Part shown: piece after piece, positions 1 through 64,000 of the stretch
How the letters are laid out: the number at the start of each line of letters is the position of its first letter
Position numbering within the stretch: position 1 is the stretch's first letter
Source: Curtobacterium sp. MCBA15_001
GTDB taxonomy: Bacteria > Actinomycetota > Actinomycetes > Actinomycetales > Microbacteriaceae
Direction: 5' to 3'
Length of the DNA: 64,000 nucleotides
Assembly (NCBI RefSeq): GCF_001864835.1
Contig: NZ_MJGI01000023.1
Location: forward strand, 360,912-424,911
Program-made: the position numbers and the translations under genes
The notes under the pieces: model-generated
Seen by the model: the letters and a program-made list of their open reading frames with translations, nothing else
Databases searched by the model: none
What the model was told of the DNA's origin: nothing

Positions 1-145
1 CGGCCTGACGCGCTCGGCTCGGCTCCGCGCGGCGAGCGCAGCCGCGCGCCGGACGCGTCCAGGCTGCGGGGGCAGACTGGTCGGAACGGTACGGCCCCGG
101 GCCCGGAACGTCGGGCGGACGGGGCGCACGATGCGAAGGAGCACC

Positions 146-637
146 ATGACCGACAACCAGACCGACCAGCGCGCAGCCATCTCGGACATCGTCCACGGCG
201 CACGAACGGCCCTCCTGACCACCGTCAGCGAGGACGGCAGCCTGCACGCCCGCCCGCTCGCGGTGCAGGACAAGACCTTCGACGGCACCCTGCGCTTCCT
301 GGTGCAGGACGGCAGCGAGAAGGTCGACGACATCGCCCGGAACCCGCACGTGAACGTCGCCATCGAGTCGCAGGGCGGTTACCTGTCCATCGCCGGCACG
401 GCCACGGTCACGAAGGACGAATCGGTCATCGACGACCTGTGGTCCCCGTTCGCCGAGGCCTGGTTCCCGGACGGCCGCCAGGACCCGAGCATCCGACTCC
501 TCACGGTCGAGGGTGACTCCGTCGAGTACTGGACGCAGGACACCGGCCCAGTCGGCAGCCTCGTGCAGACGATGAAGGCCGCGCTCGGCAAGCAGGACCG
601 CCCTGACATCGGGTCGCACGGCACCGTCGAGCTCTAG
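146..637 (+). CDS. FMN split-barrel general stress protein (pyridoxamine phosphate oxidase-like)
   Basis: A 163-residue protein of the general-stress-protein-26 type. The family has the FMN-binding split-barrel fold and probably binds FMN or F420 in the cytoplasm; its physiological substrate is generally unknown. The sequence shows the usual order: an N-terminal helix, LLTTVSEDGSLHARPLAV near residues 23-40, a second strand pair (RFLVQDGSEKVDDIARNPHV), and an acidic loop ending in the VEYW strand. The start is placed at the ATG at 146 because a purine-rich GAAGGAG lies just 5' of it; an in-frame ATG at 131 would put that box inside the gene. It stands alone and converges on the membrane protein at 680-1909. 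Family assignment is secure, reaction unknown. Confidence 0.8.
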   Translation: MTDNQTDQRAAISDIVHGARTALLTTVSEDGSLHARPLAVQDKTFDGTLRFLVQDGSEKVDDIARNPHVNVAIESQGGYLSIAGTATVTKDESVIDDLWSPFAEAWFPDGRQDPSIRLLTVEGDSVEYWTQDTGPVGSLVQTMKAALGKQDRPDIGSHGTVEL

Positions 638-679
638 CCGCGGGTTCCCTTCAGCAGCGGGACCCGGCTGCTCGGTCCG

Positions 680-1909
680 CTACGGCGGGCCGAGCAGCCA
701 CAGCACCGCGATGAGCACGGGCTGGCCGGCGAGCGCGCACGTGACGAGCGTCCACCGCATCCACGGCTTCGCGACGAGCTCGGGCGACCCGAACAGCGGC
801 GCCAGGGGCATGAGCAGCCGCGGGGTGGACGCCATCGGCAACGACACCGCGAACACGTACAGGGCGTAGGCGCCCGAGAACAGCACGGTCGTCGACCCGA
901 GCTTCCGCGTCGACCGGCGGGTGAGCCAGACCGGGTAGGCGACGAGCAGCCCGATCACGATGAGCACCCCGCCGACGCCGAGCCACTTCGCGGTTGTCAG
1001 GAACCACGGCGAGAGCGGCACGAACTGCACGCGGCCGATGAAGTTCACCCACCACGACATCTCGGTCGCCAGGTAGGCGTCTGGTCGGCCGGTCACGTGC
1101 GAGGCGATGACGGGCCACGCCAGACCGGCGAGCACCATCACGCCGCCGGCGACGACGACCCGGACCTGCTCGCGCAACGGGAACCCGTCCAGGACCCGGT
1201 CGGCACTGCGCCGCAGTCGGATCCACCGCACCAGGGCGACCACCCCGAGCGTCAGCGGGATCGCCAGCGCCCCGGGACGCGTGAACGCGGCGACCACGCC
1301 GAGCACGGTCAGCAGCCCGTACCGCCGGTGCTCCATCGCCAGGAGCGCCCCGAACGTCAACGCGAGGAACACGCTCTCGGCGTACCCGACCTGCAGCAGG
1401 AACGACAGCGGCCCGCACGTGAAGAAGAAGACCGCCCAGAGCGCAGCGGCGTCGCCGGCCCGGTCTCGCACGAGCTTGTGCAGCAGGAACGCCGCGACGA
1501 GCCCCGCCGCCAGGGCGATGAGCGGTGCGGCGACCTCGAACGTCATGCCCGTCCACACGGTCAGGAACCGGATGGCGAAGGGGAACGCCGGCAGGAACGC
1601 CCACGCGTTCTGTGCGACGTGTCCGGCACTGTCGAGCGGCAGCACCGTCGGGTACCCGTGCAGCGAGATCTGCTCGTAGTACTGGCCGTCCCAGGCGGTC
1701 AGGAAACGCAGGAAGCCGTGGTCGTTGCCCCAGATCGCGTTGTCCGGCATCGCGCGTCCGGCCAGCGGGTACACGATCGCCAACCACGACGACGAGAGCA
1801 GCCGGCCGCCGAACCAGACGAGCACGACGGTCGCCCAGACGGGCAGGCTCGTGACCACGTCGAGGACGCGGCGACGGCCGGAGGCGAGCGACGACGGGGC
1901 GGACGGCAC
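680..1909 (-). CDS. PIG-V-like multi-pass membrane mannosyltransferase
   Basis: A 409-residue integral membrane protein with about ten hydrophobic segments. The sequence WDGQYYEQISLHGYP near residues 73-87 matches the signature of PIG-V-type GT-C glycosyltransferases (a WDG..Y motif in the first outer loop followed by GYP). Known relatives transfer mannose from a polyprenyl-phosphate donor on the outer face of the membrane; the acceptor cannot be told here. The GTG at 1909 is chosen because TATCGT lies six bases upstream, the layout of a leaderless promoter; a GTG at 1951 would add 14 residues. No operon partner is evident. It could be another GT-C family member. Confidence 0.68.
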   Translation of the reverse strand: MPSAPSSLASGRRRVLDVVTSLPVWATVVLVWFGGRLLSSSWLAIVYPLAGRAMPDNAIWGNDHGFLRFLTAWDGQYYEQISLHGYPTVLPLDSAGHVAQNAWAFLPAFPFAIRFLTVWTGMTFEVAAPLIALAAGLVAAFLLHKLVRDRAGDAAALWAVFFFTCGPLSFLLQVGYAESVFLALTFGALLAMEHRRYGLLTVLGVVAAFTRPGALAIPLTLGVVALVRWIRLRRSADRVLDGFPLREQVRVVVAGGVMVLAGLAWPVIASHVTGRPDAYLATEMSWWVNFIGRVQFVPLSPWFLTTAKWLGVGGVLIVIGLLVAYPVWLTRRSTRKLGSTTVLFSGAYALYVFAVSLPMASTPRLLMPLAPLFGSPELVAKPWMRWTLVTCALAGQPVLIAVLWLLGPP

Positions 1910-2071
1910 GTCCCGACGATAGCGGCCCGTTCCTGGGCGGCTCGCCCCCACGCGGACGGGAGGCCCTCCTGCAGTTGTGCAGGCCGGAATGCGCCGTCCC
2001 GTGGCCGGGTCGCACCCCGGTGCCCGGCCCTACCCTGGAGGTCCCCGTCCGCACCTCGTGAGGAGCCCGCA

Positions 2072-2458
2072 GTGCCGAAGACCGCCATCGTGACCGACAA
2101 CGCCCCGAAGCCCGCCGGTCCCTACAGTCAGGGCATCGTCGCCGGCGGGTTCCTCTACACCGCCGGCTTCGGGCCGCAGGACCCCGCCACGGGGCAGATC
2201 GCCGACGACGTCGCCGGGCAGACCGCCCAGGTCCTGGCGAACATCCGCGCGGTGCTCGCCGAGCACGGCGCCACGCTGGACGACGTCGTGAAGTCGACCG
2301 TGCACCTGGAGCACTCGGACCGTGACTTCCCGGCGTTCAACGAGGAGTACGCCAAGCACTTCTCCCAGCCGTACCCGGTGCGCACCACGGTGCAGTCGCA
2401 CCTGGCGTCGATCCTCGTCGAGATCGACGTCGTCGCGCTGCTGCCCACCGACTCCTGA
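2072..2458 (+). CDS. ridA: RidA family enamine/imine deaminase
   Basis: A 128-residue Rid family protein. RidA hydrolyses reactive 2-aminoacrylate-type enamines and imines released by PLP-dependent dehydratases to the 2-oxo acid and ammonia. The conserved features are present: PYSQ at residues 17-20, the substrate-binding arginine at about R104 in YPVRTTVQ, and the acidic E117 in ILVEID. Length is typical. The GTG start at 2072 has GAGGAG at 2060-2065 and a TACCCT -10-like box further upstream. It converges on the D-aminoacylase operon (2518-7774), whose last-step enzyme, a PLP-dependent deaminase, would release just such an imine. That functional link is inference from position. Confidence 0.9.
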   Translation: MPKTAIVTDNAPKPAGPYSQGIVAGGFLYTAGFGPQDPATGQIADDVAGQTAQVLANIRAVLAEHGATLDDVVKSTVHLEHSDRDFPAFNEEYAKHFSQPYPVRTTVQSHLASILVEIDVVALLPTDS

Positions 2459-2517
2459 GACACCTCGCCTGAGTCGACCCTCACCGATCCCCGACCCCGG
2501 TCCGTCCGGCCTGTCCC

Positions 2518-4077
2518 TCAGGCCCGTCGCAGCCCGGCGCCGGGGGTCGCGGGCGTCAGGATGCCGTCGGCGAGCACCGGGACCCCGGCGACCAGCACGT
2601 CGTCGATGCCCTCGGCCAGGCGCATCGGGTGCGCGTAGGTCGCGCGCGCGGCCACCCGTGCGGGATCGACCACGACCAGGTCCGCGACGGCTCCGGGGGA
2701 CACCACGCCGCGGTCGCCGAGTCGGTGACGCCGGACCGCGGTGGTCGACAGGTGCGCCGCCGTCTCGGGCCAGCTGAACCGTCCGGGCAGGGTCCAGTCC
2801 TGCAGGTACCGCGCGAAGGTGCCGTACGCCCGTGGGTGCGGGTGCGTCCCGACGAAGATGCCGTCGGACCCAGCGCAGTGCCCGGGCAGCCGGAACAGCG
2901 GTGTGAGCTCGTCCACGGTGCGCGGGTGGGGGACCCGCATCACCACGGTGACCTGCAGTGCGGAGTCGACCAGGACGTCGAGTGCCAGGTCGAGCGGGTC
3001 GCTGCCGGTCAGGTCAGCGGCCTCGGCGAGGGTCCGACCCTGCAGCGCGTGGAACTCGGGCGCGGGCACGTGCGACAGCGTCACCTGGTCCGCCCACCCG
3101 GTGCCGAGGTCCGCGCGGGCGAGCACCCGGTCGAGCACCGCCCCGCGCACCCGGGCCCGTCCGGCGGGGTCGGCCACGGCGCGGGCCAGGTCCGGCGTCC
3201 CCGGGCGGGCGAGCTCGGCGGGCAGCAGCAACATCGACAGGATCGTGCAGCCGCGGGAGTACGGGTACGCGTCGAAGGACATCGGGGCTCCCGAGCGCTC
3301 GAGCTCGTGGAGCGCCGCGATCGCCAGGTCCACCGGGGCGTGCAGGTGGGACACGTGCGCCCGGACCCCGGTCGCACGGACCAGCTCGGCGACCTCGTCG
3401 AGCCCCGCGCGGGCGTTGCCCTCGTACCCGCCCCGCATGTGCGAGACGTAGAGGGCGTCCGCGTCGGCGACCTCGACGCAGAGCGCGATGAGCTCGGCAG
3501 TGTCCGCGAACAGCCCCGGCACGTAGTCCAGCCCGGTCGCCAGCCCGACGGCGCCGTCGTCCAGCCCGGCCCGCACCAGCGTCCGCATGGCCCGGAGCTC
3601 GTGCGGCGCAGCTGGCCCGGGGTCGTCCCCGCGCACCGCGTGCCGCACGGTGCCGGCGGGCACGAGCGTCGCCACGTTCAGCGGTGTCGTGCCGTCGTAC
3701 GTCGCCAGCAGCCCGGCGATGCCGCTGCCGTCGTGGCGCGGGTGCGGACCGTCGATCGCCGCGAAGTACGTGTCCGCGTACGCCCCGCCGCCCGGCGCGG
3801 GGCCGACACCGTCCTGCCCGGTGACGATCGTCGTGACGCCCTGCCGCAGGAGCGCGAGCTGGACCTCGGGCTCGAACACGAGCGAGCCGGCGTGCGCGTG
3901 CGCGTCGACGAAGCCGGGCAGGAGCAGGCGCTCGCCGCAGTCCACGACCGTGGTGTCGCCCGGGGCGTCGAGGTCCGGCCCGACCCGGGTGATCCGCTCG
4001 CCCTCGACCAGGACGTCGGCGCGGACGACGTCCTCGTCCCCGACCACGAAGCCGCCGCGGAGCAGGACGGCGGTCAT
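2518..4077 (-). CDS. N-acyl-D-amino-acid deacylase (D-aminoacylase-like amidohydrolase)
   Basis: A 519-residue amidohydrolase-superfamily enzyme. The metal-binding DAHAH (H60, H62) follows the first beta sandwich; SHMRGGY and SHLHAP carry further histidines; SDGIFVGTHPHPRAYGTF holds the late aspartate; and the C-terminal GAVADLVVVDPARV rebuilds the sandwich. This layout is that of D-aminoacylases, which remove the acyl group from N-acyl-D-amino acids. The ATG at 4077 overlaps the aldolase stop (ATGA). As the last gene of a five-gene operon with KDG kinase and KDPG aldolase, its natural substrate may be N-acetyl-D-glucosaminate rather than a simple D-amino acid; this is inference from context. 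Confidence 0.85.
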   Translation of the reverse strand: MTAVLLRGGFVVGDEDVVRADVLVEGERITRVGPDLDAPGDTTVVDCGERLLLPGFVDAHAHAGSLVFEPEVQLALLRQGVTTIVTGQDGVGPAPGGGAYADTYFAAIDGPHPRHDGSGIAGLLATYDGTTPLNVATLVPAGTVRHAVRGDDPGPAAPHELRAMRTLVRAGLDDGAVGLATGLDYVPGLFADTAELIALCVEVADADALYVSHMRGGYEGNARAGLDEVAELVRATGVRAHVSHLHAPVDLAIAALHELERSGAPMSFDAYPYSRGCTILSMLLLPAELARPGTPDLARAVADPAGRARVRGAVLDRVLARADLGTGWADQVTLSHVPAPEFHALQGRTLAEAADLTGSDPLDLALDVLVDSALQVTVVMRVPHPRTVDELTPLFRLPGHCAGSDGIFVGTHPHPRAYGTFARYLQDWTLPGRFSWPETAAHLSTTAVRRHRLGDRGVVSPGAVADLVVVDPARVAARATYAHPMRLAEGIDDVLVAGVPVLADGILTPATPGAGLRRA

Positions 4078-4751
4078 CGCCCCAGTGCCAGGACGAGTCG
4101 TTCCGCCCGGGCCCGCAGCGCGTCGAGGTCCCCGGTCGTCAGGGCGTCGCCGACCAGCGGGGACCCGAGCCCGACGGCGACCGCTCCGGCGTCCAGGTAG
4201 TCGCACGCGTCGTCGACACCGATCCCGCCGGTCGGGATGACGTCCACGAAGTCGAGCGGTGCGAGCACCTGCCGCAGGAACGCCGGGCCACCGAGCTGCG
4301 CCGCGGGGAACACCTTGACCGCCCGTGCCCCGAGCTGCCACGCGCGGACGATCTCGGTCGGGGTCGCCGCGCCCGGGTACCAGCCGAGGCCCCGTTCGTG
4401 CGCGCGTTCCCCGATCGCCGGATCGGTGTGCGGGCTGACGGCGAAGGACGCACCGAGCGCTGCCGCCTCGTCGAGCTGCCGCGGGTCGAGCACCGTGCCG
4501 ACACCGACCGAGGCCGCCGTGCCGTACCGGTCGACCGCCCAGCCGATGCCTTCGCGCCACCCGGGCGTGTTCGTGGTGATCTCGATCGCGGTGACCCCGG
4601 CGTCGACCAGGACCCGGACGACGTCCTCGACGTGGTCTCCGGTGCCGCCGCGCAGGATGGCGATCGCCGGACCGGCCTGGTGTCGGTGGCGGGGTGCGCT
4701 GCCGGGGGCAGCGGGGGCAGCGGGGACGTCGGTGCTGGTGGTGTCGGTCAT
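4074..4751 (-). CDS. eda: 2-dehydro-3-deoxyphosphogluconate (KDPG) aldolase
   Basis: A 225-residue class I aldolase that cleaves KDPG to pyruvate and glyceraldehyde 3-phosphate, the last step of the Entner-Doudoroff branch. The catalytic glutamate (E57 in AIEITTNTPG) and the Schiff-base lysine (K146 in AVKVFPA) are both visible, as is the phosphate-binding PTGGI loop. The ATG at 4751 is preceded by AGAGGAAG. About 25 residues of N-terminal extension precede the TIM barrel. The gene lies 25 bp after the kinase and overlaps the deacylase by 4 bp, so translation is probably coupled. Confidence 0.92.
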   Translation of the reverse strand: MTDTTSTDVPAAPAAPGSAPRHRHQAGPAIAILRGGTGDHVEDVVRVLVDAGVTAIEITTNTPGWREGIGWAVDRYGTAASVGVGTVLDPRQLDEAAALGASFAVSPHTDPAIGERAHERGLGWYPGAATPTEIVRAWQLGARAVKVFPAAQLGGPAFLRQVLAPLDFVDVIPTGGIGVDDACDYLDAGAVAVGLGSPLVGDALTTGDLDALRARAERLVLALGR

Positions 4752-4776
4752 CGTGTGCTTCCTCTGCAGGTGGTGG

Positions 4777-5742
4777 TCACCGGTCGACCCGGTCGTGCAC
4801 GGCGTGGTCGACGCCGGTCGTGTCGATGCGCCCGAGCGCGGTGGGGTCGGGCCGGCGCCAGTCGCCGTCGACCGTGCAGGCGAGGGCGCCGGCGTCCGCC
4901 GCGCGGTCCAGGGCGGCCTCGGGCGACGCACCCGTCAGGTCAGCGGCGAGCCAGGCGGCCACGAACGCGTCGCCCGCGCCGACGGGGTCCACCACGTGCA
5001 CCCGGCTGGCGTCGCGTCGGTGCAGCACACCGTCGATCGAGGCCACCGCGCCGCGAGACCCGAGCTTGACGACCGCCCGCCCCTTCGCGAGCGCGGCCAG
5101 TTCGTGCGCCAGGGCTGCTTCGTCACCGGGACGCTCGTCGATGCCCAGGACGAGCCGCGCCTCGTCGTCACCGGCGAAGACCACCGCGGCGTGCGCGGCG
5201 ACCGCCCGGTACCAGCCGCGTCCGGTCCGGTCGTCGACGAGCTTGGGGCGGTGGTTCACGTCGAACGCGATCGGGACCCCGGCGTCGTCGGCCCGGACGA
5301 CCGCCGCGTGCACGGTCTCCCGCGCGGTGTCGGACAGGGCGAGCGTGATTCCCGAGACGTGCAGCAGCCGTGAGTCCTCGACGACGCCGGACGGCAGGTC
5401 GCCGGGGGTGAGCGCCGACGCGGCCGAACCGCGGCGGTGGTAGGTCACTCGGGTCCGGCCGTCGGGCAGGCGTTCCTTGACCATGATCCCCGTCGATCGA
5501 GCCGGGTCGCGGACGGGGACGACGTCGACCCCCTCGGCGGTGACGTCGGCGAGCACGCGGTCGCCGGCCGGGTCGGAGCCGACGCGGCCGATCCACGTCA
5601 CGTCGACCCCGGCGCGCGCGAGCCCGATCGCGACGTTGCTCTCCGACCCGCCGGTGTCGACCCGCATCGTGTCGAGGTCCGCGAGCGGTCCGCTGCCGGT
5701 CAGCAGCAGCATCGTCTCGCCGAAGGTCAGGACGCCGCTCAC
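4777..5742 (-). CDS. kdgK: 2-dehydro-3-deoxygluconokinase (PfkB family)
   Basis: A 321-residue ribokinase-family kinase. The first PfkB signature is GGSESNVAIGLARAG near residues 31-45; the second is VDPVGAGDAFVAAW with the catalytic aspartate at about D258. The paired KDPG aldolase makes KDG the likely substrate. The gene starts with GTG at 5742, which overlaps the IclR stop by 4 bp (GTGA). Length and domain limits are normal for KdgK. PfkB kinases are hard to tell apart by sequence alone, so the substrate call rests mainly on the neighbour. Confidence 0.87.
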   Translation of the reverse strand: MSGVLTFGETMLLLTGSGPLADLDTMRVDTGGSESNVAIGLARAGVDVTWIGRVGSDPAGDRVLADVTAEGVDVVPVRDPARSTGIMVKERLPDGRTRVTYHRRGSAASALTPGDLPSGVVEDSRLLHVSGITLALSDTARETVHAAVVRADDAGVPIAFDVNHRPKLVDDRTGRGWYRAVAAHAAVVFAGDDEARLVLGIDERPGDEAALAHELAALAKGRAVVKLGSRGAVASIDGVLHRRDASRVHVVDPVGAGDAFVAAWLAADLTGASPEAALDRAADAGALACTVDGDWRRPDPTALGRIDTTGVDHAVHDRVDR

Positions 5743-6563
5743 CGCGCACCCCGGGCGAGGGCGAGCTGGGCGGACGAGGACCCGAGCGCGACGGAGATCT
5801 CGAGCGCGGTCCGGACGACACCGCCGCCGAGCTCGCGCACCGCCGACGCGGGGAACCGGGACGCCAGCCCGGAGATGCTCATCGCACCCACCACCTGGTT
5901 CGCGTGGTCGAACACCGGCGCGGCGACACAGCGGATGTCGGGCTCGTTCTCGCGGTCGTCGATGCCGTAGCCGCGGTCACGGGTCCGCGCGACCTCGTGC
6001 CGCCAACGGTCGTCGTCCGTGATGGTGTGCTCGGTGGTCGCGTGGACCGGCAGCGCGACGACCCGGTCGAGCAGGTCGGGAGCGCCGTAGGCCACGATCG
6101 CCTTGCCCGACGCGGTGTTGCGCATCGGCAGGCGGTTGCCGATCCGCGAGGCCATCCGGACGGTGCCCCGCGTCTCGACCTTGTCGACGTAGACGATGTC
6201 GGTGCCGTCGGGCACGACGAGGTGACAGGTCAGCCCGGTCGCCTCGGCGGTGCGACGGAGGAACGGTGCGGCGGCCGTCCGCAGGTCGATGCCCTCGAGG
6301 TAGCTCTGCCCGAGCAACAGCGACCCGAGCCCGAGCGTGAACCCGGCGTCGGGCGTGCGCCGCAGCAGGTCGTTCTCGAGCATGGGGGCGGTCAGGCGCA
6401 GCACGGTCGACTTCGCGGTGCCGAGGGCGGTGCTCAGCGTCGTCAGGCTGACCGAGGCCTCGCCGTTCCGGGTCCGGTCCGCCACCAGGTCCAGGATGCG
6501 CAGACCCCGACGGAGCGAGAGGGCGGCGTTGCGCGTCGGCAGCTCCTGCACGTCCGACGTCAT
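5739..6563 (-). CDS. IclR family transcriptional regulator
   Basis: A 274-residue IclR-type regulator. The N-terminal winged helix covers about residues 15-75 (SLRRGLRILDLV, then a recognition region around STALGTAKSTVLRLTAPM). The C-terminal effector-binding domain has the family's SGKAIVAYG and EPDIRCVAAPVFD motifs. It lies inside the catabolic operon, overlapping the upstream gene by one base (TGATG) and the kinase by four, so it is probably a local, effector-responsive repressor of the operon. A 17-bp imperfect dyad at 7842-7858 in the divergent promoter region is a candidate binding site. Effector unknown; KDG or an aldonate would fit. Confidence 0.88.
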   Translation of the reverse strand: MTSDVQELPTRNAALSLRRGLRILDLVADRTRNGEASVSLTTLSTALGTAKSTVLRLTAPMLENDLLRRTPDAGFTLGLGSLLLGQSYLEGIDLRTAAAPFLRRTAEATGLTCHLVVPDGTDIVYVDKVETRGTVRMASRIGNRLPMRNTASGKAIVAYGAPDLLDRVVALPVHATTEHTITDDDRWRHEVARTRDRGYGIDDRENEPDIRCVAAPVFDHANQVVGAMSISGLASRFPASAVRELGGGVVRTALEISVALGSSSAQLALARGAR

Positions 6564-7774
6564 CAGAACCACGTCGCGATCGTCTCGAGCACGACGTCGT
6601 CGTCGTCGAGCACGTGCACCTGTCGCCACTTGTCGAACACCGTGCACGGGTGCGAGATGCCGAACACGACGACGTCACCCGGCGTCAGCGTCGCCCCGTC
6701 CGCCAGCGCGAGGTAGCAGTGCTGGTCGTCCAGGCGGGTGACGGTGACCGCCCCGGGAGCCGGGACGCTCCCTGCGTCCTGCACCGAGCCTCCCGGCAGA
6801 ACGCGCCGGACCTGCCGGACCACCGGCAGCCCCTCGTCGAACGAGATGTCCCGCTTGCCGACCGCCACGAGGGCCAGGCCGGGCTCCGGGCACGACGTGA
6901 CGCGGCCCCAGATCTGGATCGCGGCGACGAGCGCGCCCTCGGTCGGGTGGCGGTGGAAGGGCGTGCGTGCTTCGTAGAAGCCGTCGTCGTGGGTCAGGGA
7001 GGCGCCGGACCGGAGCAGCACGTCGAGGTCCGCCGGGCGCGCGCCGACGGCCTCGGTGACGGCGTCGAACCACGCGCTGCCGCCCATGCTCAGCAGCGCT
7101 CGGTCCTGGTGCATCAGCGGTCGGAGGTCGGCTGCGATCGCCAGGACGCCGTCGACGTAGGCGCGGGCCGCGTCGACGCCGGGCAGACCGCCCTCGTACC
7201 CGGACACTCCGCGCAGCGTCAGCCCGGCCGCGTCCGCACGCTCGGCGACGGCACGTGCCGTGGCTGCGTCGCGGACGCCGGTGCGTCCGCCGGGGAAGCC
7301 GACCTCGACCAGCACGTGCAGGTCGCCCTGCACCGCGTCGACCGCGGCGGCGGCGGCCTCGACCCCGGCCGCGGAGTCGACGTAGCAGAGCACGTCGCAC
7401 GTCGGATCGACGCTGCGTCGGGACGCCAGCCAGGCGAGTCCGGCGGGGTCGAGGACCTCGTTCGCCACCAGGACGTGCCGCAGCCCGTGCTCCCACGCGA
7501 CCATCGCCTGCTGCACCGAGGCCAGCGTCACGCCCCATGCGCCGGCCTCGACCTGTCGGTGGGCGAGCGCCGGTGCCATGTGCGTCTTCATGTGCGGCGC
7601 GAACCGGAAGCCGTGGCGCTCGACGTACGCCTGCATCACCCGGGTGTTGTTCCGGAGCGCCGAGTCGCGGAGCGTCATCACCGGCAGGTGGGCGTCCTGC
7701 AGCACGTGGTGCGGCTCGGCACCGCTCGGGTCCCAGGCGCCCTTCGCCGTCACGGTGGCGGGGGTGGTCGACAT
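6563..7774 (-). CDS. D-serine dehydratase-like PLP-dependent amino acid deaminase
   Basis: A 403-residue fold-type III PLP enzyme of the DSD1/D-threonine aldolase group. The N-terminal alanine-racemase-type barrel carries the PLP lysine, K63, in APHMKTHMAP. The C-terminal domain ends with GISHPCTVFDKW, where the His and Cys form the zinc site of eukaryotic-type D-serine dehydratases. These enzymes deaminate D-serine-like substrates to the 2-oxo acid. It is the first gene of the operon; the ATG at 7774 follows GAAGGAGGATCG. With KDG kinase and KDPG aldolase downstream, deamination of D-glucosaminate to 2-keto-3-deoxygluconate is an attractive role, but the sequence alone does not prove it. Confidence 0.8.
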   Translation of the reverse strand: MSTTPATVTAKGAWDPSGAEPHHVLQDAHLPVMTLRDSALRNNTRVMQAYVERHGFRFAPHMKTHMAPALAHRQVEAGAWGVTLASVQQAMVAWEHGLRHVLVANEVLDPAGLAWLASRRSVDPTCDVLCYVDSAAGVEAAAAAVDAVQGDLHVLVEVGFPGGRTGVRDAATARAVAERADAAGLTLRGVSGYEGGLPGVDAARAYVDGVLAIAADLRPLMHQDRALLSMGGSAWFDAVTEAVGARPADLDVLLRSGASLTHDDGFYEARTPFHRHPTEGALVAAIQIWGRVTSCPEPGLALVAVGKRDISFDEGLPVVRQVRRVLPGGSVQDAGSVPAPGAVTVTRLDDQHCYLALADGATLTPGDVVVFGISHPCTVFDKWRQVHVLDDDDVVLETIATWF

Positions 7775-7841
7775 CGATCCTCCTTCGTCGCCTCCACGGT
7801 CGTGCAGGGGCACCCGCAGGGACAACAGCGTCCCCGCCAGC

Positions 7842-7858
7842 GTTCCACGATGCAGAAC
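7842..7858. promoter_or_regulatory. Candidate IclR operator (imperfect dyad)
   Basis: GTTCCACGATGCAGAAC lies between the deaminase operon (minus) and the MFS gene (plus). The outer arms GTTC/GAAC are perfect and five of seven base pairs match. Its place in the divergent promoter region and the IclR gene in the operon suggest an operator; no site for this regulator is known to me. Confidence 0.3.
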
Positions 7859-7900
7859 GGCATGTCCAGGCAGCAGCCGCGGCCTACGCTGAGACGCGAG

Positions 7901-9307
7901 ATGACGACGACGACACCAGCCAGACGACGGACGGGCAGCACGGCGGTCGCCGTGCTCGTGGCGGGCACCTACTTCATGGAGCTGCTCGACGGCACGATCC
8001 TGGCGACGGCCGCGCCAGCGATGGGCCGCGACCTCGGGGTGGACTCCGCCGCGATCGGCATCGCCATCACCGCGTACCTGGTCACCCTGGCGGTGCTCAT
8101 CCCCGTCAGCGGCTGGCTGACCGACCGCATCGGCTCGCGTACGGTGTTCGTCGCGGCCATCGCCCTGTTCACGATCGCCTCAGCGCTCTGTGCCGCCTCG
8201 ACCGGGTTGGTCGAGTTGACGGCCTGGCGCATCGTGCAGGGCATCGGCGGGGCGCTCATGGTCCCCGTCGGGCGGCTCGTCGTGCTCCGGAGTGCCGGAC
8301 GCGACCAGCTCGTCACCGCGATCGCGATCCTGACCTGGCCGGCTCTGGCTGCCCCGATCATCGCGCCGTTCATCGGCGGCGTGCTGGTCGACACGCTGTC
8401 CTGGCACTGGATCTTCCTCATCAACATCCCGCTCGGGGTCATCGCCCTCGTCGCGGCGATCGTGCTCGTGCCGCAGGAGCGGGCCGCGCAGCGCATCCCG
8501 TTCGACTGGCTCGGGTCGCTCCTGGCGTGCTTCGGGCTCGGGGCGCTCGTGGTGATGGCCTCGCTGCTGTCACTCAACGTCGTGCCGGTCGTACCCGCCG
8601 TGCTGGCCGGGGTCGTCGGCGCCGTGTGCACGTGGCTCGCGATCCGGCACTTCCGCCGGGCACCGCACCCGATCATGGGGCTCGAGGCGTTCCGGCTCGA
8701 GACCTTCCGGGTCTCGCACGCCGGTGGCAGCCTGTTCCGCCTGGCTGTCTCCGCAGTGCCCTTCGTGCTGCCCCTGCTGTTCCAGGACGCGTGGGGGTGG
8801 ACCGCGCTCGAGGCCGGGTCCGCGGTGCTCTGGGTCTTCGTCGGCAACCTCGGGATCAAGCCGACGACCACCCCACTGCTGCGGGCGTTCGGGTACCGCC
8901 CGGTGATCATCGTGTCCTCGGCGGTCGCGGCGCTCTCCGTCGTGGCGATGGCCTTCCTCGCGCCGAGCACCCCGTTCTGGCTGCTCGCCGTCCTGCTCGT
9001 GGTGAGCGGCGCCGCGCGGTCGGTCGGGTTCACCGCGTACAACACGATCGCGTTCGCGGACGTCGAGCAGGCGGACATGACCCCGGCCAACACGCTGTCC
9101 TCGACGCTGCAGCAGACCGCGGCCGGGTTCGGCGTCGCGGTCGCCGCGGTCGTCATCCGCGCCGCGGCCGGCCTCGGGGGATCGGGGCCGTACGTCGTGG
9201 CGTTCTGGGTGATCGCGGCGCTGCTCGCGGTGGCCTGCGTCGAGGGCGTGCTGATGAGCAGGACGGCCGGCGAGACCGTGCGCCCGGCGCGGCGCGTGCG
9301 GGCCTGA
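7901..9307 (+). CDS. MFS transporter (drug:H+ antiporter type)
   Basis: A 468-residue major facilitator protein with about 12-14 membrane segments. FMELLDGTILATAAPAMGRDLG in the first segment is the pattern of EmrB/QacA-type antiporters, and DRIGSRTVF is the loop 2-3 motif A. Such proteins usually export drugs or dyes by proton exchange. The ATG at 7901 is taken because membrane segment 1 starts about 20 residues on; ATGs at 7850 and 7862 would give longer forms. It diverges from the deaminase operon; a shared role is possible but unsupported. Its last codons and stop form the first unit of a 26-bp tandem repeat. Confidence 0.83.
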   Translation: MTTTTPARRRTGSTAVAVLVAGTYFMELLDGTILATAAPAMGRDLGVDSAAIGIAITAYLVTLAVLIPVSGWLTDRIGSRTVFVAAIALFTIASALCAASTGLVELTAWRIVQGIGGALMVPVGRLVVLRSAGRDQLVTAIAILTWPALAAPIIAPFIGGVLVDTLSWHWIFLINIPLGVIALVAAIVLVPQERAAQRIPFDWLGSLLACFGLGALVVMASLLSLNVVPVVPAVLAGVVGAVCTWLAIRHFRRAPHPIMGLEAFRLETFRVSHAGGSLFRLAVSAVPFVLPLLFQDAWGWTALEAGSAVLWVFVGNLGIKPTTTPLLRAFGYRPVIIVSSAVAALSVVAMAFLAPSTPFWLLAVLLVVSGAARSVGFTAYNTIAFADVEQADMTPANTLSSTLQQTAAGFGVAVAAVVIRAAAGLGGSGPYVVAFWVIAALLAVACVEGVLMSRTAGETVRPARRVRA

Positions 9308-9348
9308 GCCCGGCGCGGCGCGTGCGGGTCTGAGCCCGGCGTGGTGCG
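9282..9348 (+). repeat. 26-bp tandem repeat at the 3' end of the MFS gene
   Basis: Unit 1 (9282-9307) is the end of the MFS gene including its stop. Unit 2 (9308-9333) differs by one base and has its own TGA. A 15-bp partial third unit ends at 9348. This looks like a slippage-type duplication of the gene end. Confidence 0.8.
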
Positions 9349-9502
9349 TTTCCCGGCCCGGTGCCGCGTTCGTTCGTCCGCACGTCACGCGCGCGAAACC
9401 CGCCAGACGCTACAGTCTCAGCAACCGCTTGCGGACGACGAGTAGCGTTCACGCGGCAGAGCGAGCAGGTGGCAGGGACCGATGCTCCGGAAGGAAGGCA
9501 GC

Positions 9503-10261
9503 ATGACCGTGCCAGACCAGCAGGGAACCGTCCCGGGCGACACCGACGTCGACGCCAGGACGATCCGCGTCGTCAGCTACAACCTGCGTGAGCACACCGC
9601 GAACGGCGAACTCGCCGCCCTCGCCGAAGCGTCGGACGCCGACGTGCTCTGCGTCCAGGAGTGCGACAGCAACGACCTCGCCCCCGCCGTCGGCGGCCTC
9701 ACCCTGGCGGCGTCGACCAAGGCGAACCGCCTGGGCCTGGCGATCTACAAGCGGGACGACCGCTTCCAGGTGAAGGACTTCAGCATCCACTCGCTGCAGA
9801 AGTCGCTGCACGACCGGGTGCTCGCCCCCGCGCACGAGCGGCTCATCGCGATGCACCTGCACGACGAGCACGCCGGCAACGACGTCATCGTCGCCTCGTT
9901 CCACGCCTCGCCGCTGACCGCGACGAACTCGCTGCGCCGCAAGCAGATCGAGGCCGCGCACCAGTTCGTCCGCGACTTGTCGAGCGAGGCCCCGGCGATC
10001 ATGGTCGGCGACTTCAACTACCCCTGGTTCCAGACGAACCTGCGCCGGAAGATCGAGTCGCACGGCTTCGCGCTGTCACTCTCGGACCAGCCGACCTACC
10101 TGCGCTACCGCAAGTTCACGGGCCACTTCGACTTCGCCACGAGCGTCGGCCTGCACATCGCCGGTGTCGAGACCCTGCCCGCGGGCATCTCCGACCACCG
10201 CCCGATCCTGGTCCGCGCACACTACGAGGAGCCCGCGGCCGCCGCCGACAGCGCCGCCTGA
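9503..10261 (+). CDS. Endonuclease/exonuclease/phosphatase family hydrolase
   Basis: A 252-residue EEP-fold metal-dependent phosphodiesterase. The conserved blocks are in order: VSYNLREH (Asn), DVLCVQECD (metal-binding Glu), GDFNYPWF (Asp/Asn pair) and GISDHRPILV (catalytic Asp-His). Family members cut DNA, phosphoinositides or sphingomyelin; the substrate here is unknown. No signal peptide or membrane segment is seen, so it is probably cytoplasmic. The ATG at 9503 follows AAGGAAGG; an ATG at 9482 would put that box inside the gene. It stands alone, with two hairpins downstream. Confidence 0.85.
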   Translation: MTVPDQQGTVPGDTDVDARTIRVVSYNLREHTANGELAALAEASDADVLCVQECDSNDLAPAVGGLTLAASTKANRLGLAIYKRDDRFQVKDFSIHSLQKSLHDRVLAPAHERLIAMHLHDEHAGNDVIVASFHASPLTATNSLRRKQIEAAHQFVRDLSSEAPAIMVGDFNYPWFQTNLRRKIESHGFALSLSDQPTYLRYRKFTGHFDFATSVGLHIAGVETLPAGISDHRPILVRAHYEEPAAAADSAA

Positions 10262-10300
10262 CGCGCCCGCCCGCCTGCACCCGCACCACCCCGCACCCAC

Positions 10301-10324
10301 GAGGTGCCGAAATCTCGGCATCTC
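10301..10324 (+). terminator. Hairpin after the EEP gene
   Basis: GAGGTGCCGA, a 4-base loop, then TCGGCATCTC: a 10-bp stem with one G-T pair, 39 bp past the EEP stop and without a clear T-run. The arm sequence recurs at 29874-29895, so it belongs to a repeated hairpin family. Confidence 0.5.
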
Positions 10325-10411
10325 GACCTCGCGGACGGGTGCATGGTGGAACCTCGGCGGACGTGAGCGGCGTGTTGTGGCACCCCCGGCGGTCTGACCG
10401 CGACCCCGCGA

Positions 10412-10457
10412 ACGGACGGGAGGCACGGTGCCAGCTGGCACCGTGCCTCCCGTCCGT
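10412..10457. terminator. 46-bp perfect palindrome, probable bidirectional terminator
   Basis: A gapless perfect palindrome centred at 10434/10435 between the EEP gene (plus) and metI (minus). Its core GGTGCCAGCTGGCACC and flanks GGGAGGC/GCCTCCC recur at 55078-55121. The convergent position suits a terminator for both sides, although no T-tract follows. Confidence 0.6.
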
Positions 10458-10479
10458 CGGCGGCTCGCGTCGTCCCGCG

Positions 10480-11151
10480 TCAGCGCCGCAGCGTCGCCCG
10501 CGCCAGCCGGTTGCCGAGGAACTGCCCCAGCTGCACGATGACCACGATCGCAGCGACCGCGACGTACACGATCCACCAGTTGTAGCGCTGCGACCCGTAC
10601 GTGATCGCGTACTCGCCGAGGCCACCGCCACCGATGAGCGCCCCCTGCGCCGTCATGTCGACGATGCCCACGAAGACGAACGTGTAGCCGAGCACGAGCG
10701 GCCCGAGGCCCTCGGGGATGAGCACCGTCAGCAGGATCGACACCGGGTGCGCACCGGATGCCCGCGCGGCCTCGACCACCCCGGGGTCCACCGCCAGCAG
10801 GTTCTGCTCCACGATGCGCGCCACGGCGAAGGACGCCGCCAGCGAGATCGCGAACGTCACCGCGGGCACGCCGATCGTCGTCTGGACCGCGACGCGCGAG
10901 AGCGGTGCGATCGCGGCGAGGAAGATCACGAAGGGGATCGGACGGACGATGTTGACGACCACGTTCAGCACGGTCGAGAACGCCCGGTTGCCGAGCAGGT
11001 TGCCCGGTCGGGTGGCGTACAGCGCCAGTCCGAGCGCGAGCCCGATGATGCCGGCCACGACGAGCGAGATGAGCGTCATCACGATCGTGTCGCGGACGGC
11101 ACCGAGGAAGACGTCGAACGTGTCGATCACGCTCTGGAACCCGGTGTTCAT
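10480..11151 (-). CDS. metI: Methionine ABC transporter permease
   Basis: A 223-residue permease with about five membrane segments. The cytoplasmic coupling loop (VVEAARASGAHPVSILLTVLIPE) is the EAA motif of the MetI family, and the GGGGLGEYAITYG stretch near the end is also typical. It forms the membrane channel of the D,L-methionine importer with MetN and MetQ. The ATG at 11151 overlaps the metN stop by 4 bp, and it is the last gene of metQNI. Confidence 0.93.
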   Translation of the reverse strand: MNTGFQSVIDTFDVFLGAVRDTIVMTLISLVVAGIIGLALGLALYATRPGNLLGNRAFSTVLNVVVNIVRPIPFVIFLAAIAPLSRVAVQTTIGVPAVTFAISLAASFAVARIVEQNLLAVDPGVVEAARASGAHPVSILLTVLIPEGLGPLVLGYTFVFVGIVDMTAQGALIGGGGLGEYAITYGSQRYNWWIVYVAVAAIVVIVQLGQFLGNRLARATLRR

Positions 11152-12200
11152 GCGGTGACCTCCTCCTCGTCGGTGGTGACGCCCGCCGCGCGCAGGGCCG
11201 CGACGGCAGCGTCGACCGAGCCGGAGTCGGGCCCGCCCGCGGCCGTCAGCTCGTACGTCAGCGACCCGATCCGTCGCTCCCGGATCTCGCCGACCCCGCC
11301 GTACACCAGCTCGGCGATGACCCCGGCGGAGCGGAACACCGCGTCGATCCGGTTCTGCAGACCGGGCTCGTCGTCGATCTGCACGGTGACGAGCCGCCCG
11401 GGGTGCCGCTCCCGCAGCCGCCGGAGCGTCTCGGGGGAGGGCCGGTCGTGCAGCGCCGTGCGGACGAACCGCTGCGCCGCCCCGGTCTTCGGCGTGGAGA
11501 AGACGTCGTACACGTCACCGACCTCGACCACGCGGCCCTGCTCCATCACGGCGACCCGGTCCGCGATCTGCCGGACGGCGTCCATCTCGTGCGTGATGAC
11601 GATGATCGTCACGCCGAGCTCCCGGTTCACGCGGCGCAGGAGGGACAGCACCTCGGAGGTGGTCTCCGGGTCGAGGGCGCTGGTGGCCTCGTCGGCGAGC
11701 AGCAGCTCGGGGTTCGAGGCCAGCGCCCGGGCGATGCCGACCCGCTGCTTCTGCCCACCGGAGAGCTGCTCCGGATACGCGTACGCCCGCTCGAGCAGCC
11801 CGACGAAGTCGAGCAGTTCGGCCACACGTCGGTCGCGCTCCGCCTTGCCGACGCCGGCGACCTTGAGCGGGTACGCCACGTTGCCGGCGATCGTGCGCGA
11901 GCGGAACAGGTTGAACTGCTGGAAGACCATGCCGATCCGACGACGCGCCTGACGGCGGTCCCGCTCGGGGATCGCGGTCAGCTCCTGGCCCGCCACCGTC
12001 ACGGTGCCCGAGGTGGGCAGTTCGAGGGCGTTCACCAGGCGGACCAGCGTCGACTTGCCGGCTCCGGAGTACCCGATGACGCCGAGGACCTCGCCCTGCT
12101 CGACGTCGAGGGAGACGTCCTCGACGGCGACCACGGTCTCGCCGGTGTCGGCGCGGCGGTAGCGCTTCGAGACGCCGCGGAGTTCGACGAGGGCGGCCAC
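11148..12200 (-). CDS. metN: Methionine ABC transporter ATP-binding protein
   Basis: A 350-residue ABC ATPase. The Walker A loop is GYSGAGKST at about residues 43-51, the signature is LSGGQKQRVGIARAL, and Walker B with the catalytic Glu is LLLADEATSALD. The last ~80 residues (RLVTVQIDDEPGLQNRI onwards) form the NIL domain, which binds methionine in the cytoplasm and inhibits transport in MetN proteins. It starts with GTG at 12200, overlapping the metQ stop by one base. Confidence 0.94.
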   Translation of the reverse strand: MAALVELRGVSKRYRRADTGETVVAVEDVSLDVEQGEVLGVIGYSGAGKSTLVRLVNALELPTSGTVTVAGQELTAIPERDRRQARRRIGMVFQQFNLFRSRTIAGNVAYPLKVAGVGKAERDRRVAELLDFVGLLERAYAYPEQLSGGQKQRVGIARALASNPELLLADEATSALDPETTSEVLSLLRRVNRELGVTIIVITHEMDAVRQIADRVAVMEQGRVVEVGDVYDVFSTPKTGAAQRFVRTALHDRPSPETLRRLRERHPGRLVTVQIDDEPGLQNRIDAVFRSAGVIAELVYGGVGEIRERRIGSLTYELTAAGGPDSGSVDAAVAALRAAGVTTDEEEVTA

Positions 12201-13153
12201 TACTTCGCTGCCGCCTTCGCGTCCTGCTCGACCGTGGTGAGCTCCTTCTGCAGCGTGGCCGGGCTGGCGTCGCTGGTCACGGCGTCGGGGTAGTCCTTCG
12301 CGAACACCTTCTGCACGGCCTGGTCCTGGAACAGCTTCGCGAGGGCGAGGTACGTCGCGTTGTCCTTGTCGGCGTCCCGCGCGGCGAAGACGTTCACGTA
12401 CGGGGCTGCCGAGGCGCTCTTCGGGTCGTCCTGGAAGATCGCGTCCTTGGTGTCGAGCCCGGCCGAGGTGGCGTAGTTCACGTTGACGATCGAGCCCTCG
12501 ACCGACCCCTGCTGCAGCGCGTTGGCGGTCTGCGAGGCGTCGAGCGGCTGCACGTCGACCTTGTGCGAGGTGATGTCGGCGACGGTGGAGAACGCGTTGC
12601 CGCCGTCCTTGAGCTCGAGCAGCTTGGCCGACTGCAGCACCAGGAGCGCGCGGGCCTCGTTGATCGCGTCGTTCGGGATCGCGATCTTCGCACCGTCCTC
12701 GAACTCCGAGACCTTCGACACCTTCGTCGAGTACAGCGGCAGCGGGTAGACGGCCGTCGCCCCGATCGGCTGCAGGTCGTCGTTCGAGCTGACGTTGTAG
12801 TTCGCCAGGTACTGGATGTGCTGGAACTGGTTCAGGTCGATCTGCTTGTCCTTGAGCGCCGGGTTCGGCAGCGAGTAGTCCGAGAAGTTCTGCAGCTGGA
12901 CCGTCACGTTGAGCTTCTGCTTCGCGAGCTGCACGTAGGTGTTCCAGTACGGCAGCGACTTGTCCGCGACCCCGATGGTGACGGTCTTCGGCGCGGCGTC
13001 GGACCCGCCGGCAGCGGCGTCCGAGGACCCACCGGAGCGGACGGCGACGGCGACGACGGCGATGACGATCGCGACGACGACGACGGCCGCGGCGACGATC
13101 CAGCCGACCGGGCGCTTGCGCTGGGGCTTGTCGGGCAGGACGGGTGCGGTCAT
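12200..13153 (-). CDS. metQ: MetQ-like methionine-binding protein, membrane-anchored
   Basis: A 317-residue NLPA/MetQ substrate-binding protein. After about 60 residues comes KTVTIGVADKSLPYW, then the conserved DLNQFQHIQYL region and the late INVNYA-type motif (SIVNVNYATSAGL). It captures methionine outside the cell for MetNI. The N-terminus is unusual: a basic stretch (KPQRKRPVGW) followed by one hydrophobic segment of alternating V, A and I, with no lipobox cysteine anywhere. It is therefore probably held by an uncleaved transmembrane helix rather than by lipid. The ATG at 13153 follows GAGGAGCACCCC. Confidence 0.88.
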   Translation of the reverse strand: MTAPVLPDKPQRKRPVGWIVAAAVVVVAIVIAVVAVAVRSGGSSDAAAGGSDAAPKTVTIGVADKSLPYWNTYVQLAKQKLNVTVQLQNFSDYSLPNPALKDKQIDLNQFQHIQYLANYNVSSNDDLQPIGATAVYPLPLYSTKVSKVSEFEDGAKIAIPNDAINEARALLVLQSAKLLELKDGGNAFSTVADITSHKVDVQPLDASQTANALQQGSVEGSIVNVNYATSAGLDTKDAIFQDDPKSASAAPYVNVFAARDADKDNATYLALAKLFQDQAVQKVFAKDYPDAVTSDASPATLQKELTTVEQDAKAAAK

Positions 13154-13310
13154 GGGGTGCTCCTCGTGGGCTGGCGGGGTCACACGCTCGTGGACTGCAC
13201 CGAGTGTGCCCGGGTGCGCACGGCGAGGCGATTCGCGTTCCGCCGTGTTACAGCCGCGCCCCGTGCCACAGCCCGACGCAGGCGCAGCCACCGCCGGGCA
13301 GACTCGGTGC

Positions 13311-13805
13311 GTGCGCAGCATCGAACTCGTCCTCGACGACACCGCGGACGCCGTGGTCCGAGGTCTCTGGCAGATCCTGGTCGACGCCGAGCTGCCGAGC
13401 CTCGGGCACGCCGGTACGAACGACCCGCACGTCACCGTCGTCGCCGGCGAGACGCTGCCGGTCCCCGAGGGCCTCGACGTGCCCCTGCCGACGGAGCTCC
13501 GGGTCGCCGGGGTGCTGCTGTTCCCGGCCGGTCCCGGGCGGCACGTGTTCGGCCTCGGGGTGGTGGTGGACGAGCCGCTGGCGCGCTTCCACCGGGCCCT
13601 GCACGAGGCGGCGCCCGGCGCTGTGGACTCGTCGTCGCCCGGGCGGTGGGCCCCGCACGTCACGCTCGCCCGGCGCATCCGGGACGTCGACCTGCCGGCT
13701 GGGCTGCGGGCCGTCACGGCCGCGGCACCTCTGCCCGAGGTGCTCACCGTCGGTGGCCTGCGGCACTGGGACGGCGAGGCGAAGGTGACCACCCGCATCG
13801 CGTGA
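13311..13805 (+). CDS. 2'-5' RNA ligase-like / cyclic phosphodiesterase (LigT fold)
   Basis: A 164-residue protein of the 2H phosphoesterase superfamily. The two hallmark HxT motifs are HVT at residues 40-42 (DPHVTVVAG) and at 116-118 (APHVTLARR), spaced as in LigT-like proteins. Family members act on 2',3'-cyclic phosphates or 2'-5' RNA linkages; the true substrate is unknown. The GTG at 13311 places the first beta strand (SIELVLDD) at the start. It diverges from metQ and ends at a repeat hairpin shared with the AldO gene. Confidence 0.72.
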   Translation: MRSIELVLDDTADAVVRGLWQILVDAELPSLGHAGTNDPHVTVVAGETLPVPEGLDVPLPTELRVAGVLLFPAGPGRHVFGLGVVVDEPLARFHRALHEAAPGAVDSSSPGRWAPHVTLARRIRDVDLPAGLRAVTAAAPLPEVLTVGGLRHWDGEAKVTTRIA

Positions 13806-13823
13806 GGTGCGTGTCCGGGTCTG

Positions 13824-13880
13824 CCGGGCCTCCTGGCCGTCCCGTTCGTCCCGTTCGTCCTGTCCGGCCTGGAGGCCCGG
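13824..13880. terminator. Long-loop hairpin between convergent genes
   Basis: Arms CCGGGCCTCCTGGCC (13824-13838) and GGCCTGGAGGCCCGG (13866-13880) pair over 15 bp with one mismatch. The loop holds a tandem GTCCCGTTC. The arms match the palindrome at 38182-38234. It lies between the LigT gene and the alditol oxidase and could terminate both. Confidence 0.5.
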
Positions 13881-13881
13881 G

Positions 13882-15120
13882 TCAGGTCCCGAGCACCCGC
13901 TCACCGAACGCGGATGCGAACGTCCGGTCCGGGTCGGCCCGGGCGACCAGCTCGCGGAACGCGGGCAGTCGCGGGTACAGCGCTGCGATCGCGTCGCGGT
14001 CGAGCGAGCTCATCTTGCCCCAGTGGGGACGGCCGCCGAAGGGGGCCAGGCGGGCCTCGAGGTCGGGCAGCAGCGCCGCGACCTCGGCCGGGTGCTTCTT
14101 CCACGTGAAGGCGATGCAGAAGACGTCCTCGCCCTGCGTCGGGCTGAGCCACAGGTCGTCACCGGCCATCGTGCGGAGCTCGGCGACGTGCAGGTGCGGC
14201 TGGATCCGGTCGGCCAGCCCGCGCAGCGCGTCGAGGGCCGCGGCCGCGTGCCGGATCGGGACGAAGTGTTCGCTCTGGACCTCAGAGCCGTGGGAGGGGA
14301 CCGAGCCGATCGGGAAGTGCGGCAGCCGGTCCCACCACGGACCGGTCGAGCCGTCGCGGGCGGTGCGGTGCTCGTCGCCGGGCGTGCCGGGTCGTCGAGG
14401 GGCGCCGAACAGCTCGTCGGGGGTGGTGTCGGACCGGGACTTGACGAGCACCTCGCTGATCTCGTCGCCGAAGCGGGTGTAGGCGCAGACCGAGGACCCC
14501 GCGGCGTGGATCTCGGCGGCGTGGTCCAGGTACGTGCGCCATGGGAACGGGCCGTAGGAGTCCTGGCGCATCCCGTACGAGGGCTCGACCGCCAGGGTGA
14601 CCCGGGTGACGATGCCGAGCAGGCCGAGGTGCAGCACCGTGCCGGGGAAGTCCGGGTCGTCGCTCGTGACCGTGCGCGGCGTGCCGTCCGGGCCGAGCAG
14701 CTCGAGGGCGCGGACGGCGGTGCTGAGCGAGCCGAGCGTCGTGCCGGAGCCGTGCGTCCCGGTGGCGATCGCGCCGCCGACCGAGATGTGGGGGAGCGAG
14801 CCCATGTTGTGCAGCGCCAGGCCTGCGGCGTCGAGGTCCGGGGCGACGTCGCCGTACCGGGTGCCGGCGCCGAGCGTCGCGGTCCTCGTGCCGTCCGGGG
14901 CGGTGCCGATGACCAGGTCGGTGGGCACCTGCGTCAGGTCGAGCAGGACGCCGGGGGTGTCCGCGACGTCGTTGAACGAGTGCCGGGTGCCGAGGCCGTG
15001 GACGCGGGGCTCGCGGGCGACGATCGCGGCGGCCTGATCGAGGGAGGTCGGGCGTTCGACGCGCGCCGCCGTGTAGGTGACCGTGCCGGACCAGTTCAGC
15101 TCGCTCGTCGTCGACCGCAT
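13882..15120 (-). CDS. Alditol oxidase (FAD-dependent, AldO type)
   Basis: A 412-residue FAD oxidase of the VAO family, closely patterned on actinobacterial alditol (xylitol/sorbitol) oxidase. The FAD domain includes GLGTRHSFND with H47, the histidine that binds FAD covalently in AldO, and LPHISVGGAIATGTHGSG for the dinucleotide. The C-terminal part has the RPHWGK motif of the sugar-acid/alditol oxidase cap. AldO enzymes oxidise the terminal hydroxyl of sugar alcohols with O2, giving H2O2. Related lactone oxidases are the main alternative. The ATG at 15120 has no strong ribosome site; a CATCGT -10-like box lies six bases upstream. Confidence 0.8.
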   Translation of the reverse strand: MRSTTSELNWSGTVTYTAARVERPTSLDQAAAIVAREPRVHGLGTRHSFNDVADTPGVLLDLTQVPTDLVIGTAPDGTRTATLGAGTRYGDVAPDLDAAGLALHNMGSLPHISVGGAIATGTHGSGTTLGSLSTAVRALELLGPDGTPRTVTSDDPDFPGTVLHLGLLGIVTRVTLAVEPSYGMRQDSYGPFPWRTYLDHAAEIHAAGSSVCAYTRFGDEISEVLVKSRSDTTPDELFGAPRRPGTPGDEHRTARDGSTGPWWDRLPHFPIGSVPSHGSEVQSEHFVPIRHAAAALDALRGLADRIQPHLHVAELRTMAGDDLWLSPTQGEDVFCIAFTWKKHPAEVAALLPDLEARLAPFGGRPHWGKMSSLDRDAIAALYPRLPAFRELVARADPDRTFASAFGERVLGT

Positions 15121-15179
15121 GCGCCCACGATGCCACGCGGGGCCGACACGCGGACCCGGGTTGCTCGCGTCGCACCCCT

Positions 15180-15223
15180 GCACGAACATCGCACCCCGTC
15201 GGGACAGGGTGCGATGTTCGTGC
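15180..15223. terminator. 17-bp perfect hairpin
   Basis: GCACGAACATCGCACCC (15180-15196) and its exact complement (15207-15223) with a 10-base loop, upstream of the AldO start and after the MFS gene at 15255 (minus). A close relative lies at 44454-44491. It probably ends the MFS transcript. Confidence 0.6.
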
Positions 15224-15254
15224 GCGGGTGCGATCCGGCTGGGCCGGCGGGCGG

Positions 15255-16745
15255 CTAGTGCACCATCGGGGCGGGAGCGCCCTCGGGGGTGGCCGGCTTC
15301 CGGACGAAGCACGCGGCGACGATGCCGAACAGCGAGATCACGCCGCCGACCAGGAACGCCGTGCTCACGCCCGAGGCCGTGGCGCGCACGGCGCCCTCGG
15401 CACCCGAGCCCGCCGTGGCCGTCGCCGCACCGATCGTGAGCAGCGTGACGAAGAGCGCCGTGCCCGCGGCACCGGCGAGCTGCTGTGCCGTGCCGAGCAC
15501 CGCGCTGCCGTGGGAGTACAGCTTCGGGGGCAGGCCACCGAGCGCGGCGGTGAACAGCGGGGTGAAGGTCAGCGCGAGGCCGATGCTGAGCACCACGTGG
15601 GCCCCGAGCACGAACCACACGCTGGTGTCGACGCCGACGGTGGCGAGCGCCCAGAGCACGGCGGCGATGATGACCGACCCGGGGATCAGCAGCACCCGCG
15701 GGCCGAACCGGTCGTACACGCGACCGACGATCGGCGAGAGCAGCCCCATGAGCAGGCCGCCGGGCAGCAGGAGCAGGCCGACGTTCAGGACGTCGAGCCC
15801 GAGGACGCGCTCGAGGTAGATCGGCAGCAGGATCAGCGTGCCGAGCATCACGAGGAAGGCCAGGCCCATCCCGACGATCGGGACCGTGAAGCCCTTCGTC
15901 CGGAACGTGCGCAGGTCGAGCAGGGCGCGGTCGGTGCGCTGCAACCGCGTCTGCCGGACGACGAACAGCGTCAGGGCGACGGCACCGACGACGATCGCCG
16001 CGATCGGCATCGCGGGGCCGGTGGCCGCGATCTCGGCGATGCTCGACAGGCCGTAGACGATCCCACCGAACGCGAAGGCCGACAGGACGACCGAGAGCAC
16101 GTCGAGCGGAGCCGGTCGGGGGGCGCCGACGTTCCGGACCTTCACCATGCCGAGGATGAGCGCCGCGATCGCGATGGGCAGCACGAACCCGAACAGCCAG
16201 CGCCACGAGAACGCGTTGAGGATCAGGCCGGAGATCGTCGGACCGACGGCGGGGGCGACCGAGATGACGATGGAGATGTTGCCCATCACGCGACCGCGGT
16301 GCGCGGGGTCGATGAGCGTCAGCACGGTGGTCATCAGCAGCGGCATCATGATCGCGGTGCCGCTGGCCTGCACGATGCGGCCGATGAGCAGCACCGAGAA
16401 CCCGGGCGCGACCAACGCGATCAACGTGCCCGCGGAGAACAGGCTCATCGCCCACATGAACACCGGCCGGGTGTTGAAGCGCTGGATCAGGAACCCGGTG
16501 ATCGGGATGACGACGGCCATCGTCAGCAGGAAGCCGGTGGTCAGCCACTGCCCGGTCGCGGCACTGATGTCGAGGTCGTCCATGAGCCGGGGGAGCGCGA
16601 CGCCCATGATCGTCTCGTTGAGGATGACGACGAACGCCGAGACGAGCAGCAGTCCGATCACCAGGCGGTCGTCCGCGGCGGAGCGGCCCGGCTGCTGCGG
16701 CTGACTGCCCGTCCGCGGTGCGGTGTCGATGGCGTGGTCGGTCAT
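15255..16745 (-). CDS. MFS multidrug efflux transporter (DHA2/EmrB-QacA type)
   Basis: A 496-residue transporter with about 14 membrane segments. LLLVSAFVVILNETIMGVALP is the first segment, and the family's outward-facing TGQWLTTGFLLTMAVVIPITG follows. Such proteins export cationic or amphipathic drugs against a proton gradient. The ATG at 16745 is preceded by CGGAGCC; an ATG at 16778 would add 11 residues. No linked regulator is seen. It is separated from acylphosphatase by 99 bp that hold no gene. Confidence 0.86.
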   Translation of the reverse strand: MTDHAIDTAPRTGSQPQQPGRSAADDRLVIGLLLVSAFVVILNETIMGVALPRLMDDLDISAATGQWLTTGFLLTMAVVIPITGFLIQRFNTRPVFMWAMSLFSAGTLIALVAPGFSVLLIGRIVQASGTAIMMPLLMTTVLTLIDPAHRGRVMGNISIVISVAPAVGPTISGLILNAFSWRWLFGFVLPIAIAALILGMVKVRNVGAPRPAPLDVLSVVLSAFAFGGIVYGLSSIAEIAATGPAMPIAAIVVGAVALTLFVVRQTRLQRTDRALLDLRTFRTKGFTVPIVGMGLAFLVMLGTLILLPIYLERVLGLDVLNVGLLLLPGGLLMGLLSPIVGRVYDRFGPRVLLIPGSVIIAAVLWALATVGVDTSVWFVLGAHVVLSIGLALTFTPLFTAALGGLPPKLYSHGSAVLGTAQQLAGAAGTALFVTLLTIGAATATAGSGAEGAVRATASGVSTAFLVGGVISLFGIVAACFVRKPATPEGAPAPMVH

Positions 16746-16844
16746 GGCGTGGGGCTCCGAACGAGAGTCGATGGGCATTGCTCCGGTGCAGCACCTGAAC
16801 GCATTCGATCATTCCACGACACGCCGCGCGGCCGGGATGAACGA

Positions 16845-17126
16845 TCAGTGCAGGACGTCGAACGACTCGGCGTCGCCGTGGGGCACCACCGGTCGGATCG
16901 TGACGTCGCGCACCGTGGCGCTCGGCGGCCCCGTGTGCAGGAGCTCGACGAGCGCGTCGACCGCGTGCGAGGGCCCCTCGGCCTCGACCTCGACCGTGCC
17001 GTCGAACAGGTTGCGGGCGTACCCCGCCAGCTCGAGTCCGTCCGCCTTGCGTGCCGTCCAGTACCGGAACCCGACCCCCTGGACCGTCCCCGTCACGACG
17101 GCGTGCACCCGTGTCACCGTTGTCAT
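16845..17126 (-). CDS. acyP: Acylphosphatase
   Basis: A 93-residue acylphosphatase. The substrate-binding VQGVGFRYW has the catalytic arginine at R21 and the catalytic asparagine is N39 in YARNLFDGTVEV, the spacing of this family. It hydrolyses acyl phosphates in the cytoplasm. The start at 17126 has TACCGT seven bases upstream, so the gene is probably leaderless. It diverges from nrtR. Confidence 0.92.
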   Translation of the reverse strand: MTTVTRVHAVVTGTVQGVGFRYWTARKADGLELAGYARNLFDGTVEVEAEGPSHAVDALVELLHTGPPSATVRDVTIRPVVPHGDAESFDVLH

Positions 17127-17207
17127 GTCCGTCACGGTAGGCCGACCGTGTTTCCGGAGCGTCTCGGCAGTGTCACGAAACGGCGACACGGTGATAGTGT
17201 CTGCGTA

Positions 17208-17233
17208 ACCCGAACACTTCGGGTCAACTTGAC
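17208..17233. promoter_or_regulatory. Two overlapping dyads upstream of nrtR, candidate NrtR operator
   Basis: ACCCGAACACTTCGGGT (17208-17224, 7-bp arms) overlaps GTCAACTTGAC (17223-17233, perfect). They end 15 bp before the nrtR start, with a possible TAGTGT -10 at 17195-17200. NrtR repressors usually bind such palindromes before nad operons. Which dyad is bound cannot be told. Confidence 0.45.
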
Positions 17234-17248
17234 CAGAACAGGCTCCCA

Positions 17249-17956
17249 ATGGACGACGGCATCCGCGTCGCGGTCTCGACCGTGATCGTCGCCCTGCGCC
17301 CGCACCCCGACACCGGGGCCCCGGCGCTGTGGATGCCGCTCGTCCGGCGCACGACCGAGCCGCACCAGGGGGCTTGGGCGCTGCCCGGCGGGTGGGTCCG
17401 TCCCGAGGAAGGGCTCGAGGACTCCGCCGCCGCCCGACTGCGCGAGACGACCAACGTCCAACCGCGCTACCTGGAGCAGCTCTACGCGTTCGGCGACGTC
17501 GACCGCTCGCCGACCCGGGTCGTGTCGATCGTGTACTGGGCACTGGTCCGCCCGGACGAGGCGAGCTCGGTGCCCGACGACTGGAACGTGCGGTGGTTCC
17601 TGGCGGACGAGCACCCACCGATGGCCTTCGACCACGACCGCATCGCCGAGTACGCCCTGTGGCGGCTCCGCAACAAGATGTCGTACTCGCGGATCGCGCA
17701 GGCGTTCCTCGGTGACCGGTTCACGCTCGCTGAGCTCCGCGGCGTGTACGAAGCGGTCCTCGGTCGCACCCTCGACCCGGCGAACTTCCGCCGCCAGGTC
17801 GCGCAGTCCGACGCCGTCGTCGCGACGGACGAGACCACGAGCGGCGACCGGCACCGACCGGCCCGGCTGTACCGCTCGAACCCCGACCTGGCCTACGCGG
17901 ACAACGGCCCGCTGCAGCCCGTCCACCCCCGGCAGCACCACGCGCAGAACCGATAG
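17249..17956 (+). CDS. nrtR: NrtR-type NUDIX transcriptional regulator of NAD synthesis
   Basis: A 235-residue NrtR protein: an N-terminal NUDIX domain (about residues 5-130) fused to a C-terminal winged helix (about 140-215, MSYSRIAQAFLGDRFTLAELRGVYEAV). The NUDIX box is degenerate: after GGWVRPEEGLEDSAAARLRET the catalytic Glu pair is missing. This matches regulators that bind ADP-ribose rather than hydrolyse it. NrtR represses NAD synthesis genes and is released by ADP-ribose derivatives. It heads the operon and is followed 8 bp later by nadA. Confidence 0.88.
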   Translation: MDDGIRVAVSTVIVALRPHPDTGAPALWMPLVRRTTEPHQGAWALPGGWVRPEEGLEDSAAARLRETTNVQPRYLEQLYAFGDVDRSPTRVVSIVYWALVRPDEASSVPDDWNVRWFLADEHPPMAFDHDRIAEYALWRLRNKMSYSRIAQAFLGDRFTLAELRGVYEAVLGRTLDPANFRRQVAQSDAVVATDETTSGDRHRPARLYRSNPDLAYADNGPLQPVHPRQHHAQNR

Positions 17957-17964
17957 GAACCACA

Positions 17965-19236
17965 GTGTCCATCGCCACCACGATCGAGCTCATCTCCAAC
18001 GGCAAGGCCGACGGCAGCACCTGCACGCCCGACCTCGCGATGCCGACGTGGGACTTCGATGCCCGCCCCGGGTACGGTCCCGGCTCGTCGATGTCCGACG
18101 TGATCCCGACCACTGCACCGCGCCAGGGGGTGATCCCGGACGAGTACAAGCACGCGCCCGTGGACGAACTGCACGCGCGCATCGAGCAGGCGAAGGCGAC
18201 GCTGGGGGACCGGGTCGTCGTGCTGGGGCACTTCTACCAGCGGGACGAGGTCGTCCGGCACGCTGACTTCCTCGGCGACTCGTTCCAGCTCGCGAACGCG
18301 GCGCTGACGAAGCCCGACGCCGAGGCCATCGTGTTCTGCGGCGTGCACTTCATGGCCGAGACCGCCGACGTCCTTGCCCGCGACGACCAGCACGTGATCC
18401 TGCCGAACCTGGCCGCCGGCTGCTCGATGGCGGACATGGCGGACATCGACAGTGTGGAAGCCGCGTGGGCCGAGCTCGAGTCCGTCTACGGCACCCAGCC
18501 CGACGCCGACGGCCGCGTGCCGGTCATCCCCGTCACCTACATGAACTCCGCCGCCGACCTCAAGGCGTTCTGCGGTCGGCACGGCGGCATCGTGTGCACG
18601 TCGTCGAACGCCGCGACTGTGCTCGAGTGGGCGTTCGAGCGTGGGCAGCGCGTGCTGTTCTTCCCCGACCAGCACCTCGGCCGCAACACCGCGAAGGCGA
18701 TGGGGATCAGCACCGACCTGATGCCGATGTGGAACCCGCGGAAGCCCCTCGGCGGGAACACCGCCGACGACCTGCAGGCCGCGAAGGTCGTCCTGTGGCA
18801 CGGCTTCTGCTCGGTGCACCGCCGCTTCACGGTCGACCAGATCGACCAGGCACGACGGGACCACCGGGGTGTCCAGGTGATCGTGCACCCCGAGTGTCCG
18901 ATGGCCGTCGTCGACGCCGCTGACGTCGCGGGCAGCACCGACCTGATCCGCAAGACGGTCGCCGCCGCCACCGAACCGACGACGTTCGCCGTCGGCACCG
19001 AGATCAACATGGTCAACCGGCTCGCGGCGGAGTACCCGCAGCACACGATCTTCTGCCTCGACCCCGTCGTGTGCCCGTGCTCGACGATGTACCGGATCCA
19101 CCCGGGCTACCTCGCCTGGGTGCTCGAGGCGCTCGTGCGCGGCGAGGTCCTCAACGAGATCGTCGTGCCGGATGCCGTCAAGGCCGACGCCAAGGTCGCG
19201 CTCGAGCGCATGCTGGCAGCCAAGCCGAAGGGCTGA
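17965..19236 (+). CDS. nadA: Quinolinate synthase
   Basis: A 423-residue quinolinate synthase, which condenses iminoaspartate with dihydroxyacetone phosphate to quinolinate in de novo NAD synthesis. The three cluster cysteines are in LAAGCSMAD, VHPECPMAV and VVCPCSTMYR; they bind a [4Fe-4S] cluster. The YQRDEV and HGFCSVH motifs are also present. A GTG at 17965 follows AGGAACC, 8 bp after nrtR. The protein is long for the family, with about 60 extra residues before the first domain. Confidence 0.95.
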   Translation: MSIATTIELISNGKADGSTCTPDLAMPTWDFDARPGYGPGSSMSDVIPTTAPRQGVIPDEYKHAPVDELHARIEQAKATLGDRVVVLGHFYQRDEVVRHADFLGDSFQLANAALTKPDAEAIVFCGVHFMAETADVLARDDQHVILPNLAAGCSMADMADIDSVEAAWAELESVYGTQPDADGRVPVIPVTYMNSAADLKAFCGRHGGIVCTSSNAATVLEWAFERGQRVLFFPDQHLGRNTAKAMGISTDLMPMWNPRKPLGGNTADDLQAAKVVLWHGFCSVHRRFTVDQIDQARRDHRGVQVIVHPECPMAVVDAADVAGSTDLIRKTVAAATEPTTFAVGTEINMVNRLAAEYPQHTIFCLDPVVCPCSTMYRIHPGYLAWVLEALVRGEVLNEIVVPDAVKADAKVALERMLAAKPKG

Positions 19237-19239
19237 CCC

Positions 19240-20871
19240 GTGCACGTCGTCATCGTCGGGTCGGGGATCGCCGGCCTCACCGCCGCCGTCCGCGCGAGCG
19301 CCCGCCACGACGTCACCCTCGTGACGAAGGGGCTCCTCGCCGACGCTGCGACGAGCCACGCGCAGGGCGGCATCGCCGTGGCGCTCGGCGCGGACGACAC
19401 CGCGGCGCTGCACCAGGCCGACACCCACGTGGCCGCGGCGGGCAGCGCCGACGCCCGCGCGGTCGAGGTCCTCTGCACCGACGGACCGGCCCGGGTGCGC
19501 GACCTGCTGGCCCTCGGCGTGCCCTTCGACCGGACTGCCGACCCGGCCAGCCTCGACCGCCACGGCGACGACCTGGCCCGTGGCCGTGAAGCTGCGCACT
19601 CGCGCTGGCGCGTCGTGCACGCGGACGGCGACGCGACCGGTGCCGCGATCGAGCAGACCCTGATCCGGGCACTGCACCGGCAGCACGTCACCATCCTCGA
19701 ACGCACCTGCCTGACCGACCTGGCCGTCCGGGACGGCGCGGTCGTCGGCATCGACGTCCTCGACCTGCTCGGCGAGGCCCGGCGCATCGACGCCGACGCC
19801 GTCGTGCTGGCGTCGGGCGGCGCCGGACACCTGTACCGCGAGACGACGAACCCGCTCGTCGCGACGGGCGACGGGCAGGCGGCGGCCTGGCGCGCCGGAG
19901 CGGTGCTGGCGGACGTCGAGTTCGTGCAGTTCCACCCCACCCGGCTCGCGGTCCCCGGCGGCGGACTCCTCTCCGAGGCCGTCCGCGGTGAGGGCGCCGT
20001 CCTGCGCGACGCACGTGGCCGTCGGTTCATGGCCGACGTGCACCCCGACGGCGAGCTCGCGCCGCGTGACGTGGTCGCCCGGGGCATCGCGGCCGCACTC
20101 CGCGACACCGGTCTGGTCGAGCTCGACGCCACCGTGATGGACCCGGCGTTCCTGGTCGCCCGGTTCCCGGGGCTCACGCGTGCCACCCGCGCTGCGGGAT
20201 TCGACTGGACCCGGCAGAGGGTCCCGGTCGCCCCGGCCGCGCACTACGCGATGGGCGGGGTCGCGACGGACGCCGAGGGCCGCACGAGCCTGCCCGGCCT
20301 GTCCGCCGTCGGCGAGGTGGCCTGCACCGGCGTGCACGGTGCGAACCGCCTCGCCTCGAACTCGTTGCTCGAGGGCCTCGTCTTCGCCGTCCGCGCAGCG
20401 GACGCCCTCGGTTCTGCCCGACCCGGCCTGCTCCGGCTGCGCGGCGACGCGACGCTCGCCGTCACCACGGTGGCCGACGTGGCGGAGCCGACCCGTGCCT
20501 CCCGTCCGGATCGTGGGACGGAACGGCCGGGAGGCCCGGTGCGGTCCCGCCCCGTCGCCGACGTCCGGCAGACGCTGCAGACCGTCATGACCGACCGGGT
20601 CGGCCTGCTGCGTGACGGCGACGGGCTGGCCGCGGCGCGTGTCGCGCTCGCTGCACTCGCGGTGCCCGACCCGCAGACCGTCAGCGCGCACGAGGACCGG
20701 GCGTTGCTCGACCTGGCCCGTCTGACCGCCCGCGCCGCCGAGGCCCGCACCGAGTCCCGCGGCGCCCACGCCCGCACCGACCACCCCGACACCGACCCGG
20801 ACGCCGCGGCCTCGCTGGCGTGGGTCGCCGCACCGGCCACCGCCGCCGTCCCTCAGGGAGCCTTCGCATGA
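19240..20871 (+). CDS. nadB: L-aspartate oxidase
   Basis: A 543-residue flavoprotein that oxidises L-aspartate to iminoaspartate, handed to NadA. The FAD-binding VIVGSGIAGLTAAVRA is at the N-terminus, then SHAQGGIAVAL, the FHPTRL active-site loop, and HGANRLASNSLLEGLVFA. The linker to the C-terminal helical domain (from about residue 417) is unusually rich in Arg, Pro and Gly and is encoded by a copy of the intergenic palindrome family at 20497-20535. It starts with GTG three bases after nadA. Confidence 0.95.
   Translation: MHVVIVGSGIAGLTAAVRASARHDVTLVTKGLLADAATSHAQGGIAVALGADDTAALHQADTHVAAAGSADARAVEVLCTDGPARVRDLLALGVPFDRTADPASLDRHGDDLARGREAAHSRWRVVHADGDATGAAIEQTLIRALHRQHVTILERTCLTDLAVRDGAVVGIDVLDLLGEARRIDADAVVLASGGAGHLYRETTNPLVATGDGQAAAWRAGAVLADVEFVQFHPTRLAVPGGGLLSEAVRGEGAVLRDARGRRFMADVHPDGELAPRDVVARGIAAALRDTGLVELDATVMDPAFLVARFPGLTRATRAAGFDWTRQRVPVAPAAHYAMGGVATDAEGRTSLPGLSAVGEVACTGVHGANRLASNSLLEGLVFAVRAADALGSARPGLLRLRGDATLAVTTVADVAEPTRASRPDRGTERPGGPVRSRPVADVRQTLQTVMTDRVGLLRDGDGLAAARVALAALAVPDPQTVSAHEDRALLDLARLTARAAEARTESRGAHARTDHPDTDPDAAASLAWVAAPATAAVPQGAFA
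20497..20535. repeat. GGGAGGC-family inverted repeat inside nadB
   Basis: GCCTCCCG (20497-20504) and CGGGAGGC (20528-20535) form arms that extend by three more pairs past a mismatch. The same arm sequence marks the intergenic palindromes at 10412-10457 and 55078-55121. Here it is read in frame as an Arg/Pro/Gly-rich linker. Confidence 0.6.
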
Positions 20872-21752
20872 GCACCACCGTCGAGCCCGGCACCATCCCG
20901 CCGCACGCGTTGCACCGGGTGGTGCAGACCGCGTTGGAGGAGGACGCGCCGTGGGGTGACGTCACGAGCGAGACCCTGATCCCGGCCGGCGCCACCGCCA
21001 CCGCGACGCTCGGCGCGCGCGAGCCTGGCGTGTTCAGCGGCGGGGCGGTCTTCGCGCACGTGATGCACGCCGTCGACCCCGCGATCCGCGTCGACCTGCA
21101 GGTCGAGGACGGTGTCGTCTTCGCGCCGGGCGACGTCCTGGCGACCGTGACGGGTCCGGCCCGTGCGGTCCTGCGGGCGGAGCGCGTCGCCCTGAACCTG
21201 GTGCAGCGCATGTCCGGCATCGCGACCGTCACCGCGCAGTACGTGTCGGCGGTGTCCGGGACCGCCGCACGCATCGTCGACACCCGCAAGACCACTCCGG
21301 GGCTCCGTGCCCTCGAGCGGTACGCGGTGCGCTGTGGCGGCGGGCACAACCACCGGACGTCGCTGTCGGACGCGGTGCTGGCGAAGGACAACCACCTGGC
21401 GGTCCTGCTGGCGAGCGGGATCGGACTCGGCACGGCGATCCGCGGGGCGCGGCAGCGGCTCGGGCACACCGTCCACCTGGAGGTCGAGGTGGACCGCCTC
21501 GACCAGATCGAGCCCGTCGTGTCGGCCGGGGTCGACACGATCATGCTCGACAACTTCAGCACCGAGGACCTGGTGACGGGGGTTGCCCTCGTCGGCGGTC
21601 GCGCCCTGGTCGAGGCATCCGGCGGGGTCTCGCTCGCCACCGTCGCCGCGATCGCCGCCACCGGGGTCGACGTGATCTCGGTCGGTGCGCTGACGCACTC
21701 GGCCCGCGCGCTCGACCTCGGGCTCGACATCGCCGTGGCACCCGCGGACTGA
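20868..21752 (+). CDS. nadC: Nicotinate-nucleotide pyrophosphorylase (quinolinate phosphoribosyltransferase)
   Basis: A 294-residue type II phosphoribosyltransferase that turns quinolinate and PRPP into nicotinate mononucleotide. The RIVDTRKTTPGLR block, CGGGHNHRTSLSDAVLAKDNH and VEVEVDRLDQ carry the substrate-binding Arg, His and Lys residues, and EASGGVSLATV closes the barrel. The ATG at 20868 overlaps the nadB stop by 4 bp with AGGGAG upstream. Third enzyme of the operon. Confidence 0.95.
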   Translation: MSTTVEPGTIPPHALHRVVQTALEEDAPWGDVTSETLIPAGATATATLGAREPGVFSGGAVFAHVMHAVDPAIRVDLQVEDGVVFAPGDVLATVTGPARAVLRAERVALNLVQRMSGIATVTAQYVSAVSGTAARIVDTRKTTPGLRALERYAVRCGGGHNHRTSLSDAVLAKDNHLAVLLASGIGLGTAIRGARQRLGHTVHLEVEVDRLDQIEPVVSAGVDTIMLDNFSTEDLVTGVALVGGRALVEASGGVSLATVAAIAATGVDVISVGALTHSARALDLGLDIAVAPAD

Positions 21753-21755
21753 CCG

Positions 21756-22910
21756 GTGTTCTACCTGGACCGAGCCGCCACCACGCCCGTCCGCCGCGAG
21801 GTGCTCGAGGCGATGTGGCCGTGGCTGACCGGGGGCTTCGGCAACCCGTCGTCCACGCACGGCCTCGGCGACCAGGCCGCCCGGGGACTCGCGGCGGCGC
21901 GGGAGCAGGTCGCCGGGGTCCTCGGCTGCCGGCCGGCCGAGGTCGTGTTCACCGCGGGCGGCACCGAGGGGGCGAACACGGCGGTGAAGGGACTCGCCCT
22001 GGCCACGCCGCGTGGTCGCCACGTCGTGACGAGCGCCATCGAGCACGAGGCCGTGCTCGAGAGCTGCGCCTACCTGGAACGGTTCCACGGCTTCACCGTC
22101 ACCGTGCTGCCGGTCGACCGGGTCGGACGGGTCGACCCGGCGGTGCTCGCGGCGGCGCTCCGGCCGGACACGACGCTGGTGTCGATCGCCCACGCCGACA
22201 ACGAGATCGGCACCGTGCAGGACGTGCGGGCGCTCGCGGCGGCGGCACACGCCGTGGGGGCGCGCTTCCACACCGACGCGGTGCAGTCGGCGCCCTGGCT
22301 CGAGGTCGGGCTCGACGTGCTCGGCGTCGACGCGCTCTCGTTCTCCGGGCACAAGCTCGGCGCGCCGAAGGGCACCGGCGTGCTCGCGGTCCGTTCCGGG
22401 GCGCCGATGGAACCGCTCGTGCACGGCGGGGGACAGGAGCGAGGACGGCGCTCGGGCACCGAGGACGTCGCCGGTGCGGTCGCCGTCGCGACGGCCCTGG
22501 GGATCGCTGCCGCGGGCCGGCGAGACGCTGCCGCTGCGGCCGTCGCCACGCGGGACGCCGTGGTGGCCGGGGTGCTGGCCGCGGTCCCCGGCGCCTTCGT
22601 CACCGGGGCGTTCGTGCCGGGGTCGACCGTCGAACGGCTGCCCGGGCACGCATCGTTCTGCTTCCCCGGGGTCACCGGGGAGACGGTCCTGCTCGAACTG
22701 GAGCAGCGCGACGTCGTGTCCTCGTCCGGGAGCGCCTGCGCGGCCGGCAGCACCGAGGCGTCCCACGTGCTGACGGCGCTCGGGCTGCCCGAGGACGTCG
22801 CGCGGAGCGCCGTGCGGCTGACGTTCGACGCGTCCCTCCCGCTCGAGGACGTCCCGCTGGTCGTCGGTGCGGTCGCGGCGTCGGTGGCGTCCGTACGCGC
22901 GCTGGCCTGA
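21756..22910 (+). CDS. Cysteine desulfurase (NifS/IscS-like) in the NAD operon
   Basis: A 384-residue PLP-dependent desulfurase. The PLP lysine lies in SFSGHKLGAPKG; the sulfur-accepting cysteine is in SSSGSACAAGS near residue 328; FHTDAVQS and ATTPVR are typical. It releases sulfur from cysteine for Fe-S assembly. The GTG at 21756 is 3 bp after nadC, so it is probably dedicated to repairing or building the NadA [4Fe-4S] cluster, as proposed for NifS-like genes next to nadA in other bacteria. It could also serve tRNA thiolation. Confidence 0.9.
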   Translation: MFYLDRAATTPVRREVLEAMWPWLTGGFGNPSSTHGLGDQAARGLAAAREQVAGVLGCRPAEVVFTAGGTEGANTAVKGLALATPRGRHVVTSAIEHEAVLESCAYLERFHGFTVTVLPVDRVGRVDPAVLAAALRPDTTLVSIAHADNEIGTVQDVRALAAAAHAVGARFHTDAVQSAPWLEVGLDVLGVDALSFSGHKLGAPKGTGVLAVRSGAPMEPLVHGGGQERGRRSGTEDVAGAVAVATALGIAAAGRRDAAAAAVATRDAVVAGVLAAVPGAFVTGAFVPGSTVERLPGHASFCFPGVTGETVLLELEQRDVVSSSGSACAAGSTEASHVLTALGLPEDVARSAVRLTFDASLPLEDVPLVVGAVAASVASVRALA

Positions 22911-22935
22911 CGCGCTGCTGAACACGGGGGTGTAC

Positions 22936-22946
22936 TAGACGGTCTA
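22936..22946. promoter_or_regulatory. TAGACGGTCTA dyad
   Basis: A perfect 11-bp palindrome in the 97-bp gap after the desulfurase. It resembles TetR-family operators. A second dyad, CGACAGAGTGTCG (22993-23005), abuts the start of the small membrane protein. No regulator is adjacent. Confidence 0.3.
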
Positions 22947-23007
22947 CTCCATCACTGGGGTCGTGTCCCCCCTTCTGCGGACACGGAATCTGCGACAGAG
23001 TGTCGTC

Positions 23008-23274
23008 ATGGCAAACGCGATGACACGACGGGCACCCCGGGAGGACCGCTTCCGAGCGGTGCAGCTCCTGCCGGCGCCCGCGACCGTCCTCGCACTCGCC
23101 GTCGCCGCCGGACACCACGTCGGGTCGGCTCCCCTCGGGTTGATCGCCGTGGTGGGGGCGCTCGCGACCCTCGGCAGCGCCCTGCTGCCGCTGGCGTGTC
23201 CACGGAGCGAGCGGCGGGACCTGCCCGCCCCGTCCGAGTCGGACCGGTACCAGGAGGACACCGAACACCTCTGA
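23008..23274 (+). CDS. Small membrane protein, function unknown
   Basis: An 88-residue protein with two hydrophobic stretches (APATVLALAVAAGHHVG and LGLIAVVGALATLGSALLPLA) and a polar, acidic C-terminus ending near SDRYQEDTEHL. I do not recognise the family. The ATG at 23008 is the first sensible start; no strong ribosome site is seen. Third-position GC is high, which supports coding. A hairpin at 23338-23366 follows. Confidence 0.5.
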   Translation: MANAMTRRAPREDRFRAVQLLPAPATVLALAVAAGHHVGSAPLGLIAVVGALATLGSALLPLACPRSERRDLPAPSESDRYQEDTEHL

Positions 23275-23337
23275 GGCACCACCCCAGGCCCGCGCCGCAC
23301 GAACCCCCCAACCCGAGGCTCGAGCGACGCGAACAGC

Positions 23338-23366
23338 CGGACGCCCACCCCCTGTAGCGGCGTCCG
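23338..23366 (+). terminator. Hairpin downstream of the small membrane protein
   Basis: CGGACGCC and GGCGTCCG form an 8-bp perfect stem around a 13-base loop, 64 bp past the stop. The rest of the 239-bp gap to 23514 shows nothing else. Confidence 0.4.
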
Positions 23367-23513
23367 GAGCGGGAGGCGACATCCCCTGTCGTCGTCGCCC
23401 GCTGCACCCCGAGACCCGCCGCTGGACGCGGAATCGTCGTCACCCCTGGACGACGCCTCCGAGCCCCTGTGCCCGCGGCGGGTCGGGGTGCACCCTTCCC
23501 GTACGGTTGATTC

Positions 23514-23804
23514 GTGCCCTCGTACCGTGTGACGCTCGCCGTCGGAGCCCTCGCGCCCGGGACGGCCCCCGATGCCGTGCTGCCCGAGGCGGCGCGGCTG
23601 GCGGGGGAGCGCACCGTGGTCGAGGCGCAGGACGTCCGACTGCTGCGCGGGGTGCCGTGCGCGGTCGTCCGCTACGGAGCCGCCGAGGACACCGAGGCCG
23701 TGGACGTGGCCCACCACGTGGTCGACGGGCTGCGCGACACCGTCGAGGTCCGGTCGTCCGTTGTCACCCGGCGCGACGGGGGCCGGTGGACGCCGATCGC
23801 CTGA
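23514..23804 (+). CDS. Hypothetical protein
   Basis: A 96-residue soluble protein beginning PSYRVTLAVGALAPG. Alternating hydrophobic strands and charged turns suggest a small alpha/beta fold. I do not recognise it. The GTG at 23514 has TACGGT six bases upstream, a typical leaderless arrangement, which supports the call. Its last 41 bp overlap the end of the gene on the opposite strand. Confidence 0.6.
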   Translation: MPSYRVTLAVGALAPGTAPDAVLPEAARLAGERTVVEAQDVRLLRGVPCAVVRYGAAEDTEAVDVAHHVVDGLRDTVEVRSSVVTRRDGGRWTPIA

Positions 23805-24339
23805 CCGGGCTGGGCTGCTTCGCGGTTCCGGGCTTCTGCGCGGTCCCGGCCTGCTTCGCGGTTCCGGTCTGCTTCGCGGTTCCGGTCTTCTTCGCGGACG
23901 GGACGGGCCAGACGTAGTCCAGGTCGTCCGGCACGTCGGGGAACAACGGCCGGTAGTGCTCGGGGTCCTTCTGCACGAGCTTGGAGCGGTGCGAGCGGTG
24001 CACCGCCTCGTCGACGTTCCAGGCCGGGCGGGGGTAGTCGCCGCGCTCGTAGGCGGCCAGGTCCTCGGGTGACCGAGCCAGGTCCTCCAGGGTCTTCGCC
24101 AGGCACGTGTCCGCGTACCCGCGTTCCAGCCAGACCGAGCACGTCGCGTCCTGGTACGCCATCAGCGCCGGACGGTACCCGCGCCACATCGCGGTGACCG
24201 GGTGGCTCTGCCAGCCGTAGCCCGGCAGGGTCAGCGCCCGCATCACCTGCAGCGTCTCGACCCGTTGCTTGCCGAGCCGCTTGTCGTCGAGGACCTCGGC
24301 CGAGGCGCGGAAGTCGGCGAAGGGCAGGAACGTCTGCAT
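23764..24339 (-). CDS. MSMEG_6728-like protein (pyrimidine-dimer glycosylase-like fold)
   Basis: A 191-residue protein. Residues 1-145 match the MSMEG_6728 family: MQTFLPFADFRASAEVLDDK at the start, LGKQRVETLQVMRAL, then WRGYRPALMAYQ. The family is related by pattern to T4 endonuclease V-type pyrimidine-dimer excision proteins, but its activity is not established. The C-terminal ~45 residues are a low-complexity tail of TGTAKQ-type hexapeptides encoded by an 18-bp tandem repeat. The ATG at 24339 has TACCGT eight bases upstream. It overlaps the plus-strand gene 3' end by 41 bp. Confidence 0.75.
   Translation of the reverse strand: MQTFLPFADFRASAEVLDDKRLGKQRVETLQVMRALTLPGYGWQSHPVTAMWRGYRPALMAYQDATCSVWLERGYADTCLAKTLEDLARSPEDLAAYERGDYPRPAWNVDEAVHRSHRSKLVQKDPEHYRPLFPDVPDDLDYVWPVPSAKKTGTAKQTGTAKQAGTAQKPGTAKQPSPVRRSASTGPRRAG
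23815..23899 (-). repeat. 18-bp tandem repeat encoding a TGTAKQ tail
   Basis: About 4.7 units of an 18-bp repeat (consensus on the plus strand CTGCTTCGCGGTTCCGGT), with units 3 and 4 identical. It encodes the C-terminal tail of the MSMEG_6728-like protein and keeps the reading frame. Confidence 0.85.
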
Positions 24340-24427
24340 GTCGGACGACGGTACGCCGACCCGGCTGGACCGACACATGTCGTCACACGCGGACGCGCCC
24401 CCCGTGCCGCGTGTGACGATCGGTCGC

Positions 24428-25024
24428 ATGAGCGGAGAACTCGTCGTCGGTGTCAGCGGCAGCCCGTCGGACCCCTCGCGGACGTCGACCCTGGTGGCCG
24501 CGACGGTCGCACGGCTGGCGGACGAGGTGGAGGACGCCCGGACGCAGGTCGTCGAGATCGGGCCGTTGCTGGCCGACCTCGGTGCTGCGACGGACCGGTC
24601 GGCGATGGCACCTGCGACGGTCGCCGCGCTCGAGGCCGTCGAGCACGCGGACGTGCTCGTCGTCGGCAGCCCGGCGTTCCGCGCCGCGTACTCCGGCGCG
24701 TTCAAGCTCTTCTTCGACTGGGTCGGGCAGTACGACCTCGTCGACACCCCGGTGCTCCTGACGGCCACGGGCGGCAGCGACCGGCACGCGCTGCTCGTCG
24801 AGCACCAGATGCGACCGCTGTTCGGCTTCTTCCAGTCGACGACGCTGCCGCTCGGCGTCTTCGGCAACGAACGGGACTTCACCAAGCGCGAGGGCGGCTA
24901 CGACATCAGCAGCCTCGACCTCGAACTGCGCATCGACCAGGCCGTGCGCCGGGCGCTGCCGATCATCCGCGGTGGGTTCGTGACGGCTGCCGCGGCGGAC
25001 GTGCCGCGACCGGCGGACTTCTAG
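24428..25024 (+). CDS. NAD(P)H-dependent FMN reductase
   Basis: A 198-residue flavodoxin-like reductase of the SsuE/MsuE group. The phosphate-binding GSPSDPSRTSTL follows the first strand; VVGSPAFRAAYSGAFKLFFDW is the conserved second block, and LLTATGGSDRH the third. It reduces FMN, usually for a monooxygenase partner; none is adjacent. The ATG at 24428 has GACGAT seven bases before it, a weak -10. It converges on aroQ with only 4 bp between the stops. Confidence 0.85.
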   Translation: MSGELVVGVSGSPSDPSRTSTLVAATVARLADEVEDARTQVVEIGPLLADLGAATDRSAMAPATVAALEAVEHADVLVVGSPAFRAAYSGAFKLFFDWVGQYDLVDTPVLLTATGGSDRHALLVEHQMRPLFGFFQSTTLPLGVFGNERDFTKREGGYDISSLDLELRIDQAVRRALPIIRGGFVTAAAADVPRPADF

Positions 25025-25028
25025 CGGG

Positions 25029-25472
25029 TCAGGCCAGCAGCGAGGCCACGTGCGCGACCGCCAGGCGGTAGCCGTCGGCCCCGGCCCCCGCGATGACCGC
25101 CGTCGCCGCGGTGGCGACGTGGTCGACGTGTCGGAAGGGCTCGCGCTTCCACGTGTTGGACAGGTGCACCTCGACCACGGGCACGCTCAGGGCCTCGACG
25201 GCGTCGTGCAGCGCCACCGACGTGTGCGCGTACGCGGCGGGGTTGATCACGACCGCCGTGAAGTCGTCGAGCGCCTCGTGCAGCCACTCGACGAGCTCGC
25301 CCTCGCGGTTCGTCTGCCGGAAGTCGACCCCGAGGCCGTGCCGTGCCGCCTCGGCCTCCACGAGCGCCCGCAGGTCGGCGAGCGTGACCGTGCCGTACTG
25401 CGCCGGGTCGCGACGGCCGAGGATGTCGAGGTTCGGGCCGTTGAGGACGAGGATGCGCGGCTGCTCGGTCAT
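25029..25472 (-). CDS. aroQ: Type II 3-dehydroquinate dehydratase
   Basis: A 147-residue dodecameric-type dehydroquinase of the shikimate pathway (3-dehydroquinate to 3-dehydroshikimate). NGPNLDILGRRDPAQYG holds the lid residues and catalytic Tyr26; INPAAYAHTSVAL and EVHLSN carry the substrate-binding Asn and His. Length is typical. The ATG at 25472 has TAGGCT six bases upstream, so a leaderless transcript is likely. No other aro gene is in the window. Confidence 0.95.
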   Translation of the reverse strand: MTEQPRILVLNGPNLDILGRRDPAQYGTVTLADLRALVEAEAARHGLGVDFRQTNREGELVEWLHEALDDFTAVVINPAAYAHTSVALHDAVEALSVPVVEVHLSNTWKREPFRHVDHVATAATAVIAGAGADGYRLAVAHVASLLA

Positions 25473-25551
25473 GGTCCGAGCCTAGCGAGCGACTGTCCAC
25501 AGGCTGGGTCGGACCGGGTGCGGCGTCGGTGGCGGCCGGTAATGTTCCAGT

Positions 25552-26538
25552 GTGCGCACCACCCAGGGGGACCTCGACGACACCACAGCACCGCCACGCC
25601 CGATCCCGGTCTGGGCGGTGCTGCTGTTCCTGGTGCTCGCGCTGGGCGGCGCTTGGCTGGCGACGCTGCCCCTGTGGCTGTCCGGCCGGGGGCTCAGCAC
25701 GCCCTTCGCCACCTTCGTCATGGTGGGCATGATGTTCACGCCGCTGGTCTCAGCGGTGCTCGTGCTCCTGGTGCTCGGCCGACGGCGCCCCCGACCGGTC
25801 CTGCGCTTCCTCGGGGTCTGGCCGCTCCGTCCCGCGCGTCGGACGGTGTGGGCCACCGTGGCGGCCTACCTCGGTGGGGTCCTGCTGCCGGTCGCCGCGC
25901 TCGTCGTCGCTGCGCTGCTGGGGTGGTTCCCGCTCGACCTGCAGGGCTTCGGCGGCTTCCGTGACGCACTGCTCGCGCAGGGCCTGTCCGCATTGCCCGT
26001 TCCGATCGGCGTGCTCGTGACGATCCAGCTCGTGGCGGTGCCGTTCGTCTCGCTGGTGAACGTGTTCGTCACCATCGGCGAAGAGCTGGGGTGGCGCGGC
26101 TTCCTCGTCCCCGCACTGCAGCGGTTCGGCACCTGGCCGGCCCTGCTCGTCTCCGGCGTCGTGTGGGGGCTCTGGCACACGCCGATCATCCTGCTCGGGT
26201 ACAACTTCGGCCGGTTCGACGGGCTCGGGGTGCTGTACATGGTCGTCGCCTGCGTGCTGCTCGGCATCCTGCTCGGGTGGCTGCGCCTGCGCACGGGTTC
26301 CGTGTGGCCCGCCGTGTTCGCCCACGCCGGGGTGAACGGTGCGGCGGGCGTCGGTGCCGTCCTCTCGGCGTCCGGGGTGGGCGTGTCGACCGTGCTCCAC
26401 AGTCCGCTCGGGTACTCGGGCTGGATCGTGATGGCGGTGGTCATCGCCGTGCTCGTGCTGACGGGTGCGATCCGGCGCCGCGGGCAGCTCGGACCGACCG
26501 AGGCGCCCACGGCACCGCCTGTCACACCGGGCGGCTGA
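25552..26538 (+). CDS. CPBP family intramembrane glutamic protease
   Basis: A 328-residue protein with about eight membrane segments. The Abi/CPBP motifs are in order: GEELGWRGFLVP (EExxxR), GLWHTPIILLG (FxxxH-like) and HAGVNGAA. Members cut peptide bonds within membranes, or mature and protect against peptides; the substrate is unknown. The GTG at 25552 has TAATGT six bases upstream. Its last 17 bp overlap the GH5 gene on the other strand. Confidence 0.82.
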   Translation: MRTTQGDLDDTTAPPRPIPVWAVLLFLVLALGGAWLATLPLWLSGRGLSTPFATFVMVGMMFTPLVSAVLVLLVLGRRRPRPVLRFLGVWPLRPARRTVWATVAAYLGGVLLPVAALVVAALLGWFPLDLQGFGGFRDALLAQGLSALPVPIGVLVTIQLVAVPFVSLVNVFVTIGEELGWRGFLVPALQRFGTWPALLVSGVVWGLWHTPIILLGYNFGRFDGLGVLYMVVACVLLGILLGWLRLRTGSVWPAVFAHAGVNGAAGVGAVLSASGVGVSTVLHSPLGYSGWIVMAVVIAVLVLTGAIRRRGQLGPTEAPTAPPVTPGG

Positions 26539-27613
26539 GGAAGTACTGCCGGACCGCGTCACCGTAGGGGGTCGGTGTGCCGTTCCAGTCGCTGATCAAC
26601 GCCGATCCGCCGTACTGTCCGCCGTCGGGGCAGCCGCTCACGCCGAAGTTCCAGAACACGTACCCGTCCCCGCCGTTCGCGTCCATCCACCGCATGAAGG
26701 CCAGCGGCATCGCGGTCGAGCAGTCGTTCACGCCGATCTCGCCGGCCACCATCGGCATCTTCGCCGCGACGGGACCGAACTGCGACGACCAGCACGACGC
26801 GGTCACGCAGCGCTTGAAGTTGTAGAGGTGCTGCCCGGCGACCAGGGCGTTCGCGGGGTCGGTCGGCATCGCCGTGGTCAACGGCGACATGTCGTGGCCC
26901 CAGTCCAGCCCGTTGACGATGATCGGCTGCTCGGCACCGGTGGCGCGGATCGTGGAGACCAGCTGCTGGTAGCCGGCTGCCTGCCACCCCTCGGGCATCC
27001 AGCACCCGTTGCGCCAGCAGTCCACCGAGATGTCGTGCGGTTCGTTGAACGGTTCGTAGAGCACGGCAGGGCTCGTCGCGAAGCGGCTGGCCACCGAGGT
27101 CCAGAACGGCAGCGAGTACGTCGTGTTCGCCATCTCCTTCTGCTGCTCGCCCCAGATCGCCTTCGGCCCGGTGAAGTGCAGGTCGAGGATCGACCGGATG
27201 CCGTTCGCCGCCAACCGGTTGACGTAGTCCTGGATCGCCGCGCGGTACGGCTCGCCGGTCGACTGCGGCGCCCAGTCGATGCCGAGCCAGCAGTGCTCGT
27301 TGAGCGGGATCCGGACCGCGTTGACGTTCCACGACCGCAGCAGGTCGATCGAGGCCTGATCGGTCGGGCCGGAGAAGACGCCGCCGCCCTGCTGGCAGTT
27401 GTACTCGGTGCCCGAGCGGTTCACGCCGCGGAGCTTCACGGCCTTCCCTGCGGTGTCGACCATGACGGTGCCGGACACCCGGAGTGCGGTGACCGGGACC
27501 GCGGGCGTGGTGGCCGCGGACGCGGTGGTCGCGGGGACCAGGACCCCGACGACGACGGCGATCACGGTGAGTCCGGTCGCGACGCTGCGCCGGATCCTGC
27601 TGGTCTGCTGCAT
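26522..27613 (-). CDS. Secreted GH5-type glycoside hydrolase (cellulase family)
   Basis: A 363-residue secreted glycosidase. A Sec signal peptide (RIRRS, hydrophobic core, ASA near residue 33) precedes a TIM barrel. GVNRSGTEYNC and VRIPLNEHCW are early strands; the acid/base Glu is in YEPFNEPHD and the nucleophile Glu in MVAGEIGVND. Six or more cysteines suggest disulfides. GH5 enzymes cut beta-glucans or mannans with retention; the exact substrate is open. It could act on plant polysaccharide. No sugar genes adjoin it; it diverges from the CopB ATPase. Confidence 0.87.
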   Translation of the reverse strand: MQQTSRIRRSVATGLTVIAVVVGVLVPATTASAATTPAVPVTALRVSGTVMVDTAGKAVKLRGVNRSGTEYNCQQGGGVFSGPTDQASIDLLRSWNVNAVRIPLNEHCWLGIDWAPQSTGEPYRAAIQDYVNRLAANGIRSILDLHFTGPKAIWGEQQKEMANTTYSLPFWTSVASRFATSPAVLYEPFNEPHDISVDCWRNGCWMPEGWQAAGYQQLVSTIRATGAEQPIIVNGLDWGHDMSPLTTAMPTDPANALVAGQHLYNFKRCVTASCWSSQFGPVAAKMPMVAGEIGVNDCSTAMPLAFMRWMDANGGDGYVFWNFGVSGCPDGGQYGGSALISDWNGTPTPYGDAVRQYFLSRPV

Positions 27614-27671
27614 GGGCTCATGGTCCACCCGGCATCCAGGCGTGTCCAGCGGGGGAGCATCACCCGTCGAG

Positions 27672-27690
27672 TACCCCCTGGGGGTATGGT
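27672..27690 (+). promoter_or_regulatory. CsoR-type palindrome overlapping a leaderless -10
   Basis: TACCCCCTGGGGGTA (27672-27686) is a perfect palindrome of the kind bound by CsoR/RcnR-family metal sensors. It overlaps TATGGT (27685-27690), a -10 box seven bases before the ATG at 27698. Copper control of the ATPase gene is the likely meaning. Confidence 0.6.
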
Positions 27691-27697
27691 GGAAGAC

Positions 27698-29842
<2,145 letters not shown>

Positions 29843-29864
29843 CGCTCCGCGCGGTCGCGGGTCG

Positions 29865-29904
29865 GGCTGCTCGAGGTGCCGAAATTCCGGCACCTCGAGC
29901 AGCC
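29865..29904 (+). terminator. 17-bp perfect hairpin after copB
   Basis: GGCTGCTCGAGGTGCCG and its exact complement flank a six-base AAATTC loop, 22 bp past the copB stop. The GAGGTGCCGAAAT arm also occurs at 10301-10313. A lone GGACGGGAGGCCCGGGG arm follows at 29965. Confidence 0.65.
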
Positions 29905-30020
29905 GGACCGATCTTCCGTGACACCTCGACGGCCGGCCGGCGGCGAGTCGTGCCACCTCGGTGCGGACGGGAGGCCCGGGGAACCCCCGCCACGTCGGCG
30001 CGGCACGGCAGGATGGGAGC

Positions 30021-30611
30021 GTGAGCGATCTGGTGACCGGAGACGACGGACTGGCCCGACCCGCGTGGGCGTCGGTCGACCCGATGCTGCGCGAGTACTA
30101 CGACACCGAGTGGGGCATGCCCGTCCGGGACGAGCGCGGGGTGTTCGAACGACTCTCGCTCGAGGCGTTCCAGTCCGGCCTGTCCTGGCGCACGATCCTG
30201 GCCAAGCGCCCGGCCTTCCGCGCCGCCTTCGCCGGATTCGACCCCGACACCGTGGCGGCGTTCGGCGAGGACGACGTCGCGCGGCTGATGGCAGACACCG
30301 GGATCGTCCGCAACCGCGCCAAGATCGCGGCGACGATCACGAACGCGAACGCGACGATCGCCCTGCGCGCCGACGGAGGTCTGGCTGACTTCGTGTGGTC
30401 CTTCCGGCCGGAGTCGACGCCGGAGCCGACGACGTTCGCAGACGTCCCGACGACGAGCGCCGAGTCCGTCGCCCTGTCGAAGGCGCTGCGGAAGCGCGGC
30501 TTCACGTTCGTCGGCCCGACGACGATGTTCGCCCTGATGGAGGCGCTCGGCATCGTCGACACGCACCTGGTCGACAGCCACCGACGGGGCACCTCCGGCG
30601 TCTGGGTCTAG
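30021..30611 (+). CDS. tag: DNA-3-methyladenine glycosylase I lacking most zinc ligands
   Basis: A 196-residue Tag-family DNA glycosylase that removes 3-methyladenine. Core motifs are clear: LSLEAFQSGLSWRTIL with the catalytic-pocket Glu and Trp, the FDPDTVAAF helix, IVRNRAKIAATI and KALRKRGFTFVGPTT. In E. coli Tag zinc is held by Cys4, His17, His175 and Cys179. Here the matching positions read RPAW, EYYDTEWG and DTHLVDS, so only one His seems to remain. The GTG at 30021 follows GGGAGC. The family call is firm; zinc loss is by eye-alignment. Confidence 0.88.
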   Translation: MSDLVTGDDGLARPAWASVDPMLREYYDTEWGMPVRDERGVFERLSLEAFQSGLSWRTILAKRPAFRAAFAGFDPDTVAAFGEDDVARLMADTGIVRNRAKIAATITNANATIALRADGGLADFVWSFRPESTPEPTTFADVPTTSAESVALSKALRKRGFTFVGPTTMFALMEALGIVDTHLVDSHRRGTSGVWV

Positions 30612-30620
30612 CCTCACGCC

Positions 30621-31454
30621 ATGACGAACGAGCACGGCGAGCACGAGCACCCGGCCGCATCCCCGCGCACCACGCCGGTGGTCCCGGTCGACGCCGAGCA
30701 GGTCGCCGTCCCGCTCGACGTCGCCGTCCCCGAACCCGAGGCCCGCGCCACCGACGCGACGACCCCGGAGCACGACCCCGCCGAGCTCCGCATCGCGTTC
30801 CTGCTGTTCCCCGACCTGACGCTCCTTGACCTGGTCGGCCCCGCCCAGGTGCTCACCCGTCTGCCGGGCGTCCACGTCGAGTACGTCGCCGCGACCCTGG
30901 ACCCGATCGCGACCGACTGTGGTCTCGCGCTGACACCGACGGCGACCCTGAGCGACGCCACCCCCGCAGACGTGCTCGTCGTCCCGGGCGGTGACGGCGC
31001 CTTCACCGCGATGCTCGACCCCGACGTCGTCGCGTTCGTCCGCCGCGAGGCCGAGCGCGCCACCTGGGTCACCTCGGTGTGCACGGGCGCCTTCGTCCTG
31101 GGCGCCGCCGGGCTGCTGGCGGGCAAGCGTGCGACCACGCACTGGGCGTCGAAGCCGATGCTCGCGGCGTTCGGGGCGACCCCGGCGGACGACCGGATCG
31201 TCGACGACGGCTCGGTCGTGACGGCCGCCGGGGTGAGCGCGGGGATCGACATGGCGCTGTGGCTCGCAGCGGAGCTGGCCGGGCAGCCCGAGGCTGAGCG
31301 GATCCAGCTGCAGATCGAGTACGACCCGCAGCCGCCGTTCGACGCCGGATCGGCCGAGCGCGCCGACGCCCGGGTCGTGACCGAGGCCCGCGCCGCAGCC
31401 GAGGCGGCACGCGGCGACCGGGTCGCGCAGGCCGCAGCGGCCGTCATGCGCTGA
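30621..31454 (+). CDS. DJ-1/PfpI family protein (isonitrile hydratase-like)
   Basis: A 277-residue protein. After about 55 acidic, Pro-rich residues comes a DJ-1/PfpI domain: RIAFLLFPDLTLLDLVGPAQVL, then VVPGGDGAF, and the nucleophile cysteine in VTSVCTGAFVLGAAGLL. This pattern is closest to isocyanide hydratase and to the N-terminal domain of GlxA-type regulators, but no HTH follows. Substrate unknown. The ATG at 30621 has TAGCCT six bases upstream, whose TAG is the stop codon of tag. Confidence 0.8.
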   Translation: MTNEHGEHEHPAASPRTTPVVPVDAEQVAVPLDVAVPEPEARATDATTPEHDPAELRIAFLLFPDLTLLDLVGPAQVLTRLPGVHVEYVAATLDPIATDCGLALTPTATLSDATPADVLVVPGGDGAFTAMLDPDVVAFVRREAERATWVTSVCTGAFVLGAAGLLAGKRATTHWASKPMLAAFGATPADDRIVDDGSVVTAAGVSAGIDMALWLAAELAGQPEAERIQLQIEYDPQPPFDAGSAERADARVVTEARAAAEAARGDRVAQAAAAVMR

Positions 31455-31475
31455 CGGACCCCGGCGCGCGAGCCG

Positions 31476-31946
31476 TCAGTCGAGGGGCAGTCGCATCTGC
31501 GTCGAGGTGACGCCGTACCCGAGCTGCTCGTAGAGCTCCTGCGCGCCGGTGTTGTACCCGAACACGTTGAGGCCGATGCTCGTCGCGCCCTCGTCCCGTG
31601 CGACCTGCTGCCCGAGCTCGAGTGCCCGACGTGCATGGCCACGTCGCCGGTGCTCGGCGTGGATCTCCACGTTGAACACCCACCAGTCCGGGCTGCCGAC
31701 CGCGAACGGTCCGATCCACAGGAACCCGACGACCGTGTCGTCGCCGTCGAGCACGTCCCACACGTGGTGCCCGGCGAGCGGCTGACCGCCCGGGAACCAC
31801 GTCTCGAGCGACGACTGCTTGTTGGCCTCGGCGCGCTCGCGGCTCTCGCCGGAGCGCATCCGCGACGCCACGTACTCCGCCATGGTCGTCTCCAACCAGG
31901 CCGGGAGGCTCGTGGCCGGCATCGTCCGCAGGCGCGTGTCCGTCAT
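31476..31946 (-). CDS. GNAT family N-acetyltransferase
   Basis: A 156-residue GNAT acetyltransferase. The acetyl-CoA loop is EHRRRGHARRALELG (RxxGxG/A variant); IGLNVFGYNTGAQELYEQLGY is the family C-terminal block. The long N-terminal helix with YVASRMRSGESRERAEANKQS is common in actinobacterial members of unknown substrate. The ATG at 31946 overlaps the LysR-like gene stop by 4 bp, so the two are probably translated together. Confidence 0.83.
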   Translation of the reverse strand: MTDTRLRTMPATSLPAWLETTMAEYVASRMRSGESRERAEANKQSSLETWFPGGQPLAGHHVWDVLDGDDTVVGFLWIGPFAVGSPDWWVFNVEIHAEHRRRGHARRALELGQQVARDEGATSIGLNVFGYNTGAQELYEQLGYGVTSTQMRLPLD

Positions 31947-32722
31947 CGGTTGCCCTTCGACCCCCGGCTCGGCTTGCCGCGCATCTTGCCGCGGCCCGGC
32001 GTCGGGCCCTTGCCCGTGTTCGACTTCTTGCCCGCGCCGGACTTGCCGCCGCCCGGGGACTTCGCCTTGGCCTTGCCGCCGACCGTGCCGTCCTGGCCGC
32101 CCGACCCGGCCTTGGCGCCGCCGCGGGTCGGACGCGAACCGGCGTCGGCTGCTTGTCCGGAGCCTCCTGGCTGGTCCAGCTGACTGCGGGAGCTGTTGGC
32201 GGTCCGCCCGCGTACCACCCCGATGAACTCGGCGGTCAGGTCCGACGCGTCCTCGTCCCGCCAGACCAGGGCGACGCGGGTGCCCTCGGCGTCGGCCAGG
32301 GGACGGGCGACCAGGTCCTTGCGGCTGGCCTTGCGGAAGAGCGACTGCGGCAGGACCACGACGCCGACGTTCGCCTCGACCAGGTCGAGCGCGCCGTCGA
32401 CGTCCGCCGGGACGGGGCCGGCGTCGACCACGTGCACGGCGGCCAGGTCGGCGGCGGTGACTTCGGTCGCCTTCGCCAGGGCGGAGTCCTTCGGGGTGGC
32501 GACCACCGCGGTCTCGGTCCACAGCGGGATCGCGTTGTGGACCTCGGACACGGGGAGCCGGGCGAACACCATGTCGACGTCGCCGGCCAGGGTCTCGTCG
32601 ACGTCGGCCTGGCCGATCGGGCGGAGCAGCAGCTCGACGGAGGGGAACCGGTCGCGCCAGACCCGGGCCCACTTGGCCGGGGAGACGCCGGGCACGAAAG
32701 CGATGGTGAGTGCCGCGGTCAT
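31943..32722 (-). CDS. Stand-alone LysR-type effector domain with a basic tail
   Basis: A 259-residue protein. Residues 1-190 form a LysR substrate-binding domain (TIAFVPGVSPAKWARVWRDR at the start, VDMVFARLPV, VVATPKDSALAK), but no N-terminal helix-turn-helix precedes it: the first strand begins at residue 3. From about residue 195 the sequence becomes a Gly/Lys/Arg/Ser-rich tail (KAKAKSPGGGKSGAGKKS) of some 60 residues, probably disordered and able to bind nucleic acid. TATGCT lies seven bases before the ATG at 32722. It diverges from DUF5997 with 33 bp between start codons. Role unknown. Confidence 0.75.
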   Translation of the reverse strand: MTAALTIAFVPGVSPAKWARVWRDRFPSVELLLRPIGQADVDETLAGDVDMVFARLPVSEVHNAIPLWTETAVVATPKDSALAKATEVTAADLAAVHVVDAGPVPADVDGALDLVEANVGVVVLPQSLFRKASRKDLVARPLADAEGTRVALVWRDEDASDLTAEFIGVVRGRTANSSRSQLDQPGGSGQAADAGSRPTRGGAKAGSGGQDGTVGGKAKAKSPGGGKSGAGKKSNTGKGPTPGRGKMRGKPSRGSKGNR

Positions 32723-32755
32723 GCAACCGAGCATAGGGGCCGTACCCTTGTCACC
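32723..32755. promoter_or_regulatory. Compact divergent leaderless promoter
   Basis: Only 33 bp separate two start codons. On the minus strand TATGCT (32735-32730) lies seven bases before the ATG at 32722; on the plus strand TACCCT (32743-32748) lies seven bases before the ATG at 32756. Each -35 region must overlap the other gene's -10 or coding start. Confidence 0.6.
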
Positions 32756-33145
32756 ATGGCGCAGGAACAGACGATGAAGCCCGAGACGGCTGCGAAGAAG
32801 CTCGGCATCCTGCTGTCGGCCGCTCCGGAGTCCTTCCGCGACGCGCCCGTCACGCGGACCGCCTTCGACGAACTGCGGACCTCGCCGCCCGAGTGGCTCG
32901 AGGACCTGCGTCGCGACGGCCCGCACCCGCGTCCCGTCGTCGCCCAGAAGCTCGGTGTCTCGATCTCCGGGCTCAGCCGCTCCGGGATCGACGACGCGCT
33001 GACCACGGCGCAGATCAAGGACCTGCTCGTCGAGAAGCCCGAGTGGCTCGTGCAGGAGCGTGCCACGCAGGCCGCAGTGCACGCCGAGAACGCCCGCGTG
33101 AAGCAGGAGCGCGCCGCGAAGGCCGCAGCTCGCGCCGAGGGCTGA
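32756..33145 (+). CDS. DUF5997 family protein
   Basis: A 129-residue protein matching the actinobacterial DUF5997 family (KPETAAKKLGILLSAAPE, then a repeated PPEWL...KPEWLVQE framework). It has helical segments, one resembling a HTH (VAQKLGVSISGLSRSGI), and a Lys/Ala/Glu-rich C-terminus. Function unknown. It is divergently paired with the HTH-less LysR domain protein, a pairing I recall from related genomes; a joint regulatory unit is possible, with this protein supplying DNA contact. Start chosen from TACCCT seven bases upstream. Confidence 0.72.
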   Translation: MAQEQTMKPETAAKKLGILLSAAPESFRDAPVTRTAFDELRTSPPEWLEDLRRDGPHPRPVVAQKLGVSISGLSRSGIDDALTTAQIKDLLVEKPEWLVQERATQAAVHAENARVKQERAAKAAARAEG

Positions 33146-33167
33146 CCGCTCCCGAGACTGCATCGAC

Positions 33168-33674
33168 GTGCACCAGACGGTCTCCGACGCACTGCTCGTG
33201 GTGCCGCAGTTCGCCTCGGTGTGCTGCATCGTCGGTGACCGGTACCGACCGCGTCCCGGGGTGATCGTCCCCGCGGCGGTGATGCTCGTGGCGATGCTGC
33301 TGCCCGTCGTCGACGCCGGCGCGGTGTGGACGCTGCTCGCGGCGACTGCGTTGCTGCTCCTCGCACCGCTGCCCGTGATGCGACGGCGCCGAGCCGACGG
33401 GCGTCGGGCCGAGCCGATGGACGTGCACCGGGCACTGTCGTCGGTCGTGATGGCCGGCATGCTGCTGATGGGGCACGCGACGGGCCTCGCCGACGCGCAC
33501 GCCGCGCACGGGCTGGCCCTGATGGCGGTGCTCGGGGGCGGGGTCATCGGGTACTGCGCGTTCAGCGGGTGGCTGCTGCGGTACGAGTGGGCGCGGGACG
33601 ACCGCCGGGCGGTGCGGAGCGGCGAGGTCTTCGCGATGACGGTCGCCGTCCTCGGCATGACCCTGGCGATGTAG
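33168..33674 (+). CDS. Small integral membrane protein, function unknown
   Basis: A 168-residue protein with about four to five membrane segments (VIVPAAVMLVAMLLPVV, WTLLAATALLLLAPLPV, SSVVMAGMLLMGHATG, LALMAVLGGGVIGYC, VFAMTVAVLGMTLAM). The His/Met-containing membrane parts (MLLMGHATGLADAHAAHG) resemble small copper-handling or DUF5134-type proteins, but I cannot assign it. A GTG at 33168 is the likely start, 22 bp after DUF5997. Confidence 0.6.
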   Translation: MHQTVSDALLVVPQFASVCCIVGDRYRPRPGVIVPAAVMLVAMLLPVVDAGAVWTLLAATALLLLAPLPVMRRRRADGRRAEPMDVHRALSSVVMAGMLLMGHATGLADAHAAHGLALMAVLGGGVIGYCAFSGWLLRYEWARDDRRAVRSGEVFAMTVAVLGMTLAM

Positions 33675-33733
33675 CGACGGACACCCACGGGCGACCGCGA
33701 CCGCGGCGGCAGCCCCGCGCTACGGTGGTCGAC

Positions 33734-34258
33734 GTGTCCGACCGTGCTGCTCGACCCGATCCCGCGCCGCGCCTCGACGAGGTCGACGAGCGCATCCTGT
33801 GGACCCTGGCGGCGGATGCCCGGATCCCGAACAACCGGCTGGCGGCCGCGGTGGGCATCGCGCCGTCGACGTGCCTGGCACGGGTGCGGGCGCTCGAGGA
33901 CGCGGGCGTCGTCCGGGGCTACCGCGCGGACGTCGACGTCGCGCGGCTCGGGTTCTCGATCGAGGCCATGGTGTCCGTCCGGGTGCACGCCGCCGCCCGG
34001 CACGAGCTCCGCGACTTCGCCAAGCGCCTGCTCCGGGTGCCCGTCGTGCTCGACGTGTCGTTCCTGGCCGGCGACAAGGACTTCCTCGTGCACATCGCCT
34101 GCACGTCCACCGCGCAGCTGCGGGACTTCGTCGCCGACGAGCTGAGCGGGGACCCGTCCGTCGCGACGACCCAGACGAACATCGTGTTCGAACGGCTCAC
34201 CGCGGACCGCGAGCGTCAGGCCCGGTCGTACGACGAACTGCGGCGCTGGCGCGCCTGA
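33734..34258 (+). CDS. Lrp/AsnC family transcriptional regulator
   Basis: A 174-residue Lrp-type regulator. The HTH covers about residues 15-65 (RLDEVDERILWTLAADARIP, NNRLAAAVGIAPSTCLARVRALEDAGVVRGY), followed by the RAM effector domain (SVRVHAAARHELRDF...VLDVSFLAGDKDFLVHIA). Effector and targets are unknown; such regulators respond to amino acids. The GTG at 33734 lies seven bases after TACGGT, so it is probably leaderless. Confidence 0.88.
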   Translation: MSDRAARPDPAPRLDEVDERILWTLAADARIPNNRLAAAVGIAPSTCLARVRALEDAGVVRGYRADVDVARLGFSIEAMVSVRVHAAARHELRDFAKRLLRVPVVLDVSFLAGDKDFLVHIACTSTAQLRDFVADELSGDPSVATTQTNIVFERLTADRERQARSYDELRRWRA

Positions 34259-34291
34259 CCCGGCTGCGCCGGTGCCTGACCTGCTGCCGGG

Positions 34292-34723
34292 TCAGCGCGT
34301 GCGGGTCATCGGGACGTGGGTGATCGCGTCCTCCTGGTAGTCCTCGCCGGAGCGCACGAAGCCGAAGCGGCCGTACCACTGCTCGAGGTGGGCCTGGGCG
34401 CCGATCACGACGACGGGAGAGCGGGTCTCGGCCAGCGCTGCCTCGATGAGCTGTGCGGCCAGACCGGTGCCGCGGGCGCGGGCGGCGGTGACGACACGGC
34501 CGATCCGCTCGGTGCCGTCGGGCTCACGCAGGAGCCGCAGCGTGGCGTCGACCGAGCCCTCGCCCGCCCAGAACTGCACGGTGCCGGGCTCGAGGTCACG
34601 GCCGTCGATGTCCCCGTACGCACACCCCTGTTCGACGACGAACACGTCCTGTCGCAGCCGCAGGATCTCGTGCAGCGTGACGACGTCGAGGTTGCGGGTG
34701 GGGGCGCTGAAGACCGAGGCCAT
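34292..34723 (-). CDS. ElaA-like GNAT N-acetyltransferase
   Basis: A 143-residue GNAT protein of the ElaA group. LHEILRLRQDVFVVEQGCAYGDIDGRDLEP is represented near the start (split here by its LRLRQDVFVVEQ and YGDIDGRD parts), and GRVVTAARARGTGLAAQLIE is the acetyl-CoA loop; YGRFGFVRSGEDY is the end block. Substrate unknown. A start at 34723 follows AGGAAAA. It diverges from the surface-protein genes. Confidence 0.85.
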   Translation of the reverse strand: MASVFSAPTRNLDVVTLHEILRLRQDVFVVEQGCAYGDIDGRDLEPGTVQFWAGEGSVDATLRLLREPDGTERIGRVVTAARARGTGLAAQLIEAALAETRSPVVVIGAQAHLEQWYGRFGFVRSGEDYQEDAITHVPMTRTR

Positions 34724-34832
34724 GCGGGGTTTTCCTGACGATTGCTTGAGAAGGGGGTTCCACGATCGCGCCGAGGGGCGTACCGTTCCGGACAACCACT
34801 CTACGTGCGCAGCCAGATCAGGAGGTGAGCGC

Positions 34833-36143
34833 ATGGACAAGCCGTTGCGCGCACCCTGGCGCGCTGCGATCCGGTACGCCCTCATGGGCACCGGGGTGAG
34901 CGCCGCCGCCGTGCTGCTCTCGCTGACCGTCGGCGCGCACACCGCGTCGGCCGCCGAGCGAGCACCCGCGCAGGGCCTGGTCGGCAGTGTCGTGCAGGGC
35001 CTCGGGTCGACCGTGCAGGGTGTCTCCGGCGGCGTCGGCGAGGTCGTCAGCGGCGTCGTCGACCCCGTGCGGACGGCTGTCCCCGCGGCTCCGGCACCCG
35101 CTGTTCCGGCACCCGCGCCTGCCGCTCCGGCTCCCGCGCCGGCAGCTCCAGCAGCCCCGGCTCCAGCCCCTGCACCTCCGGCAGCGCCGCAGACGCACGC
35201 CAAGCCGGCCCCCGCAGCACCCGCATCGGCAGCGCCAGCCCCGGCAGCGCCGGCGTCGTCGAGCCCGATGGCTCCGGCACCCGCAGCCCCCGTCCAGACC
35301 GTCACCCAGCCCACGGAACCGCGCGAGGCCTCGGCGGCGACCACCCCCGCGACGCCGGCCGGACCGACGGTCGCCACCACGGCCTCCCGTCCGCTGGGTG
35401 ACGCGCTCGTCACCGTCCTCCGGCCCGTCACCGGGACCGTCGACGGCCTGACCGGCGCCCATCCGGTCACCACCGTCGTGCACGCGCTCGACCACGTCGT
35501 CGGCGCCGTCCCGGTGGTCGGCACGGTGCTCGGTGACGACACCCTCGGCACGGTCACGCGGCCGGTCACCGGCCTGGTCGACGACACCCTCGGTGGTGTC
35601 GGGACGATCGTCGCCGACGTCCCCGACGTCGTGTCCCAGGTCGTGCCGCCCACTCTCACCCTGCCTGGAGGCCCCGCCCCCGTCCTGCCTGCCCCCGCGC
35701 CCCCGGTGGTCGGCGGCTCCGCAGCCCCGGTCGTGTCCGCGACGCCGGTCACGGCTCCGGCCGCAGCGCCGACCGCTGCCCCGGCCACGACGGAGGACCT
35801 CGCCACGACCGCGGGGGTGACTGCCTCGGCGCCGCAGCCGGGTGCAGCCCTCAGCGCGACCGTCGCAGCAGCCGACCGCTCGGGATTCCCCGCGTCCGCC
35901 ACCCTCGGCGGCGTCGCACTCGTCGTCCCCGACGGCGGCATGCCCGGTGACCAGCCCCTCGGCGGCACCGGCTCCACGACCTCCGGCGGCACCCTGAGCT
36001 CCGGCAGTGCCGGCGCCGGTGTCGTCGGCACCGTCGGCGGACTCGCCGACCAGGACCCCCTCGCCGCCGGGATGCGCGGCACCCTCGCCGACGACGTGGT
36101 CCCCGCGTCGCTCTCCGGCGAGCACGACGTCGCTCCTGACTGA
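34833..36143 (+). CDS. Secreted Ala/Pro-rich surface protein
   Basis: A 436-residue secreted protein. A signal peptide (RAAIRY, hydrophobic core, TASA near residue 40) is followed by GLVGSVVQGLGSTVQGVSGG, a long Ala/Pro spacer (about 85-155), and a region of related segments built on PVTGTVDGLTG, VVGTVLGDDTLGTVTRPVTG and LVDDTLGGVGTIVADV. There is no C-terminal anchor. I know no function. The spacer probably crosses the cell wall. The ATG at 34833 follows AGGAGGTGAGC. It lies 84 bp before the chaplin-like gene and the two probably act together at the surface. Confidence 0.72.
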   Translation: MDKPLRAPWRAAIRYALMGTGVSAAAVLLSLTVGAHTASAAERAPAQGLVGSVVQGLGSTVQGVSGGVGEVVSGVVDPVRTAVPAAPAPAVPAPAPAAPAPAPAAPAAPAPAPAPPAAPQTHAKPAPAAPASAAPAPAAPASSSPMAPAPAAPVQTVTQPTEPREASAATTPATPAGPTVATTASRPLGDALVTVLRPVTGTVDGLTGAHPVTTVVHALDHVVGAVPVVGTVLGDDTLGTVTRPVTGLVDDTLGGVGTIVADVPDVVSQVVPPTLTLPGGPAPVLPAPAPPVVGGSAAPVVSATPVTAPAAAPTAAPATTEDLATTAGVTASAPQPGAALSATVAAADRSGFPASATLGGVALVVPDGGMPGDQPLGGTGSTTSGGTLSSGSAGAGVVGTVGGLADQDPLAAGMRGTLADDVVPASLSGEHDVAPD

Positions 36144-36227
36144 GATCGGTGCACCTGCCCAGCACGGCAGGAAGCGCACCACCGACCGTGACCGCGGTCG
36201 GGACATCTCAGATCAGGAGTGATGACC

Positions 36228-38114
36228 ATGAACAAGTACGTCTCCAGAGGGCTCTGGTTCGCCCTCTTCGTCGGCGGGTTGACGTTCGGAGGATGCGCCG
36301 CGGCGAACGCTGCGACCACCACCGGCGCTGACGGTGCCGTGTCCGGGACCCAGGTGGCGCCGTCCGTCGACGCCCCCGTGTCCGTCCTCGGCAACGCCCT
36401 CGGGGTGCTCGGCGACGCGGTGTCGACGACCACGACCCCGGCTGCTGCGCCCGCTCCGGCGGCACCTGCCCCGGCAGCTCCGGCCCCCGCGCCCGCTGCT
36501 CCGGCTCCTGCTCCCTCGACCTCCGGGTCGGACGGGGTGGCCTCCGGCACGCAGGTCGTGCCCCAGGTGACCGCGCCCGTGACCGTCGGCGGCACCGCTG
36601 TCGCCGTCGGTGGTGACGCCACGTCGACCTCGACGGCCCCGGCTGCCACCACCCCGGCAGCTCCAGCTCCGGCCGCGCCTGCTGCCCCGGCTCCGGCCGC
36701 AGTCCCGACCACCTCGGGCTCGGACGGCATCGCCTCCGGCACCCAGGTCGCGGGTGCAGTCGACCTGCCCGTCGCCGTGACGGGGAACGCGGTCTCCGTG
36801 CTCGGTGACGCGACGTCGGCCGCAACCACGCCGACTGCGGCCACTCCCGCTGCTCCGGCTGCTCCGGCTGCTCCGGCATCGGATGCGCCGGCTGCCAGCA
36901 CGGACGGCTCGGACGGCATCGCTTCGGGGACGCAGGTCGTCCCCGTGGTGTCCGTCCCGGTCACGGTGACCGGCAACGGCATCGGACTGCTCGGCGACGG
37001 CGCTGCGACCGGCACCGCCGCACCGAGCACCGGGACCGTCAGCCAGCCCACCGGTGGCACCACCACCGACGGCACTGACGGCATCGCCTCGGGTTCGCAG
37101 GTCGCGCCCGTGATCTCGGTCCCGGTGACCATCGGCGGGAACGGCATCGGCCTCGTCGGTGACGGCACCGCGACCGGTCCCGTTGCGGGCTCCGGCACCG
37201 CGACGCCGAGCACCGGCACGCCGAGCGCCGGCGCCACCACCGGTCCGTCGACCGACGGATCGGACGGCGCACTCTCGGGCACCCAGGTCGTCCCGGTGGT
37301 CTCGGTTCCCGTGACCATCGGCGGGAACGGCATCGGCCTCGTCGGTGACGGCACCGCCACCGGTCCCGTTGCGGGCTCCGGCACCGTGACGCCGAGCACC
37401 GGCACGCCGAGCACCGGCGCCACCACCGGTCCGTCGACCGACGGATCGGACGGCGCACTCTCGGGCACCCAGGTCGTCCCGGTGGTCTCGCTCCCGGTGA
37501 CGATCGGCGGGAACGGCATCGGCCTCGTCGGTGACGGCACCGCCACCACGACCGGCTCGGGATCGACGGGCTCGGGCCCCGCGACCGGCACCGGAACCGG
37601 CAGCACGACCACCGGTGATGGCGGCCTGCTCTCGGGCACGCAGATCGCACCGGTGATCGGCATCCCGATCACCATCGGCGGGAACGGCATCGGCATCGTC
37701 GGGGACGGCACCAGCACCACGACGACCCCCGGCACCGGCACGGACCCGGGCACGGGCACGGACCCGGGCGACGGCACGGACCCGGGCACCGGTACGGACC
37801 CGGGCGACGGCACCGACCCCGGTGACGGCACGGACCCGGGCACCGGCACGACGCCGACCGACGGTGGCGGCACGACCGTCTCCGAGGGCGTCGGCACCAC
37901 CGGCGCCGTGACCACCGCCTCGGCGATCACCCCGACGGTCACCGCCGCCGCGGTGACCACCGTCCCGGCCGCCGCCAGCACGGTGGCGACGTCGGGGACC
38001 ACCCCGTCGACCCTGGCCTACACGGGGGCGTCCTCGCCGCTCGTGCCCGTCGGGTTCGCGCTGCTGCTGCTCCTCGCAGGCGCCGGGACGCTCGTCCTCC
38101 GTCGCCGGCACTGA
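36228..38114 (+). CDS. Chaplin-like repeat protein with LAYTG class-E sortase signal
   Basis: A 628-residue surface protein. A signal peptide (to about residue 28) is followed by eight repeats, from G33 to about residue 494. Each has a core like GSDGIASGTQV.P.V.VPVTV.GNGIGLLGDG and an Ala/Pro or Thr/Gly linker. The core follows the chaplin pattern SGN.V..P...PVNV.GN.V.V.G, but without the cysteine pair. After a GTDPGDGTDP tail come LAYTG (596-600), a hydrophobic helix and RRRH, the signal cut by class E sortases. It is probably wall-bound and may assemble into a surface film. The ATG at 36228 is eight bases after AGGAG. Confidence 0.78.
   Translation: MNKYVSRGLWFALFVGGLTFGGCAAANAATTTGADGAVSGTQVAPSVDAPVSVLGNALGVLGDAVSTTTTPAAAPAPAAPAPAAPAPAPAAPAPAPSTSGSDGVASGTQVVPQVTAPVTVGGTAVAVGGDATSTSTAPAATTPAAPAPAAPAAPAPAAVPTTSGSDGIASGTQVAGAVDLPVAVTGNAVSVLGDATSAATTPTAATPAAPAAPAAPASDAPAASTDGSDGIASGTQVVPVVSVPVTVTGNGIGLLGDGAATGTAAPSTGTVSQPTGGTTTDGTDGIASGSQVAPVISVPVTIGGNGIGLVGDGTATGPVAGSGTATPSTGTPSAGATTGPSTDGSDGALSGTQVVPVVSVPVTIGGNGIGLVGDGTATGPVAGSGTVTPSTGTPSTGATTGPSTDGSDGALSGTQVVPVVSLPVTIGGNGIGLVGDGTATTTGSGSTGSGPATGTGTGSTTTGDGGLLSGTQIAPVIGIPITIGGNGIGIVGDGTSTTTTPGTGTDPGTGTDPGDGTDPGTGTDPGDGTDPGDGTDPGTGTTPTDGGGTTVSEGVGTTGAVTTASAITPTVTAAAVTTVPAAASTVATSGTTPSTLAYTGASSPLVPVGFALLLLLAGAGTLVLRRRH
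36324..37709 (+). repeat. Eight in-frame chaplin-like repeats; last ones at 186-bp period
   Basis: Repeat units 5, 6 and 7 are nearly identical over about 62 codons (unit 6 starts at 37257, unit 7 at 37443), while units 1-4 have diverged and carry Ala/Pro linkers. This suggests recent duplication at the C-terminal side. An 18-bp repeat encoding GTDPGD follows at about 37735-37855. Confidence 0.8.
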
Positions 38115-38120
38115 CCGATC

Positions 38121-38161
38121 GACTCCGAGGGGCACCGGTTGCGCCGGTGCCCCTCGGAGTC
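38121..38161 (+). terminator. 18-bp perfect hairpin after the chaplin-like gene
   Basis: GACTCCGAGGGGCACCGG, a five-base loop and the exact complement, seven bases past the stop codon. It is the clearest terminator in the window, though no T-run follows. Confidence 0.75.
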
Positions 38162-38181
38162 ATGCCCGGTCGAGGATGCAA

Positions 38182-38234
38182 CCGCCTGGAGGCCCGGAGC
38201 CGATCCGGCGGACCGGCACCGGGCCTCCAGGCGG
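38182..38234. repeat. 16-bp-arm GGAGGCCCGG-family inverted repeat
   Basis: CCGCCTGGAGGCCCGG (38182-38197) and its exact complement (38219-38234) with a 21-base loop. The arms match those at 13824-13880. It lies just after the terminator at 38121. The rest of the gap to 38366 shows nothing I can name. Confidence 0.65.
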
Positions 38235-38365
38235 GTCGCCCTGACGGCACCGGCCGTTCCCTGTGAGTCAGCCGGTCGCTGTCTGGGTGTGGTTCATGTC
38301 GATGCTGTGAACAGCGGAAGCGCGTCGGCAGCCCCTCGGCAGCCGCTCGGCAGGACGATGAACAC

Positions 38366-39694
38366 GTGTTCAACGAACTGCTCCGCATGCCGATCGTCAC
38401 TCCTGACGTGCTCGTCCCCGTCGACGTCCTGGCCGCGGTGCTGGCGCTGCTCACGCTCTTCGGTCGTCGGCGGGGGCTGCTCGTGCGGCTCGTCGCGCTC
38501 GTCGTCGGCGCAGGGCTCGGCCTGCTGGCGGTGTGGTGGTTCGGCGACGTCCGCGACGAGTTCGGCGTCGCGTTCACGCCCGTCACGCGGATGTGGATCG
38601 CGCTGGCTGCCGGCGCGATCGTCATGGGGCTCGTGGTCCTGGTGCAGCGCGGTCTCGGCGGGCGGGCCTGGGGACGCCGCGGCGTGGCGGTGGCGGCGAT
38701 GCTGGCCGTGACCCTCGCCGCGGGACTCGGCGTCAACGTCGACTTCGGCGCCTACCGCACCATCGACCAGGCGATCACCACGAACCCCTACCCGAACGGA
38801 TCACTCGGCCACGAGCACGCGGCGGCCGCCGGAGCGACGGTGGTCGACGCAGCGACCTGGACGGCACCGGCGGGCATGCCGCGCACCGGCAAGGCGATGT
38901 CCTTCCGCATCCCGGGGAAGGTGTCGCACTTCCGAGCCCGCAAGGCCGTCGTGTGGCTGCCGCCGGCCGCCCTCACCGCCGACCCGCCGACGCTCCCGGT
39001 GCTGGTGACGTTCTCCGGACAACCCGGCCAGCCGTCCGACATGTTCCAGGCGGGCGGCATGGGGCGCTACCTTGACGCCTATGCAGCTGCGCACCGGGGC
39101 CTGGCACCCATCGTCGTCGCACCCGACCAGCTCGGTGCGCCCAACCGCAACCCGATGTGCCTGGACTCTCGGCAGCTCGGACGCAGCGCGACCTACGTCA
39201 TGACCGACACCGTGAACTGGATCAAGGACCACCTGAACGTCGGGACCGGCCCCTCGGCCTGGGGCGTCGACGGCTTCTCCGAGGGCGCGACCTGCGCGAT
39301 GCAGTTCTCCGCGGAACACCCCGACGTGTTCGGGTCCACCCTCGCCGTCTCGAGTGAGCTCGCCCCCTTCACCGGGTCGGCCCAGCACTCGGCGCAGGTG
39401 GCCTTCCACGGCTCGATGGCGAAGTACGCGGCAGCCGCACCGATCGCCGTCATGCACCGCAACGCCCCCTACCGCGACCACCTCACGGTCTTCGGGTTCG
39501 GCCAGGACGACGCGCCCTACCGCGCCACGACCGCGAAGCTCCGCGCCGCGGCGGAGCAGGCCGGCATGCAGACCCAGGTGATCGTCTCCCCGGGCTCGGC
39601 CCACGACTGGAACACCGTGCGGTACGTGCTCGCACACGGTCTCCCGCCGGTGATCGCGCACCTCGGCCTGCCAGCGCAGGACGGCGCGCTGTGA
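38366..39694 (+). CDS. Membrane-anchored esterase (esterase D/PF00756-like)
   Basis: A 442-residue protein: three to four N-terminal membrane segments (to about residue 125), then an alpha/beta-hydrolase domain outside the membrane. AVVWLPPAAL and LVTFSGQPG begin the fold; the nucleophile elbow is GVDGFSEGATCAMQF; the late histidine is in PGSAHDWNTV. It resembles the mycolyltransferase/esterase D family. It overlaps the next gene (GTGA), an aminoacyl-phosphatidylglycerol synthase-like protein. It may remove the amino acid from the modified lipid, as esterases paired with such synthases do in some bacteria. The GTG at 38366 lacks a strong ribosome site. Confidence 0.78.
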   Translation: MFNELLRMPIVTPDVLVPVDVLAAVLALLTLFGRRRGLLVRLVALVVGAGLGLLAVWWFGDVRDEFGVAFTPVTRMWIALAAGAIVMGLVVLVQRGLGGRAWGRRGVAVAAMLAVTLAAGLGVNVDFGAYRTIDQAITTNPYPNGSLGHEHAAAAGATVVDAATWTAPAGMPRTGKAMSFRIPGKVSHFRARKAVVWLPPAALTADPPTLPVLVTFSGQPGQPSDMFQAGGMGRYLDAYAAAHRGLAPIVVAPDQLGAPNRNPMCLDSRQLGRSATYVMTDTVNWIKDHLNVGTGPSAWGVDGFSEGATCAMQFSAEHPDVFGSTLAVSSELAPFTGSAQHSAQVAFHGSMAKYAAAAPIAVMHRNAPYRDHLTVFGFGQDDAPYRATTAKLRAAAEQAGMQTQVIVSPGSAHDWNTVRYVLAHGLPPVIAHLGLPAQDGAL

Positions 39695-42114
39695 GCCCGC
39701 GCGAAGTGGTCATGCCCGTCGTGCGTCGGGCACGGCAGTCTCCGGTGACCGTGGCCGTGTTCCTGCTCGTGGTCCTGACGTCGGCCGTCGGCGTCGCGAT
39801 GCGCGTGGCCCACCACACGATGGGACAGCAGGCGTTCGGGCCGTTCCGGGTCTTCGCCGCCTCGACGGGCGTCGTCGCGTTCCTGCTCACGCTGGCCGGG
39901 GTGATCGTGCTCGTCGGCGCCTCGGAACGGCTCATGGGCTCGTGGCGCACCGCCACCGCCTTCGTCGTCACGACCGTGGTCGGCACCGGGCTCGGAGCAC
40001 TGAGCGCGTTCATCGACCTGGACGGCCGCGACGCCGGAGCGTTGATCCTCGGCCGGGCGACCGCGTTCGACCCGTGGACCGCCGTCGTCGGGACCATCTC
40101 CACCGCGAGCGCGTTCGCCGGCCCGCTCTGGCGTCGCCGCATCCGCGTGAACACGCTCGCCGTCGTCGCCGCGCTGTTCCTCTACGCCGGGCACGCGTCC
40201 GACCTGTACGCGGTGCTCGCAGCCGCCGCGGGCTGGATCCTCGGCGAGGTCCTCCGCAAGACCCCGAAGCGCACCGGCTGGACGCGCAGCTCCCACCGCG
40301 AGACCCGGGTGCTGCTCGGGACCGTGGTGCTCGTGTCCGCCGTCGGCCCGGTCATCGCACTCGTCTCGCGCGCCCGCGTCGGCCTCCTCGCCCCGATCGC
40401 CGCCGTCGTGGGCACCGGGCCCGTCACGCCCGTGTCCGGGTGCCGTGCCGACGGGGTGGCGGGGGAGTGCCTGCGACACCTGCTCGCCTACCGAGTGAGC
40501 GACCCGTGGACGCTGCTGCTCGTCGTCCCGCCGCTGCTGGCGCTGGTCGTCGGCGCGCTCGGGCTGTTCCGCGGCAGCCGCTTCGCGGTGTGGCTCGTCG
40601 TCGTCATCGACACCGTGACGGCCATCGCCGCCGCCGTGACCTACACGGCCGTCCCCGGACGCGTCGCACGGCTGCACGGCACCGAGGACCAGTTCATCGT
40701 CACGCTGTCGATCGTCGCCTCGGTGCTGGTGCCGCTCGCCACGGCGGTGGTCCTCGTCGTGCTCCGCCGCTCGTTCACCGTGCTGCCCACACGCCGTCGA
40801 CTCGCGACCTTCGGCGCGGTCGTCCTCGGCACGGCGGTCGTCCTGGTCGGGATCCTGCTCGTCGTCGCGGACGCCTCGCCCGCCCGGGTCGACGACCCCC
40901 TGCGCATCGCCGTCGCCGCCCTGGGGCCGATCTCGCCGACGACGTTCTGGGAGCACCTGCCCTCGATGGACCCGGGTCTGCGCTTCGCCCTCGGGATCGC
41001 CGGCCCCGTGCTCTGGCTCGTCGTGGCGATCGCCGCGGTCCGCCCGACCGGTGCCGCGCCGCAGGACCACGACCCGGACGGCACGCGCGACGCCCGCGAC
41101 CGTGCCCGCGCGCTCCTCAAGGCCGGCGGTGGTGACACGTTCGGGTGGATGACGACCTGGCACGGCAACGCCTACTGGTTCGCGCCGGACGGCCGTGCCG
41201 GGATCGCCTACCGACGGAACGGCGGCGTCGCCGTCACCCTGGGCGGACCGTTCGGGTACGAGGACGCCAGGACCCCGGCGCTCGCCGCGTTCGCTCGCCA
41301 CTGCGACGACAACGGCTGGACCCCGGTGTTCTACGGCGTCGACGACTCGGTCGCCGCACCGCTCCGCGCGGTGGGCTGGAGCACGCTGCCCGTCGCCGAG
41401 GACGCCGACTTCGACCCCCGCCCGTGGACGACCAGCGGCAAGAAGAAGCAGGACGTCCGGACCTCGGTCAACAAGGCGAAGCGCGAGGGCATCACCGCCA
41501 CGTGGTCGAGCTGGCACGACCTGCCCGTGGCGACGACCCGGCAGATCGAGGCGATCTCCGAGGAGTGGGTGTCCGAGCGTGAGCTGCCTGAGATGGGCTT
41601 CACACTGGGTGGGGTCGACGAGATGCGCGATCCCGACGTCCGGACGCTCGTCGCGCAGGACGCCGAGGGCACCGTGCTCGCGGTGACGAGCTGGCTCCCG
41701 TCGTACCGCGAGGGCCGCGTCGTCGGCTGGACGCTGGACGTGATGCGCCGCACCGGCGCCGCGCCGAACGGCGTGATGGAGTTCCTGGTCGCCAGCGCGG
41801 CCGACCAGATGCGCGAGGACGGCGTCGAGCGACTCAGCCTGTCGGCGGCGCCCCTCGCCCAGGCCCCGGGCTCGGCTCCGTCCGGCGACGGCGTGCAGAG
41901 CCTGCTCGACCTGGTCGGCGGCGTGCTCGAGCCCGTCTACGGCTTCCGGTCGCTGCTGAAGTTCAAGCTGAAGTTCGGGCCCGACCTGCACCCGCTCGTG
42001 CTGGCGTACCCGGACGCCGTCGCCCTGCCCTCGATCGGCGTGGCCGTCGTCCGGGCGTACCTGCCCGACCTGTCCCTGCGCCAGACGCTCGCCCTGGCAC
42101 GCGGGCGCGGCTGA
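39691..42114 (+). CDS. MprF-like aminoacyl-phosphatidylglycerol synthase (DUF2156)
   Basis: An 807-residue membrane protein. The N-terminal ~460 residues hold about ten membrane segments in two groups. The soluble C-terminal half is a DUF2156 double-GNAT domain: GDTFGWMTTWHGNAYWF, VTLGGPFG, KKKQDVRTSVNKAKREGI and LSAAPLAQ match the catalytic domain of MprF-type enzymes, which transfer an amino acid from tRNA to phosphatidylglycerol and so lower surface charge. The amino acid (Lys or Ala) cannot be told. The start overlaps the esterase stop by 4 bp. Confidence 0.83.
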   Translation: MSPREVVMPVVRRARQSPVTVAVFLLVVLTSAVGVAMRVAHHTMGQQAFGPFRVFAASTGVVAFLLTLAGVIVLVGASERLMGSWRTATAFVVTTVVGTGLGALSAFIDLDGRDAGALILGRATAFDPWTAVVGTISTASAFAGPLWRRRIRVNTLAVVAALFLYAGHASDLYAVLAAAAGWILGEVLRKTPKRTGWTRSSHRETRVLLGTVVLVSAVGPVIALVSRARVGLLAPIAAVVGTGPVTPVSGCRADGVAGECLRHLLAYRVSDPWTLLLVVPPLLALVVGALGLFRGSRFAVWLVVVIDTVTAIAAAVTYTAVPGRVARLHGTEDQFIVTLSIVASVLVPLATAVVLVVLRRSFTVLPTRRRLATFGAVVLGTAVVLVGILLVVADASPARVDDPLRIAVAALGPISPTTFWEHLPSMDPGLRFALGIAGPVLWLVVAIAAVRPTGAAPQDHDPDGTRDARDRARALLKAGGGDTFGWMTTWHGNAYWFAPDGRAGIAYRRNGGVAVTLGGPFGYEDARTPALAAFARHCDDNGWTPVFYGVDDSVAAPLRAVGWSTLPVAEDADFDPRPWTTSGKKKQDVRTSVNKAKREGITATWSSWHDLPVATTRQIEAISEEWVSERELPEMGFTLGGVDEMRDPDVRTLVAQDAEGTVLAVTSWLPSYREGRVVGWTLDVMRRTGAAPNGVMEFLVASAADQMREDGVERLSLSAAPLAQAPGSAPSGDGVQSLLDLVGGVLEPVYGFRSLLKFKLKFGPDLHPLVLAYPDAVALPSIGVAVVRAYLPDLSLRQTLALARGRG

Positions 42115-42234
42115 CCGGCACAGCCGCGGCGGACCAGCGCGGCCGGCTGACCGGCGTGGCCGCTCCGTCCGTGACGGCGCATGACCCGCCCGGACGCGGG
42201 CGTCGGGGCGCTGGGGTATCGTTCGGGGTACGCA

Positions 42235-42435
42235 AGCGCTCCGGGGTCGGTGCAAGTCCGAACCGGTGGTGACAGTCCACGAACTGATGACGGGTGCAGA
42301 CCCGGCAGAGGTTGACCCGGTGGAATCCCGGGACCGACGGTGAGAGTCCGGACGGGAGGAAGCGCTGGCGGAAGGCAAGTCCGTCCCCTCGTGGACGGCA
42401 CGGACCACCCCTCGGGGGTGCTCCTCGCCTTCCGC
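42235..42435 (+). promoter_or_regulatory. FMN riboswitch (RFN element) with expression platform
   Basis: The aptamer (about 42235-42367) shows the conserved RFN blocks: GGGGTCGGTGCAAGTCCG, ACCGGTGGTGACAGTCC, a variable arm, GGTGGAATCCCGGGACCGAC and GGTGAGAGTCCGGACGGGAGG, closed by an AGCGCT helix. Downstream, GCGGAAGGC (42368-42376) can pair with GCCTTCCGC (42427-42435), and CACCCCTCGGGGGTG forms an inner hairpin. FMN binding would switch this platform and reduce rib expression. A possible -10 TATCGT is at 42217-42222. Confidence 0.95.
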
Positions 42436-42485
42436 TGCAGCCGACGACCGTCGTGCACGCCCGGAGTCCCGTTGAGAGGACACCA

Positions 42486-43157
42486 GTGTTCACCGGCATC
42501 ATCGAGGAACTCGGCACCGTCACCGCGGTCGACCACCGTGGCGACTCCGTCGCGCTCACCATCCGCGGCCCGTTGGTCGTCCAGGACGCGCGTCACGGCG
42601 ACTCCATCGCGACGAGCGGCGTCTGCCTGACCGTCGTCGAGCAGACCCCGGAGTCCTTCACCGCCTTCGTGATGAAGCAGACGCTCGACATGAGCGCACA
42701 CGGGTCGCTGCAGGTCGGGGACCCGGTCAACCTCGAGCGCGCGGCGTCGGTCGGGGACCGGCTGGGTGGTCACATCGTGCAGGGGCACGTCGACGGCACC
42801 GCCACGGTGCTCGAGACGGCCGACGGCGACGGCTGGCGCCGGGTGCGCTTCGCGCTGTCGCCCGCGCTCAGCCCGCTGGTGGTCGACAAGGGCTCGGTCG
42901 CGCTGGACGGGGTGTCGTTGACGGTGAGCGCCGTCTCGTCCGAGGACACCGACCCCGCGCACGCCTGGTTCGAGGTCAGCCTGATCCCCGAGACCCTGGC
43001 TGCCACCACGCTCGGCGACCGCGTCGCGGGCGACCGGGTGAACGTGGAGACGGACGTCCTGGCCCGGCACGTCCGCCGGATGCTCCGGCTCGACGCCGCG
43101 GCGTCGCAGACGCTCGAGACAAGCGCGTCGCAGGCCGTCGGCCAGGAGGCCCGGTGA
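42486..43157 (+). CDS. ribE: Riboflavin synthase, alpha subunit type
   Basis: A 223-residue riboflavin synthase, which dismutates two lumazine molecules into riboflavin. The internal repeat is clear: [10 protein letters not shown] (from a GTG start at 42486) begins barrel one, and [15 protein letters not shown] begins barrel two; the catalytic SGVCLTV and GVSLTV strands are both present. GAGAGGACACCA precedes the start. First gene after the FMN riboswitch. The C-terminal ~15 residues are a Ser/Ala/Gln-rich extension. Confidence 0.95.
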
Positions 43158-43933
43158 TGGGCACCGAGACCCGGCACCCCGCCGACGTGACCGGTCCAGG
43201 GCCGGTGACCACGGCCTCCAGTCCGACCGTCCCGTCCGCGGTCCCCGTCCCGTCCACCGTCTCCGACCCGTCCGCGGTCTCCGGCCTGTCCACGATCGAG
43301 GCGGCCGTGGCCGCCATCGCCGCCGGGCGGCCGGTCATCGTGGCCGACGACGAGCAGCGCGAGAACGAGGGTGACGTCATCCTCTCCGCCGAGCTCGCCA
43401 GCCCCGAGTGGATCGCCTGGACCGTCGCCCACTCGTCCGGGTTCATCTGCGCACCGGTCAGCGCCGAGATCGCCGACGCCCTCGACCTGCCGCCGATGGT
43501 GGCGCTCAACGAGGACGTCCGCGGCACCGCGTACACCGTCACCGTCGACGCAGCGGTCGGCGTGACGACCGGCATCAGCGCACACGACCGCGCCCGGACC
43601 CTCCGGGTCCTCGCCGATCCCGCATCGGTCCGCGACGACCTGCACCGGCCCGGCCACGTCGTGCCGCTGCGGGCGCGACCCGGCGGGGTCCGCGAGCGTG
43701 CCGGGCACACCGAAGCCGCGATCGAACTGGTCACCGCGGCGGGCCTGCGCCCGGCCGCGGCGATCTGCGAGATCGTCGACGAGGACGGCAGCATGATGCG
43801 GCTGCCGCGCCTGGTCGAACTCGGGGCACGCGCCGACGTGCCCGTCATCACCATCGCCGCACTCGTCGAGTGGCTCGACGCGGCAGACCGGGCGGCGGCC
43901 GACGCCGCGCCCACCGAAGGGACAGCACGATGA
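43157..43933 (+). CDS. ribB: 3,4-dihydroxy-2-butanone 4-phosphate synthase, monofunctional
   Basis: A 258-residue RibB. After a Ser/Thr/Pro/Val-rich extension of about 45 residues comes [22 protein letters not shown], the metal- and substrate-binding block, then [12 protein letters not shown] and [16 protein letters not shown]. It makes the four-carbon unit of riboflavin from ribulose 5-phosphate. Unlike the RibBA fusions usual in actinobacteria, no GTP cyclohydrolase II domain follows, so RibA must be elsewhere. The ATG at 43157 overlaps the ribE stop (TGATG). Confidence 0.93.
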
Positions 43934-44412
43934 GCGGAGCAGGCGCAGCCGAGCGCGACCAGGTCGACGGCAGCGGGGTCCGGGTGGCGATCGTCGCCGG
44001 GCAGTGGCACGAGACGATCGCGGCGGGACTGCTCGCGGGTGCCCAGCGCGAGGTGGAGCGGCTCGGCGCCTCGGCGATGGTCCTGCCCGTCCCCGGCAGC
44101 TTCGAGCTCCCGGTCGTCGCGAAGGCCGCACTCAGCGCCGGGTTCGACGCCGTCGTGGCGCTCGGCGTGATCATCCGCGGTGGGACCCCGCACTTCGAGT
44201 ACGTCTCGTCCGCGGCGACCGACGGCCTGACGCAGGTCGCGATCGAGTCGGGCAAGCCGGTCGGCTTCGGCGTGCTGACGCTGGACGACGAGCAGCAGGG
44301 GATCGACCGCGCCGGGCTCCCCGGCTCGAAGGAGGACAAGGGCGCCGAGGCCGCGCACGCCGCGGTGGCGACGGCGGTCCTGCTCAAGACGCTGACGGTG
44401 CCGGTGGTCTGA
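43930..44412 (+). CDS. ribH: 6,7-dimethyl-8-ribityllumazine synthase
   Basis: A 160-residue lumazine synthase that joins the RibB product to the pyrimidine. [36 protein letters not shown] with the catalytic His, and [14 protein letters not shown] are all typical. The ATG at 43930 overlaps the ribB stop by 4 bp. Last gene of the riboswitch-controlled unit; ribD is not in the window. Confidence 0.95.
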
Positions 44413-44453
44413 GTCCCGGTCACGGGCCCGTGCGGCCGCATCGCGCCCCGTGG

Positions 44454-44491
44454 CGGACATCGCACCCCGTCGCTTCGGGGTGCGATGTCCG
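44454..44491. terminator. 16-bp perfect hairpin after ribH
   Basis: CGGACATCGCACCCCG, a TCGCTT loop and the exact complement. It is related to the hairpin at 15180-15223 (shared ACATCGCACCCCG). It lies 41 bp past ribH. Confidence 0.65.
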
Positions 44492-44523
44492 TACCGGGGT
44501 GCGACGCACTGCGGGCAGCACGT

Positions 44524-44559
44524 AGAACGGCCCCGTACCGATCGGTACGGGGCCGTTCT
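44524..44559. terminator. 36-bp perfect palindrome
   Basis: Gapless palindrome centred on CCGTACCGATCGGTACGG, between ribH (plus) and the small membrane protein (minus). Probably a second, bidirectional terminator. Confidence 0.6.
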
Positions 44560-44609
44560 GCGTGCGGGCCGTCCTTGTGCGCGGGCCGCAGTGGGGCGTC
44601 GCGTGGTTC

Positions 44610-44780
44610 CTAGCGCTTGCCGAACACGTGGATCGGCAGGAAGAACGAGATGCACATGAGCAGCACGCCGCCCATGAAGACGAAGGCCTGACCCGCGGCG
44701 ACCTGGAAGGCCAGACCGAACAGGTACATCGAGACCACGAGCAGCAGGATCGAGAAGACAGCAGCGATGACGCGGCCCAC
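44610..44780 (-). CDS. 56-residue membrane protein
   Basis: A tiny protein with two membrane helices (VIAAVFSILLLVVSMYLFGLAF, split by a short GQ-containing turn from FVFMGGVLLMCISFFLP) and a basic end, HVFGKR. The GTG at 44780 follows GGAGGTACCACC, a near-perfect ribosome site, which makes the call credible despite the length. Function unknown. Confidence 0.7.
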   Translation of the reverse strand: MGRVIAAVFSILLLVVSMYLFGLAFQVAAGQAFVFMGGVLLMCISFFLPIHVFGKR

Positions 44781-44847
44781 GGTGGTACCTCCGGAAGTCA
44801 GGCGGGTGGATCGCTGCCAGTCTATCCCCAGGTGGTGACGGCGACGT

Positions 44848-45396
44848 TCACGCGGACGGCCGGGCGGACACCAGGCGGTCGACGACGACGAGCAGCGGCT
44901 CCATGTCGACGGTGGCGCGGTCGGGGCGGACCTCGCTCGCCGCGCCGAGGGACGCCGCGTGGTACAGCCCGTCGCCCATGAGCTTGATCGCCTGCGCGGT
45001 GGGGACGTCCCCGAGCGCGTCGACCAGGGTCGCCAGCCACGCGTTCTCGGTCTCGTCCAGGGTCCGGCCGGCCTCGGCGTACCCGGCCTGCTGCAGTCGG
45101 CTGGCCGCCAGGAGGGCCAGATCGAGCTCGCTGCCGACGAACTGGCAGTTGCGGACGAAGTAGCGTGCCGGGCCGTCCTCGGCGTCGCGCATCCGTTCGA
45201 CGTCGGCGGCGGACAGGTCGGCGAGGCGGTCGCACAGCCCCTCGACCAGCGCCGCCTTCGACCCGAAGTGGTAGAGCAGCCCGCCCTTCGAGACACCGGC
45301 GCGCGCGGCGACGGCGTCGAGGGTGGCAGGACGCTCGCCCTCCTCGCACACGATGGCGACGAAGCTGTCGAGGACGCGGTCGCGGGCACTGGCCAT
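44848..45396 (-). CDS. TetR family transcriptional regulator
   Basis: A 182-residue TetR regulator. The HTH is in residues 1-50 (ARDRVLDSFVAIVCEEG, LDAVAARAGVSKGGLLYHFGSKAALV); the helical ligand domain follows and ends in DRLVSARPS. The ATG at 45396 has TAGACT seven bases upstream. It follows the sugar ABC operon on the same strand but is separated from it by a terminator hairpin, so it is transcribed alone. Target and ligand unknown. Confidence 0.87.
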   Translation of the reverse strand: MASARDRVLDSFVAIVCEEGERPATLDAVAARAGVSKGGLLYHFGSKAALVEGLCDRLADLSAADVERMRDAEDGPARYFVRNCQFVGSELDLALLAASRLQQAGYAEAGRTLDETENAWLATLVDALGDVPTAQAIKLMGDGLYHAASLGAASEVRPDRATVDMEPLLVVVDRLVSARPSA

Positions 45397-45416
45397 GGGG
45401 AGGAGTCTAGGGAGTA

Positions 45417-45455
45417 CAGGACGCAACGGCGTGCCATCCGCGCCGTTGCGTCCTG
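45417..45455 (-). terminator. Terminator of the sugar ABC operon
   Basis: CAGGACGCAACGGCG and its exact complement form a 15-bp stem with a nine-base loop, starting six bases past the stop of the last permease gene on the minus strand. Confidence 0.7.
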
Positions 45456-45460
45456 CGGCC

Positions 45461-46378
45461 TCATCCCTTCAGGGCACCGGCGGCGATGTTCGCGATGAAG
45501 TGCCGCGAGCCGATGATGAACACCCCGATCAGCGGGAAGACGCTGATCACCGCGCCGGCCATCACCGCTCCGAGGTCGGTCGCGTTCACCGAGCTCAGGC
45601 CGGCGAGGGCGACCTGCAGGGTCTGCCCCTTCGGGTCGATCAACACGATGAGCGGCCAGACGTAGTCGTTCCACGCGGTGATGAACGTGAAGATGCCGAG
45701 GAACGCGAGACCACCGCGCAGCATCGGCACGGCGATCGACCACCAGGTGCGGAAGAACCCTGCGCCGTCGACCCGGGCCGAGTCGATGATCTCGTTCGGG
45801 ATCGACCCGGTCGCGAACTGCCGGAGCAGGAAGATGCCGAACGCGTTGGCGGCCCCGGGGATGATCAGCGCCTGCAGTCCGCCGATCCACCCGAGCTGGG
45901 ACATGAGCACGAAGCTCGGCACCAGCGACAGGCTGCCCGGCACCAGGAAGGTGGCGAGCATGACCGTGAACAGCGACCGCTTGAACGGGAACTCGTACTT
46001 CGCGAAGGCGAACGCGGCGAGCGAGTCGAACAGCATCACCAGGACGGCGGTGCCACCCGCCACGATGACGGTGTTCCCGAGTGCCCGCAGCATGTCGACG
46101 TTCGCGAACACCGACGCGACGTTCTGCAGCGCGTTGGTGCCGAACCACAGCGACGGCGGGTAGCCGAAGATCTGCGCGTTCGTGGACGTCGACATGACGA
46201 GCAACCACCAGAACGGGAAGATCGACAGCACGACGCCGATGACCAGGCAGACGTGCGTGACGAGGGTGCCGACCCAGCCGCGGCGGAACCCGCGGTGCCG
46301 GTCGTCGCCGGCGGCGCCGGGTCGTCCGAGGGCGGCGGCGGTGTTCGTCGTCGTCGTGGTGGGCTGTGTCGCGGTCAT
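45461..46378 (-). CDS. Carbohydrate ABC transporter permease (MalG type)
   Basis: A 305-residue permease with six membrane segments. The EAA coupling loop is [20 protein letters not shown] followed by VPML, typical of CUT1 sugar importers. [10 protein letters not shown] is the family's WN.Y.WPL motif. The N-terminus carries a Thr-rich cytoplasmic stretch. It pairs with the permease upstream (4-bp overlap) and the binding protein. Sugar unknown; no ATPase is encoded here, so a shared MsiK-like ATPase elsewhere is likely. Confidence 0.9.
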
Positions 46379-47418
46379 GCGTCGACCCCCGTCCTGGTGA
46401 TCGAGGCGGCGCGGACCTGGCGCGGTGCGCGGAGTCGCCTCGGTGTCTTGAGGCCGTCGCGTTCGCTGAGCAACCGCCAGTTGATGATCGCGAAGACCAC
46501 GGAGAAGATGAACAGCACCCAGGCGATCGCCGACCCGTACCCGAAGTCGAACTGGTTGAACGCCTGGTCGTACTGGTAGAGCACGATCGTCATGCCGGCC
46601 TCGTCGGGACCACCGACCGAGCCGCCGTTGAACAGGATCTGCGGCTCCGTGAACAACCCCAGCCCACCGATCGTCGAGGTGATGACCGTGAACAGGATGA
46701 CCGGGCGCAGGAGCGGGACCGTGATCCGCGAGAAGATCTGCCAGGTGTTGGCGCCGTCGACCTTGGCGGCGTCGTAGAGCTCGGTCGGGATCGACTGCAG
46801 CCCAGCCAGGTAGATGATCGCGTTGTAGCCGGTCCACCGCCAGATGACCATCACGGCGATGGTCACCTTGATGCCCCAGTACGACGACAGCCAGCCGACC
46901 GGGTCAGCGCCGATCGCCCGCATCGCCGCGTTCACCAGGCCGAAGCCGTCGGAGAAGACCGAGCCGAAGACGATCGCCATCGCGACCATGCTCGTCACGT
47001 TCGGGATGAAGAACGCGACGCGGTAGAAGCCCTTGGCGCGGATGTTGCCGTGCAGCAGGAACGCCAGCACGAGCGCCAGGAACAGCATCGGGATCGTCGA
47101 CATGATCCAGATCAGGAAGGTGTTGGCGACGGCGTTCCAGAACCGCGGGTCGCCGAGCAGGTACTGGTACTGCGCGAACCCGACCCAGGCCGGAGCGCCG
47201 ATGCCGTCCCAGTCGGTGAACGACAGCACGATCGAGAACACGATCGGGAAGAGGCCGAACACCAGGAACAGGACGTAGAAGGGCGCGATGGCGACGTACT
47301 GCGGCCAGAAGCGGCGCAGTCCGAAGCGCTTGCCCGTCGCCGCGGTCGTGATCGAGGACGTGGGCGTCCCGACGACCGCCGGGATGCTCGTGGTCGGTGG
47401 TGCCTGCTTCGTGCTCAT
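46375..47418 (-). CDS. Carbohydrate ABC transporter permease (MalF type)
   Basis: A 347-residue permease with six membrane segments after a ~40-residue Thr/Ser-rich leader. [19 protein letters not shown]-type segment 1 (written here as [16 protein letters not shown]), [15 protein letters not shown] in the outer loop, and the EAA loop [20 protein letters not shown] mark a CUT1 MalF-like subunit. Overlaps both neighbours by 4 bp (ATGA), so the three genes are translationally coupled. Confidence 0.9.
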
Positions 47419-48725
47419 GCGCCGACCCCACGCTTCTCGAGGACCCGGTTGGTCTGGTCGACGGCGTCCTGCCACGCGCGGTCCGGGTCCTTGCCGGCCG
47501 CCTCGACGTTGGTGATCTCGGTCGCGAAGGCGCCCACGAAGCGCTCCGAGTTCGAGATGTAGGTCACCGGCACGTCGCCGGCGGTGTCGCTGAAGAACGC
47601 CAGCGGGTCCTGGTCCCCGAAGAAGTCGCCGGGTTGCCGCATCAGCCCGTTGCTGAACGAGCCCGGGGTCGACGGGAAGAGCTGGATGTCGTTGTACGTG
47701 TGGGACTGCACCTCGGGCGAGGTGATCCACTGCGCGAAGGCGACCGCGGCGGCCGGGTCCTTCGACGTCTTCGGCACAGCGAGGAACGACCCGCCGCTGT
47801 TGCCGGGCCGCTCCGGCTGGCGCGCGATCCGCCACTGTCCGGCCGAGTCCGGCGCGGTGTCGTGGATGACCTGCGTCCACCACGCGCCCTCGATCTGCCC
47901 GGCGACCCGACCCGACACCCATCCGGCGTTCTGGTCGGTGCCGGACTGCAGGTTCCCGGTGACGCCGGAGCGTGCACACGCGACGGCGTTGTCCCAGGCC
48001 TTGCGGATGCTGCTGTCGTCCCGCTCGAACACGGGCTGGTCGTCGCGGTCGAAGTAGCGCGTGGGGCTGGCGTACACGTACTGGTTGAAGAGCTGGTTCG
48101 CGGTGATCACGGTCGCGACGTCGGTCTTCTCGCGCAGGGTCGAGCCGAACCGGCGGAAGTCGTCCCAGGTGCGCATCGCCGCGGACACCTCGTCGGGGTC
48201 GGTGGGCAGCCCCGCCTTCGCCAGGACGTCCTGTCGGTAGAAGAACGCCGTCGGGCCGGTGTCGACGGGCCAGAAGCACTGCCGTCCGCTCGGCGTGCGA
48301 CCGAGCGAGAGCTTCCAGTCGTAGTACTCGGACCGCTTCGCGCCACCGCCGTGGTCGTCGAAGTCGGTGAACAGCTGCTCGTCGGGGAAGTACAGCCAGC
48401 AGTTCGAGTTGACCATGAGCACGTCGGGGATGAACGCGTTGCCCGCGAGTGCCGTGCGGAACTTCGTGTCGTAGGACGCGCCGCCGATCAGGTCGGGACG
48501 GAGCCGCTTGGGCTGGTGCCCGTCGATGCCCTTCGCGGCCTGCTGCAGGAACTTCGGGTCGAGGGACCGGTTCCAGTACCAGAGCACCAGTTCGTCGGGG
48601 TCCTTCGAGATGGCGGTGCCGGTGGAACACCCTGCCAACAGGGTGGTGGTGGCGAGTGCCCCGAGGGCACCGGCACCGGCGAGGAACCCCCGCCGGCTCA
48701 GACTGATCGGTGATGCTGCTGTCAC
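47415..48725 (-). CDS. Sugar-binding lipoprotein of ABC transporter
   Basis: A 436-residue extracellular solute-binding protein (family 1). SRRGFLAG gives a twin-arginine signal and LLAGC (C33) a lipobox, so it is probably exported folded and lipid-anchored. [16 protein letters not shown] is the first strand of the CUT1 binding-protein fold; the [11 protein letters not shown] motif near the end is common. It starts with GTG at 48725 and is first of the three-gene operon. A LacI-type operator at 48773-48788 lies just upstream. Confidence 0.9.
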
Positions 48726-48772
48726 TGGAGACCTGCTCTCGTCGTTGAGATCGGGTTGTCGTGCGCGTTCGA

Positions 48773-48788
48773 CCGTGAACGCTCACGG
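48773..48788. promoter_or_regulatory. LacI-type operator before the sugar ABC operon
   Basis: CCGTGAACGCTCACGG: 16 bp, six-base perfect arms with a central CG typical of LacI/GalR sites. It lies 48 bp upstream of the binding-protein start. Confidence 0.6.
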
Positions 48789-48896
48789 AACTGACCAGAG
48801 CATTGCCTGGGCGACACGCCGTGTCAAGCACTTCAGTACCGCCGTGCCGTTGCAGTGCGGGAACTCGGGCAGTAGCGTCGTTCCGACCCGAAGCAC

Positions 48897-48910
48897 CGTG
48901 AAGGTTCACG
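48897..48910. promoter_or_regulatory. LacI-type operator before the fused oxidoreductase
   Basis: CGTGAAGGTTCACG: six-base perfect arms. It lies 18 bp upstream of the ATG at 48928 and resembles the site at 48773. The LacI gene at 50967 is the obvious candidate binder of both. Confidence 0.6.
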
Positions 48911-48927
48911 AGACGAACAGGACCCGC

Positions 48928-50988
48928 ATGTCAGCGCAGACCGCGACCACCTCAGACACGACGACCCGCGGCACCGGGGACACCCCCGGCTGGGCCGTCC
49001 TGGGCCCCGGTGGGATCGCCCGTCGGTTCCTGTCCCAGCTCCCCGCCAGCACGGCCGGCGGCACCCTCGTGGCCGCGGGCAGCTCGTCGCCCGAGCGTGC
49101 GCAGTCGTTCGCCGCCGACGCCGCCGAGCACGGGTTCGCCGACGTCACCCCGACGACCTACGCCGAGGTCCTCGCCGACCCGCGGGTGGACGCCGTGTAC
49201 GTGTCGACCGTCCACACCGGCCACGCGCACCTGGTCCTCGCCGCGCTCGACGCCGGCAAGGCCGTGCTCTGCGAGAAGCCGCTGTCGCCGAACCACGGCA
49301 CCGCCATGGCCCTGGTCGACGCCGCGCGCCAGGCCGGGCTGCCGCTCGTCGAGGCGTACATGTACCGCTTCCACCCGCAGACCGCCGCGCTGCTGGACCT
49401 CGTGCGGCGCGGCGCGATCGGCGACGTCACCCACGTGGACGCGTCCTTCGCGTTCCGTGCCGGGTCCCGCGCCGGTCGGCTGTTCGACGTCGACACCGCC
49501 GGCGGCGGCATCCTCGACGTCGGTGGCTACCCGGTCACGATGGCCGCCGCGGTCGTGCAGGCCGCGACCGGTGTCGCGGTCGCCGAGCCGACCGAGCTCA
49601 CGGCCACCGGGTCGCTCGGTCCGACCGGGGTCGACGAGTGGACGAGCGCGCACCTGACCTACCGCGGTGGTGCCACCGGTCCGGCCGTCATCACCGCAAG
49701 CGTCCGCACCGGGGTCCGCGTCGAGGACGACAACGCGGTCACCGTGTACGGCACGACCGGGCGGATCCGCCTCACCGACCCCTGGACCCTCGGCGACGAC
49801 CCCACGATCGAGGTCCGCACCGTGGACGAGGACCCCCGCACGCTGTCCTTCGCCGGAGAACACCCGTACGCCCGAGAAGCAGACGCCACCACGGCGGCGC
49901 TCGCCGGGGGTCGCGTCGAGGCACCGGAGATGACGCTCGACGAGTCCCTCGCGACCGCCCGCACGCTCGACCGGTGGCGCGCCGCGATCGACCTGCGCTA
50001 CCCGTTCGAAGCCGAGACGGCGGACATCCCCACCGTGAGCGGCCGGACGCTGACCGTGCAGGACGACAACACCATGCGCTACGGCGAAGTCCCCGGCGTC
50101 GGCAAGCGCATGTCCCGCCTGGTCATGGGCGTCGACAACCAGCCCGACCTGGCGCACGCGAGCGCGATCTTCGACCTGTTCGTCGAGCGGGGCGGCAACG
50201 TCTTCGACACCGGGTACATCTACGGCGGCGGCGTGCTCGAGGGACGCCTGGGGAAGTGGATCCAGAACCGCGGCGTCCGCGAGGACGTGGTGGTCATCAC
50301 CAAGGGCGCCCACACCCCGTACTGCGACCCCGAGTCGCTCACCCGCCAGCTGCTCGAGAGCCTCGAGCGCCAGGGGACCGACTACGCGGACATCTACATG
50401 ATGCACCGCGACAACGAGGACATCCCGGTGGGGGAGTTCGTCGACGTCCTCGACGAGCACCGCCGCGCCGGCCGCATCCGCGTCTACGGCGGCTCGAACT
50501 GGAGCCTCGCGCGCTTCGACGAGGCGAACGCCTACGCCCGGGCCAACGGCAAGCACGAGTTCGAGGTCCTGAGCAACCACTTCGGGCTCGCCGAGGCGTA
50601 CGACGTCCCGTGGGCCGGCTGCCGCCACGCGACCGACCCGGCATCGAAGGCCTGGCTCGAGGAACGACAGGTCCCGCTCCTGCCGTGGTCGTCCCAGGCG
50701 CGCGGGTTCTTCACCGGTCGCGCGAAGCCGGAGGACACCAGCGACGCCGAACTCGTCCGCTGCTACTACAGCGACGAGAACTTCGAGCGGCTCCGTCGGG
50801 CGTCCGAGCTCGGCGAGCAGTTCGGTGTCCCCGCGACCGCGATCGCCCTGGCCTACGTCCTCAACCAGCCGTTCCCGACGTTCCCGCTCTTCGGACCGCG
50901 TACGATCGCGGAGGCCCGGTCGTCCATGACCGGCCTCTCCGTCGACCTCACTCCCGAACAGGTGGCATGGCTGGACCTCCGCGACTGA
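48928..50988 (+). CDS. Fused Gfo/Idh/MocA oxidoreductase - aldo/keto reductase
   Basis: A 686-residue two-domain enzyme. Residues ~15-345 form a Gfo/Idh/MocA dehydrogenase ([18 protein letters not shown] nucleotide fold, [16 protein letters not shown]-type [11 protein letters not shown] with the catalytic Lys). Residues ~360-686 form an aldo/keto reductase ([21 protein letters not shown] with the catalytic Tyr/Asp, [26 protein letters not shown]). Both act on sugars with NAD(P)H, so the fusion may perform linked oxidation and reduction of one sugar. It diverges from the sugar importer and shares LacI-type operators with it. Confidence 0.88.
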
Positions 50989-52004
50989 CACCGGACGCTG
51001 CCCCTGCCCCAGGGCAGACCGCCGGTGGCCGCGCGACGATCATCGACGTCGCCGCGGCCGCCGGTGTCTCGCGCCAGACCGTGACCCGGGCGATGAACGG
51101 CATGCCGGGCATCAGTGCGGCCACGAAGGAGCGCGTCCTCGCTGCGGCGACGCAGTTGCACTACCGTCCGTCCCGGTTCGGTCGTGGGCTGGTCACGGGT
51201 GGCGAGCACCAGCTCGGGTTGGTCGTCAACGACCTGCGGAACCCCTACACGCCCCAGCTCGCCGCCGCGGTGGTCCGTCTGGCAGCCGAGCAGGGCTGGA
51301 ACGTGATGCTCGCGGACGTCGACCTGGCCAGCGACGCCGATCGCATGGTCGCGGCGCTCGGTGCGCAGACCGACGTGGTCATCGGGTACTTCGGGTCACG
51401 TCGAGAGCGCTGGAACGAGGTGCTCGGCACCGTGCCGATGGTCGAGCTCGACCCGGCGTCCGAGCCGCCGACGGGCGCCGTCTGGATCGACCCGTCCGAC
51501 TCGATCGAGGTCCTCGCCGACCACCTCGTCGCCACCGGCGTCCGGCACCCCGTCGTGCTCGACAACTCCGAGCCTGACGAACCGAGCGCCCGCGGGCTGC
51601 TCATGCTCGACGCGCTCCGCCGCCGCGGCTACCTCCCCGAGATCGTGCACGCCGCGCACGGCACCGCCGAGTGCGGGGCCGAGGAGACCGAACGGCTGCT
51701 CGGGCGTCGCCGCCGGCTCGACGCGATCCTCGCGTTCAACGACGTGATGGCCCTCGGCGTGCTCTCCGCGTGCCGACGGGCAGGGGTCGACGTGCCCGGT
51801 GACGTCCGGGTGGTCGGCGTGGACGGGCTGCCGCTCGGCACGCTGGTCACGCCGACGCTCACGACGCTGGCGGTCGACCTCGACGCCGTGGCCGCCGAGG
51901 CGCTGGAACTCGCGCTCGGCATGCTGGCCGGCGAGCTACCGCGGCAGGGCGCTGCGGTGCAGCGCACCGTGCGCCACCGGCTGCTGCTCCGCGAGTCCGC
52001 GTAG
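50967..52004 (+). CDS. LacI family transcriptional regulator
   Basis: A 345-residue LacI regulator. The HTH is TIIDVAAAAGVSRQTVTRAMNG (split as TIIDVAAAAGVSRQT and VTRAMN), the hinge follows, and the sugar-binding domain has LGLVVNDLRNPYTPQLAAA, FNDVMALGVL and VVGVDGLPLG. The ATG at 50967 overlaps the fused oxidoreductase by 22 bp. It probably represses both that gene and the divergent importer through the operators at 48773 and 48897, and is released by the transported sugar. Confidence 0.9.
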   Translation: MAGPPRLTPDAAPAPGQTAGGRATIIDVAAAAGVSRQTVTRAMNGMPGISAATKERVLAAATQLHYRPSRFGRGLVTGGEHQLGLVVNDLRNPYTPQLAAAVVRLAAEQGWNVMLADVDLASDADRMVAALGAQTDVVIGYFGSRRERWNEVLGTVPMVELDPASEPPTGAVWIDPSDSIEVLADHLVATGVRHPVVLDNSEPDEPSARGLLMLDALRRRGYLPEIVHAAHGTAECGAEETERLLGRRRRLDAILAFNDVMALGVLSACRRAGVDVPGDVRVVGVDGLPLGTLVTPTLTTLAVDLDAVAAEALELALGMLAGELPRQGAAVQRTVRHRLLLRESA

Positions 52005-52030
52005 TCGGCCCACCGCCACTTCGCGGGGAC

Positions 52031-52064
52031 GGGAGGCTCGTGGCGGCGCCGCCACGAGCCTCCC
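52031..52064. terminator. 34-bp perfect palindrome after the LacI gene
   Basis: GGGAGGCTCGTGGCGGC followed directly by its complement, 26 bp past the LacI stop. It carries the GGGAGGC mark of the repeat family at 10412 and 55078. Confidence 0.65.
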
Positions 52065-52073
52065 ATCCGGCGT

Positions 52074-52112
52074 TTGGTTGCATTTGCAACCAACCCGTCC
52101 AGACGGTACAGT
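52074..52112 (+). promoter_or_regulatory. Promoter with a 20-bp operator palindrome
   Basis: TTGGTTGCATTTGCAACCAA (52074-52093) has perfect nine-base arms. Within it TTGCAA (52084-52089) serves as a -35, with TACAGT (52107-52112) 17 bp on as the -10. A repressor bound here would block the MFS gene at 52185. Confidence 0.65.
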
Positions 52113-52184
52113 AGGAGAGTCCTGCCGGGCTGCGTGACGACTTCCGCGCCCGTGACGCCCCCTCGAAGTCCGTGGAGCACCACC

Positions 52185-53708
52185 ATGTCCGCACTCCTCA
52201 CCAGCCCGATCGCGACGCGCGTCACCGCGAGCCGTCCCCGACGGTTCCTGGCGCTCGCGGTCCTGATGCTGCCCGTGCTGCTCATCTCGGTCGACAACAC
52301 GATCCTCAGCTTCGCGCTGCCGTCGATCGCCCGCGCCCTCAACCCCGACGCCACCACGCAGCTCTGGATCGTCGACGCCTACCCGCTCGTCCTGGCCGGG
52401 CTGCTCGTCGTGATGGGCAGCATCGGCGACCGGATCGGCCGTCGCCGGATCCTGGTGGTCGGCGCCACCGGCTTCGCCCTGCTCTCCGTCGCCGCCGCGT
52501 TCGCCACCGACGCGTGGATGCTCGTCGCCGCCCGCATCGCGATGGGCGTCTTCGGCGCGATGCTCATGCCGGCGACGCTGTCGATCATCCGCAACGTGTT
52601 CCCGGACGCGGGAGAGCGGCGCATGGCGCTCGCCGTCTGGTCGACGATGTTCGCCGCCGGCAACGCGCTCGGTCCGCTGGTCGGTGGGGCGTTGCTCGCG
52701 CACTTCCACTGGGGGAGCGTGTTCCTGGTCGCGGTGCCGATCCTGGTGGTCATGCTCGTCGCCGTGCCGTTCTGCGTGCCCGAGTCGCGCGACCGCAACC
52801 CGGGGCCGGTCGACGTCGTGAGCATGCTGCTCTCGCTCGGCACCCTCGCGCCGATCGCCTGGGCCATCAAGTCCGTCGTGCACCCGGAGGAGCGCGGCCT
52901 CGCGATCGCGATGCTCGCCGTCGGCGTCCTGTGCGGCGTGGCCTTCGTCCGTCGGCAGCTGCGGACGCGGACCCCGATGCTCGACCTGCGGCTGTTCCGC
53001 AGCACCGCCTTCACCGGCAGCGTGCTCATGAACATGGCGGCGATGTTCTCGCTGACGGGCTTCCTGTTCTTCATCGCGCAGCACCTGCAGCTCGTCGCCG
53101 GGCTCGACCCGTTCGCCTCCGGCATCGTGCTCATCCCCGGGTCGGTGCTCACCATCGTCGCCGGACTCGTCGTCGTGCCGATCGTCGCCCGGGTCGCACC
53201 GCGCTGGGTCGTCGCCGTCGCGCTGCTCTTCTCGGCGGCCGCGTACGCCCTCGTCGCCGTGCTCGGGCACCACGCCTCGATCGCCGCGCTGGCGTTCGCG
53301 TTCGTGCTGCTCGGCATCGGCATCGGTGCGTCCGAGACCGTCACGAACGACCTCATCATCTCGACGGCCCCGGCGGACAAGGCCGGCGCGGCCTCGGCGG
53401 TGTCGGAGACCGCGTACGAGATCGGTGCCGTGCTGGGGACCGCGATCCTCGGGACGATCCTGGCGTCGGCGTACCGCGCGCACGTGTCGGTGCCGAACGG
53501 GCTGTTCGGGGCGGAGCACACCGCAGCGCAGGAGACCCTCGGGGGAGCGGTCGCCGCGGCGTCGTCGCTCGGGGGGAGTGCCGGGCAGGCCCTGCTCGAG
53601 TCGGCCCGCGCGGCGTTCGACTCCGGCGTGACGATCACGGCCGGCGTCGCCGCGGTGCTGATGCTCGTCGCTGCTGCCGGCGCTGTCGTGATGCTCCGCC
53701 GCCGCTGA
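52185..53708 (+). CDS. MFS transporter (DHA2 type)
   Basis: A 507-residue exporter with about 14 membrane segments. LMLPVLLISVDNTILSFALP has the D.T.. pattern of EmrB/QacA antiporters (motif D1); GDRIGRRRILVVG is motif A; GPLVGG is motif C of antiporters. Likely drug or metabolite export. The ATG at 52185 follows GTGGAGCACC. Transcription is probably from the operator-bearing promoter at 52074; no regulator gene adjoins it. Confidence 0.88.
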   Translation: MSALLTSPIATRVTASRPRRFLALAVLMLPVLLISVDNTILSFALPSIARALNPDATTQLWIVDAYPLVLAGLLVVMGSIGDRIGRRRILVVGATGFALLSVAAAFATDAWMLVAARIAMGVFGAMLMPATLSIIRNVFPDAGERRMALAVWSTMFAAGNALGPLVGGALLAHFHWGSVFLVAVPILVVMLVAVPFCVPESRDRNPGPVDVVSMLLSLGTLAPIAWAIKSVVHPEERGLAIAMLAVGVLCGVAFVRRQLRTRTPMLDLRLFRSTAFTGSVLMNMAAMFSLTGFLFFIAQHLQLVAGLDPFASGIVLIPGSVLTIVAGLVVVPIVARVAPRWVVAVALLFSAAAYALVAVLGHHASIAALAFAFVLLGIGIGASETVTNDLIISTAPADKAGAASAVSETAYEIGAVLGTAILGTILASAYRAHVSVPNGLFGAEHTAAQETLGGAVAAASSLGGSAGQALLESARAAFDSGVTITAGVAAVLMLVAAAGAVVMLRRR

Positions 53709-53774
53709 CGCGGGCGCGGGCGCGCACCGTGCGTCCCCCGCGCCACGCCCGGGGCACCGCGAACCTGTGAATCG

Positions 53775-53805
53775 TTGACCTCGACCTTGGTTGAGGTCCT
53801 ACGTT
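53775..53805 (+). promoter_or_regulatory. MerR/SoxR-type promoter with 19-bp spacer and dyad
   Basis: TTGACC (-35, 53775-53780) and TACGTT (-10, 53800-53805) are 19 bp apart and the dyad CCTCGACCTTGGTTGAGG (53779-53796) lies between them. That long spacer with a central dyad is the hallmark of MerR-family activation, and the CCTC...GAGG ends match SoxR boxes. Confidence 0.65.
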
Positions 53806-53810
53806 GGGAC

Positions 53811-54404
53811 ATGGCCGCGAGCACCGTGACCGCCACCCCTCACGAGGAACGAACCACGACACCCATGCCCGAAGCAGCACCGTCGGACGCAGCCGCGTCG
53901 ACCACCGTCCCCTCGACCGTCGCCGACGCCTACAAGGCGGCGTTCCGCGGCCACCCCGCGGGCGTTGCGGTCATCACCGCCGAGGGACCCGACGGCCCCA
54001 CCGGCCTGACCGCGTCGAGCGTGGCCAGCGTCGCCGTCGACCCGCCGGTCCTGGTGTTCTCGCTGTCGACCGGCTCCGGTTCCGCCGGCACGATCCTCGG
54101 CGCGCCGCTGTTCGTCGTGCACCTGATGGACTCGCACGGTGTCGCCCTCGCCAAGCGCTTCGCCTCCACGGGCAGCCCCGCCGCCGACGACCCGGTGTGG
54201 GGCACGCTGCCGTCGGGGGACCGCTACCTGCCCTCCGCCGCCGCGGTCCTGCGCTGCCGCCCGCTGTCGACGACGCCGATCGGCAGCTCGACCGTGGTCG
54301 TCGCCGAGGTGCTCGACATCGTCCTCGGTGCCGACCGGGGCGAGCCGCTGGTCTACCACAACCGGGAATTCCACTCCCTCACCGATCGTTCCCGGCTCTC
54401 GTGA
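53811..54404 (+). CDS. Flavin reductase family protein
   Basis: A 197-residue FMN-binding split-barrel protein of the flavin reductase group. After ~40 Thr/Ala-rich residues: FRGHPAGVAVITAEG, GLTASSVASVAVDPPVLVFSL, and FVVHLMDSHG are the typical FMN/substrate motifs; VYHNREFHSL ends the domain. It reduces flavin with NAD(P)H, often for a monooxygenase. Transcription is probably driven by the MerR/SoxR-type promoter just upstream. sodA lies 44 bp downstream on the same strand, so both may answer redox stress. Confidence 0.85.
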   Translation: MAASTVTATPHEERTTTPMPEAAPSDAAASTTVPSTVADAYKAAFRGHPAGVAVITAEGPDGPTGLTASSVASVAVDPPVLVFSLSTGSGSAGTILGAPLFVVHLMDSHGVALAKRFASTGSPAADDPVWGTLPSGDRYLPSAAAVLRCRPLSTTPIGSSTVVVAEVLDIVLGADRGEPLVYHNREFHSLTDRSRLS

Positions 54405-54448
54405 GCCGCGGAGCACCGTCCGCCCACCACTGATCGAAAGGAACTCAC

Positions 54449-55063
54449 ATGGCTGAGTACACCCTGCCGGAGCTGCCGTACGACTACGCCGCGCTCGAGC
54501 CGCACATCAGCGGCAAGATCATGCAGCTGCACCACGACAAGCACCACCAGGCCTACGTCACCGGTGCCAACACCGCGCTGCAGCAGCTCGGCGAGGCCCG
54601 CGAGTCCGGCAACTTCGGTGCCGTGAACAAGCTCGAGAAGGACCTCGCGTTCCACCTCGGTGGCCACGTGAACCACTCGATCTTCTGGACCAACCTCGGC
54701 CCGGACACCAAGGTCCCCGAGGGTGAGCTCGCCGCCGCGATCGACGAGTTCTTCGGCTCGTTCGAGTCGTTCCAGGCGCAGTTCGCCGCGGTCGCCAACG
54801 GCATCCAGGGCTCCGGCTGGTCCGTCCTGGCCTGGGACACCGTCGGCCAGAAGCTCGTCACGTTCCAGCTCTTCGACCAGCAGGCGAACGTGCCGCTGGG
54901 CGTCGTGCCGATCTTCATGCTCGACATGTGGGAGCACGCCTTCTACCTCGACTACCTCAACGTCAAGGCGGACTACGTCAAGGCCGTGTGGAACATCGTC
55001 GACTGGGAGAACGTCGCCGCGCGCTTCGCCACCGCGAAGTCGCAGCAGTTCGTCACGCTCTGA
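54449..55063 (+). CDS. sodA: Superoxide dismutase, Mn/Fe type
   Basis: A 204-residue superoxide dismutase. The four metal ligands are visible: H28 (LHHDKHHQAY), H76 (GGHVNHSIFW), D159 and H163 (FMLDMWEHAFYLDY). It converts superoxide to O2 and H2O2 in the cytoplasm. GAAAGGAACTCAC precedes the ATG. Whether Mn or Fe is used is not certain from sequence. A strong palindrome follows at 55078. Confidence 0.95.
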   Translation: MAEYTLPELPYDYAALEPHISGKIMQLHHDKHHQAYVTGANTALQQLGEARESGNFGAVNKLEKDLAFHLGGHVNHSIFWTNLGPDTKVPEGELAAAIDEFFGSFESFQAQFAAVANGIQGSGWSVLAWDTVGQKLVTFQLFDQQANVPLGVVPIFMLDMWEHAFYLDYLNVKADYVKAVWNIVDWENVAARFATAKSQQFVTL

Positions 55064-55077
55064 GCGTGACCGCCTGA

Positions 55078-55121
55078 ACGACGGGAGGCCCGGTGCCAGC
55101 TGGCACCTGGCCTCCCGTCGT
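55078..55121. terminator. 44-bp palindrome (one mismatch) between sodA and a TetR gene
   Basis: Centred on GGTGCCAGCTGGCACC, with GACGGGAGGCC/GGCCTCCCGTC flanks. It is nearly the same element as the one at 10412-10457, 45 kb away. It probably ends both convergent transcripts. Confidence 0.65.
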
Positions 55122-55129
55122 CCGTGTGG

Positions 55130-55720
55130 TCAGCAGCGGGTGCGTGGACCGGACGTGACGCGGGCGCCGGCGGACAGCGTGCCCGCGATCGCGCGCAGCG
55201 CGGCGTCGACGTCCGTCGGCTCACACTCGACCACCCGGCCCCACTGCACGCCCCGTGCGGCCAGGACCGCGGCCCGCGCGGCAGCGGGCGCATCGGACTC
55301 CGGGTGGCCGTTCGCCGTGCACCACGCTCGGACCGCATCGACCAGCTCGACGTGCGTGCGGTGCTCGCGGTCACGGCCCCCGAGCGCTTCCACGGCTCCG
55401 AGTTCGAAGGTCAGTCGGGCAGCGAGTGCACGGTCGGGGTCGTCGAGGCCACCGAACCGGGCGACGAACCAGCGTGCCAGGTCGTCGTCGTCCGCGGTGG
55501 GGTCGAGGCGCGGGGCGGCATCGGCCGGGTCCAGGTGGTCCACCACGGCGTCGATGAGCGCGTCACGTGTCCCGAAGTGGTACACGATCGGGTAGGCGCT
55601 GGTGCCGAGCACGCGACCCAGGCTCCGGACGGAGACATCCTCGGTCCGGGTCGTGCGCAGGTGCTGCGCGACCTTCTCGATGATCGCGGGCTTCAGAGTC
55701 GGGTCGGGTTTACGGGGCAT
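55130..55720 (-). CDS. TetR family transcriptional regulator
   Basis: A 196-residue TetR-type regulator. The HTH is near residues 10-55 (KPAIIEKVAQHLRTT, VSVRSLGRVLGTSAYPIVYHFGTRDALI), followed by an all-helical domain. The ATG at 55720 follows GGAGA. It diverges from a PfkB kinase, and the 194-bp gap holds two ATAC/GTAT dyads likely to be its operators. Confidence 0.87.
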   Translation of the reverse strand: MPRKPDPTLKPAIIEKVAQHLRTTRTEDVSVRSLGRVLGTSAYPIVYHFGTRDALIDAVVDHLDPADAAPRLDPTADDDDLARWFVARFGGLDDPDRALAARLTFELGAVEALGGRDREHRTHVELVDAVRAWCTANGHPESDAPAAARAAVLAARGVQWGRVVECEPTDVDAALRAIAGTLSAGARVTSGPRTRC

Positions 55721-55788
55721 GTCGTCTCCGGCCGGGCATTCGTGCTGGGGGCGCACCTGATCGGCTCAGGCACAGTCGAAACAACGAC

Positions 55789-55887
55789 CATACAGTATGT
55801 TACCGCTGAAGTCCGGCAGGACGGTGTAGGCCGGCGTCCAGGCGCGCCTGAAGGACCGTCCAGCCTGTCGTCCATATACTGGAGTAT
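55789..55887. promoter_or_regulatory. Two ATAC/GTAT dyads, candidate TetR operators
   Basis: CATACAGTATG (55789-55799) and ATACTGGAGTAT (55876-55887) are both perfect-armed and AT-rich in a GC-rich region. They flank the divergent TetR and PfkB promoters. Confidence 0.5.
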
Positions 55888-55914
55888 TCCTCGTATCCAC
55901 GTAGTGTGGAGCCG

Positions 55915-56889
55915 ATGACCCTGCCTCCCGAGCGTCCTGTGCCCCCGTCCCGTCCCGGAGACGTCGCCGGCGGACGGTCGGTGGGTGGACGCCGGCGCGG
56001 GGCCGGCAAGCGCTTCCTGGTGGTCGGTGACGTGCTGGACGGTGTGATCGTCCACACCCGGGCCCAGGCGACCGGGGACCACGACCACGCCGCCGTGATC
56101 CGCCACCGCCCGGCCGGCGCTGCCGGTGGCACCGCGACCTGGCTCGGGTGGCTCGGCGCCGATGTCGACCTGGTGGGCCGCGTCGGGGTCGACGACGTGT
56201 ACCGGCACGAGCGTGCACTGGAGGACGCCGGCGTCCGCCCGCACGTCAGCTACGACTCCCGCGCCTCGACGGGCGCCGTGGTGTCCGTCCGGAGCGACTT
56301 CGGCCGGACCTCGATGGTGGACGGTGGTGCGAGCGCCCTGCTCGGTGCCGAGGACGTCCCCCTGGACCTCGCAGCGCGCGCCGACATCGTGCACCTCACG
56401 GGCGAGGCGATGCTCGCCAGCGGTGGTGCCGACCGCATCGCCGGCCTGGTGGCGCGGGCACGGTCGGGGGCGGCGCGCGTGTCGCTGGACCCCTCATCCG
56501 TCGCCGTCGTCCGGGCGATCGGTGCGCAGCCGATGCTCGAGGCCCTCGCCGGGGTCGACGTGCTGCTGCCGGGGCGTGCCGAAGCCGCGGCGATGACGGG
56601 CACGGCGGACATGGACGAGGCCATCCGCATCCTGGCGCGGACCGTGCCGCTCGTGCTCGTCACGCTCGGGGCCGAGGGCGTGCTGCTCGGGCGTCCCGAC
56701 CGCGCTCCGCAGCGGGTGCCCGCGACGTCGGCGACCGTGGTGGACACGCTCGGAGCGGGTGACGCCTTCGCCGCCGGGTTCCTCCGGGCATGGGCGACGG
56801 ACCAGGTCCGCGTCGGGTCCGCAGCACGTGAGGGGACCCGGGTCGCGGCTCGGGCGCTCGGGTTCGTCGGCGGGCGACCGCCCGTCTGA
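55915..56889 (+). CDS. PfkB family carbohydrate kinase
   Basis: A 324-residue ribokinase-family protein. An N-terminal ~35-residue Arg/Pro/Gly-rich lead precedes FLVVGDVLDG; GAAGGTATWLGWLGADV is the first signature; DTLGAGDAFAAGFLRAW the second, with the catalytic Asp. The substrate is unknown, probably a sugar or nucleoside. The ATG at 55915 lies seven bases after TAGTGT; a GTG at 55906 would add three residues. Confidence 0.83.
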   Translation: MTLPPERPVPPSRPGDVAGGRSVGGRRRGAGKRFLVVGDVLDGVIVHTRAQATGDHDHAAVIRHRPAGAAGGTATWLGWLGADVDLVGRVGVDDVYRHERALEDAGVRPHVSYDSRASTGAVVSVRSDFGRTSMVDGGASALLGAEDVPLDLAARADIVHLTGEAMLASGGADRIAGLVARARSGAARVSLDPSSVAVVRAIGAQPMLEALAGVDVLLPGRAEAAAMTGTADMDEAIRILARTVPLVLVTLGAEGVLLGRPDRAPQRVPATSATVVDTLGAGDAFAAGFLRAWATDQVRVGSAAREGTRVAARALGFVGGRPPV

Positions 56890-56897
56890 CGCTGCGG

Positions 56898-58433
56898 TCA
56901 GGCCTCGCGTTCAGCAGGTTCGGCGGCGACGGTGAGCGTCTGCACCAGGCCGGCCGCGAGCGGGGCGAGCCGGATCTCGACCCGGAGCCGGCCGGACGAG
57001 CCCGGCAGCCACCAGCGCAGGTGCGTGGGCACCGACGACGACTCGGCCACGGGCGCTGCACCGAGGTCCGCGCCCACCTGGGCGATCGCCTGCGCTGCCG
57101 CCGCACGCCGCCGGTCCCACGGGACGTCCATCGGGACGTTCGGGGTGCACAGGTCCGCAGCGACGGCGGCGGGATCGCCGGCGGTCGTCCACTCGGCCAG
57201 GAGGCGCGACACGGCAGCCTGAGCAGCGCGCGTCTCGGGCAGGACCGTCACGGTCGCGGTGCCGGCCGGTCGGACCGGTGCGGTCCCGGCCGCGCGGGCT
57301 GGTGCGGGACCGGTCGGTCGGGACAGCGCGGTCCCGGGTGCGTCGGGCCGGTCGAGTCCGAGGAGCAGGTCGTGCGCCGTCTCGGTGACGACCGAGACCT
57401 TCGCCTGCGTCGCGTTCTCGAACGCCACGACGCCGAGCCCGGTGCGCGTCGACCACCGCATGTGCGCCGAGAAGCCCGGGTAGCCGCCCGAGTGCGAGAC
57501 GATGGGCCCGACGACGTCGTCCTGCTCGACGAACAGCCCGAGGCCGTAGCCGACCGGGCGACGCGCTGCGGGGACGGCTGGCGTGGTGATGACGCGCATG
57601 GCCTGCTGCATGAGCCGACGGTCGGCGGGGGAGACAGGACCGGGCTCGGCGGTGCCGGACCGGTCGCGGACCGAGGCGAAGGCCGAGGACAGGTGCCGCG
57701 CCCAGCGGGACAGGTCGGACACCGTGGAGAAGAGCCCACCGATCGGCGAGAAGGCGCCGGGGTCGCTCAGGGGCAGCGGCTCCCACGTGCCCTCGTGCCC
57801 GCGCGCGCCGGTCACGACGTCCCCGCGGGCGTCGGCCGCAGCGAAGACGGTGTCGTCGAGGCCGAGTGGACCCAGGAGGGTGTCGCGCACGACGTCGGTG
57901 AAGGGCCGACCCGCGACGACCTGCACCGCACGACCGAGCAGCGCGTACCCGAGGTTCGAGTACGCGAACGTCGTGCCCGGGACGCTGTCGAACAGCAGAC
58001 CGCCCCGCAGCACGTCGTCGAGCTGGTCGTCGGTGATGGACTCCTGCCGGTCACCCCACGGGTCGTCGGTGGGGAAGCCGGCGGACATGGTCAGCAGCAT
58101 GCGGAGGGTCGGGACGGGGGAGTCCGCGGTGGGGAGCGTGACCGCACCGAACGCCGGAACGAAGTCGGTGACCGCGGCATCGAGGGACACCCGTCCGTCG
58201 GCGACCAGGGTGAGCAGGGTCGCTGCGGTGATGCTCTTCGTGCACGACGCGATGCGGTACACCGTGTCGGAGTCCGGAGCGGTGCCGTCGCCGCGGTCGC
58301 CGTGTCCACCGGAGGCGATCAGGCCGTCCTGGTCGAACACGCCCCACACCGAGCTCGGCGCGATGCCCCGTTCGACGCGGGCACGGAACAGGGCGTCGAC
58401 CTGGTCGAGGGTCGCTGCGGCGACGTCCGTCAC
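56898..58433 (-). CDS. Serine hydrolase (beta-lactamase/DD-peptidase-like)
   Basis: A 511-residue class C beta-lactamase-fold protein. SCTKS has the nucleophile S63 and K66 (SxxK), FAYSNLGYALLG gives YxN, and VSHSGGYPGFSAH replaces the KTG triad. There is no signal peptide, so it is probably cytoplasmic. A C-terminal domain (from about 385) with many Pro/Ala residues and a barrel-like end (LRVEIRLAPLAAG) is added. Substrates of this group range from esters to D-peptides. It starts with GTG, overlapping photolyase by 4 bp. Confidence 0.83.
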   Translation of the reverse strand: MTDVAAATLDQVDALFRARVERGIAPSSVWGVFDQDGLIASGGHGDRGDGTAPDSDTVYRIASCTKSITAATLLTLVADGRVSLDAAVTDFVPAFGAVTLPTADSPVPTLRMLLTMSAGFPTDDPWGDRQESITDDQLDDVLRGGLLFDSVPGTTFAYSNLGYALLGRAVQVVAGRPFTDVVRDTLLGPLGLDDTVFAAADARGDVVTGARGHEGTWEPLPLSDPGAFSPIGGLFSTVSDLSRWARHLSSAFASVRDRSGTAEPGPVSPADRRLMQQAMRVITTPAVPAARRPVGYGLGLFVEQDDVVGPIVSHSGGYPGFSAHMRWSTRTGLGVVAFENATQAKVSVVTETAHDLLLGLDRPDAPGTALSRPTGPAPARAAGTAPVRPAGTATVTVLPETRAAQAAVSRLLAEWTTAGDPAAVAADLCTPNVPMDVPWDRRRAAAAQAIAQVGADLGAAPVAESSSVPTHLRWWLPGSSGRLRVEIRLAPLAAGLVQTLTVAAEPAEREA

Positions 58434-59779
58434 GACCGGCGCATCCGGTCGTAGGCGTCGAGGGCGCGCTGTCGGGTCTCGCGCAGGTCGAGCATCGGCT
58501 CGGGGCGCTCCTCGTCCGCCGGCACCCAGCGCCGGACGTACTCGCGGTGCTTGTCGAAGCGTTCGAGCTGACGGTCCGGGTTGAACACGCGGAAGTAGGG
58601 CGCGGCGTCGAAGCCGGAGCCGGCGACCCACTGCCAGTTGCCGGCGTTGTTGGCGGGGTCGGCGTCGACCAGGGTGTCCCAGAACCACTGCTCCCCGATG
58701 CGCCAGTCGACGAGCATGTTCTTCACGAGGAAGCTCGCCGTTGCCAGGCGGACGCGGTTGTGCATCGCGCCCGAGCTCCACAGTTCGCGCATGCCGGCGT
58801 CCACCAGGTCGAAGCCCGTCGTGCCGTGGTACCAGCGCTGCAGTTCGTCGTCCGGGGCGTCGCGCCACGGGAACGCGTCGAACTCGCGACGCACGTTCAC
58901 GGTCGCGAGCTGTTCGCAGTGGAAGTACTCGTGCCAGTTGAACTCACGCCAGGCGAGCTGTCGCAGGAACGCCGGAGCCTGCTGGCGCTGGTGGGGTTCG
59001 AGTGTGCCGTGCAGTCGGTGCCACACCTGGTACGGGCTGATCTCGCCCCAGCGCAGGTGCGGGGAGAGGTCGCTCGTGGCGGCCATGGCGGGCTCGTCCC
59101 GCTGGTCGTAGTCCTCGAGTGCGTGCTCGACGAAGTCCTCGAGCAGCTCGGCGGCGCCGTGCTCGCCGGGCGTCCAGGCGTCCCGCAGCCCGCCAGCCCA
59201 GTCCGGGGTGGTCGGCAGCAGCGCCCAGTCGTCCAGCGCGTCGCCGGTCGCGGACGAGGGGTCGGGCAGGGTGCGCGGCTTCGGCAGCGGGTGCCGCGGT
59301 TCGGGCAGGGCCTGGGCCGCGCGCCAGAACGGCGTGAAGACCTTGTATGCCTCGCCGGAACCGTTGAGCACGGTCCACGGTTCCCAGAGCAGTGACGCGG
59401 CGAAGCTGTGGACGTCGATGCCGCGGTCGTGCAGCGATGCCTTGATGCCGGCGTCGATCGCTCGCTCGACGGGCCCGTAACGACGGTTCCAGTAGACCCC
59501 GTCCGCGCCGGTGTCGGCGACGAGCGCGTCGATGACGTCGGCCGCCGCACCCGCGCGGAGGACCAGCCGCGATCCCCGCTGCTGCAGGTCGGCGTCGAGC
59601 GACGCCAGCGAGTGGTGCAGCCACCACCGTGCGGCGCCACCGAGCGGACGGATGCCCTCGCTCTCCTCGTCGAGCACGTAGACGACGGTCAGGTCGCCTC
59701 CGTGGTCGATGCCCGCCCGGAGTGCCGGGTTGTCGGCGAGCCGCAGGTCGTCGCGCAGCCAGACGAGGGCGCCGGTCAC
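58430..59779 (-). CDS. phr: Deoxyribodipyrimidine photolyase
   Basis: A 449-residue photolyase. The N-terminal alpha/beta antenna domain (ALVWLRDDLRLADNPAL) and the C-terminal FAD domain (LRQLAWREFNWHEYF, LWSSGAMHNRVRLATASFLVKN, DADPANNAGNWQWVAGSG) are complete. It reverses cyclobutane pyrimidine dimers with blue light. A GTG start at 59779 overlaps the MarR stop. It lies between MarR and the serine hydrolase in one operon. Confidence 0.94.
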   Translation of the reverse strand: MTGALVWLRDDLRLADNPALRAGIDHGGDLTVVYVLDEESEGIRPLGGAARWWLHHSLASLDADLQQRGSRLVLRAGAAADVIDALVADTGADGVYWNRRYGPVERAIDAGIKASLHDRGIDVHSFAASLLWEPWTVLNGSGEAYKVFTPFWRAAQALPEPRHPLPKPRTLPDPSSATGDALDDWALLPTTPDWAGGLRDAWTPGEHGAAELLEDFVEHALEDYDQRDEPAMAATSDLSPHLRWGEISPYQVWHRLHGTLEPHQRQQAPAFLRQLAWREFNWHEYFHCEQLATVNVRREFDAFPWRDAPDDELQRWYHGTTGFDLVDAGMRELWSSGAMHNRVRLATASFLVKNMLVDWRIGEQWFWDTLVDADPANNAGNWQWVAGSGFDAAPYFRVFNPDRQLERFDKHREYVRRWVPADEERPEPMLDLRETRQRALDAYDRMRRS

Positions 59780-60267
59780 GCGTGCACGGTCTCGGTCAGG
59801 GCGGCACCGGCGCGGCGCTGGGGTGTCGGGTCGGAGGTCGCCGCGCGGAGCTTCGTGCAGAGCTCGGTCAGGGTCCGGAGCTCGGCGTCGGTCAGACCCG
59901 CACTGACCTGCGCGGCGATGCTGGCGGCGTGCTGGACGGCGACCGCGCGGTAGACGTCGAACCCGTGCGGGGTCAGGGCCACGATCACCCCGCGCGCGTC
60001 GGCGGGGTCGGGCTGCTTCTCGACGATGCCGCGCGACGCCAGACGGTCGACCAGTCGGCTCACGCTCGGCTGCGTCAGGAGCAGGTGACCGGTCAGTTCG
60101 CGCATCCGGCACCGACGGCCCGGCTGCGTGGAGAGGTTGAAGCAGACGTCGTACTCGTTGAAGGAGATCTCGCCGCCCGGGAACTCGCTGTTGAGGTTCC
60201 GCATCACGCTGACCTGGGCCCGGAAGAGGGCTTCCCAGGCGGCGACGGCGGTCGACCTGTCGTTCAC
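59776..60267 (-). CDS. MarR family transcriptional regulator
   Basis: A 163-residue MarR regulator. The winged helix spans about residues 45-105 (MRELTGHLLLTQPSVSRLVDRLASRGIVEKQPDPADAR, given here only by LLLTQPSVSRLVDRL), flanked by dimerisation helices. The GTG at 60267 follows GAGGGAG. As first gene of the operon with photolyase and a hydrolase, it is probably autoregulated. GGACGGACACTCCGTCC (60311-60327) is a candidate site. Confidence 0.87.
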   Translation of the reverse strand: MNDRSTAVAAWEALFRAQVSVMRNLNSEFPGGEISFNEYDVCFNLSTQPGRRCRMRELTGHLLLTQPSVSRLVDRLASRGIVEKQPDPADARGVIVALTPHGFDVYRAVAVQHAASIAAQVSAGLTDAELRTLTELCTKLRAATSDPTPQRRAGAALTETVHA

Positions 60268-60297
60268 GGTGGCACTCCCTCTGGTCGGTGGTCCTCC

Positions 60298-60327
60298 ACA
60301 CTACCGACGGGGACGGACACTCCGTCC
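60298..60327 (-). promoter_or_regulatory. Promoter and candidate MarR operator
   Basis: TAGTGT (minus strand, 60303-60298) is a fair -10 for the MarR operon. The perfect dyad GGACGGA-CAC-TCCGTCC (60311-60327) lies at about the -35 position. Confidence 0.45.
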
Positions 60328-60362
60328 GCGCCGCCACCGTGCGTGGACATCGGGGAACGACA

Positions 60363-60394
60363 GAGGCCGGCCGCCCTGACGGGCGACCGGCCTC
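60363..60394 (-). terminator. Perfect two-step hairpin
   Basis: GAGGCCGG/CCGGCCTC and, inside one unpaired base on each side, CGCCC/GGGCG with a TGAC loop. It lies between the winged-helix gene and the MarR operon, both on the minus strand, and probably ends the winged-helix transcript. Confidence 0.65.
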
Positions 60395-60421
60395 CTCCCT
60401 TGCACCAAGAGTGTCCTGCAA

Positions 60422-60466
60422 TCACATTCCACAGTCCGGGCCACAGCAAACCCTGACTGCTGACAT
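60422..60466 (-). CDS. Possible Cys-rich leader peptide (14 residues)
   Basis: MSAVRVCCGPDCGM, with three cysteines, ends 27 bp before the hairpin at 60363-60394 on the same strand. Short leaderless Cys-rich ORFs act as cysteine-responsive attenuators in mycobacteria. The -10 (TATACA, four bases upstream) is not well placed and the downstream gene is a MarR regulator, not a sulfur gene. Treat as a candidate only. Confidence 0.3.
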   Translation of the reverse strand: MSAVRVCCGPDCGM

Positions 60467-60569
60467 CGACTGTATAACGAAGGGGTAACGGGCGCCAGCG
60501 ATCGGCGCACTCGTTGGCTGCGAGTTCACCAAGAGGCCGGTATGCGCGCGCTCCGAACCCGAGGCCGGG

Positions 60570-61334
60570 TCAGAACAGGTCGGGCGAGGGCGTCGAGGCG
60601 TACCGGACGGCGACGTCGGCGTGCCGGTCGAAGCGGTACCCGACGCCGCGGACCGTTCGGACGATCTCCTCGAAGGCGCCGAGCTTGGCGCGGAGGCGCC
60701 GGACGTGCACGTCGATGGTGCGCTCGTTCGGGGTTTCGTCCTCGTCGTCCGACCACAGGCCGTCGATGATCGCGGACCGCTCCACGGTCTGGCCCTCACG
60801 CAGCACCAGGAACTGCAGGAGCTCGAACTCCTTGTAGGTCAGTGGAGCCGCCTCGCCGTCGAGGGTGACGCGCTTGCGGGAGATGTCGATGACGACCCCG
60901 GTCTCCTCGGGCTCGGACTTCTCCGCCTGCTTGCGCGCAGCGACCGCCGAACGGTCCTGCAGGGCGAGGCGGACCACGTCGACGTCGCGTCCGCCGGAGT
61001 GCTCCGCGGCGACGGCCACCGCGGCGTACGTCTCCGCCGTGGGGACGAGCTGGGCCGTCAGCGCCTTGAGCTGCTCGACGACGGCGGCCAGGGTCGTGCC
61101 GGCCGCCGCGGCCTTCTCCTCGTCGATGCCGACGTACAGCGCGAAGCCGCGGGCCTCGGTTCCCTCGGGCAGTGCGCGGTTGCGCTGCGGGGCGACGACG
61201 GGACTGGTCGGGATCGCGGTGGGGGCGGGCTGGACCGGTGCGCGACGCGGGCGGATCGGCGTGACGGCACCGAGGTCGAGCGGCTCGGGCGCGGGGCGGA
61301 GGGTGGTCCGAGGCTGGGCGATGGTGAGCGACAT
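60570..61334 (-). CDS. OmpR-type winged-helix regulator without receiver domain
   Basis: A 254-residue protein. The C-terminal ~95 residues are an OmpR/PhoB winged helix (LTYKEFELLQFLVLREGQTV, RTIDVHVRRLRAKLG, VRTVRGVGYRFD). The N-terminal ~150 residues are not a receiver: a Pro/Ala-rich lead is followed by FALYVGIDEEKAAAAGTTLAAVVEQLKAL, a small alpha/beta domain with no phospho-acceptor pattern. The ATG at 61334 follows GGAG. Its leader is about 370 nt long and holds a small upstream ORF. Targets unknown. Confidence 0.8.
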   Translation of the reverse strand: MSLTIAQPRTTLRPAPEPLDLGAVTPIRPRRAPVQPAPTAIPTSPVVAPQRNRALPEGTEARGFALYVGIDEEKAAAAGTTLAAVVEQLKALTAQLVPTAETYAAVAVAAEHSGGRDVDVVRLALQDRSAVAARKQAEKSEPEETGVVIDISRKRVTLDGEAAPLTYKEFELLQFLVLREGQTVERSAIIDGLWSDDEDETPNERTIDVHVRRLRAKLGAFEEIVRTVRGVGYRFDRHADVAVRYASTPSPDLF

Positions 61335-61444
61335 GGTGGTTCTCCGGGCGGTGTGGCCGAGCGGTGCGGCCGGTGTCGAATGCGTCGGCCTGGGTGTGGT
61401 GTGCGTCGGGATCCGCCGTCGTGCGGGCGGTTCGACGAGCCCTG

Positions 61445-61462
61445 CGGTCCGGTGTCGGACCG
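61445..61462 (-). terminator. Hairpin inside the winged-helix leader
   Basis: CGGTCCG-GTGT-CGGACCG, a 7-bp stem with a tetraloop, midway between the small ORF and the winged-helix start. It could be an attenuator or a plain RNA structure. Confidence 0.35.
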
Positions 61463-61589
61463 GGGCTCACCCGGGGGAGCGGGGGACGACCTCGTGACGG
61501 ACGTACGCGTCGTCGGTGGTCGTCACCCGGGGATCACGCGCTCGCGACCGGGGTGGTGTCGCGGGGGATCCAGCTGGAACGGGTGCCGG

Positions 61590-61703
61590 TCAGGCACACA
61601 TTCGACAACGCATGACGGCGACCGGCATCATCATGCCGGCGATCCCCACTGCCCCGGCGGAGGGGGACGCCTCGGAGAGGACGCGGGAAACGGTTGCAGT
61701 CAT
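61590..61703 (-). CDS. 37-residue leaderless upstream ORF
   Basis: Starts MTATVSRVLSEASPSAG and ends MRCRMCA. Its ATG lies six bases after GATACT, so the transcript should begin with the start codon. It precedes the winged-helix gene by 255 bp. A regulatory leader peptide is more likely than a stable protein; two Cys codons lie near its end. Confidence 0.45.
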   Translation of the reverse strand: MTATVSRVLSEASPSAGAVGIAGMMMPVAVMRCRMCA

Positions 61704-61709
61704 GCCCCG

Positions 61710-61738
61710 AGTATCAGCGGTATACCAACCGCTGTCAA
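61710..61738 (-). promoter_or_regulatory. Consensus promoter with operator in the spacer
   Basis: On the minus strand TTGACA (61738-61733), 17 bp, GATACT (61715-61710). The spacer is AGCGGT-N6-ACCGCT (61716-61733 on plus), and CGGTTG occurs twice at a 10-bp step (61741-61736 and 61731-61726), a spacing OmpR-type proteins can bind. Autoregulation is possible. Confidence 0.7.
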
Positions 61739-61769
61739 CCGTCCGCCCGGACGGTGAGCGCTGCAGGCG

Positions 61770-62405
61770 CTACTCGGCCAGGCCGTACAGCCGGTCGCCG
61801 GCGTCGCCGAGTCCGGGCACGATGTAGCCGTTCTCGTCGAGGCGCTCGTCGAGGGCACCGAGCACGATCGTCACGTCGCGGTCGCCCACGGCTTCCTCGA
61901 CCGCCTTGAGACCCTCGGGTGCGCCGAGGATGCACACGCACGTGACGTCCTCGGCGCCCCTGTCGAACAGGAAGTCGATCGCTGCGGCGAGGGTGCCACC
62001 GGTGGCGAGCATCGGGTCGAGCACGAAGCACTGCCGGTTCGACAGGTCGTCGGGCAGGCGCTCGGCGTAGGTCTGCGGCTCGAGGGTCTCCTCGTTGCGG
62101 GCCATGCCGAGGAAGCCGACCTCGGCTGTGGGGACGAGCTTGACCATGCCCTCGAGCATGCCGAGTCCGGCGCGCAGGATCGGCACCACCAGCGGGCGGG
62201 GCTTGGCGATCGCGACGCCCATGGTCTGGGCGACGGGCGTGGAGATCGGCGTGGCCGTCACGCGGACGTTCCGGGTGGCCTCGTAGGCCAGCAGCGTGAC
62301 GAGTTCTTCGGTCAGTGCGCGGAACGTGGGAGAGGGAGTGGTCCGGTCGCGGAGCACCGAGAGCTTGTGGGTGATGAGCGGGTGGTCGGCGACGTGGACT
62401 CGCAT
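61770..62405 (-). CDS. upp: Uracil phosphoribosyltransferase
   Basis: A 211-residue UPRT that salvages uracil to UMP with PRPP. The PRPP loop is [16 protein letters not shown], the N-terminal [16 protein letters not shown] and the late [16 protein letters not shown] uracil-binding block are complete. The ATG at 62405 has TAGGCT seven bases upstream, so it is probably leaderless. It diverges from tadA. Confidence 0.95.
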
Positions 62406-62445
62406 AGGGTCGAGCCTACCGCGCCGCCGAGCACCAGGAGGTCCC

Positions 62446-62934
62446 GTGGAAGCGCCCGCCGCCCGTCCGTACGTCGCCGCGATGACGCAGGCCCTGGACG
62501 AAGCCCGGGCGTGCCTCGCGACCGGGGACGTGCCGGTCGGTGCCGTCGTGCTCGACGAGGACGGCACCGTCGTGGCGACGGGCCGCAACGAGCGCGAGGC
62601 GACGCAGGACCCCACCGCCCACGCCGAGGTGCTCGCGCTGCGGGCCGCCGCAGCCGTCACGGGCGACTGGCACCTGGACCGGTGCACGCTCGTCGTCACC
62701 CTCGAGCCCTGCCCGATGTGCGCAGGCGCGATCCTGGCGGCACGGGTGCCCCGCGTGGTCTTCGGCGCGTGGGACCTGAAGGCCGGGGCGTCGGGGAGCG
62801 TCTACGACATCGCCCGGGACCGTCGGCTGCCGCACCGGTCCGAGGTGGTCGCGGGCGTGCTGGAGCAGGAGTGCGCAGCCCTGCTCGACGAATTCTTCCG
62901 CGAACGGCGCTCGTCCGCTGCGCGACGGTGCTGA
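62446..62934 (+). CDS. tadA: tRNA-specific adenosine deaminase
   Basis: A 162-residue deaminase that makes inosine at the wobble position of tRNA-Arg(ACG). Zinc ligands and catalytic Glu are in TAHAEVLAL (H59, E61) and EPCPMCAGA (C89, C92). A GTG at 62446 follows AGGAGG. Its last codons and stop lie in the first unit of a 25-bp tandem repeat, so the C-terminal residues (SSAARRC) may vary among strains. Confidence 0.93.
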
Positions 62935-63049
62935 TCAGTCCGCTGCGCTACGGTGCTGATCAGTCCGCTGCGCGACAGTGCTGATCAGTCCGCTGCGCGA
63001 CAGTGCTGATCAGTCCGCTGCGCGACAGGGCTGATCAGTCCGCTGCGCG
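62914..63049. repeat. 25-bp tandem repeat joining the ends of tadA and the CDF gene
   Basis: Five full units of TCCGCTGCGCGACAGTGCTG plus ATCAG, starting at 62914, 62939, 62964, 62989 and 63014, and a partial sixth unit. Each unit includes the palindrome CTGATCAG. The tadA stop is in unit 1 and the CDF stop in unit 5. Confidence 0.9.
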
Positions 63050-63991
63050 GATGACGATCGCTTCCGTCGGCGGGCGCGGGCCGGTCCGGAGCACGTCCGG
63101 CTCGACGTAGATGACCCGGGCGATCGGCACCGCGGCGCGGACCCGTTGCTCGAGCGTGTCGATCCCCGCCGCCACGTCCCCGAGGCGACGGTCGCCGTCC
63201 ACCGCGACCTTCACGCCGACCATGAGCTCGTCCGGCCCCAGGTACAGGGTCTTGATGTGGATGATCGACTCGACCTCGGGCCCGTCGAGCACCGCGGCCT
63301 TGATCGCCGCGACGTCGGCCGCGGTGGCGCCTTCACCGACGAGCAGGCTCTTCGTCTCGACGCCGAGCACGAGCGCCACGGCGATGAGCAGCACGGCGAT
63401 GAGCACTGTGCCGATCGCGTCGAACACGCCGTTGCCGGTCAGGGCGGTCAGGCCGACACCGGCGAACGCGAACACGAGGCCGAGCAGCGCCGCGGTGTCC
63501 TCGAGCATGACGACCGGCAGCTCGGGCGCTTTCGCCCGGCGGACGTACTGCACCCACGACTGCGAGCCCTTGTGCGGCCGGGCCTCGCGCAGCGCCGTCC
63601 GCAGCGAGAAGCCCTCGAGCCCGATCGCGATGACCAGGACGACCATCGGCAGCCACCAGTTCTCCAGCGGGTGCGGGTGGGCGAACTTCTCGATGCCCTC
63701 GTAGAGCGAGAACACCCCGCCGACCGAGAAGAGCACGATCGAGACGACGAAGGCGTACACGTAGCGCTCGCGGCCGTAGCCGAACGGGTGCTCCTCGTCA
63801 GCTGCGCGACGTGCGCGCCGACCGCCGAGCAGCAGCAGGAGCTGGTTCGCGGAGTCGGCGAGCGAGTGCACACCCTCGGCGAGCATCGACGCGGACCCGC
63901 TGATCGCCGCCGCGATGAACTTCACGATCGCGATGCCGACGTTCGCACCGAGTGCGGCGAAGATGGCCCGGTTGCCTCCGGAAGCGCTCAC
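63035..63991 (-). CDS. Cation diffusion facilitator transporter
   Basis: A 318-residue CDF protein with six membrane segments. The metal site is likely HSLAD (segment 2, after SASMLAEGV) and the ED in MLEDTAALLG (segment 5). The C-terminal cytoplasmic domain (from about 210) is the usual dimerisation/metal-sensing part. It exports Zn2+, Co2+, Fe2+ or Mn2+; which is unclear. A GTG at 63991, nine bases from the window end, gives a normal length, so the gene is probably complete. Its stop lies in the 25-bp repeat. Confidence 0.88.
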   Translation of the reverse strand: MSASGGNRAIFAALGANVGIAIVKFIAAAISGSASMLAEGVHSLADSANQLLLLLGGRRARRAADEEHPFGYGRERYVYAFVVSIVLFSVGGVFSLYEGIEKFAHPHPLENWWLPMVVLVIAIGLEGFSLRTALREARPHKGSQSWVQYVRRAKAPELPVVMLEDTAALLGLVFAFAGVGLTALTGNGVFDAIGTVLIAVLLIAVALVLGVETKSLLVGEGATAADVAAIKAAVLDGPEVESIIHIKTLYLGPDELMVGVKVAVDGDRRLGDVAAGIDTLEQRVRAAVPIARVIYVEPDVLRTGPRPPTEAIVIRAAD

Positions 63992-64000
63992 TGTGACCCC

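Follow-up and report, generated by a model that had tools for sequence, protein, structure and literature searches.

Chaplins form the coat through which Streptomyces hyphae breach the water surface, and their hallmarks are amyloid fibres, surface activity and a part in aerial growth. Long chaplins in Streptomyces come together with short chaplins, and each chaplin domain carries two conserved cysteines, except in ChpE and in the C-terminal domain of ChpB. The domain is further described as having three GN turns spaced 12-13 residues apart (PMC13251363). ChpE, a single short secreted domain that is Cys-free and unanchored, forms fibrils in vitro, and restoring ChpABC to an S. coelicolor strain with ChpE only made aerial growth no better (PMC3079736). 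Chandra and Chater describe chaplin-like proteins in non-sporulating Arthrobacter chlorophenolicus and propose attachment as a possible older chaplin function (PMC4255298). In Actinoplanes missouriensis, CwpA and CwpB are class E sortase-dependent hydrophobic wall proteins with predicted disorder and small beta clusters, in which the authors conclude that a chaplin domain is absent (PMC13251363).

The window considered here, the whole stretch of 64,000 nucleotides of Curtobacterium DNA that was analysed, holds two adjoining genes that we read, with a probability of about 0.6, as a two-gene cell-surface module whose wall protein would form a chaplin-like coat or adhesin bound covalently to the wall. 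Curtobacterium is a genus of non-sporulating rods. The features of the locus are as follows.

34833-36143, plus strand: partner gene, an exported Ala/Pro/Val-rich protein of 436 aa (translation; adjoins the wall gene at named loci)
34833-34955, plus strand: partner signal peptide, MDKPLRAP...TASAA (read from sequence; N-termini of relatives similar)
35373-35627, plus strand: partner Val-rich block, PVVGTVLGDD..VTRPVTGLVDDTLGGVG (alignment A4, dN/dS)
36090-36140, plus strand: 17-residue extreme C-terminal tail of the partner, DDVVPASLSGEHDVAPD, directly before the stop (tail pattern)
36228-38114, plus strand: wall protein of 628 aa, eight chaplin-like cores and an LAYTG sorting signal (translation, family models)
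36228-36311, plus strand: wall protein signal peptide, MNKYVSRGLWFALFVGGLTFGGCAAANA (read from sequence; conserved in alignment A2)
36324-36419, plus strand: core 1 (PF03777 18.1 bits, E 0.0025)
36525-36620, plus strand: core 2 (PF03777 19.1 bits, E 0.0012)
36717-36812, plus strand: core 3 (PF03777 28.8 bits, E 1.1e-6; the only core above cut-off alone)
36906-37001, plus strand: core 4 (PF03777 15.9 bits, E 0.012)
37071-37166, plus strand: core 5 (PF03777 12.8 bits, E 0.11; in the 186-bp near-identical array)
37257-37352, plus strand: core 6 (PF03777 17.4 bits, E 0.004; tandem repeat region)
37443-37538, plus strand: core 7 (PF03777 16.6 bits, E 0.007; tandem repeat region)
37614-37709, plus strand: core 8 (PF03777 18.6 bits, E 0.0017)
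37727-37850, plus strand: TDPG/TG repeat stalk (tandem repeat)
38013-38111, plus strand: LAYTG, membrane helix and RRRH tail, a sorting signal of class E type (NCBIfam model, sequence)

The wall protein runs from its signal peptide through eight 32-residue cores and low-complexity linkers to LAYTG (38013-38027), a helix and RRRH. The ATG at 36228 suits better as its start than 36222, since an AGGAG at 36215-36219 lies 8 nt from the former and 2 nt from the latter, and MNK is the N-terminus of many relatives. An earlier, sequence-only reading had seen eight cores of chaplin pattern in this product, lacking chaplin cysteines; all eight are present at the coordinates listed, and the mature protein has no Cys, its single one sitting in the signal peptide. 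As that residue is not conserved in alignment A2, a lipoprotein reading was dropped. The linkers, polar in look when judged by eye, account for over half of the mature protein, and the TDPG/TG stalk is probably a wall-spanning spacer. Between 37098 and 37547 lies a near-identical array with a 186-bp unit, a duplication which shows recent expansion.

In secretion, in PF03777 domains and in an LAxTG for class E sortase, the wall protein resembles the long chaplins ChpA-C of Streptomyces, whose model (PF03777) matches the whole protein with 59.7 bits (E 2.5e-16; curated cut-off 21). PF03777 is also the best Pfam family for each of the eight cores scanned alone, at 12.8-28.8 bits, seven of them lying under the cut-off; at E<=10 the protein contains eight PF03777 stretches, at E<=0.001 one, and in a whole-genome search of its own genome one core passes (27.9 bits). 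A profile built on the cores gives eight matches in that genome, the number of cores, with positions listed for part of them. The differences from ChpA-C are as plain as the likeness. ChpA-C have two domains, against eight here and 4-10 among 60 complete relatives, and belong to an aerial mycelium rather than a rod. Neither the three GN turns nor the two cysteines of a chaplin domain are found in the cores: the first turn reads GT or GS, with N in none of the 158 cores from the genus, the central N stands in 151 of them, Cys occurs in 0 of 158, and the domain lacks its C-terminal third, where a chaplin has the last GN and the second Cys. No short chaplin was found in the genome, which has a single PF03777 locus, though a very diverged copy could escape. 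Judged by its sequence, the wall protein is thus chaplin-type, not a strict chaplin; the earlier suggestion of a chaplin-type protein holds as regards the whole-protein match and the weak but consistent cores, while the word chaplin itself proved too strong for a protein lacking the C-terminal third, the cysteines and the short companions. Its domains are Cys-free like that of ChpE, which, unlike the wall protein, carries no wall signal. It would share with CwpA and CwpB the features described above for that pair, save that they are held to be without a chaplin domain. With the Arthrobacter chlorophenolicus proteins it shares chaplin-like sequence beyond the sporulating actinomycetes; its architecture, the family Microbacteriaceae and the partner gene do not figure in the account of chaplin-like proteins excerpted from PMC4255298.

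The C-terminal LAYTG and membrane helix noted earlier are borne out by the NCBIfam LAVTG sorting-domain model NF058582 (30.4 bits; cut-off 27), and the genome encodes a single clear class E sortase (L002; NF033747, 224 bits, cut-off 160), an enzyme found above cut-off in 64 of the 66 Curtobacterium genomes. The sequence-only reading had staked itself on a chaplin profile match and on such a sortase, and both are there. Class E signals are given as LAXTG (PMC5148588). A C-terminal sorting motif was found in 60 of 69 named relatives in which a pattern picks out at least four cores, and all 60 have LAxTG; of the nine loci without one, five are on contigs ending near the gene, three contain masked bases and L152 is unexplained, and the window's own locus (L171) is incomplete in this count and shows no motif there. 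Relative L029 has LPATG instead of LAxTG. With LAxTG, helix, basic tail and a sortase in the genome, the wall protein has the features of a class E substrate, and its cleavage is predicted.

The combination of signal peptide and core profile occurs in 65 of 66 Curtobacterium genomes, with G022 missed (790 contigs) and G049 weak (7.7e-10), counts to be read knowing that profiles A1 and A2 were made partly from the searched genomes, which match by construction. PF03777 alone finds 36 of the 66, an undercount because single cores lie near the cut-off. Across the sampled family, the architecture is present in 92 of 299 genomes and 31 of 85 genera. A single plasmid match, at 4% coverage, was disregarded.

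Directly upstream lies what had been described as a secreted Ala/Pro-rich neighbour of unknown function. The signal peptide and the lack of any known family stand: no Pfam or NCBIfam model scores above cut-off, Pfam yields none even at E<=10, and six diverse relatives likewise gave no Pfam family above cut-off. A rodlin identity was considered, and no known family model (Pfam, NCBIfam) matched. 'Neighbour', however, undersells a protein which, from its position across genomes, is a conserved syntenic companion of the wall gene, found directly upstream at 80 named loci, of which two are identical (76 picked up by script and 4 by eye), and in 28 genera at one sample per genus (27 by script, 1 by eye). 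It ends in the consensus ...LPxSxxxDxDxSPD followed by the stop; a strict form of this pattern, drafted after viewing the loci and first tested on those same loci, is present in 69 of the 80 adjacent ORFs against 3 others in 4706 ORFs, and a search of the genome for the corresponding DNA pattern finds this locus and no other. In six Curtobacterium pairs the Val-rich block has a dN/dS of 0.23-0.43, lower than the 0.52-0.93 of the linker that comes after it. Genome G362 encodes a protein with such a tail (...SSPAVDPGSSPD) at a site where no wall gene adjoins. A partner-profile search of the phylum, in which few candidates were scored per genome, matched 8 of 396 genomes; Streptomyces-like genomes gave no match in this search, which also missed G374, where the partner ends in RPD. 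Weak matches in G1018, G1113 and G1063 were taken as chance. Upstream DNA ten-mers are common to about 33 of 79 stretches and missing in most of the non-Curtobacterium stretches listed, and were set aside. The scan found no terminator-like site between the two genes, and the promoter scan was likewise without a promoter-like site, so that a joint transcript stays hypothetical. In one genome other repeats replace the cores while partner and scaffold are kept, which makes it more likely that the partner serves the scaffold than the cores, a role read from synteny.

The likeliest function of the wall protein is that of a sortase-E-anchored coat or adhesin, whose assembly we infer as follows. Once exported, it would be linked by SrtE to peptidoglycan, so that the anchored cores project from the wall as beads on a string; edge-to-edge pairing of these short, beta-branched cores could follow, inside one molecule or from one molecule to another, and perhaps also between cells or with hydrophobic surfaces. 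The outcome would be a chaplin-like coat or adhesin, rooted covalently, that needs neither disulphides nor free short chaplins. Export, anchoring or assembly of the wall protein may be aided by the partner, which is perhaps co-transcribed. This reading draws on the PF03777 scores, the profile match with its controls, the sortase and sorting domain, the spread, core constraint, predicted strands, partner adjacency, the lack of a terminator-like site and the core swap; it is weakened by seven low core scores out of eight, a poor structural model, the missing chaplin third and the polar-looking linkers.

Three other explanations deserve weighing. The cores might instead be small and stable beta domains, carried on a flexible stalk, that attach to one particular target (plant cuticle, cellulose or another cell, for example) and do not polymerise, their number setting reach and avidity. 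Gram-positive adhesins are laid out as signal peptide, repeats, stalk and sortase signal, much as here, and the variable core number, the recent 186-bp duplication and the genome with other repeats on the same scaffold would all suit such a protein; we nevertheless consider it unlikely, if the most credible of the three, since the cores are related to self-assembling chaplins, are short for a globular binding domain and are not confidently folded by AlphaFold. The AlphaFold model (mean pLDDT 56.7; no residue >=70) gives three cores a common short-strand pattern each and leaves the linkers poorly ordered, at low confidence; no relative with a solved structure was found. A passive spacer, in which low-complexity repeats mask the surface and the chaplin likeness is inherited with its function lost, would account for the extent of the linkers and for the lost cysteines and third GN turn. 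It is improbable given that the P, GN and GD positions are near-invariant across three consecutive cores in 69 sequences and that dN/dS, at 0.17-0.30 in cores against 0.28-0.44 in linkers (the latter depending on the alignment), is lower in the cores in six of six Curtobacterium pairs, which points to purifying selection and to greater constraint on cores than on linkers.

Convergence, by which V/T/G/S-rich beta repeats merely resemble a chaplin to a short HMM, can appeal to the weak single-core scores, both here and among passing cores in other genomes (21-36 bits), and to the last part of the 57-position PF03777 model being mostly unmatched. It sits badly with the HHalign comparison to a Streptomyces-like chaplin profile, in which genus and non-genus cores score 31.5 and 41.9, far over the top scores among 200 column shuffles (21.2 and 18.0) and over the reversed profiles (13.0 and 13.8), in an ordered match of 30-32 columns that ends before the third turn. 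Relatives outside the genus moreover retain chaplin-like GGNQV and GNxxSVxGD, and LAxTG/class E anchoring is held in common with chaplins; convergence is accordingly very hard to credit.

Returning to the anchored coat or adhesin, a wider scheme can be sketched, tentatively and as a possibility we rate well below the module itself: a general two-component surface display in Micrococcales, in which the gene for an exported, PD-tailed helper sits immediately ahead of the gene for a class E sortase scaffold. The displayed repeat would be an exchangeable cassette, consisting of truncated chaplin cores in the majority of genomes and of some unrelated repeat in one or more, and the helper's conserved C-terminal tail would recognise the scaffold or the anchoring machinery. 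On this view the chaplin core would be an ancient element of adhesion or coat, either older than Streptomyces aerial growth or borrowed by it, and the locus hints that the chaplin-like domain has an older use on ordinary cell surfaces. Chaplins of Streptomyces and chaplin-like proteins of Arthrobacter chlorophenolicus (PMC4255298) were already known; the conservation of the partner, its C-terminal tail and the spread of the pair through the family are new. A conserved partner with such a tail may mark an unrecognised step of class E sortase surface display, and a wall-anchored, Cys-free, multi-core form across a family of rods offers a test bed for the idea of attachment before aerial growth put forward in PMC4255298. 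Leaves or roots are the source of several of the named isolates.

Translation of the wall gene gives a signal peptide, eight 32-residue cores, a TDPG stalk, LAYTG, a membrane helix and a final RRRH. The architecture described in the sequence-only reading, with its eight repeated cores, its absence of chaplin cysteines (none in the mature protein) and its LAYTG-plus-helix ending, was upheld in full. The gene lies 84 bp downstream of its partner, and a scan of 34650-38420 revealed no terminator-like or promoter-like site:

34833-36143, + strand: partner gene, 436 aa, Ala/Pro/Val-rich product with a signal peptide judged by eye
36228-38114, + strand: wall gene, 628 aa, best start at 36228 with AGGAG 8 nt 5' of the ATG

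Linkers are rich in Ala/Pro among the first four cores and in Thr/Gly further on. A 186-bp repeat at 37098-37547 (2.4 copies, 95% matches) represents a recent core duplication, and core number may thus differ from strain to strain.

The proposed kinship with chaplins held in a search with the Pfam chaplin domain (PF03777), in which the whole wall protein scored 59.7 bits against a cut-off of 21; the partner, of similar composition bias, had no Pfam match at E<=10. Scanned singly, each of the eight cores found PF03777 as its best family (12.8-28.8 bits), with core 3 alone exceeding the cut-off by itself. Profiles of cores chosen by sequence pattern, 151 distinct ones from the genus and 208 from other relatives, were compared by HHalign with 41 distinct chaplin domains from one large-genome genus, yielding probabilities of 92.4% (score 31.5) and 96.5% (score 41.9), respectively; these scores compare with 21.2 and 18.0 for the best of 200 column shuffles and 13.0 and 13.8 for reversed alignments. 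The 30-32 aligned columns cover approximately the first two thirds of the chaplin domain (SGNxVQxPVxxPVNVxGNxVxVxG), and its LNPAxGNxC end is absent from the cores. Across 158 genus cores the proline of the PV step is invariant, 151 retain the central N, and no core contains cysteine; the first turn has T or S and never N.

An AlphaFold model of a three-core stretch (69 rows; pLDDT 56.7, pTM 0.42) placed the same pattern of short strands in each core, joined by linkers partly below 50 pLDDT; at best, the model would depict beads on a string rather than a fold assignment, and no solved relative of the cores was found. dN/dS was 0.17-0.30 in cores and 0.28-0.44 in linkers, with the linker above the core in all six Curtobacterium pairs (L091 was omitted for masked bases).

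Named neighbours assign the window to Curtobacterium: a 68-residue query was 99% identical to sequences of Curtobacterium sp. Leaf183 and VKM Ac-2922, and the signal peptide and core profile matched 65 of 66 Curtobacterium genomes and, at E<=1e-8, 92 of 299 Microbacteriaceae genomes in 31 of 85 genera. Three genomes (G040, G045 and G345) each hold two full matches far apart, and hence two wall-gene paralogues. PF03777 itself matched 66 of 299 genomes in the family. In the order it matched 36 of 396, spread over 14 of 110 genera with other families among them, and a search of the phylum gave 15 of 396. Eleven of these 15 belong to one large-genome genus, taken to be Streptomyces, with full-length 57-position domains; the other four are of the short core type. 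We read this as two branches: full domains with cysteines, and truncated, multi-core proteins in Micrococcales.

A class E sortase, on which the predicted sorting signal depended, is indeed encoded (L002; 224 bits, cut-off 160). It is one of three sortases in the genome, alongside one of class F (L003; 177 bits, cut-off 166) and a weaker class F relative below cut-off (L004; 102.5 bits). The stretch directly 5' of the last (L004:419-1926) encodes a second sorting-signal-like protein, which scored 18.9 bits with NF041528 and stayed below the cut-off of 30. According to PMC5148588, the class E signal is LAXTG, and SrtE1/SrtE2 anchor the long chaplins of S. coelicolor. Among 69 named relatives in which the pattern finds four or more cores, 60 possess a C-terminal sorting motif, LAxTG in every case, following 4 to 10 cores; in eight of the nine lacking it, masked bases or the end of the contig interrupt the sequence. 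One further relative (L029) carries LPATG.

Our reading is that the wall protein is a covalently rooted coat or adhesin with chaplin-like edge-to-edge pairing: it would be exported, anchored to the wall and assembled through pairing of its cores. According to PMC3079736, chaplin fibrils do not require cysteine in vitro, so cysteine-free cores could assemble likewise. The same paper reports no better aerial growth when long chaplins were supplied to a ChpE-only strain; a system of long chaplins only thus does not resemble the Streptomyces coat. In a non-sporulating Arthrobacter, PMC4255298 describes proteins that resemble chaplins, and it proposes that attachment may have been an earlier role. 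Neither wall-protein family nor partner is described among the matches listed from open-licence literature on chaplins, class E sortases, Microbacteriaceae genera and Arthrobacter, or on Curtobacterium with sortase.

The partner is conserved beside the wall gene in relatives. In the 80 named loci a same-strand ORF directly upstream ends in a tail like DDxLPxSPVxDTDxSPD; a strict pattern, drawn up after inspecting these same loci, fits 69 and a looser D.[ASTV]P[DG]-stop 76, the last four (L110, whose frame is shifted, L123 and the identical pair L141/L143) being judged by eye. Of 4706 ORFs elsewhere, 3 have the strict tail and 6 the loose one, and within its own genome the tail's DNA pattern occurs solely at the partner. 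A second sample took one genome apiece from 28 of the 31 matching genera, leaving out the window's genus, G117 (no coordinates) and G211 (L203, a stretch ending before the partner's place). At least four of its genomes overlap the 80-locus set; an upstream ORF of at least 120 aa ending P[DG] was present in 27 of 28 genera (strict pattern in 13 of the 27), and in the 28th (L192) the tail ...LPTSLSLEPGSSPD sits within a 107-aa frame. In three loci of a different family within the order (L200, L201 and L202), an upstream ORF ends in RPD. The rest of the partner is poorly conserved (mean column identity 25%), so the tail seems to be under special constraint. A membrane helix and basic residues immediately precede it in some relatives and are absent from others, Curtobacterium included.

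In G276 (Microbacteriaceae), a partner with helix and ...ATDVSPD precedes a wall-type protein that shares the signal peptide type, the TDP stalk and an anchor of the form LATTG but has a long D/V-rich repeat in place of the chaplin cores (L213, about 1.3-3.0 kb, reverse-complement coordinates); PF03777 has no match in this genome. Since the partner is retained with a different repeat, this one case suggests that it serves the scaffold rather than the cores. In another family of the order (G362, L214), a secreted Pro/Val-rich protein ending ...LPSSPAVDPGSSPD has no adjoining wall gene, and the tail family may therefore be wider than the module. The gene at 38366-39694, which we take to be esterase/alpha-beta-hydrolase-like, is found on the downstream side in many Curtobacterium loci and in two further Microbacteriaceae; loci from other named genera gave no match.
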